NCBI GenBank assembly: GCA_028716745.1
Contig: JAQUPE010000007.1
Span: 1-34,775 of the forward strand
Length of the DNA: 34,775 nucleotides
Direction: 5' to 3'
Source of the DNA: Minisyncoccota bacterium
Lineage (GTDB): Bacteria; Patescibacteriota; Minisyncoccia; UBA6257; 02-FULL-45-10c
Shown: positions 1 through 34,775 of the stretch, piece after piece
Position numbering within the stretch: the first letter of the stretch is position 1
Layout: every line of letters starts with the position of its first letter
Notes under the pieces: generated by a model
Seen by the model: only the letters and a program-made list of their open reading frames with translations
What the model was told of the DNA's origin: nothing
Databases searched by the model: none
Translations under genes and position numbers: made by a program

Positions 1-2
1 TG

Positions 3-134
3 TTTAAAAAGGAAATAGGCGCGGTTAGCGTGGAGTTTAAAAAGACGGATAAATTTGATTCGGAGCTAAGTTCGAATTTAGAGGGCCTGCCCGGCCAGGG
101 GGAAAGCGTCTGGGTAGGGGTTAAAAAGACGTAG
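3..134 (+). CDS. C-terminal fragment of an unidentified protein (truncated by window edge)
   Basis: Open frame from the window start: FKKEIGAVSVEFKKTDKFDSELSSNLEGLPGQGESVWVGVKKT, ending at TAG 132-134; no family recognised. Confidence 0.5.
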   Translation, partial: FKKEIGAVSVEFKKTDKFDSELSSNLEGLPGQGESVWVGVKKT

Positions 135-144
135 TCTTTGTTTG

Positions 145-173
145 TTGACATAATTTTTGTTTTGTGCTACTAT
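145..173 (+). promoter_or_regulatory. Sigma70-type promoter of the putative ncRNA
   Basis: TTGACA (145-150), 17-nt spacer, TACTAT (168-173); predicted start near 180. Confidence 0.8.
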
Positions 174-179
174 ATTAAA

Positions 180-456
180 GCTAAAATGGCTGTTCTTGAT
201 GAGCGGAGCGGTTCCGCGTTAAAGGACAAGCACATTAAAAAGAGAGGTGATGCTTTTGATAAGGTTGTGGTCAACCAGTTCGATGATAGGATGATCAACC
301 GGCCGCGGCGACGGGGCAGCCAAGCTGTATAGCCCCAAACGACATTCCTTCAAGGAGGAATCGGTGATAGGAACAGTATTCTAGCCGGCTCAAAAGCACT
401 TAAAAAAACGACGAAAAGTACCGTGTGCCCAGGATTCTGTCCCTGGGCCTTTTTTA
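180..456 (+). ncRNA. Putative structured non-coding RNA of unassigned family, about 275 nt
   Basis: Consensus promoter at the 5' end and intrinsic terminator at the 3' end. Helices: GCGGA 203-207/TCCGC 213-217; TGCTTTTGA 251-259/TCAAAAGCA 390-398; GGTTG 263-267/CAACC 272-276; CCGGC 299-303/GCCGG 384-388; GGGGC 313-317/GCCCC 332-336; ATTCCT 344-349/AGGAAT 356-361. The overlapping 64-aa ORF starts upstream of the -35 box. Confidence 0.7.
427..455 (+). terminator. Intrinsic terminator of the ncRNA unit
   Basis: GCCCAGG-attctgtc-CCTGGGC followed by CTTTTTT. Confidence 0.85.
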
Positions 457-475
457 TTTAAAAATCTTTGTGAAA

Positions 476-1246
476 TTAATATTTCAATAAATCCTCTTCT
501 TTTCTCATCTTCTTTACTTCATTTGGGTTCAAGTCGGCCATAATCATTCCTTCTTTATTATCTATTTTCTTTAAAATTTTATATTGGCGAGGACTGCATA
601 TTACGCTTACCCCGGTAGCTATTTTAGGTTTTGTATAAACATCGGCGACGACGATAAAAACTTCATTTTCAAATGATTTTATAGCTGGCGCGGCAAGGCT
701 GAATATTTTTTTATATCTTTTCAAATCCCTTTTCTCTTTTTTAGTTAGAACATCAAATGTCGGGCAAAAAACTATCCAGGCGCCTCCTTTTGCGAGCTTT
801 TTAATCAGTTCTGGGAAGTTAATATCATAACAAATAATAATTCCTATTTTTCCAAATTTTGTTTTTATCGGAATATCTTGCCTGCCGTGGGATACACCCT
901 CTTTTTTATCGCCTTTCCATAAATGGATTTTTTCGTATCTGTATTTAATTTCCCCTTTATCGTCAATTAAAAAAGCGCAATTCAAAAATTTGTTTTTTTC
1001 TTTGATGTATGTTCCAAAAATACAATGAATTTTTAACTTTTTACACATCCTTTGTATTTCTTTCAGGGAATCATCTTTTCTTTTAGTCTGGAAAGGATGT
1101 TCCAAAATACAATCCTCGGGGAAACAAGCTATATCAACTTTGTTTTTTGCCGCTTTTTCTAAAAAGAACAAAAGCCTTTCAAGGTTTTTTTTCGGGCTTA
1201 AAGTTACCCTCATTTGAATTGCCGCAACCTTCACTTTTTTAGCCAT
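476..1246 (-). CDS. Carbon-nitrogen hydrolase (nitrilase superfamily)
   Basis: Glu-Lys-Cys triad context: FPEDC, YEKIHLW, IIICYDINFPEL. Confidence 0.9.
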   Translation of the reverse strand: MAKKVKVAAIQMRVTLSPKKNLERLLFFLEKAAKNKVDIACFPEDCILEHPFQTKRKDDSLKEIQRMCKKLKIHCIFGTYIKEKNKFLNCAFLIDDKGEIKYRYEKIHLWKGDKKEGVSHGRQDIPIKTKFGKIGIIICYDINFPELIKKLAKGGAWIVFCPTFDVLTKKEKRDLKRYKKIFSLAAPAIKSFENEVFIVVADVYTKPKIATGVSVICSPRQYKILKKIDNKEGMIMADLNPNEVKKMRKEEDLLKY

Positions 1247-1283
1247 ATTTTCATATTATCACATATTAGGGCGGTTTTTGTGG

Positions 1284-1289
1284 TATAAT
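1284..1289 (+). promoter_or_regulatory. Extended -10 promoter element for the zinc-ribbon/373-aa gene pair
   Basis: TGGTATAAT (TGn-TATAAT) about 40 nt upstream of the ATG at 1331. Confidence 0.5.
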
Positions 1290-1330
1290 AATAGAATAAA
1301 GGCCGTTGGTTTTTAATTAAAATAAAAAAT

Positions 1331-1621
1331 ATGGATTTTTTAAATAGCATAATTGAAGGAATTAAAAATAATTTAAAATGGAAAGCGCAGAGCGCGGCGG
1401 CGGGAGGCTTAGAAACAGGAATAGGTTCGGTAATTAAAAAATTTAAGGGCGGAAATAAATGCCCGTCTTGCAAAAAGCCGATAGCGGAAGAGAATGCGAA
1501 GTTTTGTCCGAATTGCCGGGCTAAACTGATTTTAAAATGCTCCAAGCCGGATTGCGGAAGAGAGTCCAAGCTAGGCACTCAGTTTTGCCCTTCTTGCGGA
1601 ACAGATTTATCAAAAGAATAA
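1331..1621 (+). CDS. Small double zinc-ribbon protein
   Basis: CPSC..CPNC and C(S)KPDC..CPSC motifs in the C-terminal half. Confidence 0.8.
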   Translation: MDFLNSIIEGIKNNLKWKAQSAAAGGLETGIGSVIKKFKGGNKCPSCKKPIAEENAKFCPNCRAKLILKCSKPDCGRESKLGTQFCPSCGTDLSKE

Positions 1622-1663
1622 AAATCAGCGGAATTAAAATAATTCTAAATCATATTAATTAAT

Positions 1664-2785
1664 ATGAATTTAAAAACTTTCAAAATTAGCTTGCCTAAAA
1701 CATGGCAGGAGACTTCTCGCATGGGCGGCGAGAGCCAAGTGAATATTAGGGTTAGCCATATTAATCCGCTTTCTAAAATAGACGAAAAAAGATTTCAGGA
1801 CCAAGTAACATATAAAGGAGATGTAAGCACTACTCGGCTTGCTGTTCAGACTACGGCTCGCGGCATGCGTCCGATGAAAGAGTCTTACAATATGATGAAA
1901 AATCTCATAACGCAGGGCATTATGCCGCCCGATATGATGAACATGGGGAAGCTTGATGAGATGTGGAAGGGGCTGACAGAAGTTTCCGGCGGAGAACGAA
2001 CTGGAGATTCCGATGTGGCAAATGATATTGATATTATTCAATACCCGGATGAAGAAACCGCTTGGCAGGCGTTAAAAAATAAAGGACTGATGCAGACTCA
2101 GGGCCTTGATGTGCCTATGCCCGGAAATATTACGATTCCTGGAATGCCGAAAAATATGACGATGAGCGATTTGTTCCAAAGCGATTTGATGAAGAATTTT
2201 ATACCAAAAGACAAGCTTGGATATTTTTCAAAAATGCAATTGGTAATTAAGGGGGCTCAGCAGCAGATGCCCGGAATAAAACAAAATCTTGAAAAGAAAG
2301 GAGTTAAATATGGAGAGGGGAAATATTTGGGATGCAAAACAGTTTATATGACGTCTCCCAATCAGACGCCTCCTCCGGAAGCGCAATCGGCTTCTTCGTC
2401 CAAGGCGGATAATTTAGGTTTGGGCATGGGAGGGAAAGGCGTAGATGCTTTTGAAAAAAGAGGGGGACACATCGCCCATCTTGATCCTTTGCCAAAATTC
2501 AAAGAACCGTATTCCGCGACCAACACCATGTATTTAGGGATTCTTTATAAGAATTTCGTTATTAACGGATCTTTATTATGGGGAATTGCCCAGATGCCTT
2601 CCGGTGATACGCCCTGCTATTCTTTAAATCAGACTAAGGAATTGACTACGACCGAAGTAATAGATGGAAAGAGTTTTACGGGCACTGTTATTGTTCCATT
2701 GCCAAGCACTTTTGCTAAAGAGGGCTATTTAAATAAGGAAGAGGTTGAAAAGATATATAAGGATATTATTTCTAAGTTGAAATAA
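1664..2785 (+). CDS. Hypothetical protein, 373 aa
   Basis: Long ORF between the zinc-ribbon gene and a strong terminator; no family recognised. Confidence 0.8.
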   Translation: MNLKTFKISLPKTWQETSRMGGESQVNIRVSHINPLSKIDEKRFQDQVTYKGDVSTTRLAVQTTARGMRPMKESYNMMKNLITQGIMPPDMMNMGKLDEMWKGLTEVSGGERTGDSDVANDIDIIQYPDEETAWQALKNKGLMQTQGLDVPMPGNITIPGMPKNMTMSDLFQSDLMKNFIPKDKLGYFSKMQLVIKGAQQQMPGIKQNLEKKGVKYGEGKYLGCKTVYMTSPNQTPPPEAQSASSSKADNLGLGMGGKGVDAFEKRGGHIAHLDPLPKFKEPYSATNTMYLGILYKNFVINGSLLWGIAQMPSGDTPCYSLNQTKELTTTEVIDGKSFTGTVIVPLPSTFAKEGYLNKEEVEKIYKDIISKLK

Positions 2786-2794
2786 AATTCATTA

Positions 2795-2822
2795 AAAATC
2801 TCCGCCGGTTGGCGGAGATTTT
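2795..2822. terminator. Bidirectional intrinsic terminator between convergent genes
   Basis: Perfect 12-bp stem AAAATCTCCGCC-GGTT-GGCGGAGATTTT, overlapping the trpS stop codon. Confidence 0.85.
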
Positions 2823-3798
2823 AATTTGGAAGGCCGAGTTTATTTTTTACCTCTTTCATCTTGGCAGAGGAGAGCTTTTGAGCCTTTTTGGCGCTGGCAG
2901 ATAATAGGGTTTTTATTTTAGAATCAGGTATTTTTTTGGAACGGAACGGCTCAAGAGCTTTGATTGCGATTTGAGCGAGGTCGGTTTTGAATTGCCCATA
3001 GTTTTTGTCCTTATATTTATTTTCTATTTCGGCTACAGATTTTTCCGTTAATGCGGAATAGATATCCAGTAAATTAGAAATGCCAGGCTTGTTTTGAGCA
3101 TCATATTTTATTTCGCTGCCGGAATCGGTAACTGCTGTTTTAATTTTCTTTTCTATTTCAGCCGGAGAATCGTTCAAAAATAAGCATCCATTAGGAATTG
3201 ATTTGGACATTTTCTTTTCCGGATCGTTCAAGCTCATTAGGCGCGCAGTTTTGGTTAAAATTGGCTGGGGTTCAATAAAGGTTTTTCCAAACTTATTATT
3301 AAATTTTCTAGCCAATGTTCTGGTAAATTCCAAGTGTTGGACTTGGTCTTCGCCAACCGGAACAAAAGCGGCGTCATACATAATAATGTCGGCAGCCATT
3401 AATGCGGGGTAAGTGAAAAGTCCGGCATTAATATTTTGTTTATTTTCTTGCGCCTTATCTTTGTATTGAGTCATTCTTTCCAGTTCGCCAATCGGAGTTA
3501 TTGTATTTAAAATCCATGCCAACTCGGTGCAGTCCGGGGCTTGTGATTGGGTAAAAAGTAAAGATTTTTTCGGATCAAGGCCGGCGGATAGATAAGCATT
3601 AACTAAATTATAAATTTGCTGCTGTTTTTCTTTCGGATCAAAATTAATGGTCAGAGAATGATAATCGGCGATGAAAAATATGCAATTATATTTGCCGGAG
3701 TTTTGGAGAGCCACAAAATTTTTGAGAGCGCCCAAATAATTGCCGAGATGCAATCGGCCCGTAGGCTGTATTCCTGAAACTATAATTGGTTTTTTCAT
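2821..3798 (-). CDS. trpS: Tryptophanyl-tRNA synthetase
   Basis: SGIQPTGRLHLGNYLGA (HIGH-like) and KMSKS motifs; ATG at 3798 preferred over the TTG at 3810. Confidence 0.95.
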   Translation of the reverse strand: MKKPIIVSGIQPTGRLHLGNYLGALKNFVALQNSGKYNCIFFIADYHSLTINFDPKEKQQQIYNLVNAYLSAGLDPKKSLLFTQSQAPDCTELAWILNTITPIGELERMTQYKDKAQENKQNINAGLFTYPALMAADIIMYDAAFVPVGEDQVQHLEFTRTLARKFNNKFGKTFIEPQPILTKTARLMSLNDPEKKMSKSIPNGCLFLNDSPAEIEKKIKTAVTDSGSEIKYDAQNKPGISNLLDIYSALTEKSVAEIENKYKDKNYGQFKTDLAQIAIKALEPFRSKKIPDSKIKTLLSASAKKAQKLSSAKMKEVKNKLGLPN

Positions 3799-3799
3799 T

Positions 3800-5515
3800 T
3801 TAGACTTCAATTAGCACGGGGAGAATCATCGGTCTTCTCTTGGTTTTATTATACAAAAGTTGGCCGATTTGGTCTCTTATTAAACCTTTAATATAATCCG
3901 GTTCGGGGTGCTGATGGCGGGGCAGGCGGCCCAAAATGTGCTTCAATTTTATCCTGATTCCATCGAGCAATTCTTTATTTTCTTTCAAGTAAATAAATCC
4001 GCGGGAAATGATGTCCGGGTTTTTAAGCAGGCGGCCGGTGCTTCTTTCTATTGTGGCAATAACCACGACCATTCCTTCTTGGGCCAGCATTCTTCTGTCG
4101 CGGAGCACGACTTCCTGTACGTCTCCGACGCCAAGGCCGTCTACCATGACATAGTCGGTGGCCGTTTTTTCTTCTGTAACTTTAAAAGCGGTTTTGCTGA
4201 TTTCGGCAAACTGGCCATTGTCGATAAGAATAGCGTTTTCTGCCGGAATGCCTGCCTCTCGCGCGATTTTAGCGCAGGCTTTTCTTTTGAAATAATAAGC
4301 GTTGGCCGGTATAACAAATTTAGGTTTCATGAGTTCAATCACTAATTTCAAGTCGTCCTTCGGCGCATGGCCGGATGCGTGAATATCCAAGAATTTTGAA
4401 TTATAAACTTCGCTTACCTGGCGCGCGATGTTGTCTTGAAGAGTTTGAACACTTCGTTCGTTTCCCGGAACTACGGAAGAGGAAAAGATAACCGTATCGG
4501 TTGGTTTGAATTTGAGATGCCTATGCTCTCCGTTGGCGATTTTAGTAAGTCCGGCATTCGGTTCTCCCTGTCCGCCGGTAGTAAGAATCATTATTTTGTC
4601 ATCTTTTATTCCATGCAATTCTTCAACATTAACGATCTGTCCCTTTTTAACTTTAAGATATCCGAGGTTTCTCATTATCTGAATATTGTCTTTCATCGAA
4701 CGTCCGTTGATGGCAACTTTTCTTCCAAGTTTTTCAGATATTTCAATTATGGTTGAAAGGCGGTCCAAGAGAGAGGCAAAAGTCGTGACGATAATTCTGC
4801 CTTCGGCTTTTTTAAATAAAATTTCCAATTCTTTAACAACAGTCTCTTCTGATTTTGAAGCGCCTTCTATATCGGCATTGGTGCTGTCCAGAAAAACGCT
4901 GTGAATTCCCATGTCGCTAAGGCGCCTGAAAGTTTCTCCATCAATAGGATCGCCTTTTATATCGCGATTTACTCTGAAATCTCCGAAGTGCACCATTTTT
5001 CCAACAGGCGTATCCAAAATAAATCCTAAGCCGTCTGGAATATTGTGTCCGATGTCAAAAAATTCTGCTTCGAAATAATCAGAGAGGCGGAGCTTTTCGC
5101 CGTCTTTTACAATTTGGAATTTTAATTTCGGGAGATTTGGGAATTCATCAAATCTTTTTTCTACCAGCGCCTTAGTAAGGGGAGCGGCATAAATAATCGG
5201 ATTGCCCAATTTTTCAATAATATAAGGGAGGGCGTGGATATGGTCATAGTGGCCGTGCGTTAAGATTAGGGCCTTAATATTGCGTTTTTTAGGCTCTAAA
5301 TAGGTCATATTAGGGATAATGAAGTCTATGCCTGGAGTTTCTTCTTCCGGAAATTGTATGCCTGCATCCACGACGATAATTTCGTCCTGGTACTCAAAGA
5401 AGATGCAGTTTCTGCCGACTTCTTCAAATCCGCCCAGCGGGCAGAATTTTAAGATGTTTTGCTCAAGCAGCCTTTTCATTCCTAATGCTTTTTTAAATAT
5501 TGGTTTGTTCATCAT
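3800..5515 (-). CDS. rnj: Ribonuclease J (metallo-beta-lactamase/beta-CASP)
   Basis: LGGFEEVGRNC, LTHGHYDHIHALPYI, HFGDFRVN, ASGHAPKDDLKL motifs. Confidence 0.95.
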   Translation of the reverse strand: MMNKPIFKKALGMKRLLEQNILKFCPLGGFEEVGRNCIFFEYQDEIIVVDAGIQFPEEETPGIDFIIPNMTYLEPKKRNIKALILTHGHYDHIHALPYIIEKLGNPIIYAAPLTKALVEKRFDEFPNLPKLKFQIVKDGEKLRLSDYFEAEFFDIGHNIPDGLGFILDTPVGKMVHFGDFRVNRDIKGDPIDGETFRRLSDMGIHSVFLDSTNADIEGASKSEETVVKELEILFKKAEGRIIVTTFASLLDRLSTIIEISEKLGRKVAINGRSMKDNIQIMRNLGYLKVKKGQIVNVEELHGIKDDKIMILTTGGQGEPNAGLTKIANGEHRHLKFKPTDTVIFSSSVVPGNERSVQTLQDNIARQVSEVYNSKFLDIHASGHAPKDDLKLVIELMKPKFVIPANAYYFKRKACAKIAREAGIPAENAILIDNGQFAEISKTAFKVTEEKTATDYVMVDGLGVGDVQEVVLRDRRMLAQEGMVVVIATIERSTGRLLKNPDIISRGFIYLKENKELLDGIRIKLKHILGRLPRHQHPEPDYIKGLIRDQIGQLLYNKTKRRPMILPVLIEV

Positions 5516-5568
5516 GATTTTTTAATTTAATTTTCTTTTTTAATTGTTTAAGTTTTGGCGATTAAGGG

Positions 5569-5652
5569 TGGGGACGGAGAGATTTGAACTCTCACGGGAT
5601 TGCTCCCGTACGCACCTGAAGCGTATGCGTCTGCCAGTTCCGCCACGTCCCC
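5569..5652 (-). tRNA. tRNA-Leu (anticodon CAG)
   Basis: Minus-strand cloverleaf with acceptor GGGGACG/CGTCCCC, anticodon arm TACGC-TTCAGGT-GCGTA, long variable arm and T-arm GAGAGTTCAAATCTCTC; CCA not encoded. Confidence 0.95.
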
Positions 5653-5655
5653 AGT

Positions 5656-6606
5656 TTATGCCGTTAGCTTTTTAATTTGATCTATTAATTTTGTTTCTAC
5701 AGGATTGATTTTTTTCGCTTCGGCCAGATGATAAGCGACCCATTGAGACAAAATAATGCTGTTCCAAGTTTTTTCCAGATTATTTTTTCCGGAAAGATTT
5801 ATTCTTATCGATGAAACTCCATTTTTTTTCATTATTGCGGTTGTTATGCCCATTTTTCTTTTTCCTTGCGGAGTAGAATTATTTTCCAGGAATACGGCAA
5901 TAACATTTTTAGGGCGTTTTTCCAAAGGAACAATTTCGTTATGAGTCATTTCAGGAAAAGTTCCGGAGAAACACATAGATTTTGCGGTTTCATTAAGATT
6001 TGTTTTCCAAATATAAGACAGATGATTATTTTCAGGAGAGCTGTAAATAAGAACAGTTTTATTTTTCAGCTGGCGGGAAATTATTTTTCCGGCTGTTTCA
6101 AAAGATTTAGGTTTTAGATAAGCCAGAGATTGATTCTTGCTTCCAGGGAAAACAGTTTTAACGATTTGCATGATTCCATAAAACATCAGGCCGTTTGCTT
6201 GGCGGGGGGTTAAATTTCCGGCCGGGAGAAGAGAAAGCGGTACTCCTGCTTTGTCGGATAATTTTTTAAGCTGTCCGCCTGAGCATACCGCGGCTTTCAG
6301 GCGAGCCTTTGAAAATCCGCTGAGCGTTTCGTTTGTATTGCCGGAAAAGGAAACGAATATAAATAAAGGCTTTTTATAACTGGTTTTTGGCAAGCCATAA
6401 TTTTCCCAAACGAGAACCGGAACAGGGATTTTGACCTCATATTTCAAGTCGGATGCGAGAAAGCCGGCCTGGCCGGATCCGCCCATTCCAATAACTATAA
6501 TGGCGTCGGGATGAGAACCTTTTATTTTATCCATGCGGAAATATTGCAGGGCCGATGGCGTAAGCTGTTTGTTGAAATTCAATATTGAGTTTTTAAAATT
6601 ATCCAT
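5656..6606 (-). CDS. Bifunctional phosphoglucose/phosphomannose isomerase (SIS domain)
   Basis: IVIGMGGSGQAG, SFSGNTNET and C-terminal FPEMTHNEIV motifs. Confidence 0.85.
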   Translation of the reverse strand: MDNFKNSILNFNKQLTPSALQYFRMDKIKGSHPDAIIVIGMGGSGQAGFLASDLKYEVKIPVPVLVWENYGLPKTSYKKPLFIFVSFSGNTNETLSGFSKARLKAAVCSGGQLKKLSDKAGVPLSLLPAGNLTPRQANGLMFYGIMQIVKTVFPGSKNQSLAYLKPKSFETAGKIISRQLKNKTVLIYSSPENNHLSYIWKTNLNETAKSMCFSGTFPEMTHNEIVPLEKRPKNVIAVFLENNSTPQGKRKMGITTAIMKKNGVSSIRINLSGKNNLEKTWNSIILSQWVAYHLAEAKKINPVETKLIDQIKKLTA

Positions 6607-6610
6607 AATA

Positions 6611-8266
6611 TTATTTGAATACTCTGACGGTTCGTAGATGCCACTTATTCAGGCCGTTAAATCTTTCGGCGCTTGAAGAAATCATTTCTTCCGTGAAGCC
6701 GCCGAGGTCTTTCGGACCGACATAGATATAGGCCGGGGAATAAAGGAATATGGCTGGCTTGTCTTCATTTATTAATTCCTGCAATTTTCCAAGAGACTCT
6801 ATTCTTTTTTCTTCTTTCAACTCTTTTCTGGCCGATTCTAAAAGTTCGTCAACCTTTTTATTTTCGTAAATGGCAAGATTTAGCCCCGGATAGAATCTTT
6901 CGGAAGAATGCCAGAAAGAAAAGATATCGGGATTATTTTTAAGGATATTTCCAAAAATAATCATCTGGTAATTTCTTGTCTTGATAACCTCGTCGTTGAT
7001 TTCAGAAGGGCTTAAAACAACAGGATTTAAATTGATGCCCGCGTTTTTCCAATCTTCTTTCATTATGTTGGCGGTATCAATCAAAAATTGTATTTGCGGA
7101 ACGACGACATCAAATTCTAATTTAAAAATATTGCTTCCAATCTTTTTTTCTCTGATTCCGGAATCTTTATTTATTGTCCATCCGTTTTTTTCCAGAAGCT
7201 CGGCGCTTTTTTCTACTGAAAATTCTTGCGAGCTTTCAGTTGCCGGATTATAGCCGGTCATTGTAGGCAAGAGCGGTCCGTTAACTATCAGGGCTTTATT
7301 ATCAAATATTTTTTCAACGATTTTTTTCTTATCAGTAGCCAACTCCATGGCCTGCCTGACAATTTTTTCTTTTAGAGCTTCATGAGAATTGGGATTGAAG
7401 AATACGGCGTAATAGCGGGGCATTGCGGCTTCTATGAATTTGCGGCTTATTTTTATATCAGCGATTTTTTTGGGATCTAAATTACCAAATCCATCTATTT
7501 TTTTATTGTTAAATGCCTTAATGATTTCCGCTGTGTCTTGGAAAAAGCTAACATCAAAATTTCTGATAAAAGGCGTAGAGGTAGCGTAGTTTTCATTAGT
7601 GGCAAAGTGATAGGCGGTAATAAATCCGTCTTTTCTTTTATCATATGAGACAAATTTATAAGGGCCGCTTCCTACGGGCTCAAGATTATAGTCGGAAAGC
7701 CTGAAATTTGACGGGGGAATTATTCCGAAAATGTGCTTGGGGATTACCTTGAATTTATTCAAATTATCCAAGAAAAAGGCGTAAGGAGCTCTTAAATTGA
7801 ATTCAATTTCCAGTTCGCTTATCCTTTCGGCTGCCACGCCTTGCCAGGTGGCAAAGAGAGGAGAGCGGGAAGAAGGATCCTGGATTGTTTCAATTGTATA
7901 AACTACGTCGTCGCTGGTCAGCGGCTTTCCATCGCTCCACTTTAAGTCGCTTTTCAAAAATATATTCCAAACTTTTCCGGATTCGTCTACTTTATAATAA
8001 TCAATTAAATCTTCCAGGTTGCCGAAAACAATTTCCGAAAGATCGTTATCAACATCGTTGCCCCCGGAGATTACGGGATTTATGAATGTCGGCTGGCCTA
8101 TTAACCCTTCCGTATATAAATTGCTTGAAACCGGAACTTGTACCGTTTTTGAATTTAGATAAAGAAGGCTGAAAAAAAAGAACGATAAGATAAAAACCAA
8201 AAAAGCTCCGCCAAAAGCGTACTTTTCCATGCGATTAAAACTTTTAAAAATCTGATATAGCGTCAT
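6611..8266 (-). CDS. ABC transporter substrate-binding protein, family 5 (peptide-binding type)
   Basis: N-terminal TM/signal; DLKWSDGKPLTSDDVVYTIE signature of SBP_bac_5. Confidence 0.88.
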   Translation of the reverse strand: MTLYQIFKSFNRMEKYAFGGAFLVFILSFFFFSLLYLNSKTVQVPVSSNLYTEGLIGQPTFINPVISGGNDVDNDLSEIVFGNLEDLIDYYKVDESGKVWNIFLKSDLKWSDGKPLTSDDVVYTIETIQDPSSRSPLFATWQGVAAERISELEIEFNLRAPYAFFLDNLNKFKVIPKHIFGIIPPSNFRLSDYNLEPVGSGPYKFVSYDKRKDGFITAYHFATNENYATSTPFIRNFDVSFFQDTAEIIKAFNNKKIDGFGNLDPKKIADIKISRKFIEAAMPRYYAVFFNPNSHEALKEKIVRQAMELATDKKKIVEKIFDNKALIVNGPLLPTMTGYNPATESSQEFSVEKSAELLEKNGWTINKDSGIREKKIGSNIFKLEFDVVVPQIQFLIDTANIMKEDWKNAGINLNPVVLSPSEINDEVIKTRNYQMIIFGNILKNNPDIFSFWHSSERFYPGLNLAIYENKKVDELLESARKELKEEKRIESLGKLQELINEDKPAIFLYSPAYIYVGPKDLGGFTEEMISSSAERFNGLNKWHLRTVRVFK

Positions 8267-8309
8267 GACAAAACAATAAAGGCAATATGTATTTTAAAAA
8301 ATCGGGGAT

Positions 8310-8528
8310 TTAAATAACTAAATCCACAAGAGCCAGGCCGGCAAAGGCTATGGCTGAAACGATAGTTGCAAAGAAAATTATTTTTTCCAGTCCGCGCCTG
8401 GTGTGATAAAAACCGCCATCTCCGCTTCCTCCAAAAGCGCCGGACAAGCCGGAAGACCTCTCTTGGATAAGAACCAAAACTATCAGTAAGACTGCGAAAA
8501 CAAGCTGGATTATTGAAATAAGAGACAT
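8310..8528 (-). CDS. secG: Preprotein translocase subunit SecG
   Basis: 72 aa, two TM segments, VLIQERSSGLSGAFGGSG motif. Confidence 0.88.
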   Translation of the reverse strand: MSLISIIQLVFAVLLIVLVLIQERSSGLSGAFGGSGDGGFYHTRRGLEKIIFFATIVSAIAFAGLALVDLVI

Positions 8529-8532
8529 AATT

Positions 8533-8904
8533 TTAATTGTTTTGTTTGTATAAGGATTTGGCCGAAAGACTCATAATTAAATTGATGGCGCTGATAATCA
8601 GCGTGGCATATATAAGCGATTCAGTTGAGGTAATGCTAACATCCGCGCTGAGAAAGTCAAGAATATAGAGCATTAGGGCGTTAATCAAAATAGTTGCTAA
8701 GCCGAGAGTGATAAAGATAATCGGAGCGAGAAGAGTTTTTAAAATCGGCTTAATGAAAAGATTAATCAGGGTAAAAATAGCAACGATGATAAGCAATTTT
8801 TCCATTCCGCCCAAAACTTTAAAATCAGGCAAAAAATTAGTCGCCGCCAATATGGCGATTAAATTAACAAAGAAAGAAAAGATAAGACGGGGAAGCAATT
8901 TCAT
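8533..8904 (-). CDS. Four-TM phage-holin-family-4-type membrane protein
   Basis: 123-aa hydrophobic protein; ATNFLPDFKVLGG, NLFIKPILKTLLAPI, GLATILINALMLYILDFL pattern. Confidence 0.75.
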   Translation of the reverse strand: MKLLPRLIFSFFVNLIAILAATNFLPDFKVLGGMEKLLIIVAIFTLINLFIKPILKTLLAPIIFITLGLATILINALMLYILDFLSADVSITSTESLIYATLIISAINLIMSLSAKSLYKQNN

Positions 8905-8932
8905 TTACCTATATTATACAGCAGGCCATTCC

Positions 8933-10483
8933 TTATTTCAAAAAGCCGAATAAGCTCTGCCCAGTCATTGTTTTTGGCTTTGGCAGGTCCATTATTTCCA
9001 AGATTGTAGGGGCAACGTCGGACAAAATGCCGATAGTCTCGCTTTCTATTAATTCAGCTTCGGCGATAGTTTTATTGCTTTGAAATTCTTTGGCTATCAT
9101 ATATATCGGTACGGGCGACAAATCATGGCCGGTCAGCGGCTCGGCGGTAAGAGGGTCAGCCATTTTTTCTACGTTTCCGTGATCGGAAGTAATTATTAAA
9201 ATATCTCCGCGCTCAACCGCTTTTTGAGCCAGCTTGCCCATTTCTTCATCCAGGGTTTTTACGGCTATGAGGGCGGCGTCAAAATTGCCTGTGTGGGCCA
9301 CTAAGTCGCCATTGGCATAGTTTGCAAGAATAAAGTCATAGGCTCCGTCTTCCATCGATTGGATTATTCGCGAAGTGATTTCGGAAGCCATCATTTCCGG
9401 ATGCTCGGCATGATTTGATACGTTTCTGGACGGAACCAAAATCCTGAATTCGTTATCATAGGGCTTTTCATTGAGCCCGTTGAAGAAATATGTGACGTGG
9501 GCGTATTTTTCCGTTTCGGCGATGCGAAGCTGGACCTTTCCGTTGTCGGCTAAAATTTTCCCAAGCGGATTTTCTATTTTTTCCTGAGGCGAAATAACCG
9601 GAACATTAAATTTGTCCAAGTATTGAGTCATGGTTGCAATATAGACATTATTGAATTTTTTTACGGGGAATTCTTTAAAGTCCGTAACAACAAAAGCGCT
9701 GACAATCTGGCGGACGCTGTCTTCGCGGAAATCAAAGAAAACTATTGCATCATTGTCTTTTACGCAATTATTTTCCGGGCCAATCATATGCGGTTTTACG
9801 AATGGATCATTTAAGCCTTCGTTGTGGGTTTCTTCTATTAATTTTTCCGCGCTGTCGGCAAATTCTCCGTTGCCGGTCAGGACATCATAAGCTTTCTGCG
9901 TTCTGTCCCAATGGCCGTCTCTGTCCATGGCATAATGCCTTCCGGAAACGCTGGCGATTTTAACCGTATCGCTAAGAAGGGGATTTATTTTCTGCAATAT
10001 TTTAAGCGATGATCTGGGCGGGCTGTCTTTTCCGTCTGTATATAGATGTATATTCACTTTTGGAACTTTATTTTCATTGGCAAATTTAATGAGGGCGACG
10101 ATATGATCAACCGAAGCGTGAATATTTGCGTCGGTCAGCAAGCCGATTAAGTTAAGGGCGCTGTTATTTTTCTTAACATGTTCAGCGGCATCCAAAAGAA
10201 CTTTATTTTTGAAGAATGATCCGTCCTGAATAGAAATTGTTATGCGGGGATAATGCTGATAAATGATTTTTCCGGAGCCCAAAGTTAAGTGGCCCACTTC
10301 GCTGTTGCCTTCTTCTTTCCATGGCAAGCCGACGGCAATGCCTGAAGCCTGCAGGCTGCCGGTAAGGTAGTGAGTTCTTATAAAATCGATATTAGGCGTT
10401 TTGGCTACGTTGATAGGATTGGTGATGTCTTTTGCTCCTATGCCCCAGCCGTCCAGCACTACTAAAATGACCTGTCTTTTCAT
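8933..10483 (-). CDS. gpmI: 2,3-bisphosphoglycerate-independent phosphoglycerate mutase
   Basis: VVLDGWGIG, GNSEVGHLTLGSG, SGRHYAMDRDGHWDR, TSDHGNVEKM; ATG at 10483 chosen because the ORF extension crosses the divergent promoter region. Confidence 0.95.
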   Translation of the reverse strand: MKRQVILVVLDGWGIGAKDITNPINVAKTPNIDFIRTHYLTGSLQASGIAVGLPWKEEGNSEVGHLTLGSGKIIYQHYPRITISIQDGSFFKNKVLLDAAEHVKKNNSALNLIGLLTDANIHASVDHIVALIKFANENKVPKVNIHLYTDGKDSPPRSSLKILQKINPLLSDTVKIASVSGRHYAMDRDGHWDRTQKAYDVLTGNGEFADSAEKLIEETHNEGLNDPFVKPHMIGPENNCVKDNDAIVFFDFREDSVRQIVSAFVVTDFKEFPVKKFNNVYIATMTQYLDKFNVPVISPQEKIENPLGKILADNGKVQLRIAETEKYAHVTYFFNGLNEKPYDNEFRILVPSRNVSNHAEHPEMMASEITSRIIQSMEDGAYDFILANYANGDLVAHTGNFDAALIAVKTLDEEMGKLAQKAVERGDILIITSDHGNVEKMADPLTAEPLTGHDLSPVPIYMIAKEFQSNKTIAEAELIESETIGILSDVAPTILEIMDLPKPKTMTGQSLFGFLK

Positions 10484-10515
10484 ATATAGTCTAAGATTAT
10501 AGTTATTTTGAAAGT

Positions 10516-10544
10516 TTGACAATTTATAGCCCCCAAGATATTCT
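10516..10544 (+). promoter_or_regulatory. Promoter for rny
   Basis: TTGACA (10516-10521), 17-nt spacer, TATTCT (10539-10544). Confidence 0.6.
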
Positions 10545-10623
10545 GAAAATACGAAATTAAGAATTAATAATGTTCCTAACAAATTCATTTTTTCAATGAA
10601 ATACCTAGAGAACAATTCAATAA

Positions 10624-12147
10624 ATGTTAACAAACCTGATTTTGGGGGCGGCATTTTTGTTGGTAGGATTGGCGGTTGGCTATTTTGTCAGACAACTTCT
10701 AGCGGCGCAGGGCGTTAATTCCGCTGAACAAAAAGTAAAGACTCTTGTCGATGAAGCGCAGTCTCAAGCAAAGGAGATTATATTAGAGGCGAAAACTAAA
10801 GCCTCATATTTGCTTGATGAAGCGAAAAAAGAAGAAAAGGACCAAAAGGCCCAGTTTTCCCGCACGGAAGAAAGATTAATGAAGAGAGAAGAGCAGCTTG
10901 AAAAACAGCAGGGCGAGATAACAGGTAAAAAAGAATCTCTGGAAAAGGAAGCTTCTTTTTTGGAATCTCAAAAAGCGGAAACCGAAGAGCTGAAGAAAAA
11001 GATATCGGGCGAGCTGGAAAAAGTTGCCAAGCTCTCTTTTGAAGAAGCAAAAAAACAATTGATGGAAAAAGTCCAGGAGACGCACAAAGACGAAATGATT
11101 TCTTTAATAAAGAAATTGGAAAAAGAAAGAATCGATGAAATAGAAAAAAAGGGTCTCGGAATAATAACAACTGCTTTGCAGCGTTATGCGCGTTCGCACG
11201 TGGCGGATATGACAACCAGCGTTTTTCATCTGCCTAACGAAGAATTAAAAGGAAAAATAATCGGACGCGAAGGAAGAAATATCAAAACATTGGAAAGATT
11301 AACAGGAGTGGAAGTAATTGTTGATGAAATGCCGGACAGCGTTGTGCTTTCTTCTTTTGATCCGTTGCGCAGGGAAATTGCCAGATTGTCTTTGGAAAAA
11401 TTGGTAAAAGACGGAAGAATACAGCCGGCGAGAATCGAAGAGAAAGTTGAAGAAGCTCGCCAGGAATTAAATAAAAGAATTCAGGAAATCGGCGACAATG
11501 CCGTTTTGGAAGTCGGAGTCATCGGACTTCCGAGAGATATCGTTCAATTGCTGGGCAGGCTTTATTTCAGAACCAGCTTCGGACAGAACGTTCTTGTTCA
11601 CTCCATAGAAATGGCTCATATATCCGGAATGATTGCGGCAGAGCTCGGAGTAAACGTTGAGGTTACCAAAAAAGCCGCATTGCTTCACGATATTGGAAAG
11701 GCCATAGATCATGAGGTGGAGGGAACACATGTGGAAATTGGAAGGAAATTACTCAAGAAATACAGCATAGACGAGAATGTGGTGAAGGCGATGGAGTCGC
11801 ATCACGAGGAATACCCATTTGCTTCACCCGAGTCTTATATTATTGCGGCGGCAGACGTTCTTTCGGCGGCCAGACCGGGCGCCAGGAGGGGAACGATTGA
11901 AAACTATATCAAGCGTTTGCAGGACTTGGAAAAAATAGCTACTGGCTTTGAAGGAGTTAAGAACGCGTATGCGGTTTCGGCCGGCAGAGAGATCAGGGTG
12001 TTTGTGGTGCCGGAAAAGATAGACGACTTCGGGGCTTTGCAGCTTGCCAAAGATATTGCTTCCAAGATAGAATCAGAGTTGAAATATCCGGGAGAAGTTA
12101 AAGTGACGGTCATTCGCGAAATGAGAGCGGTAGAAGTAGCGAGATAA
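10624..12147 (+). CDS. rny: Ribonuclease Y
   Basis: N-terminal TM, long coiled coil, KH segment (GRIIGREGRNIKTLE-like), HD motif LLHDIGKAIDHE. Confidence 0.95.
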   Translation: MLTNLILGAAFLLVGLAVGYFVRQLLAAQGVNSAEQKVKTLVDEAQSQAKEIILEAKTKASYLLDEAKKEEKDQKAQFSRTEERLMKREEQLEKQQGEITGKKESLEKEASFLESQKAETEELKKKISGELEKVAKLSFEEAKKQLMEKVQETHKDEMISLIKKLEKERIDEIEKKGLGIITTALQRYARSHVADMTTSVFHLPNEELKGKIIGREGRNIKTLERLTGVEVIVDEMPDSVVLSSFDPLRREIARLSLEKLVKDGRIQPARIEEKVEEARQELNKRIQEIGDNAVLEVGVIGLPRDIVQLLGRLYFRTSFGQNVLVHSIEMAHISGMIAAELGVNVEVTKKAALLHDIGKAIDHEVEGTHVEIGRKLLKKYSIDENVVKAMESHHEEYPFASPESYIIAAADVLSAARPGARRGTIENYIKRLQDLEKIATGFEGVKNAYAVSAGREIRVFVVPEKIDDFGALQLAKDIASKIESELKYPGEVKVTVIREMRAVEVAR

Positions 12148-12221
12148 ATTTTAAAATTCAGCTTGCTAACCGGTTTGTTCAGCCGGAGCGGGTAAGGTCG
12201 ATTAAATAAAAAATATAAATT

Positions 12222-12497
12222 ATGAGAAAAGAAGATTTAGTAGAAGTATTATTAAAAAAGATTGAATTGAAGACAAAGAAACAAGCCCAGGAAGCAGTTG
12301 AAATTGTTTTTAATGAAATCACAAATGCTTTGAAAAAAGGAGACGAGGTTGCAATCAGCGGCTTCGGAATTTTCAAGGTAGTAAAGGCTGCGGCCAGAAT
12401 GGGAATCAATCCTAAGACCGGCCAGAAGATCCAAATTGCAGCTGCAACCAAGCCTAAATTCAGAGCTGCTAAGGCTTTGAAAGAAGCGGTTAAATAA
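12222..12497 (+). CDS. HU-family DNA-binding protein
   Basis: GDEVAISGFGIFKV and NPKTGQKIQIAAATKPKFRAAKALKEAV. Confidence 0.93.
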   Translation: MRKEDLVEVLLKKIELKTKKQAQEAVEIVFNEITNALKKGDEVAISGFGIFKVVKAAARMGINPKTGQKIQIAAATKPKFRAAKALKEAVK

Positions 12498-12511
12498 ATA
12501 TCAGGTTAAAT

Positions 12512-12539
12512 AAAAACTTCCCCGATCGGGGAAGTTTTT
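12512..12539. terminator. Bidirectional intrinsic terminator
   Basis: Perfect palindrome AAAAACTTCCCCGATCGGGGAAGTTTTT between convergent genes. Confidence 0.85.
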
Positions 12540-12549
12540 ATTTGGCTAT

Positions 12550-13437
12550 TTAGTAGCCCAGTTTTTTCCTTATCTTGTTGCTGATATCCACGAAGTTTTT
12601 ATAAGCGTTTTTTATTTCATTCATTGATTTCTCCACCATGCTTTTAATGGAGTCGTAGTTTTTATTTTCAGTTTTAATTTCTGTGGATGTGGCTTTTTTA
12701 TTATTGAGCGGATCATTCAAAAAAACTTCTGTTGAGGTTGAGGCATTTATCATGTCTTCAAGAGTGCTCATTAATAATATTTCTGCTTTGTTATTCAACA
12801 AATTAGCATTGGCAAGATTTTTAATCGCTGAATTAAGATAATTCCAGGAATCTTCTCTTTTAATTAATTTCGCGCTCTCTAATTTCCTAAGATCGGAAAT
12901 TATTTTTTCGAGCCTGGCATCGGCTGTCTTGAGAATAGATTTTTCCTGAAAAACTATGACAAAAGATAAAATTTTCCTCACATTTTCATTGTAATAAGTT
13001 TCTCTCCAATCCTTGAAGTCTTTCGCTACCTGCTTGATTTCATCTAGAGAAAAGGCCTTATCGGAGGATAGGGATTCTTTGAGCTGGCCGGAATACTGTT
13101 CATTTTGTCCGAGAATTGCCAAGAACTGATCTTTGAGGGCGGTAGCTTTTTCTCCTGTTAAGGACAGGGACTTCAGCTTGTCTCCGAGATTTTCTATCTC
13201 ATTAAGCGATAAATCCACTATCTTTAAGAGGGCGCTTTTTCTGGCTTCTATTTCTTGAGAAAGTCTTTCTTCGTCGCTTAAGCTCGAATTATCTTTTATA
13301 TTAATCAGATCATCTACGCTGCCAACAACCTCCTTTAACAGAGATTCTTGGGCATGAAGATTGAAAATCGGCAATAACATGCCTAGGGTCACAAACAAGA
13401 TAACTATTATTAATAGTATTTTAGAAATCTTTTTCAT
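12550..13437 (-). CDS. Secreted/anchored coiled-coil hypothetical protein
   Basis: N-terminal signal MKKISKILLIIVILFVTLGMLLPIFNLHAQ, helical Lys/Glu/Leu-rich remainder; third gene after the sigma factor. Confidence 0.75.
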   Translation of the reverse strand: MKKISKILLIIVILFVTLGMLLPIFNLHAQESLLKEVVGSVDDLINIKDNSSLSDEERLSQEIEARKSALLKIVDLSLNEIENLGDKLKSLSLTGEKATALKDQFLAILGQNEQYSGQLKESLSSDKAFSLDEIKQVAKDFKDWRETYYNENVRKILSFVIVFQEKSILKTADARLEKIISDLRKLESAKLIKREDSWNYLNSAIKNLANANLLNNKAEILLMSTLEDMINASTSTEVFLNDPLNNKKATSTEIKTENKNYDSIKSMVEKSMNEIKNAYKNFVDISNKIRKKLGY

Positions 13438-13442
13438 AAAAA

Positions 13443-13919
13443 TTACATAGATAGCTCGTTCAGCAATTCGTCTACGGATTTATTGTTCAAATTAAAAGAA
13501 TCCAATTCTTTAGATTCTTTTTCTATGGCGGAAGAATTCAGAATATCGGAAGAATTTTTGGATGTTTCATCGAGAACCATGGCGACTTTGTTTATGGAGT
13601 CGCTGTAATAGTTAATTTCGGACAAAGTTATTTGAATATCGGTGCTCTTTAATTCTTTATCAAGTACGTCTGTATTCAAGCTGGTAAGTGCGCTTGGCGC
13701 CAAAGTTTTCAAAATAGATATTCCTCCAAAGACTACTACCAAAAGAAGGCTGGCCAAGGCTAGGGCGGCGCCGAATTTTATGGAATCGAAGAAGCTTCTG
13801 GAAACGGCTGAAATTGTGCTTTGAGGCGCGTTTAAAATAACCGCGATGGAACGTCTTTTGAAATTTTCGTCTGGTTCTATCAATTTTAATTTTGTCAGTA
13901 TCTCAATTATTTTTTCCAT
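13443..13919 (-). CDS. Single-TM protein encoded with the sigma factor; putative anti-sigma or membrane regulator
   Basis: Overlaps the sigma factor 3' end by 17 nt; one TM (FGAALALASLLLVVVFGGISIL) after a basic N-terminal cytoplasmic segment. Confidence 0.6.
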   Translation of the reverse strand: MEKIIEILTKLKLIEPDENFKRRSIAVILNAPQSTISAVSRSFFDSIKFGAALALASLLLVVVFGGISILKTLAPSALTSLNTDVLDKELKSTDIQITLSEINYYSDSINKVAMVLDETSKNSSDILNSSAIEKESKELDSFNLNNKSVDELLNELSM

Positions 13920-14439
13920 ATAGTTCTTTTAATAAATTTAATGCTCTATGTTGTATTATTCTTACTGCTCCGACGCTTTTTTCTATTGCAGTGGCGATTT
14001 CTTCGTGGCTTAGGTCTTCGATAAATCTCATTATCACGACGTCCTGCTGTTCCGGCTTAAGTTTGAAAATTAATTTTCTTACTTTTTCCAAATTGAGCTT
14101 TTCATCCAGATCCACCTTTTCCTGAATTCCGAGAAGATCTTCTTCTATATCTTCTATCGAAACATCTTTTTTCTTGGTTCGGTAGAAATCGATGACTTCA
14201 TTTCTTGCTAGCTGATAGAGCCAGCTCGAGAAAGGAAACTCTGTTTTGGTATAGCCTTTAAGGTTTTTCCAAGCGTTCAGAAACACCTCGTGAGTAAGAT
14301 CTTCGGCTGTGGATTTACTGCTGACTTTCAAATAGACGAACCGGTAGATTTGAGGCAGATAATGGTCATAAAGAGAACCAAAGGCTCCTTTTTTGCCCTT
14401 CTGGGCTTCCGTTATGTATTTTTTTTCGTTTTCTAACAT
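13903..14439 (-). CDS. RNA polymerase sigma-70 family (ECF-type) factor
   Basis: Region 2 YRFVYLKVSSKSTAEDLTHEVFLNAWKNL..FSSWLYQLARNEVIDFYR and region 4 LKPEQQDVVIMRFIEDLSHEEIATAIEKSVGAVR. Confidence 0.93.
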   Translation of the reverse strand: MLENEKKYITEAQKGKKGAFGSLYDHYLPQIYRFVYLKVSSKSTAEDLTHEVFLNAWKNLKGYTKTEFPFSSWLYQLARNEVIDFYRTKKKDVSIEDIEEDLLGIQEKVDLDEKLNLEKVRKLIFKLKPEQQDVVIMRFIEDLSHEEIATAIEKSVGAVRIIQHRALNLLKELYGKNN

Positions 14440-14557
14440 ATAGAACGAATGACTAGGCTTTTAGTTACCCTCCGCTTTTGGCAGATAAGCACGCCTTTTT
14501 GGGGCGACTAGACGGCCCTTTTAGTTACTAGAAAGGGATTCTTCACCCCTATACACT

Positions 14558-14563
14558 ATTATA
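14558..14563 (-). promoter_or_regulatory. -10 element upstream of the sigma factor operon
   Basis: TATAAT on the minus strand; predicted leader of about 110 nt; no convincing consensus -35 box. Confidence 0.4.
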
Positions 14564-14585
14564 CTATTTTTCAAATCGCTCTTTA

Positions 14586-14613
14586 AATAAAAAAGGCTCA
14601 CACATAAGCCTTT
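14586..14613 (-). terminator. Intrinsic-terminator-like hairpin reading on the minus strand
   Basis: Minus strand AAAGGCT-tatgtgtg... AGCCTTTTTTATTT. Confidence 0.55.
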
Positions 14614-14711
14614 AAATCATTTTACCTTTTTTGGCTGTCCAGGGCAACCAAGAAAGAATATCTTGAAAACAATACCATTAGAGTGTTATTTTAAGATTAA
14701 GAAATAAGTAT

Positions 14712-14786
14712 GGTGCCTGTGGTTCAATGGTAGAACTCCGCTCTGTGGCAGCGGCGACACGGGTTCGATCCCCGTCAGGCACCCCA
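14712..14786 (+). tRNA. tRNA-His (anticodon GTG)
   Basis: Acceptor GTGCCTG/CAGGCAC with extra 5' G, anticodon arm CCGCT-CTGTGGC-AGCGG, T-arm CGGGTTCGATCCCCG, encoded CCA. Confidence 0.95.
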
Positions 14787-14803
14787 TAAGTTATTGTTAA
14801 AAT

Positions 14804-16270
14804 ATGACACAAGTACAAGATCAAAGTATGGTGGAATTAATTAATAAGTATGTAGAATTATCCGCTGAAACAGAATGGATTGAGTTTAAGGCAAATCACC
14901 AGTCTCCGGAAAAGATAGGTGAGTATATTTCAGCTCTCTCAAATTCGGCATGTTTGCATCAAAAAGCAGAGGCATATTTAATATTCGGAATTGAAAATGA
15001 TACACATAAGATTGTTGGCACAACTTTTGACCATAGAAAAGAAAAGGGTAAGGGCAACGAGCCATTAGAATCCTGGTTAGTTAGAAGTTTTAAGCCAAAT
15101 ATTGAATTTAAGGTTTTTGATATAAATTACCCAGGAAATAAAAGACTTGTAGTATTTCATATACCGCCAGCTGTTTCTGGTCCTGTAAAATTTTTAAATA
15201 TTGCACACATTAGGGTTGGAAATACAACGCAACGTTTAGATAAATTTCCAGAAAAAGAAGCTATTATTTGGGCTAGGCGTACTCCTTTTGAAGAAAAAAT
15301 AGCTAAAGAAGATGTTTCTGAGACGGAAATTCTTGATTTACTCAATCATGATCAATATTTTAGGTTAACTAAAGAATCAAGACCCAAAAATGAGGATGGA
15401 ATTATTGAAAAATTATTACAGGAAGATTTTATTTTAAAAAGGGGCGGTAAATATCACATTTCTAATTTAGGAGCTATTTTGCTAGCCCAAGATTTGAGAA
15501 ATTTTACTATGTTAAAAAATAAGGGAGTTCGAATAATTACATATAAGGGCATAAATCGTTTAGATGCTATAAAAGATGTAACTGGACAAAAAGGATATGC
15601 GGTTGGTTTTGAAAATTTAATATCCTATATTGAAAGTCAAATTCCAGATATAGAAATTATAGGAAAAGATTTTCGTTTTAGTGGAGATAAATATCCACCA
15701 GAATCTATTCGTGAGTTTGTAGCAAATGCGTTGATACATCAAGATTTTTATATTATGGGACAAGGACCATCAATAGAAATTTTTGAAGATAGAATTGAAA
15801 TTTGTAACGCTGGTAATCCATTAATAGAACCCGATCGGTTTATGGATCATCCACCAAAATCTCGTAATGAAAAATTAACAGATAAGTTGCGAAGGATGAA
15901 AATATGCGAAAAAAGAGGGAGCGGTGTAGATAGGGCGATTTTTAAAATTGAATTAGCACAATTGCCTGCACCAAAAATAGAGAAGCAAGAAGATAGCGTT
16001 AAGGTTGTGATATTTTCACATAAAAAGTTAGCTCAGTTAACGAAAGAGGATCAGTGTAGAGCATGTTATTTCCATAGTTGCGTTAAGCATGTTATTGAAG
16101 GTGATGCCTTAACTAATGCTTCGCTTTGCAAAAGGCTTGGAATTGAGAAAAAAAATAATGCCATTGCCTCAAGAATTATCAGTAATGCCATTAGAAATAA
16201 ATTAATTAGACCGTTTGACCCCGAAAATAAATCAAACCGTTATGCAAAATATTTGCCATATTGGGCATAA
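14804..16270 (+). CDS. AlbA_2/Schlafen-like domain plus RecG-C/ATP-binding-like putative transcriptional regulator
   Basis: ETEWIEFKANHQSPEKIGEYISALSNSA (AlbA_2), HIRVGNTTQRL, ESIREFVANALIHQDF..SIEIFEDRIEICNAGNPL, CEKRGSGVDRAI. Confidence 0.85.
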   Translation: MTQVQDQSMVELINKYVELSAETEWIEFKANHQSPEKIGEYISALSNSACLHQKAEAYLIFGIENDTHKIVGTTFDHRKEKGKGNEPLESWLVRSFKPNIEFKVFDINYPGNKRLVVFHIPPAVSGPVKFLNIAHIRVGNTTQRLDKFPEKEAIIWARRTPFEEKIAKEDVSETEILDLLNHDQYFRLTKESRPKNEDGIIEKLLQEDFILKRGGKYHISNLGAILLAQDLRNFTMLKNKGVRIITYKGINRLDAIKDVTGQKGYAVGFENLISYIESQIPDIEIIGKDFRFSGDKYPPESIREFVANALIHQDFYIMGQGPSIEIFEDRIEICNAGNPLIEPDRFMDHPPKSRNEKLTDKLRRMKICEKRGSGVDRAIFKIELAQLPAPKIEKQEDSVKVVIFSHKKLAQLTKEDQCRACYFHSCVKHVIEGDALTNASLCKRLGIEKKNNAIASRIISNAIRNKLIRPFDPENKSNRYAKYLPYWA

Positions 16271-16471
16271 GGCTTATTTGATTAGGCAAAAAAAAATCTT
16301 TTAAAAGGTCGAATTTGCCTTATTTTAAGGCCCAATCTTATTTGATGGCTAATTGATTAGATTGGCTAGAAAAACTGGTCTTGGGGGCTATACTTAAATT
16401 CGTTATAATTTTTGAATTTTGGCCTAGCAAAAACAAGTTTTAATATAATCCATTTCCTGACTCATTAATAT

Positions 16472-16497
16472 AAAATCGCCCAAGAGGCGGTTTTTTG
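16472..16497 (+). terminator. Intrinsic terminator or attenuator directly upstream of the S51-like gene
   Basis: AAAATCGCC-caaga-GGCGGTTTTTT, ending 13 nt before the ATG at 16511. Confidence 0.7.
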
Positions 16498-16510
16498 TTA
16501 GGATAATAAT

Positions 16511-17134
16511 ATGAAATTATTTCTCGCATCATCATTTGATAAAACGGCTCCATTGCTTGAAAAAAAATTACAGGAACCTATTAAGGGTAAGAAAGTTATT
16601 TTTATAGCAAATCCGGCAGATTGTTATGAGGGAGATAGGTGGTGGATTAAATTAGACCGAGATGCATTTATTAAGCTTGGTTGTGAAATTATTGAAATTG
16701 ATTTGCGCAATATTTTAAAAGAAGAATTCATAAAGAAATTGGAAAAATCCGACATTATTCATTTTTGCGGTGGAAGTGTTTTGTATTCCATATCACTTAT
16801 AAAAGAAAAGGGTTTTGATAAATTAATTAAAGAATTTGTTAAAAAAAATAAGGTTATTTATACTGGGACAAGCGCGGGCTCGATGATTGTTGCTAAAGAT
16901 TTATCTTTAAGTGTTTTTGATTCGGACGAAAAACAGTTTGTTGATAAAATAAAAGATTATTCCGGTCTTGGTTTGGTTAATTTTTTGATTATGCCGCATT
17001 CTAATAATAATGATTTTTCTGAAGGGAATATAAAAGCAGTTAGTTTTCTACCAAAATATTCCCAACCGGTCATCTTTTTATATGATAATCAGGCAATATG
17101 GGTTGTTGATGATAAAATTGAGATTATTGAATAA
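16511..17134 (+). CDS. Peptidase S51 / type 1 glutamine amidotransferase-like protein (dipeptidase E-like)
   Basis: Nucleophile elbow GTSAGSMI, HFCGGSVLY, C-terminal LYDNQAIWVVDDKIEII. Confidence 0.85.
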   Translation: MKLFLASSFDKTAPLLEKKLQEPIKGKKVIFIANPADCYEGDRWWIKLDRDAFIKLGCEIIEIDLRNILKEEFIKKLEKSDIIHFCGGSVLYSISLIKEKGFDKLIKEFVKKNKVIYTGTSAGSMIVAKDLSLSVFDSDEKQFVDKIKDYSGLGLVNFLIMPHSNNNDFSEGNIKAVSFLPKYSQPVIFLYDNQAIWVVDDKIEIIE

Positions 17135-17174
17135 AATAGGTTCTAATTCGATTCTAATGAGGTATAATTTTGGT

Positions 17175-17852
17175 ATGAAAAAATATATAGCATGTTTTAT
17201 ATTAGCCTCTTTTTTTATGCCGATTGCCATATTTGCTCATCAGCCGAACTATATTGATAAGAAAATAGAAATTATTAACACGGAGCCTGACATATCAAAG
17301 GCATATTATGGCGAACTTATTGGATCAAAAGCTGTATACACAATTTATGCAACTTCATCATTAAAGTTATATGTCCAAATTTTATCTCCAAAAATTAAAA
17401 ATTCTAATAAAAATTTTACAGTATTAATAACAGATGAGAGGCAAAACACAATTGTAAATCTGGAGACTCCGGCAGAAGAATGGCAAAGTTGGTATGAAGA
17501 TTATGGCGGCGACTGGTATTGGCAGGGGCCATCATTTAGCGGGGTTATCCCAGCCGGCACGTATAGTATTGTTGTTAGTAATCCCGATAATACCGGAAAA
17601 TATTCGCTAGCTATTGGAGAAACAGAAAGTTTTCCAATTAAACAGACGCTTTATACTATTCAGGAATTATATTCTATAAAAACAAATTTTTTTAATGAAC
17701 CGTGGTACGGAATATTCTATGGCATTATAGGTAAATATTTACTTTTGAGTCTGGCAATTTTAATAGTTATTTTATTTGTTCTTATATGGTTTTTTGTGCG
17801 GTTATTGAAAAATCCGCGCAAGGATTCTCAAAAGAAAAATTTAAATAAATGA
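17175..17852 (+). CDS. Exported protein with C-terminal TM anchor, hypothetical
   Basis: Start MKKYIACFILASFFMPIAIFA (signal), beta-rich middle, C-terminal TM LLLSLAILIVILFVLIWFFV plus basic tail; stop overlaps the rsgA start (ATGA). Confidence 0.75.
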   Translation: MKKYIACFILASFFMPIAIFAHQPNYIDKKIEIINTEPDISKAYYGELIGSKAVYTIYATSSLKLYVQILSPKIKNSNKNFTVLITDERQNTIVNLETPAEEWQSWYEDYGGDWYWQGPSFSGVIPAGTYSIVVSNPDNTGKYSLAIGETESFPIKQTLYTIQELYSIKTNFFNEPWYGIFYGIIGKYLLLSLAILIVILFVLIWFFVRLLKNPRKDSQKKNLNK

Positions 17853-18925
17853 ATAGGCAAATAAAAATAGAAGATCTCGGCTACGATATCTTTTTTGAAT
17901 CTAATCGAAAGAAATTACAATTAGACGATTTTTCGATTGCGCGAGTTGCTGCTGAATATAGAGGGGTTTATAAGATTAAAAATGAAAATGGCGAGTATTT
18001 GGCAAGAATAACAGGAAAACAGATGTTTAATGCTTTATCGAGAGAGGATTATCCTGCCGTAGGTGATTGGGTGGCAATAAAAGAACTCGATAAAGAAAAC
18101 GCAATGATTTACGCGGTGTTGCCAAGAAAAACAATAATAAAAAGAAAATATATCAATAAGAATGAAATACAGATTATAGCGACGAATATCGACGTCGCGT
18201 TTGCTATTGAATCAGTTGATAGGGATTATAATCTTAATCGTCTTGAAAGATATTTTTCCATAGCGCGAGACAGCGGTATAAAACCCGCAATCATATTGAA
18301 TAAAATAGATTTAATTTCTAAGGAAGATCTGGATTTAAAATTAGCGCAGATAAAAAATAGATTTAATGATATTGATATTTTTTTAACCAGTATTATAACA
18401 AGCAACGGACTGAAAGAGCTGAATACATATATATTGAAGGGTAAAACTTATTGTTTCCTCGGTTCTTCCGGGGTTGGCAAATCGTCTCTTATTAATAAAT
18501 TACTTGGAGAAAATATTATAAAAACCAAGAGCATAAGCAGTTATACCGGCAAGGGAAAACATACTACTACTAATAGGGAAATGTATTTTTTGGAAAATGG
18601 AGGAATCTTAATAGATAATCCCGGAATGCGCGAGGTGGGAATGACAGATGTGAATGCCGGTATAGATGATTTATTTGATGAAATAACTGCGCTGGCAAAT
18701 GAATGTAAATATAATGATTGCTCTCATGTCCATGAGTCTGGATGCGAAGTATTGTCTGCATTAAAATCCGGTAAATTGAGCGAAGGTAAATATCTTAATT
18801 ACATTAACTTAAAAAAAGAAGCCGAACATTATGAGATGAACAAAACCGAAAGAAGGGAAAAAGAACGCAAGTTTGGAAAGTTTATTAAAACAGCAAAAAA
18901 AGATCTTAAAAAATATAAGCAGTAA
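17849..18925 (+). CDS. rsgA: Ribosome small subunit-dependent GTPase A
   Basis: OB-fold N-terminus, circularly permuted G motifs (NKIDL, GSSGVGKSSLIN, DNPGMRE), Zn motif CKYNDCSHVHESGC. Confidence 0.93.
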   Translation: MNRQIKIEDLGYDIFFESNRKKLQLDDFSIARVAAEYRGVYKIKNENGEYLARITGKQMFNALSREDYPAVGDWVAIKELDKENAMIYAVLPRKTIIKRKYINKNEIQIIATNIDVAFAIESVDRDYNLNRLERYFSIARDSGIKPAIILNKIDLISKEDLDLKLAQIKNRFNDIDIFLTSIITSNGLKELNTYILKGKTYCFLGSSGVGKSSLINKLLGENIIKTKSISSYTGKGKHTTTNREMYFLENGGILIDNPGMREVGMTDVNAGIDDLFDEITALANECKYNDCSHVHESGCEVLSALKSGKLSEGKYLNYINLKKEAEHYEMNKTERREKERKFGKFIKTAKKDLKKYKQ

Positions 18926-18933
18926 GCGCCTAA

Positions 18934-19317
18934 TTATTTCCCAAAAATTTTCTGCCAAAAAGATTTTTCTTTGGCATACCCGAGTTTTTGATTTATTGGC
19001 TGATTAGATACAAAGTTTTTAGCGATGTTTTTTATCCGTAAAGATTCGTTTTCAACTAATTCTCCTTCATATTCTCCGCTGTGCGCGGAAGATCCTTCGT
19101 AAGAGGGTTTTTTCATATCCAGGTGGATGTTTACTTCCAGGCGGTCGGCGGACAATAGATTTAGATATATATGAAAGCGGGGATAGAAGCGGCCGCTGTC
19201 AAAGCTGCGGACATAGCTTATTTCATCGTCTTTGTGAGGATTTTTTATTTCTACATAGCCGCAATCCCTCATGAGGTTTCTCGGGATAGTGTTTATTTTT
19301 TCCAGAATAAGCTTCAT
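18934..19317 (-). CDS. Conserved-looking hypothetical protein, 127 aa
   Basis: Complete ORF filling the gap between convergent/divergent neighbours; no recognised family. Confidence 0.7.
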   Translation of the reverse strand: MKLILEKINTIPRNLMRDCGYVEIKNPHKDDEISYVRSFDSGRFYPRFHIYLNLLSADRLEVNIHLDMKKPSYEGSSAHSGEYEGELVENESLRIKNIAKNFVSNQPINQKLGYAKEKSFWQKIFGK

Positions 19318-19344
19318 AATCTTATAATACTATATATTAACTTT

Positions 19345-19608
19345 ATGTGGTTAAAAATTTTCGTAACTTTGATGGGAATAGCGATGTCTGCCGGATACTA
19401 TCCGCAGGCATATAAAATTTGGAAAAATAAGTCAGCCAGAAATGTTTCTATTTTGTCTTATATTATTTTCGGGCTTGGAACTTTGACTTGGGCGATTTAT
19501 GGATTTTATTTGAAGGACCCTATAATATTTTTGGGTTTTATAGTCGGAGTAGTGGGTTCTTGGCTGGTTTTGGGATTGACGGTTTATTATAATTTTTTTA
19601 AAAAATAG
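19345..19608 (+). CDS. SemiSWEET/PQ-loop family transporter
   Basis: About 87 aa with three TM segments; AGYYPQAYKIWKNKSARNVS PQ-loop motif; internal ATG of ORF 19171-19608. Confidence 0.85.
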   Translation: MWLKIFVTLMGIAMSAGYYPQAYKIWKNKSARNVSILSYIIFGLGTLTWAIYGFYLKDPIIFLGFIVGVVGSWLVLGLTVYYNFFKK

Positions 19609-21110
19609 TGAAAAAAATATCTTTATCTTTTTTGGCAGTGGCAGGCTGCATATTGCTGGCGGTGTTTTTTGTTTTTAATCATATCGGCGCCAGATCTTAT
19701 TGGTGCGACGAGGCGGCAATGGCAGAGGCGATTAGCGTTCCATTTTCTCAGCTTTATGAAAGAGCAATAATAGATTCTCATCCTATTTTTTATCTTTATC
19801 TGGCAAAAATATGGTCTTTGGTTTTTGGAGATGGGGAGATTGCCCTAAGGAGCTTGTCGGCGATTTTCTTTTTATTGCTGGTTGGTTTTATTTATAAAGT
19901 CGGAAGTTATATTTTCAAAAGCAAAAGCGCCGGGCTTTGGGCGGCGTTTCTGGCAGCCACAAATTATTTTATGATTTTCTGGTCCATGCAGGCCGGACGC
20001 TATGCTTTCTCGGCATTAATTGGGCTGGCATCTTTTTATTTTTTGATTAAGCTCACAAGAAAGCCGGAAAAGCTGGACTACTTATTTTATATTTTGTTTT
20101 CAGTTATCGGAGCATATAGCCACCCCTGGCTCTCTTTGGTTTTTGGCTCGCAGATTTTGAGCATATTGTTTTTCAGAAAAGTAACCGGAAATTTCTGGAA
20201 AATAATAAAATCTCAATTAGCAGTTATTTTATTGGTTTTACCGAATGCACTGATAATGATTTCTCAGGCGAAGTGGGGAATAAGCTCTTGGATAGCGAGA
20301 ACAGATATTTCAGCGCTGTTTGAATCTTTGAAATATATGAGCCGTGGAAATACTATCGGGTATTTGGCTTTTTCTGTTCTGGCGATAATTTTTATTTTCA
20401 TTTACAGGAAAAAGCAAAAGATAAGCGCTGAGGAAAAATTTGCGGCAGCGAGCGTTATTATTTATTTGATATCAGCGCCGATTTTTGCTTTTATAGTTTC
20501 TTTATTTAAGCCTATTTATGTTGCTGGGCGCTATGAGATGATTATTATGCCGGCATTTATTTTGTTGCTTGCGTATTTATTCTCTAAAATTAAAAATAAA
20601 TACATCTTATTCTTTATAGTTCCTTTCATAATAATTTTTTCATATAACGGAGTTTTGGCCGATAAAAAGGAGGTGGATAGCTACAAATCAAGCGAAAAAA
20701 GCGTGGCGGCCGGCATTTTGGAAAATTTGAAAGACGGGGATATAGTAATTGCCACGGATCTTAGCTGGACTACCCAGTCGTTTTATCTGGATAAATTAAA
20801 TAAGGAAGCGAAAAAAGATTTTAAGCTAATTCCTTTTCCGGAAGAAATGGCGCTTCATCCTGGATGGAGGAATGCCAAACAAATGCTGATCGATTGGCCG
20901 CAATATGAAAAAGAGGCTGACGGATTGATAAAGCAGATTGAAGAAACAAAAAACAAAGATAATCAGGTCTGGGTTTTATATAGCGGGGCAAATCTGGTGA
21001 GCCGTCTTTTATACGGGAAAATGGCGAAGAATTTTAATTTAGTCGGAGGCTTTCAGCCGCTTCAGCCCCGTGAATCAAGCTGGCTGGATGCGGTATTTGT
21101 TTTTAATTAA
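19608..21110 (+). CDS. Polytopic membrane glycosyltransferase (GT39/ArnT-like)
   Basis: GTG start overlapping the upstream stop; ARSYWCDEAAMAEAIS and DSHPIFYLYLAKIWSLVFGDGEIALRSLSAIF typical of this class. Confidence 0.8.
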   Translation: MKKISLSFLAVAGCILLAVFFVFNHIGARSYWCDEAAMAEAISVPFSQLYERAIIDSHPIFYLYLAKIWSLVFGDGEIALRSLSAIFFLLLVGFIYKVGSYIFKSKSAGLWAAFLAATNYFMIFWSMQAGRYAFSALIGLASFYFLIKLTRKPEKLDYLFYILFSVIGAYSHPWLSLVFGSQILSILFFRKVTGNFWKIIKSQLAVILLVLPNALIMISQAKWGISSWIARTDISALFESLKYMSRGNTIGYLAFSVLAIIFIFIYRKKQKISAEEKFAAASVIIYLISAPIFAFIVSLFKPIYVAGRYEMIIMPAFILLLAYLFSKIKNKYILFFIVPFIIIFSYNGVLADKKEVDSYKSSEKSVAAGILENLKDGDIVIATDLSWTTQSFYLDKLNKEAKKDFKLIPFPEEMALHPGWRNAKQMLIDWPQYEKEADGLIKQIEETKNKDNQVWVLYSGANLVSRLLYGKMAKNFNLVGGFQPLQPRESSWLDAVFVFN

Positions 21111-21824
21111 ATGGAACTAAAAGTTAATCTGCATTTTCACAGCAAGGAGGATGCATCGGACAAAGTTATTGAATATACGGCGCGCGAGGGAATAGACCGC
21201 GCCGCTTTTTTAGGCTTTGGCGCCTTAGCCATAACTCATCACAGGAAATTTTTTAAATTGGGAGATTTGAAAGAATACGCCGCTTCAAAAGGAATTCTTT
21301 TAATCAGCGGAGCTGAAATTGAAATAAGAAATCAGCATGTTGTAGTTTTAAATTGCGATGAAGGAGTTGAAAAAATAAAAACATTTGAAGAATTGGAAAA
21401 TTATAAGAAAAATAATCCCAATATTTTTATTTTAGCGGCCCATCCTTATTTTCACGGACATTGCTTATATAGGGACGGCTTGAACGGAAATACTCATATC
21501 TTTGATGCTATAGAGTTTTCTTGGTTTTATACAAAATTGATAAATTTAAATAAGAAAGCGGAAAGATTTGCCCAAAAAAATAATATGCCTTTTGTTGCCA
21601 CTTCAGATACTCATTTCATAGATATTTTAGATAAGAGCTATATTGTTTTAGAAGCGGAAGAAAAAACGGAGGCAGGAGTTTTCAAGGCTATCAGGCAGAA
21701 AAAATTTATAAATGTAACTTCGCCAAGGTCATTTTGGAAAGACATGGTTTGGAAATTAATGAGTTTTAAAACCAGGAGCCTGATTTTTACAATTAGATGC
21801 AAGCTTAATTTAAAAAAGATATAA
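21111..21824 (+). CDS. PHP-domain metal-dependent phosphoesterase-like protein
   Basis: NLHFHSKEDASD, LAITHHRKF, SGAEIEI, AAHPYFH, ATSDTHF. Confidence 0.85.
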   Translation: MELKVNLHFHSKEDASDKVIEYTAREGIDRAAFLGFGALAITHHRKFFKLGDLKEYAASKGILLISGAEIEIRNQHVVVLNCDEGVEKIKTFEELENYKKNNPNIFILAAHPYFHGHCLYRDGLNGNTHIFDAIEFSWFYTKLINLNKKAERFAQKNNMPFVATSDTHFIDILDKSYIVLEAEEKTEAGVFKAIRQKKFINVTSPRSFWKDMVWKLMSFKTRSLIFTIRCKLNLKKI

Positions 21825-21831
21825 TAAAGAT

Positions 21832-22314
21832 ATGTTGGAAATTTTATATATAATCTTTTCTTTTGTTTTGGTGGCGGCTGCCGCAGTCGGAGTGATTTTG
21901 CCGTTTTTGCCTGGCGTGCCTTTGGCATGGGCGGGAATGCTGCTTTTTGCTTATACAACCGGATTTACGGCGATTTCTTTTAAGGCAGTTTTAATTTTTT
22001 TGGGGCTGACTGTTTTAATAACGATTTTGGATATAGTTGCTCCGATACTCGGCGCTAAGAGGTATAAGGCTAGCAAATACGGGCTTTTAGGTTCATTCGC
22101 GGGGACAATAATCGGAGTTTTTATGCTTGGGCCGCTGGGCATAATTGTCGGGCCCCTTCTTGGCGCGCTCATGGGAGAATATTTTGGCGGACGCGAAATG
22201 GGAGATGCTTGGAAGTCGGCGAAGGGCGCGGCTATAGGAATGCTAATAGGAAATGTCATAAAGCTGGCCCTGATAATGATAATGGCAGGATTTATGATTG
22301 CAGCGATTTTTTAA
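21832..22314 (+). CDS. DUF456 family membrane protein
   Basis: GVILPFLPGVPLAWAGMLLFA, ILDIVAPILGAKRYKASKYGLLGSFAGTIIG, LGPLGIIVGPLLGALMGEY. Confidence 0.9.
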   Translation: MLEILYIIFSFVLVAAAAVGVILPFLPGVPLAWAGMLLFAYTTGFTAISFKAVLIFLGLTVLITILDIVAPILGAKRYKASKYGLLGSFAGTIIGVFMLGPLGIIVGPLLGALMGEYFGGREMGDAWKSAKGAAIGMLIGNVIKLALIMIMAGFMIAAIF

Positions 22315-22322
22315 GAAATAAT

Positions 22323-22346
22323 AAAAACCCCTAACGGGGTTTTTTT
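22323..22346. terminator. Intrinsic terminator between DUF456 and recA (convergent)
   Basis: AAAAACCCC-taac-GGGGTTTTTTT. Confidence 0.85.
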
Positions 22347-22351
22347 AATTT

Positions 22352-23353
22352 TTAATTTCCTTTTACTTTTTCCACCGTCTTCTTTTTTATTTCCCCAAGA
22401 AGTTTTTTGTCTTCTTTCAGCATTTCTACAACTTTATCAAATCCTACTCCAATCTTTTGTCCGTCGAAAGAATATGTGGCGCCGGCTTTAGTTACCACCT
22501 CGTGTTTAATTGCGGCGTTTAATACGTCGGCATCATAAGAAATGCCTTGGCCGAACATAATATCGAATTCGGCTTCGCGGAATGGAGCAGCTACTTTGTT
22601 TTTGGCTACTTTTGCTTTTACGCGGTTGCCGACAATAGCTTCTCCTTTTTTAACTTGAGCGATTCTGCGGACATCGATTCTAACTGAAGCATAAAATTTT
22701 AAAGCGCGGCCGCCCGGAGTGGTTTCTGGATTGCCGAACATGATTCCGATTTTTTCTCTCAGCTGATTTATAAAAATAATAAGAGTATTTGATTTAGCGG
22801 AAATAGCTGTAAGCTTGCGGAGCGCCTGAGACATCATTCTGGCTTGCAGTCCTACGTGATGAGCCCCCATCTCTCCTTCTATCTCGGCTTTCGGGGTAAG
22901 CGCAGCGACGGAGTCTACAACTACTAAATCTATAATTCCGGAACGAACTAAGCTATCTAAAATATTTAAAGCTTCTTCTCCGCTGTCCGGCTGGGAGATT
23001 AAAAGCTCTTTTGTTTTAACGCCCAATTTTTCGGCATATTCAGGATCCATGGCGTGCTCAGCGTCTATAAAGGCTACTTTTCCGCCTTTTTTCTGGGCTT
23101 GAGCAACGACATTTAAAGCTAAGGTCGTTTTTCCGGAAGATTCCGGCCCATATATCTCAACAATTCTTCCTCTGGGAAGCCCCCCAACTCCAAGCGCTAA
23201 ATCCAGCGAGAAAGAGCCGGTAGGAATAACATCAACGTTAACTTTTTTAGCGTCGCCGAGCTTCATGATGGCGCCTTCACCGAATTTGCCCTGCAATTCT
23301 TCAATTAAATTATCAATATTTTTTCCTTCTTCTTTTTTAGTTTCTTTTGCCAT
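22352..23353 (-). CDS. recA: Recombinase RecA
   Basis: [74 protein letters not shown]. Confidence 0.98.
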
Positions 23354-23390
23354 ATTTATTTAATAATTATAATCTTTTTTAAAAAATTTG

Positions 23391-24035
23391 TTATTCGCCT
23401 ACTTGGTAATAAATTTGCCTAGTCTCTATTTTTTCTTGGCCGAGGATTTTTTTAACTTTAAATTCAATAACATTTAATGTCGGCTGAAGATTGTAGGGAT
23501 ATAGGAATTTTCCGCTATAGGAATCGGTCAAAACTTCAACTCCATTGATAGTTAATTTATCTTTTGGATTAATGCTGCCGGCTAAATCAAATACCGGATC
23601 ATTTACGGTAATAGTTGAGTCAGACGGGGGATTGGTAATTTTTAAAGTCAGCTGCCCGAAAAGATTATTGTAATTAAGAACGATATAAATTGCAGCCAGA
23701 ACTCCTAAGATTGCCCAAACAATTGTTTTTTTATTTATATGCTTGATGGCAAAACGATTGGCCGGCAATTTATCAAAACCGCCGGAAGTTTTATGATCCA
23801 GTTCGTTTTTATATAAATGCCAAATTTCGTTAGGATCCAAGCGGAGAGCTTTGGAAATTTTTTTGATATAGCCCCTAATGTATGGAGCGGCCGGCAACTT
23901 GTCGGTCTCCAGATTTTTAAGCGCGTTAATGTAGTGCGATGAAACGCCGGTTAATTGCGCGAGCTCTTCAATATCAACTTCATTTTTTTCCAGAGCCTCA
24001 TCGAAGATTGTTTTTAGGCTTTTTCCTTCTTCCAT
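23391..24035 (-). CDS. RodZ-like HTH/TM protein
   Basis: N-terminal HTH (SLKTIFDEALEKNEVDIEELAQLTGVSSHYINALKNLETDKLPAAPYIRGYIKKISKAL), TM, beta-rich extracytoplasmic C-terminus. Confidence 0.8.
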   Translation of the reverse strand: MEEGKSLKTIFDEALEKNEVDIEELAQLTGVSSHYINALKNLETDKLPAAPYIRGYIKKISKALRLDPNEIWHLYKNELDHKTSGGFDKLPANRFAIKHINKKTIVWAILGVLAAIYIVLNYNNLFGQLTLKITNPPSDSTITVNDPVFDLAGSINPKDKLTINGVEVLTDSYSGKFLYPYNLQPTLNVIEFKVKKILGQEKIETRQIYYQVGE

Positions 24036-24047
24036 ATGTTTCGAGAA

Positions 24048-26156
24048 TTATACATCAGTTTCTCCTTTGTCCAAATATACCTCGCGCGGCTTAGCTCCGT
24101 CGCCGGGGCCTACAATTCCTCGTTCTTCCATTATATCCAGGAGGCGGGCAGCGCGGGCATAGCCGACAGCCAGGCGCCTTTGCAGAAGAGAGGCGGAAGC
24201 TTTTTGCGCTTCTCGGACAACCAGAACAGCTTCGTCATAAAGTTCATCATCGGCGTCTCCGGAATAATCGTCAAAATTAACATCGCGTCTTTGGTCGCCG
24301 GCTTCAAAGTCCGGAGAAGATTCTCCTGATACTTCGGGCAATAATTTATTATTTTCTCTGATAAAATCGGTAACTTTATGAAGCTCTTCTTCGCTGATAT
24401 ATGCGCCTTGAATTCTTTTAGGCTTGGAAAGATCGGAAGAAGTGAAAAGCATGTCGCCTCCGCCGAGCAATTTTTCCGCTCCGGCTGCATCAAGAATGGT
24501 GCGGGAATCGACTTGGCTGGCAACTTGGAGCGCCATGCGGGAAGTAATGTTGGCTTTAATTAGGCCGGTAATAACTTCTACAGAAGGTCTTTGGGTTGAA
24601 AGTACCAAGTGAATTCCGGTAGCGCGAGCCATTTGGGCCAAGCGGACAATAGAGGATTCGATGTCGCGTCCATAGGCAGCCATCAAGTCGGCAAGTTCGT
24701 CTACAACTATTGTTATATATGGAAGAGCATCGTTGGGATTGGATTTATTAAAGCTTTTAATGTCTCTAGCTCCGGCGCCTTGTAATAATTCATAGCGTCT
24801 TTCCATTTCTTGAATTGCCCAGCGGAAAACCCCAAGCGCTTTTTTGCCTTCGGTAATTACAGGCGAAATTAAATGCGGAATATTATTGTAAATAGTAAGT
24901 TCTACTCTTTTAGGATCTATCATTATAAATCTCAAAGTTTCCGGAGAATTTTTATAAAGCAAAGAAGTAATCAATGCGTGGATAGCCACGGATTTTCCGG
25001 ATCCGGTGCTGCCGGCGATTAAAAGATGCGGCATTTTGGCGATATCGGAAACAATCAGATCTCCGCTGACATCGCGTCCCAAAATAAATCCTAATGGTCC
25101 CGATTCGGTAAATTCCGGGAAGGACATCAGGCTGCCGAGGCGGACGATGGCGGCGCATTTATTCGGCACTTCAATTCCGACAAAAGATTTTCCCGGAATC
25201 GGAGCCTCGATTCTTATTGGATGTGCGGCTAGAGCCAGCGCCAAGTCCTGGTTAAGCGCGGTGATGCGGGAAATTTTTATTCCTTCAGCCGGTTTTAAAG
25301 TATATCTCGTAACTTTCGGGCCGATGGCGATTTCTCCCATTTCCACCGGAATGCCGAAACTCTCCAGGGTTCTTTTTATAATATTGGCGTTGGCGCGTAA
25401 ATCTCCGGAAGTAGGCTTTTCAATAGTCGATTTTAAAAGCGAAAGCGGAGGAGGGGTATAATTTTTTATTTTACCCATAGCTTTTTTCGGAACAAAAGAA
25501 TCTTTTTGAATTTCTATTTTTAATTCCTCTTCTTCTTTTTCTTTTTTATCTTTTTTATTTTCGCCGTCAGAAGCTTTTTCTTCCGCGCGGGTTATTTCAG
25601 CGCTTTTAATTATAACTTCAGCTTCTTCCTCTTCTTCATCGTCTTCTGATTTTTGTCCGAATAATTTAAGAGGCTTATTGAGCGTGATTAGCAATGAGGC
25701 GATTAATAAGGTTCCGCAGATTATTAAAGCGGCAATATATCCAAAGGGAATTTCCATGGAGCCAATCCATCTGCCGATTAAGCCGCCTTTTTCCGGGAAA
25801 ATAATATCAATTAATCCCAAGCCGGATAAAATAAAAAGTCCTGCGCCGGTAAAGGTCAGGGATAGGGTTTTTAGATTGTCTTTTTTTTCAGAAAGAAAAA
25901 CAACGGCGACTATCAGAGATATTAAAGGAATCAGATAATATCCTAAGCCGAACAATTTTGAGAGGATATTAAAAACAAATTCTCCGGCAGGTCCGGCCTT
26001 GTCTATGCTGGCCAGGATAAAGATTATGGCTACGGCAACGAGAAATATGCCTAGAATACTGCGTTCAGTTTCCGGGTTGATTTGAGATCTTAATGATTGG
26101 AATTTGTTAAAAACTCCTCCTCCCTGCCCGTTGGTTTTTTTGTTTTTCTTAGCCAT
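24048..26156 (-). CDS. ftsK: DNA translocase FtsK/SpoIIIE
   Basis: N-terminal TMs, Walker A AGSTGSGKSVAIHALI, VDELADLM, ATGIHLVLSTQRPSVEVITGLIKAN, C-terminal winged-helix gamma-like domain. Confidence 0.95.
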   Translation of the reverse strand: MAKKNKKTNGQGGGVFNKFQSLRSQINPETERSILGIFLVAVAIIFILASIDKAGPAGEFVFNILSKLFGLGYYLIPLISLIVAVVFLSEKKDNLKTLSLTFTGAGLFILSGLGLIDIIFPEKGGLIGRWIGSMEIPFGYIAALIICGTLLIASLLITLNKPLKLFGQKSEDDEEEEEAEVIIKSAEITRAEEKASDGENKKDKKEKEEEELKIEIQKDSFVPKKAMGKIKNYTPPPLSLLKSTIEKPTSGDLRANANIIKRTLESFGIPVEMGEIAIGPKVTRYTLKPAEGIKISRITALNQDLALALAAHPIRIEAPIPGKSFVGIEVPNKCAAIVRLGSLMSFPEFTESGPLGFILGRDVSGDLIVSDIAKMPHLLIAGSTGSGKSVAIHALITSLLYKNSPETLRFIMIDPKRVELTIYNNIPHLISPVITEGKKALGVFRWAIQEMERRYELLQGAGARDIKSFNKSNPNDALPYITIVVDELADLMAAYGRDIESSIVRLAQMARATGIHLVLSTQRPSVEVITGLIKANITSRMALQVASQVDSRTILDAAGAEKLLGGGDMLFTSSDLSKPKRIQGAYISEEELHKVTDFIRENNKLLPEVSGESSPDFEAGDQRRDVNFDDYSGDADDELYDEAVLVVREAQKASASLLQRRLAVGYARAARLLDIMEERGIVGPGDGAKPREVYLDKGETDV

Positions 26157-26197
26157 GAATAAAGAATTTAGATGTTTCTATTATATAATAAAAGTGC

Positions 26198-27514
26198 ATG
26201 AATCCCAAAATTTTTAAAGCCAATGATATTCGCGGGAAATACCCGCAGGAAGTTAATGAAAAGACGATTTTTGAAATTGCCAAGGCGTTGAGGGGGTATT
26301 TTGGCCTGAAGGCTAAAATTGTAATTGGACGCGATGACCGATTGAGTTCGCCGTCTTTATACAAGGAGGTTTTTAGAGGATTAGGCGGGAAAATTATTGA
26401 GGCAAAAATAATTACTACGCCGATGCTTTATTTTTTGGTTAATAAGCTAGGGGCGGACGGAGGAATAATGGTGACGGCCTCGCATAATCCGAAGAATTTT
26501 AACGGGCTTAAAATTGTCGGGAAAAAAGCCTCGCCGATAAGCGGGCTGGAAATCGGATCTTTTGCCTCAACTCGCTTCGTTCGTCCAGCGACTCGCTCGC
26601 TTGTCCTCGCCGATTCGGTCCGACTATTGGTCGGACACCATGCCGAATCGGTTGCGGGAGTTTCGGACAAGAGATACCAATTTCTTTATATTAGTTTTTT
26701 AAAGAAGTTTTTGAAATTAAAACGGCCGGTAAAAGTCGTTTTTGATTGTTCCAATGGAACAACCGGATTGGTTTTGAAAAAGCTTTTTCCGCGGGCGATT
26801 TTTATAAATAATAAGCTTAATGGAAATTTTCCTGCCCATGGGCCGGATCCAATGGCTGGGGGAGCGATGGAACAATTACAGTCGGCGGTCAAAAAGCATA
26901 AAGCAGATTTAGGAATAATTTTTGATTCTGACGGCGACAGAGTATTTTTTGCCGATGATAAAGGGAAAACAATAGATGCCGAGGATGCGGCTTTTATTTT
27001 GGCAGAAAATTATAAACAGCCGTTTGTTATTTCGGCTGATTATGGATATAGGATGAAACAGTACAAAACAATAATTTCAAAAGTTGGAAGATATTTTTTG
27101 AAAAAGAAAATGATTGATAAAAAGGCGAGTTTTGGAGCCGAGAGGTCTGGGCATTATTATTTCAAGGATTTTAATTATAGCGATAGCGGAATTTTCGCGG
27201 CAATTCAGATGATAAACTTTATTTCCGGAAAGAACGAAAAAATACCGGATTATTTAAATAAATTGCCGAAGCTTTACAGATTCAGCAAAAATTTCAAAGT
27301 TTCCGATAAAGAAAAAATTATTAATAGAGCTGAGAAATTTTATAAAAATAAAAAAATTAAAGTATCCAGTCCCGATGGATTGGTTGTTGAGGCAAAAGAT
27401 TTTAGATTTTGCCTAAGGCCTTCAAATACGGAAAATTTAGTCCGATTGAATGCGGAGGCGTTAAGTAAAGAGGCTTTAAGCAGGGGAATAAAAGAATTAA
27501 AACAAATTCTGTAA
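26198..27514 (+). CDS. Phosphomannomutase/phosphoglucomutase, with an in-frame palindromic insertion
   Basis: VTASHNPKNFNGLK, DSDGDRVFF, GAERSGHYYF, RPSNTENLVRLNAEA; atypical segment SFASTRFVRPATRSLVLADSVRLLVGHHAESVAGVSDK between domains I and II. Confidence 0.9.
   Translation: MNPKIFKANDIRGKYPQEVNEKTIFEIAKALRGYFGLKAKIVIGRDDRLSSPSLYKEVFRGLGGKIIEAKIITTPMLYFLVNKLGADGGIMVTASHNPKNFNGLKIVGKKASPISGLEIGSFASTRFVRPATRSLVLADSVRLLVGHHAESVAGVSDKRYQFLYISFLKKFLKLKRPVKVVFDCSNGTTGLVLKKLFPRAIFINNKLNGNFPAHGPDPMAGGAMEQLQSAVKKHKADLGIIFDSDGDRVFFADDKGKTIDAEDAAFILAENYKQPFVISADYGYRMKQYKTIISKVGRYFLKKKMIDKKASFGAERSGHYYFKDFNYSDSGIFAAIQMINFISGKNEKIPDYLNKLPKLYRFSKNFKVSDKEKIINRAEKFYKNKKIKVSSPDGLVVEAKDFRFCLRPSNTENLVRLNAEALSKEALSRGIKELKQIL
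26569..26671 (+). repeat. In-frame palindromic element inside the phosphohexomutase CDS
   Basis: Nested inverted repeats CTTGTCC 26600-26606/GGACAAG 26665-26671; CCGATTCGG 26610-26618/CCGAATCGG 26643-26651; GTCCGAC 26618-26624/GTCGGAC 26630-26636; preceded by an imperfect direct repeat ACTCGCTTCGTTCGTCC / ACTCGCTCGCTTGTCC. Confidence 0.75.
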
Positions 27515-28060
27515 CGGAAGTCTTTCGTGCCAGTTGAATTGAACTTTGGCAATGCTGGCGCCGTGATCTGTGGGCACGAGTAAATGACCCTGGGTTTTAC
27601 CGAGTTCGTATAAATCTTTTGTAATTTTAACGTCGTTTAAACAATAATTTTTCAATTCTTCCAAGTTTCCTTCCTTATATAGCCTGATTGCTTCGAGGCC
27701 ATGATGGGTTTTGCCGATTTTAATATTTGTCTGCGCCAGCTGGTCCAGGCCGATTCTGTGCCCTAATTTTGATTCGATGTCGTCTAAAATATCCAAGCTT
27801 TCAATTTTTTCCAAATTAAATTTGAAATATTTATTTAATAAAGGAATATCAAAACGATTAGAAGCAAAGCCGATTATAAGGCCGGCATTTTGAAGAACTG
27901 GAGCCAGCTTGTCCATCTCATCTTCAAAAAATGACAAATAAGAATCTGTTTTGTAGGAATAGACGCCGACAAAAGAAACATCAAGCTTTAGCAGATTTTG
28001 CTGTCCGCCGACATCGGCGAAAGTATTTTTTGTTTCTATGTCGAGTACTATTTTATCCAT
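27497..28060 (-). CDS. YprB-like ribonuclease H-fold 3'-5' exonuclease
   Basis: VLDIETKNTFADVGG, IIGFASNRFDIPLLNKYF, YCLNDVKITKDLYELG (DEDD-type motifs); overlaps the mutase 3' end by 18 nt. Confidence 0.85.
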   Translation of the reverse strand: MDKIVLDIETKNTFADVGGQQNLLKLDVSFVGVYSYKTDSYLSFFEDEMDKLAPVLQNAGLIIGFASNRFDIPLLNKYFKFNLEKIESLDILDDIESKLGHRIGLDQLAQTNIKIGKTHHGLEAIRLYKEGNLEELKNYCLNDVKITKDLYELGKTQGHLLVPTDHGASIAKVQFNWHERLPLQNLF

Positions 28061-28065
28061 GGTTT

Positions 28066-28545
28066 TTATACGTGGCGATCAGCAACTTTTGAGGCGCCGT
28101 AGCTGTTCGGTTTAATTTTAAATTCAAAATTATTAGCGCGGATTATTCCGGTAACTTCTTGGATTAAAGATTTTGTCGGTCCCTTTTCTCCTACATCAAC
28201 GTGAATTTCAAAATCAAAATTCTTAGCGCCTGATTTTTGCAGGGCCTCTAAAATTTCTTTGCCGGTTTCAAGAGACAATAAAACTTCCTGAATAATTCTG
28301 TCGCGCAACGTATGGATTTTAACCATTTCCAAATGACGCCAAAAATATTTCCCGCCGTTGCCTACGCGATGCACTACGATTGCCGTAACGAAGTCAGCTT
28401 TGTTTTCGGGCCGCCTTAAGGAATCGCTGCCGATTATTACTTTATAATTTTTTTGCGGAGCCGCGTTTATAAATTCATTTATTGATTGGATTATTTGCTC
28501 TTTATTCAGCTTCAGGCCGAAAGAGCTGTTGAATAGATAGTCCAT
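28066..28545 (-). CDS. YkuK-like ribonuclease H-fold protein (DUF458)
   Basis: KVIIGSDSLRRPENKADFVTAIVVHRVGNGGKYFW, IHVDVGEKGPTKSLIQEVTGI, SYGASKVADRHV. Confidence 0.85.
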   Translation of the reverse strand: MDYLFNSSFGLKLNKEQIIQSINEFINAAPQKNYKVIIGSDSLRRPENKADFVTAIVVHRVGNGGKYFWRHLEMVKIHTLRDRIIQEVLLSLETGKEILEALQKSGAKNFDFEIHVDVGEKGPTKSLIQEVTGIIRANNFEFKIKPNSYGASKVADRHV

Positions 28546-28666
28546 TTATTCGTTAGAGTACAGCGGGTAAGGGCAATTTACAAGGTTTTGGTTTAGTGCA
28601 CCAAAATATCTTGAAAATTCGTATTGTATATTATAATAGTATGTATAATTAATTTTATATAAAAAT

Positions 28667-29893
28667 ATGAATAAAAAACTAATTACAAAATCAATAATTA
28701 TCTTTTCGGTCGCGGGATTAGCGGGATTTTTCCTTTTTGGGCAGATTGCCAGGGCTAATTTTTTCAGCGACTTTATAAACAGAATGCTTCCTCCGGCCTC
28801 TGAAAAGCCGGTTGAAAATAAAGTTGTTCCTTATGAGGCTACAGATGCTTATGAGAGCGCAATGATAAAAACTGTGGAAGAGGCATCTCAGTCAGTTGTT
28901 TCAATTGTTATCAGTAAAGATTTGCCGGTGATTGAACAGTGTCCTTATAATCCTTTTGGAAATTTGCCTCCGGAATATCAGCAATTTTTTGGAGATATCA
29001 GCGGCTTTACTCAGCCTTGCCAGAAGGGAACTAAAAAACAGGAAGTCGGCGGAGGAACCGGCTTTATAATTTCCGAGGATGGAATGATTTTGACCAATAA
29101 GCATGTAGTTAGCGATGAAAAAGCCGAATATACGGTTTTGATGAATGATGGAAAAAAATATACCGCCAAAATTTTAGCGCGCGATCCTTTGCAGGATTTA
29201 GCTGTTGCAAAAATTCAGGCAACAGGACTCAAGCCTTTAAAGCTCGGAGATTCTGATTCTATAAAATTAGGACAAACTGCAATTGTTATAGGAAATGCTT
29301 TGGGAGAATTCAGAAACACGGTTTCCAGAGGAATAATTTCCGGATTGTCCAGAAAAATTACAGCTACTGATGGAGCACAATCGGAATCCTTGGAGGGATT
29401 GATTCAAACGGACGCGGCAATTAACCCGGGAAATTCCGGCGGACCGATTTTAAACTTGCGCGGAGAAGTTATCGGGGTGAGCGTAGCGATGGCTACAAAT
29501 GCGCAGAGCATCGGATTTGCTATTCCTATTAATAAAGCCAAAAGAGACATTAATTCCGTGAAGGCGAGCGGGAAAATAATTTTTCCTTATTTAGGCGTAA
29601 GGTATATGGCCATTACCGATGATTTGGCGGAAAAAGAAAAACTTACTGTAAAAAGAGGGGCTTTGGTGCGTGGCAATGAGAGCGGGGCGGGAGTCTTGAA
29701 AGATTCGCCGGCTTATAAAGCAGGGATTAAGGCGGAGGACATTATATTGGAAGTTAACGGAGAAAAAATAGACGAAGACAATTCTTTGAGCGCGCTTCTT
29801 CAGAAATATAATGTTGGGGACAAGGTAAAATTGAAGATTTTGCGGGACAGCAAGGAAATTGAGATAGAAGTTGCCCTCGAAGAAAAGAAATAG
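28667..29893 (+). CDS. htrA: HtrA/DegP-type serine protease with PDZ domain
   Basis: TNKHVVSDE (His), DPLQDLAVAKI (Asp), AAINPGNSGGPILN (Ser), C-terminal PDZ DSPAYKAGIKAEDIILEVNGEKI. Confidence 0.95.
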   Translation: MNKKLITKSIIIFSVAGLAGFFLFGQIARANFFSDFINRMLPPASEKPVENKVVPYEATDAYESAMIKTVEEASQSVVSIVISKDLPVIEQCPYNPFGNLPPEYQQFFGDISGFTQPCQKGTKKQEVGGGTGFIISEDGMILTNKHVVSDEKAEYTVLMNDGKKYTAKILARDPLQDLAVAKIQATGLKPLKLGDSDSIKLGQTAIVIGNALGEFRNTVSRGIISGLSRKITATDGAQSESLEGLIQTDAAINPGNSGGPILNLRGEVIGVSVAMATNAQSIGFAIPINKAKRDINSVKASGKIIFPYLGVRYMAITDDLAEKEKLTVKRGALVRGNESGAGVLKDSPAYKAGIKAEDIILEVNGEKIDEDNSLSALLQKYNVGDKVKLKILRDSKEIEIEVALEEKK

Positions 29894-29923
29894 TTCCGCC
29901 AAATTATTTTTCGGAAACAGCAT

Positions 29924-30018
29924 AATTCGCTTCCGGCGAGCGAATTTGCTTCTCTCTCGTTCCGGCGGATCCCCGATAGGGGGCTGCCAAGCCCGCCGGA
30001 ACTCCGAGATGTTCCAAA
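29924..30018. repeat. Intergenic multi-hairpin palindromic element
   Basis: AATTCGCT 29924-29931/AGCGAATT 29939-29946; TCTCG+TTCCGGCGG 29955-29968/CCGCCGGAA-ctc-CGAGA 29993-30009; inner CCCC-GATA-GGGG 29971-29982; GGAAC...GTTCC at the right end; no T-tract. Confidence 0.65.
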
Positions 30019-30101
30019 AAACAATTTATCTCCACGTTAGAGTTTTTAAGGTTGTCGCAAAAAGAATGTTTATTCACTTTAGGCTTAATGAGGAGAAGGG
30101 G

Positions 30102-30113
30102 TTTGTGATACAA
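30102..30113 (+). promoter_or_regulatory. Probable extended -10 element (TGaTACAAT) for the Cys-rich gene
   Basis: ...gtttgTGATACAATTAAATTG..., just upstream of the GTG at 30121; coordinates approximate. Confidence 0.4.
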
Positions 30114-30141
30114 TTAAATTGTGGCCGAAAGGCGCAGTTTA

Positions 30142-31974
30142 ATGTTTAGATTTTCCAATAAAACACTTTCAATTTTTATTTTATTTACGGCGATTGTCGT
30201 TTCTTTTGCTATCGTCCAGAATTCCGCTAAGGCAATTTCTTGCAGCGTCTATCAGGATTATATGACGCAATATCCGAATTATCCGTATACAGGAACAATC
30301 GGCAATATGACAGGATGTCTTTGCGGATCAACTTCTGTGACATCTTGCGACTCATATGATCCTCAGACAAACAATACGACCCAAAAAATTGTAAATTATT
30401 TTAGCGGATCTTCTGTTGGAATTGGAGGCAAGTGTAATTACGGTCAGTATAGCGGATATACATGTACAAAAACCGGTTATACGAAAATAGTTTGGGATCA
30501 GTGGGGCTGCACCCTTGAAGGAAATGCGAATTGCAGTGATTGGGGAAGTGCTACTTATTCAAATTGGAGTCAGGAATTATGGGATGCCTGCAAACTTAGA
30601 TGTGAGGCGGCTGCAGAAGAAGAGGCTCATAGAGTTTTAAAAAGAGTGGATGAGAATATGGATAAGCTTGGGCCGTATATGGAGAATGTAGTTTATAAAT
30701 GTAGCTGTTATTTTAACGACGCTGTTTCCGGAGGAAGCTGCTGCACTAATCCATGCATAGGATTAATTGTTACTATCGGATGTTGCGAAACAAAAATGTG
30801 CGGATCTACTAAGGGATATAATCGTTGTTCTTGCGGTGGATCAGAGATAGAAGTGGGCTCGCTTTGTGTTGTTAATGATGGAAAATATAAATTAATTTGT
30901 TCATCAACCGGTTATCAGGAATACTGGGAAAGAACCGAGGACGTTGACCCCCCGGCGGCTTCCGTGTGCGGAGACCATGTTTGCAATTCTATTTTAGAAG
31001 ATTCCATGAGCTGTCCCGAAGATTGCGGAGCGGCTCCGACATATTGTGGAGATGGTACATGCAATCCCGATGAAAGCTGTGCAAATTGTCATTTAGATTG
31101 CGGATCTTGCGCTACGGCGGCCTGTGGAGACGGATATTGCGGAAGCAGCGAAGATTGCAATAGTTGTGCAACAGATTGCGGAAGATGCGTCTCTGATGAC
31201 TCTTCTACCGGCTCTTGCCAGTGCGGTTCTAGAAGTATAGGAGTAGGAAATATTTGCTTGGAGTGCGGTTCTTCATATGGCTTGATTTGCTTGAGTAATA
31301 ATGATTATGGATATGGATCTGCGACTCAGTGTCCTGAAGAAATAGAAAAAAGCGCGGGCATCGCCCGTCAGGGATGGGCAGATAGTGAAAAAGCTCAAAG
31401 AGAATTGGAATTGGCAAAATGGAGAGCTGCCCAAGATGCAGAGCTGAGAAGATTGGAGGCCATGAAAAAGCAACTGGAAGAAGAGCGCTTAAGGGCTTTG
31501 CAGAGAAGATCTGTAACCAGCCAAGTCTCAGAATCGGCTTTACAGAAAGCGGTCAAGGATCAGGAAAAAATAAATCTGATTAAAAGCATAGAAAAAAAGC
31601 TTGCGCAGATAAATGATAAAATGGTTGATCAATGGTCCGGAGCTTTAATGCAGCTGAGCAGAATAACTAATGGAATCGGATCAAGACTGGAAAAGGCTGC
31701 GGCGGCGGGCGAAAATATTACTGCTGCAAAAACAGCTGCCGAGAAAGCAACATCTTCAATAAATATTGCTTATCAAAAAGTGGTTATTCAATCGGGTAAA
31801 GACTATTTGGTAAATGCAACAAGCGTAAGCACAGTAAAATCTGCGGCGTTGACGACCAGGACAAAATTAAATAAGGATTTGAAGGCGCTGGAGGTTTTTG
31901 TAAAAACCGCTTATGACGATACCAGCGCGGCTTTCGAGGCTTTAAAAACAGTTTCTAATTTGGGTGAAGAATAA
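30142..31974 (+). CDS. Secreted Cys-rich repeat protein with C-terminal coiled coil
   Basis: Signal MFRFSNKTLSIFILFTAIVVSFAIVQNSAKA; tandem CGDxxCxxxExxxxCxxDCG modules; Glu/Lys/Ala-rich C-terminal helices; ATG at 30142 preferred over GTG at 30121. Confidence 0.85.
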   Translation: MFRFSNKTLSIFILFTAIVVSFAIVQNSAKAISCSVYQDYMTQYPNYPYTGTIGNMTGCLCGSTSVTSCDSYDPQTNNTTQKIVNYFSGSSVGIGGKCNYGQYSGYTCTKTGYTKIVWDQWGCTLEGNANCSDWGSATYSNWSQELWDACKLRCEAAAEEEAHRVLKRVDENMDKLGPYMENVVYKCSCYFNDAVSGGSCCTNPCIGLIVTIGCCETKMCGSTKGYNRCSCGGSEIEVGSLCVVNDGKYKLICSSTGYQEYWERTEDVDPPAASVCGDHVCNSILEDSMSCPEDCGAAPTYCGDGTCNPDESCANCHLDCGSCATAACGDGYCGSSEDCNSCATDCGRCVSDDSSTGSCQCGSRSIGVGNICLECGSSYGLICLSNNDYGYGSATQCPEEIEKSAGIARQGWADSEKAQRELELAKWRAAQDAELRRLEAMKKQLEEERLRALQRRSVTSQVSESALQKAVKDQEKINLIKSIEKKLAQINDKMVDQWSGALMQLSRITNGIGSRLEKAAAAGENITAAKTAAEKATSSINIAYQKVVIQSGKDYLVNATSVSTVKSAALTTRTKLNKDLKALEVFVKTAYDDTSAAFEALKTVSNLGEE

Positions 31975-31979
31975 ACATT

Positions 31980-32246
31980 ATGTTTGAAGAAGAACAAAAT
32001 AATAAAAAAATATTTTTGATAATAGGGGCAATAGTTGCCGTTGTTGTTGTTGCCGGAATAGTTTGGTTTACGGTAATCAAGAAAACAACGCCGTCTCAAT
32101 CAGAGGTGGAGGAGGCAGAGGCTAATTTAAAGAGGCTTCCGGCAGGCGACACGGTTGATGATATAGCCAGAGAGCTGGAATCGGTTAGTTTGGGCAATCT
32201 TGACGCTGAAATAAAGAACATAGAATCGGATTTGAATAAGCTTTAA
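31980..32246 (+). CDS. Small single-TM protein, hypothetical
   Basis: TM IFLIIGAIVAVVVVAGIVWFTVI followed by an acidic helical tail; 5 nt after the Cys-rich gene. Confidence 0.75.
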   Translation: MFEEEQNNKKIFLIIGAIVAVVVVAGIVWFTVIKKTTPSQSEVEEAEANLKRLPAGDTVDDIARELESVSLGNLDAEIKNIESDLNKL

Positions 32247-32272
32247 TAGTTTTTATTGAGACAATCGATGTA

Positions 32273-32299
32273 TTGGCACTCTCATTGACAGAGTGCTAA
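32273..32299 (+). promoter_or_regulatory. CIRCE operator (HrcA-binding inverted repeat)
   Basis: TTGGCACTC-N9-GAGTGCTAA versus CIRCE consensus TTAGCACTC-N9-GAGTGCTAA; one mismatch. Confidence 0.9.
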
Positions 32300-32313
32300 T
32301 TTTTTAATATGCT
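32285..32313 (+). promoter_or_regulatory. clpB promoter overlapping CIRCE
   Basis: TTGACA (32285-32290), 17-nt spacer, TATGCT (32308-32313). Confidence 0.65.
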
Positions 32314-32324
32314 AGAATTAAATT

Positions 32325-34775
32325 ATGATGAATAACAATTTTAATCGTTTCACTATAAAGGCTCAGGAAGCATTGCAAAACGCTCAAGAGGCGGCGGCGC
32401 AGAGAAATCACGGCGAACTTAAGGCTCTGCATTTGCTTTCTACATTAATAATAGACAGCCAGTCTTTAGTTCAGCCTCTTTTAACAAGGGCAGGGGTAAA
32501 TTTGACTACTTTGGAAAGAAATATAGAAGAAGAGCTTAAAAAGGTTCCCAAAATTTTTGCCTTTACGACAAATGTGGGACAGCTTTATTTATCTCAGGAA
32601 TTAATGCAGGTTTTGGAAAAAGCGGCAAAAATCGCTACTGCGCAGAAGGATGAGTTTGTTTCTTGCGAACATTTGCTCCTGGCTATTTTAGATGTTCCTT
32701 CGGCAGCACAGAATATTTTGGATAGAGCTGGTTTAAAAAAGGACTTAGCCTTGAGGACATTGGCTCAATTGCGCGGATCAACGCGGGTTACCGATGAAAC
32801 GCCGGAAAGTAAATTTCAGGTTTTGGAAAAGTATGCCGTTAATTTAACCAATAAAGCCAAGGAGGGAAAATTGGATCCGGTTATCGGACGCGAAGAAGAA
32901 TTGAGAAGAGTGATACAGGTTTTATCGCGTAGGACTAAAAATAACCCGGTACTAATAGGAGAGCCGGGCGTTGGTAAGACCGCAATTGTTGAGGGCTTGG
33001 CTCAAAAAATTATTTCCGGAGATGTTCCGGAACCTCTTAAGGGAAAAGAAATAGTGGCATTAGATATAGGATCGCTCATTGCGGGCACTAAGTTCCGCGG
33101 GGAGTTTGAAGACAGATTAAAAGCTTTTATAAAAGAAATACAAAATGCTTCCGGCAGACTGATCCTATTTATAGACGAGATACATACTATAGTAGGAGCG
33201 GGTGCTGCCGAAGGAGCGGTTGATGCTTCCAATTTATTGAAGCCGGCTTTGGCGCGGGGCGAATTGCATGCTATCGGCGCGACTACTTTAAAGGAATATC
33301 AGAAACATATTGAAAAAGATCCGGCATTGGAACGCAGGTTCCAGCCGATTTTGGTTGAAGAGCCGGGAATTGAAGACAGCATCGCTATTTTGCGGGGACT
33401 TAAAGAAAAATATGAGATTCATCATGGTTTGCGGATTAGCGATGGCGCTTTAATTGCCGCCGTTAATCTTTCAGCCCGTTATATAAGCGATAGATTTTTG
33501 CCGGATAAGGCGGTGGATTTGATGGATGAAGCGGGAGCGGCAAGAAGAATGGAATCGGAAAGCTTGCCGAGAGAGATTGAGCGGGTTAGGAAGGAAATTA
33601 CCAGAATGGAAATAGAGAAATCGGCAATTCAGAAGGAAAATACTGAAATAGCAAAGAAAAGATTGAAGGTTTTAGGCAAAACAATAAGAGAGTTGAAGGA
33701 AAAGAACGATGAATTATCGGCTCAATGGAGCGGCGAGAAAATTGTATTTGAAAATCATCATAATTTGCATAAAAAAGTTGATGATTTGAAGAGGCAAGCG
33801 GAAATTGCCGAAAGAGAAGGCGACTTGGAGAAAGTTGCAAAGATTTTATATGGAGAATTGCCGGTTGCCGAAAAAGAATCAAAAGCTTTTGAAAAGAAGT
33901 TTTTTGAATCCGGCAAAAAATCCGGCAAAGCCAATGATAGCGATAAATTTATTAAAGAAACTGTTGATGAAGAGGACATCGCATCAGTTGTTTCACGCTG
34001 GACAGGAATTCCGATAACTAAAATGCTCGAAACGGAGGGGGAAAAGCTTTCCAATATAGAGGGCGCTCTTTCGAGGCGAGTAATTGGGCAGGAGGAAGCG
34101 ATATCGGCTGTTTCTAATGCTTTGCGCCGGGCCAGAGCCGGACTTTCGGACGAAAACAAACCGCTTGGATCATTTATGTTTCTTGGTCCGACAGGCGTAG
34201 GTAAAACAGAGCTTGCAAAAGCTTTGGCGGAGTTTGTATTCAACGATGAAAAAGCGCTGGTTCGCATTGATATGTCTGAATATATGGAGAAGCATGCTGT
34301 TTCGCGTTTAATCGGTTCGCCTCCGGGCTATGTTGGCCACGAAGAGGGGGGACAGCTGACGGAAATAATCCGCCATAGGCCATACAGCATTATACTTTTT
34401 GATGAAATAGAAAAAGCTCATCCGGAAGTATTTAATATACTATTGCAGGTTTTGGATAACGGAAGATTAACCGACAGCAAGGGCAAGGTGGTAAATTTTA
34501 AGAACTCTATCATTATAATGACGTCCAATGTCGGCGCGTCTTATTTGAGGCAGATGTCGGGACTGGGCTTCAGCTCTTTAGGCGGGGACGAGTTGAAAGA
34601 CAAGGGAGCAGAGTTTAAACAAAAGATACAGGATGCGCTGAGAGAGCAGTTAGGCCGGAGTTTTTGAATAGAATTGACGATATAGTCATATTTAATCCTT
34701 TAAGCAGGAAAGACATAGAAAAAATTGTCAGCTTGCAGCTGGAATTAATTGAAAAGAAGCTAAAAGGCAAAGGAT
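32325..34775 (+). CDS. clpB: AAA+ disaggregase ClpB, frameshifted near 34652 and truncated by the window end
   Basis: Clp_N repeats, [38 protein letters not shown], middle coiled coil, [20 protein letters not shown] stops at 34667 but homology resumes in the -1 frame as [26 protein letters not shown]. Confidence 0.9.

Follow-up and report, generated by a model that had tools for sequence, protein, structure and literature searches.

A candidate stand-alone structured RNA gene flanked by ileS and a convergent CN-hydrolase gene in one genus of Paceibacteria

The short intergenic region which follows ileS in the genome considered here appears, on a comparison of sequences, slightly more apt than not to hold a real, stand-alone and lineage-specific structured sRNA gene, confined to a single genus of Paceibacteria. 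The RNA is probably of an ordinary kind, albeit one which matches no known family, with a fast-evolving, genus-restricted and modular body. With its clear bounds and a homologue in synteny, the candidate would, if transcribed, provide a useful test case for the non-coding RNAs of Patescibacteria, a group for which a brief search of the literature found no paper on structured ncRNAs. Its narrow range keeps the general interest modest.

The locus and the predicted fold of the RNA

The window, by which is meant the whole stretch of 34,775 nucleotides that was analysed, is a complete contig (JAQUPE010000007.1, hereafter C7) of a genome of 661 kb with an estimated completeness of 98.3%. The RNA unit comes directly after the 3' end of ileS and is followed in turn by a convergent gene for a CN-hydrolase (Table 1). 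Among 17 genomes of the family, this gene is found at E<=1e-20 only in the two that also carry the RNA. The remainder of ileS is on contig C10, the final ~211 bases of which overlap with the start of the window. Within this overlap (window 1-211, C10 24081-24291) there are several mismatches, two of them in the last bases and inside the P1 hairpin of the RNA, which may be due to strain variation or to an error at the contig ends.

Table 1. Features of the locus, in window coordinates
Feature	Position	Strand	Details
ileS 3' end (isoleucyl-tRNA synthetase)	1..134	+	stop TAG 132-134; same reading frame runs on into contig C10
Promoter-like site TTGACA-N17-TACTAT	145..173	+	TG before -10; 10/12 consensus matches; TTGACA also in sister
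Predicted transcript, ~275 nt	180..455	+	from promoter and terminator
P1, 5' hairpin	185..236	+	185-200 with 218-236; inner stem 203-208/212-217
Linker TTAAAAAGnGAGGTGATGCTTTTG, most conserved	237..262	+	251-259 = 5' strand of long-range helix P2
P4 hairpin GGGGC/GCCCC	313..336	+	stems 313-317/332-336; pairing probability 0.85
P5, AAACGAC and ATTCCTT/GAGGAAT hairpin	337..363	+	stem 344-350/355-361; probability 0.85
P6 / module tail GTGATAGGAACAGTATTCTAG	364..384	+	stem 368-372/379-383; two copies in sister RNA
P2 3' strand	390..398	+	pairs 251-259; probability 0.96 (window)
Intrinsic terminator GCCCAGG-N8-CCTGGGC and T-run	427..455	+	7-bp GC-rich stem 427-448; same stem and AGGA in sister
CN-hydrolase gene (PF00795), convergent	476..1246	-	of 17 family genomes, E<=1e-20 in only the two with the RNA

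The near-consensus promoter and the strong intrinsic terminator on which a sequence-only reading of this stretch had based its claim of a transcription unit are both present as described. Some five promoter-like and two terminator-like sites are expected by chance in any 2-kb stretch, such that single matches of this kind prove little alone; the pair is raised above chance by its recurrence in the sister species, in corresponding positions. There, TTGACA is found at L111 12505 with a -10 element of the form TG-N-TAnnnT in the same place, although this -10 (TAACGT) is weak and was missed by the promoter scan, and the stem of the terminator (L111 13007-13032) is kept and is longer than in the window. 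The same reading had held the unit to be free-standing and not the leader of a riboswitch. In this regard, its position, promoter, P1 and terminator are kept in two species and the downstream gene lies on the opposite strand, all of which agree with the claim; it is tempered by the restriction to one genus (two genomes) and by the weakness of the covariation, a weakness which follows from there being only two species to compare.

The strongest element of the RNA is the hairpin P1, which did not appear in the earlier list of helices and is well supported. Relative to shuffled sequences its fold has a z-score of -4.0 in the window RNA and -3.6 in the sister. In the upper stem all four of the changed pairs are still paired in the sister (p about 0.01 against random substitutions), and the lower stem re-forms there one pair shorter, the covariation between the two species consisting of one-sided changes and one indel in P1. 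A hammerhead-like motif, UUGAUGAG, seen by eye at 196-203, is not kept in the sister and was set aside.

Beyond P1, the conserved strand GAGGTGATGCTTTTG, common to both species, is predicted to close a branched domain. The long-range helix which had been proposed here, P2, is indeed thermodynamically likely (Table 1). Its 5' strand is invariant, and in the sister this strand has another 3' partner, immediately ahead of the terminator, with which it pairs at a probability of 0.7-0.9. Set against shuffled 3' regions, P2 stands at 3.6% in the sister and at 17% in the window, the latter value falling short of significance, such that modelling of the fold is no more than suggestive of a helix conserved by re-made pairing. 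Within the domain, the two hairpins that had been claimed are recovered as P4 and P5, and together with P6 they make up a module of which there is one copy in the window RNA and two in that of the sister. P4 is found in all three copies (with five pairs in sister copy 1 and as AGGGCA/TGCCCT in copy 2), P5 keeps all of its pairs across species and sits inside a 29-nt block (331-359) that is identical in the sister, and P6 loses one end pair. The remaining helix of the sequence-only reading, 299-303/384-388, did not hold up, being missing from the minimum free energy fold and having four of its five pairs broken in the sister. Taken as a whole, the window RNA folds only slightly better than shuffles (z-score -1.7 to -2.2), and without the terminator its stability does not differ significantly from theirs (-0.9); the sister RNA folds far better than its shuffles (-4.1).

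A single homologue and its divergence

The sole homologue lies on contig JAQURY010000011.1 of the sister species, the only other genome examined for the genus, where the order ileS, RNA and CN-hydrolase is the same. No other significant match was returned by BLAST against 100 relatives. A two-sequence, full-length covariance model (R1) applied to 245 genomes of the order found no homologue beyond the sister, its weak matches L039 and L040 being judged on inspection to be chance (L039 reads as gatA-like coding sequence), and a model of the module (R2) found no further copies in the genome itself or in a class sample of 387 genomes. A scan with 20-mers of the GTDB r220 genome contigs returned only the sister contig; 20-mer scans of IMG/VR and blastn against phages and plasmids gave no credible match. 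Moreover, direct reading of the sequence that follows ileS in six further family genomes with loci in the right orientation (L044, L045, L046, L048, L052 and L056) showed no similar unit; for minus-strand loci of the family, absence is judged from BLAST and the models. The collection of homologues from related Patescibacteria, proposed earlier as a check, yields one syntenic case in the sister, with none in the wider samples of the order and class.

With respect to known families, a search of Rfam with window positions 60-560 gave no match, either at the gathering score or at E<=10, and the sister locus gave three weak matches only, all far below threshold. This was one of the checks which the sequence-only reading had proposed, and its statement that no signatures of tmRNA, RNase P, SRP or 6S RNA could be recognised agrees with the outcome.

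The two RNAs share a common layout of TTGACA promoter, P1, GAGGTGATGCTTTTG strand and terminator. The sister RNA is longer, at ~490 nt, and the extra length includes its second copy of the P4-P5-P6 module. In its 5' part, the module of the window RNA has 29 nt that do not differ from sister copy 1; its last 22 nt match copy 2 at 20 positions and copy 1 at 18, and the bases which follow it align to those which follow copy 2. This mixed similarity fits either a recombination by which the window lineage lost one module, or a gain in the sister, as we infer from the alignment. The sister RNA also has extra GC-rich hairpins (L111 12731-12773 and 12895-12973, for example GATGACGACGTCGTC) without counterpart in the window RNA.

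The aligned core of the RNA is ~71-74% identical between the species, with fully conserved blocks of 15-29 nt, as against 81-82% for the flanking genes. The RNA diverges faster than both the tmRNA (86%) and the RNase P RNA (78%) which the two genomes carry, and also faster than many of their plain intergenic stretches. Two other intergenic regions of the source genome (G000), C5:44000-44391 and C11:9976-10225, can be aligned with the sister genome over 209-243 nt at 83-85% identity; neither has a match in Rfam, and they are possibly further ncRNAs or small genes that were missed.

Other readings of the locus

That the region might be nothing more than an ordinary spacer, consisting of the 3' untranslated region of ileS with its terminator and some chance hairpins, and with no function at the level of RNA, is unlikely, if far from negligible. 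The fast divergence, the length difference of ~200 nt between the species and the modest folding energy of the window RNA all accord with such a spacer, as does the fact that many plain intergenic stretches are equally similar between both genomes. It would not be expected, however, to keep a separate promoter-like site right after ileS in both species, to have a GC content of 49% over the predicted transcript where the intergenic median is 36%, to enclose an invariant 29-nt block, or to change in P1 in ways which keep the pairing. A short protein gene, or the decaying remains of one, is a less probable reading still. An ATG at 186 begins a 48-codon frame (186-332), within an open frame (138-332) which lies just behind the promoter, a few changes in short blocks look synonymous, and in a genome that does not use Shine-Dalgarno (SD) sequences a nearly leaderless mRNA would be plausible. 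Against this, the ATG is gone in the sister, where a 1-nt deletion breaks the frame, and the changes are spread over all codon positions; moreover, searches of Pfam, NCBIfam and PHROG gave no match, and across 244 genomes of the order the peptide matches only the sister locus, with an internal stop. The earlier statement that there is no plausible protein here is upheld by this lack of a family match and of a conserved frame.

The module also invites a reading as a string of micro-ORFs with strong SD sequences (for example AAGGAGG-N5-GTG ATA GGA ACA GTA TTC TAG), by which the RNA would trap ribosomes or encode leader peptides. In all three copies the SD sequence, the N5 spacing, the start (GTG or ATG), six codons and the TAG are kept, and the RNA is enriched in 7-mers with complementarity to the canonical 16S tail, by which it ranks among the top 0.25% and 0.07% of genome windows. 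In this genome, however, the 16S rRNA ends in GGATCATTTTATT instead of GGATCACCTCC (G000 contig C6 ~28165). The anti-SD sequence CCTCC is missing in 14 of the 14 family genomes examined, namely this one and 13 others (loci L116-L129), the tails being GGATCA-TTTTATT or GGATCA/GGATTA-ATTAAA, and there is no SD peak upstream of genes in this genome. The GGAGG motifs are therefore not ordinary ribosome sites, and the micro-ORF reading, for which the opposite strand of the downstream gene is a further difficulty, was dropped as very improbable on account of the missing anti-SD. The enrichment itself finds no ordinary explanation and may be coincidence. A survey places the loss of the anti-SD mainly in Bacteroidetes, Tenericutes and Proteobacteria (PMC6107228), and no report of it was found for the present group. 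At the lowest end of probability is a highly divergent form of one of the universal RNAs (tmRNA, RNase P, SRP or 6S), amongst which 6S is the one that keeps some likelihood. Rfam reports neither an SRP nor a 6S RNA anywhere in the genome (for SRP RNA, RF00169, none at E<=10), which leaves room for such a form, yet genuine genes for tmRNA (C10:17543-17861) and RNase P RNA (C2; L068 11256-11611) are found elsewhere, there is no long hairpin like that of 6S RNA, and other genera of the family do not have the RNA. An SRP RNA would, in addition, have no protein partner, since an SRP54-domain protein (PF00448; Ffh or FtsY) was found neither in G000, by a profile which matches in 14 of 14 control genomes, nor in G001 by a motif check, and SRP has been reported to be absent in Parcubacteria (PMC4508563).

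Possible function and relation to known RNAs

If the region is indeed a stand-alone structured RNA gene, transcription would begin at a promoter of its own, placed directly behind ileS, and finish at a terminator of its own. The latter is turned towards the convergent CN-hydrolase gene, and read-through from ileS would be halted there as well. The transcript would fold into P1, then a multi-branched domain closed by P2 and built from the P4-P5-P6 module, and then the terminator hairpin.

The leading guess as to mechanism, though less likely than not, is a trans-acting regulatory sRNA, in which P1 and the terminator would protect the ends of the RNA and the conserved purine-rich stretches (237-250 and the loops of P5 and P6) would contact a target RNA or protein. 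When three conserved segments were scanned for duplexes with 443 orthologous gene starts, no target common to the two genomes was convincing. Scores for segments S1 and S2 lay within those of shuffled controls; segment S3, from the 5' hairpin, reached -31 upstream of rplV in the one genome as in the other, with controls extending to -23. This candidate was rejected, since the site in the window genome falls within the preceding gene, in coding sequence that is GC-rich, and S3 is self-complementary. A more speculative and distinctly improbable idea is that of a new modular class of structured RNA in Paceibacteria, in which P4-P5-P6 would be gained or lost as a unit inside a scaffold closed by P2, perhaps as the core of an RNA-protein particle, and in which the stretches complementary to the canonical 16S tail, a tail that the cell's own ribosomes do not have, could even act on foreign ribosomes.

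Amongst known systems, 6S RNA (RF00013) is comparable in size range and in being stand-alone, but differs in that the present RNA has no Rfam match to it and no single long hairpin with a central bubble. A likeness to CsrB and RsmZ, which sequester proteins, lies in the GGA motifs, of which there are several, in part within the loops of hairpins, and whose copy number differs between species; repeated protein-binding sites would be conceivable only by analogy. These RNAs, however, differ from the present one in that no CsrA gene (PF02599) was detected in its genome, by a profile which matches only 7 of 14 control genomes, and a CsrB-like assignment was dropped for this reason. Judged by sequence, the unit has what marks a stand-alone sRNA, that is to say its own promoter and terminator and no conserved ORF. 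Compared with typical base-pairing sRNAs it is longer and more branched, and no target was found. It resembles the orphan intergenic sRNAs in being stand-alone, with a promoter of the sigma-70 type, a 5' hairpin, an intrinsic terminator, a narrow range and fast evolution, and differs from them in the duplication of a module in the sister species.

Follow-up and report, generated by a model that had tools for sequence, protein, structure and literature searches.

The phosphohexomutase locus

The stretch of DNA analysed (the window, 34,775 nucleotides of contig JAQUPE010000007.1) belongs to a Minisyncoccota genome of 660,737 bases in 15 contigs, which was found to be 98.3% complete. It carries a phosphohexomutase gene in which a foreign, palindromic segment lies in frame between the parts coding for domain I and for domains II-IV (Table 1). 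All four PGM/PMM Pfam domains scored above cut-off in this ORF, which gave the only PGM_PMM_I match in the host genome. The catalytic motifs, predicted to be intact, were conserved in the mutase alignment, where the TASHNP loop was invariant except for one residue. All data come from draft genomes of uncultured organisms, and the proteins and RNAs are known here from DNA alone.

Table 1. Features of the phosphohexomutase gene and its palindromic element in the window
Feature	Position	Strand	Basis
Phosphohexomutase ORF (PGM/PMM family), 438 aa, one-piece	26198..27514	+	Translation, Pfam
Domain I, residues 1-119; an ORF of its own in many relatives, the same-genus species included	26198..26554	+	Pfam, sister comparison
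TASHNP catalytic phosphoserine loop, in domain I	26474..26491	+	Sequence, alignment
Imperfect flanking inverted repeat GGAAATCGGATC (26548-26559) / GATACCAATTTC (26670-26681)	26548..26681		Weak here, significant over the family
Foreign segment, residues 120-158; replaces the approximately 20-nt ATGA-overlap junction of the sister's two ORFs	26555..26671	+	Comparison with sister gene
Palindromic element core	26560..26672	+	Covariance model R1, 116 bits
Third stem CTTGTCC/GGACAAG, 7 bp (26600-26606 with 26665-26671)	26600..26671	+	Named in the original prediction; present
Main stem CCGATTCGG/CCGAATCGG, 9 bp (26610-26618 with 26643-26651)	26610..26651	+	Covaries across copies
Apical stem GTCCGAC/GTCGGAC, 7 bp (26618-26624 with 26630-26636)	26618..26636	+	Variable, largely compensated across copies
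Domains II-IV; in relatives an ORF of its own with a separate ATG (sister species: MKYADLYISFLKKF)	26672..27514	+	Pfam, sister comparison
DSDGDR metal-binding loop, intact	26924..26941	+	Sequence, alignment
RPSNTEN phosphate-binding loop, intact	27416..27436	+	Sequence, alignment

The element is a GC-rich unit of approximately 110 bp that forms a long hairpin with nested stems. Three stems of 7, 9 and 7 bp were present where the original prediction had placed them; the ORF stayed open across all three and encoded the peptide given there. The segment is real, but the edges first proposed for it (26569-26671) were narrower than those obtained with the covariance model and, approximately, from the sister comparison. 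The main and apical stems overlap at base 26618, and the family consensus pairs the region of the third stem differently. The folding energy of the hairpin alone was unremarkable (z = -1.6, with 10 of 200 shuffles folding at least as well), and the energy of a single copy was dropped as proof of structure. In an alignment of 14 whole copies, the consensus fold had 27 pairs, and two-sided compensatory changes were found at 14 of these. The hairpin in the window stands above chance because it is repeated in the genome and the family and because its base pairs covary.

When the host gene was compared with that of the sister species, dN/dS was 0.11 for domain I and 0.15 for domains II-IV by NG86, and 0.24 and 0.26, respectively, by YN00. 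Both halves are under purifying selection, and mutase function seems to have been kept. The AlphaFold model had a PGM/PMM fold (mean pLDDT 81), and its best PDB matches were phosphoglucomutase/phosphomannomutase. Within the inserted peptide, for which the original prediction had suggested a tolerated surface loop, residues 125-156 were modelled as a linker without secondary structure at pLDDT 23-48, which is consistent with disorder and could partly reflect thin data (seven aligned sequences).

The mutase is split in the sister species and in much of the order

The same-genus orthologue was found to have no foreign segment and to consist of two ORFs, one for domain I (125 aa) and one for domains II-IV (280 aa), which overlap as ATGA and were matched separately by Pfam (L010:1130-2343). 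Host and sister mutases were 72-73% identical in both parts. The original prediction of an insertion into an ordinary one-piece mutase was not borne out, since this orthologue and many other relatives are already split at that place. Domain I was encoded by an ORF no longer than 182 aa in 54 of the 120 genomes of the order that scored above the Pfam cut-off. In a draw across the phylum, three ORFs of 234-275 aa were found among the approximately 150 matches listed, and nearly all other matches listed from outside the order were mutase ORFs of at least 400 aa. A protein scan of genome contigs with the mutase returned mostly distant one-piece mutases.

The two halves were also found apart, at a distance of 1.1 kb in G008, 1.3 kb in G031 and 33 kb in G040; in G042 and G057, each half was on a contig of its own. 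Between the halves in G008 (L025) lies a PP2C-type phosphatase-like ORF of approximately 300 codons. Since the gene of the split forms is in two ORFs, the catalytic serine and the metal site would be on separate chains. No paper describing a split phosphohexomutase was found in a literature search.

In a mutase tree of 76 rows, the split forms were found within one large part, and the families outside it were all one-piece. In the window's family (f1), nine rows were split and six were one-piece, and all six one-piece mutases had extra sequence at the junction of domains I and II, with 42-56 residues between the domains. A single origin of these six forms was rejected (AU test, p-AU 1.7e-7), and four changes between split and one-piece were needed in all 200 bootstrap trees. 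The covariance model recognised the element in only two mutases, those of G000 (the host genome) and G015, and the reading frame across it differs between the two. In G003 and G016, which belong to the same genus as G015, the junction segment has decayed. The element-bearing mutase of G015 (L101/L012) has an in-frame TAG in the part for domains II-IV, either a pseudogene or a sequence error.

The mutases of G006 and G007 have a second, related-looking palindrome of similar plan, as assigned by eye. This second type (motif like CGCTACGCCTCGC ... ACCAA ... GCTCCGTAG), which resembles the first in layout, was seen in mutase and mnmA genes at L009, L011, L304, L311, L313 and L314. In family f23 (loci L015 and L157), the junctions of G038 (fused) and G224 (split) are bordered by a 14-bp inverted repeat, ATCCCGTTAGARAC/GTYTCTAACGGGAT, with differing contents, and in the split genome the stretch is partly tandem-duplicated. 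One-piece mutases without an obvious element were found in families f15, f24, f6 and f17, indicating that fusion also arises, or has persisted, by other routes.

Copies of the element in other genomes and genes

The search for further copies that the original prediction had proposed recovered two more in the host genome (78-80% identity, E values of 4e-15 and 8e-14), making three in total. Both lie outside long ORFs. One is downstream of a gene resembling that of ribosomal protein S9, and the other is upstream of two genes, the first mraZ-like and the second methyltransferase-like (names assigned by eye from translations). With the covariance model, 42 copies were found in 13 of the 17 genomes of the window's family, with up to 12 in G004, and approximately 100 matches in 40 of the 227 genomes of the order. 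Weaker matches occurred in other families of the class, and all matches were confined to the window's CPR class. The possibility that the segment is ordinary sequence, shared by close orthologues and without other genomic copies, thus failed on both counts.

Many copies were intergenic and near gene ends, and both orientations occurred. Ten of 41 family copies were read in frame inside longer ORFs, with at least 60 residues of open frame to either side. The number of stop-free frames in the element was 85, compared to 70 in shuffles; this mild excess indicates that the openness of the element is largely a matter of base composition, and selection keeping the element stop-free was not retained as an explanation. 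The element gave no match in viral contigs, searched with one exact degenerate pattern, or in phage and plasmid collections, a weak negative; carriage by phage or plasmid was set aside, as no vector was found there. In a literature search limited to papers outside subscription, none on palindromic repeats in CPR bacteria was found.

Copies were read in frame within several unrelated genes. Relatives have a short form of tsaD, which in G008 is lengthened in frame by 120 nt of element. The insert in ligA measures 126 nt in G007 and 129 nt in G008, is read from the opposite strand and is missing from thirteen relatives; both sites were empty in most relatives. In mnmA, the element was in frame in G007 and in G072, a genome of a different family in which its peptide, ASTRFARPATRSLVLAASVLSNSGHHADTVAEVSDN, is nearly identical to that of the window, and a copy at the same site in G005 breaks the frame. 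An element was also found in the gene for a NifS-type cysteine desulfurase in G208 and, judged by the flanking peptide, in G015 and G016. These recurrent in-frame copies indicate that certain loops are hit repeatedly, like the hotspots of the Rickettsia palindromic elements (RPEs) (PMC3767692). The model of TsaD with its insert (mean pLDDT 64) was too poor to weigh on a surface position of the peptide.

The mnmA loop between GHYVRL and DKNKDQ (loci L298-L327; short form 63 nt) appeared as a hypervariable insertion hotspot, with palindromic elements or short tandem-like repeats in more than 15 of approximately 30 genomes, in frame except in G005. In G007 (L316), apparently two palindromic elements lie side by side in an intact ORF of 469 aa.

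Flanking arms and mobility

In 32 copies, each left flank was scored against reverse-complemented right flanks; the mean score was 16.2 for the right flank of the same copy and 9.8 for those of other copies. None of 2000 permutations was as high, and the result held in 18 copies without the common outer motif; the arms of the window copy itself were weak (rank 3 of 31). These flanking inverted repeats suggest either that the element prefers palindromic sites, and may insert where hairpins form, or that hairpin-templated synthesis, possibly as repair after insertion, makes the arms. At the tsaD site, where the loop is variable, comparison with relatives hints that the left arm is native and that they lack part of the right arm. 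By inspection, no target-site duplication was evident on the flanks, and no transposition event, parent transposon or mobilising gene (Y1_Tnp being the family searched) was seen; the element presumably is, or was, mobile.

Origin of the one-piece mutase

These findings very probably reflect the insertion of a non-autonomous dispersed palindrome at the junction of a split mutase gene, which fused two ORFs into the 438-aa chain. The element would have landed where the ORF for domain I meets that for domains II-IV and taken the place of the stop and start codons that overlapped there, and the two ORFs would have become one chain because the element is stop-free in the frame that was needed. Its approximately 38 encoded residues are predicted to serve as a disordered tether from domain I to domain II. 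The junctions of host and sister differ by approximately 20 nt beyond the insert, so this scheme needs in addition a small deletion or later changes. The split form was presumably the immediate ancestral state in this genus, and we infer from the gene sequence that the fused mutase is made and active. The palindrome most probably served, by accident, as a linker in frame that reunited the parts of a split enzyme.

If a one-piece mutase with the element were ancestral to the family, the split forms would have arisen later by loss of the element and gain of a new stop and start. This would explain why an element lies at the same place in several genera and why one insertion is common to three genomes of genus g3, but the outgroups are also split, genera differ in both reading frame and type of element, and far more losses would have to be assumed, every one of them leaving a neat overlap of start and stop. 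The rejection of a single clade of element-bearing forms points the same way, although taken alone it is compatible with one old gain and many losses. We consider this history unlikely. Even less credit is given to the idea that the element is of the REP/REPIN type and is mobilised by a RAYT (Y1 tyrosine) transposase. The short, palindromic and dispersed nature of the element would agree with it, and a Y1_Tnp gene lies approximately 0.7 kb from the mutase of G015; Y1_Tnp was absent, however, from 13 of the 17 family genomes, including G000, G004, G007, G008 and G014, which hold most copies, and the 110-bp unit is unlike REPs as defined by a length of 20-40 bp and a GTAG or CGTC tag (PMC3733652). 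The RAYT transposase was therefore rejected as the mobiliser.

A cis-acting RNA element between the halves (terminator, attenuator or translational coupler), with read-through incidental, would account for the covarying hairpin and for the many intergenic copies near gene ends. Against this, copies occur in both orientations, in mid-gene positions of unrelated genes and in different frames, no terminator was found at the hairpin in a scan of the window, and an Rfam scan of the window gave no match besides two tRNAs, which left no known RNA family as a candidate; such a role is highly improbable. That a repeat joined unrelated contigs within the mutase gene during assembly or binning can hardly be credited at all: repeats can cause misjoins in draft assemblies such as these, but both flanks belong together, in the right order, as parts of a single gene, five further assemblies likewise join this junction with added sequence, and the ORF is open with purifying selection on both halves.

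Fusion of a split mutase by an inserted palindrome is the preferred reading. It is also likely, with somewhat less assurance, that coding palindromes characterise this CPR class in general and have repeatedly reversed gene fission, at least three to four times in one family, with different palindromes at the same boundary giving a single-chain phosphohexomutase. Coding palindromes have so far been regarded as peculiar to Rickettsia and Wolbachia, apart from scattered cases in other groups. This behaviour is now found in an unrelated, streamlined group, in which split, fused and empty sites can be compared in close species, providing a natural test of how selfish DNA turns into protein and of a route by which split genes may rejoin. 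Moreover, the split forms reveal a putative phosphohexomutase in two pieces, one bearing the catalytic serine and the other the remaining active site, which is directly testable in the laboratory.

Comparison with known palindromic repeats and mutases

RPEs are dispersed palindromic repeats of 100-150 bp, found intergenically and in frame within unrelated housekeeping genes, that encode solvent-exposed added peptides and hit hotspots repeatedly in orthologues (PMC10969869, PMC3767692). The CPR element resembles RPE-1 to RPE-3, other RPEs and the Wolbachia WPE in being a palindromic repeat of approximately 110 bp with several copies per genome, although fewer than in Rickettsia, and in lying in frame inside mutase, tsaD, ligA, mnmA, nifS-type and other ORFs. 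It differs in organism group and in sequence, and in that it lies at a split-gene boundary and would fuse two ORFs, whereas an RPE is a tolerated insert in one. When its peptides were compared with the RPE/WPE families in NCBIfam, which we take to contain models of both, no match was obtained at E values up to 10. The original prediction of a Rickettsia-like coding palindrome in a CPR-type genome is thus supported by behaviour, which is that of an RPE-type element read as protein, and no sequence kinship was found in this peptide-level comparison.

REPs, tagged at one end (GTAG with RAYT; CGTC), are likewise palindromic and dispersed, with some copies inside genes (PMC3733652); the CPR element is longer, has several nested stems and is not accompanied by a RAYT in copy-rich genomes. 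Prokaryotic MITEs are short, non-coding and apparently non-autonomous, and some yield in-frame fusions (PMC10969869). The CPR element shares terminal inverted repeats with them (the outer stem and copy-specific arms); in contrast, its flanks are copy-specific inverted repeats in place of an evident direct target-site duplication. Finally, the mutase itself has the four domains and catalytic loops of the PGM/PMM alpha-D-phosphohexomutases, among them P. aeruginosa PMM/PGM (1k35), and these also gave the best fold matches. It differs from them in that about half of the order has a gene of its own for domain I, which appears to have been rejoined here by the palindromic element.
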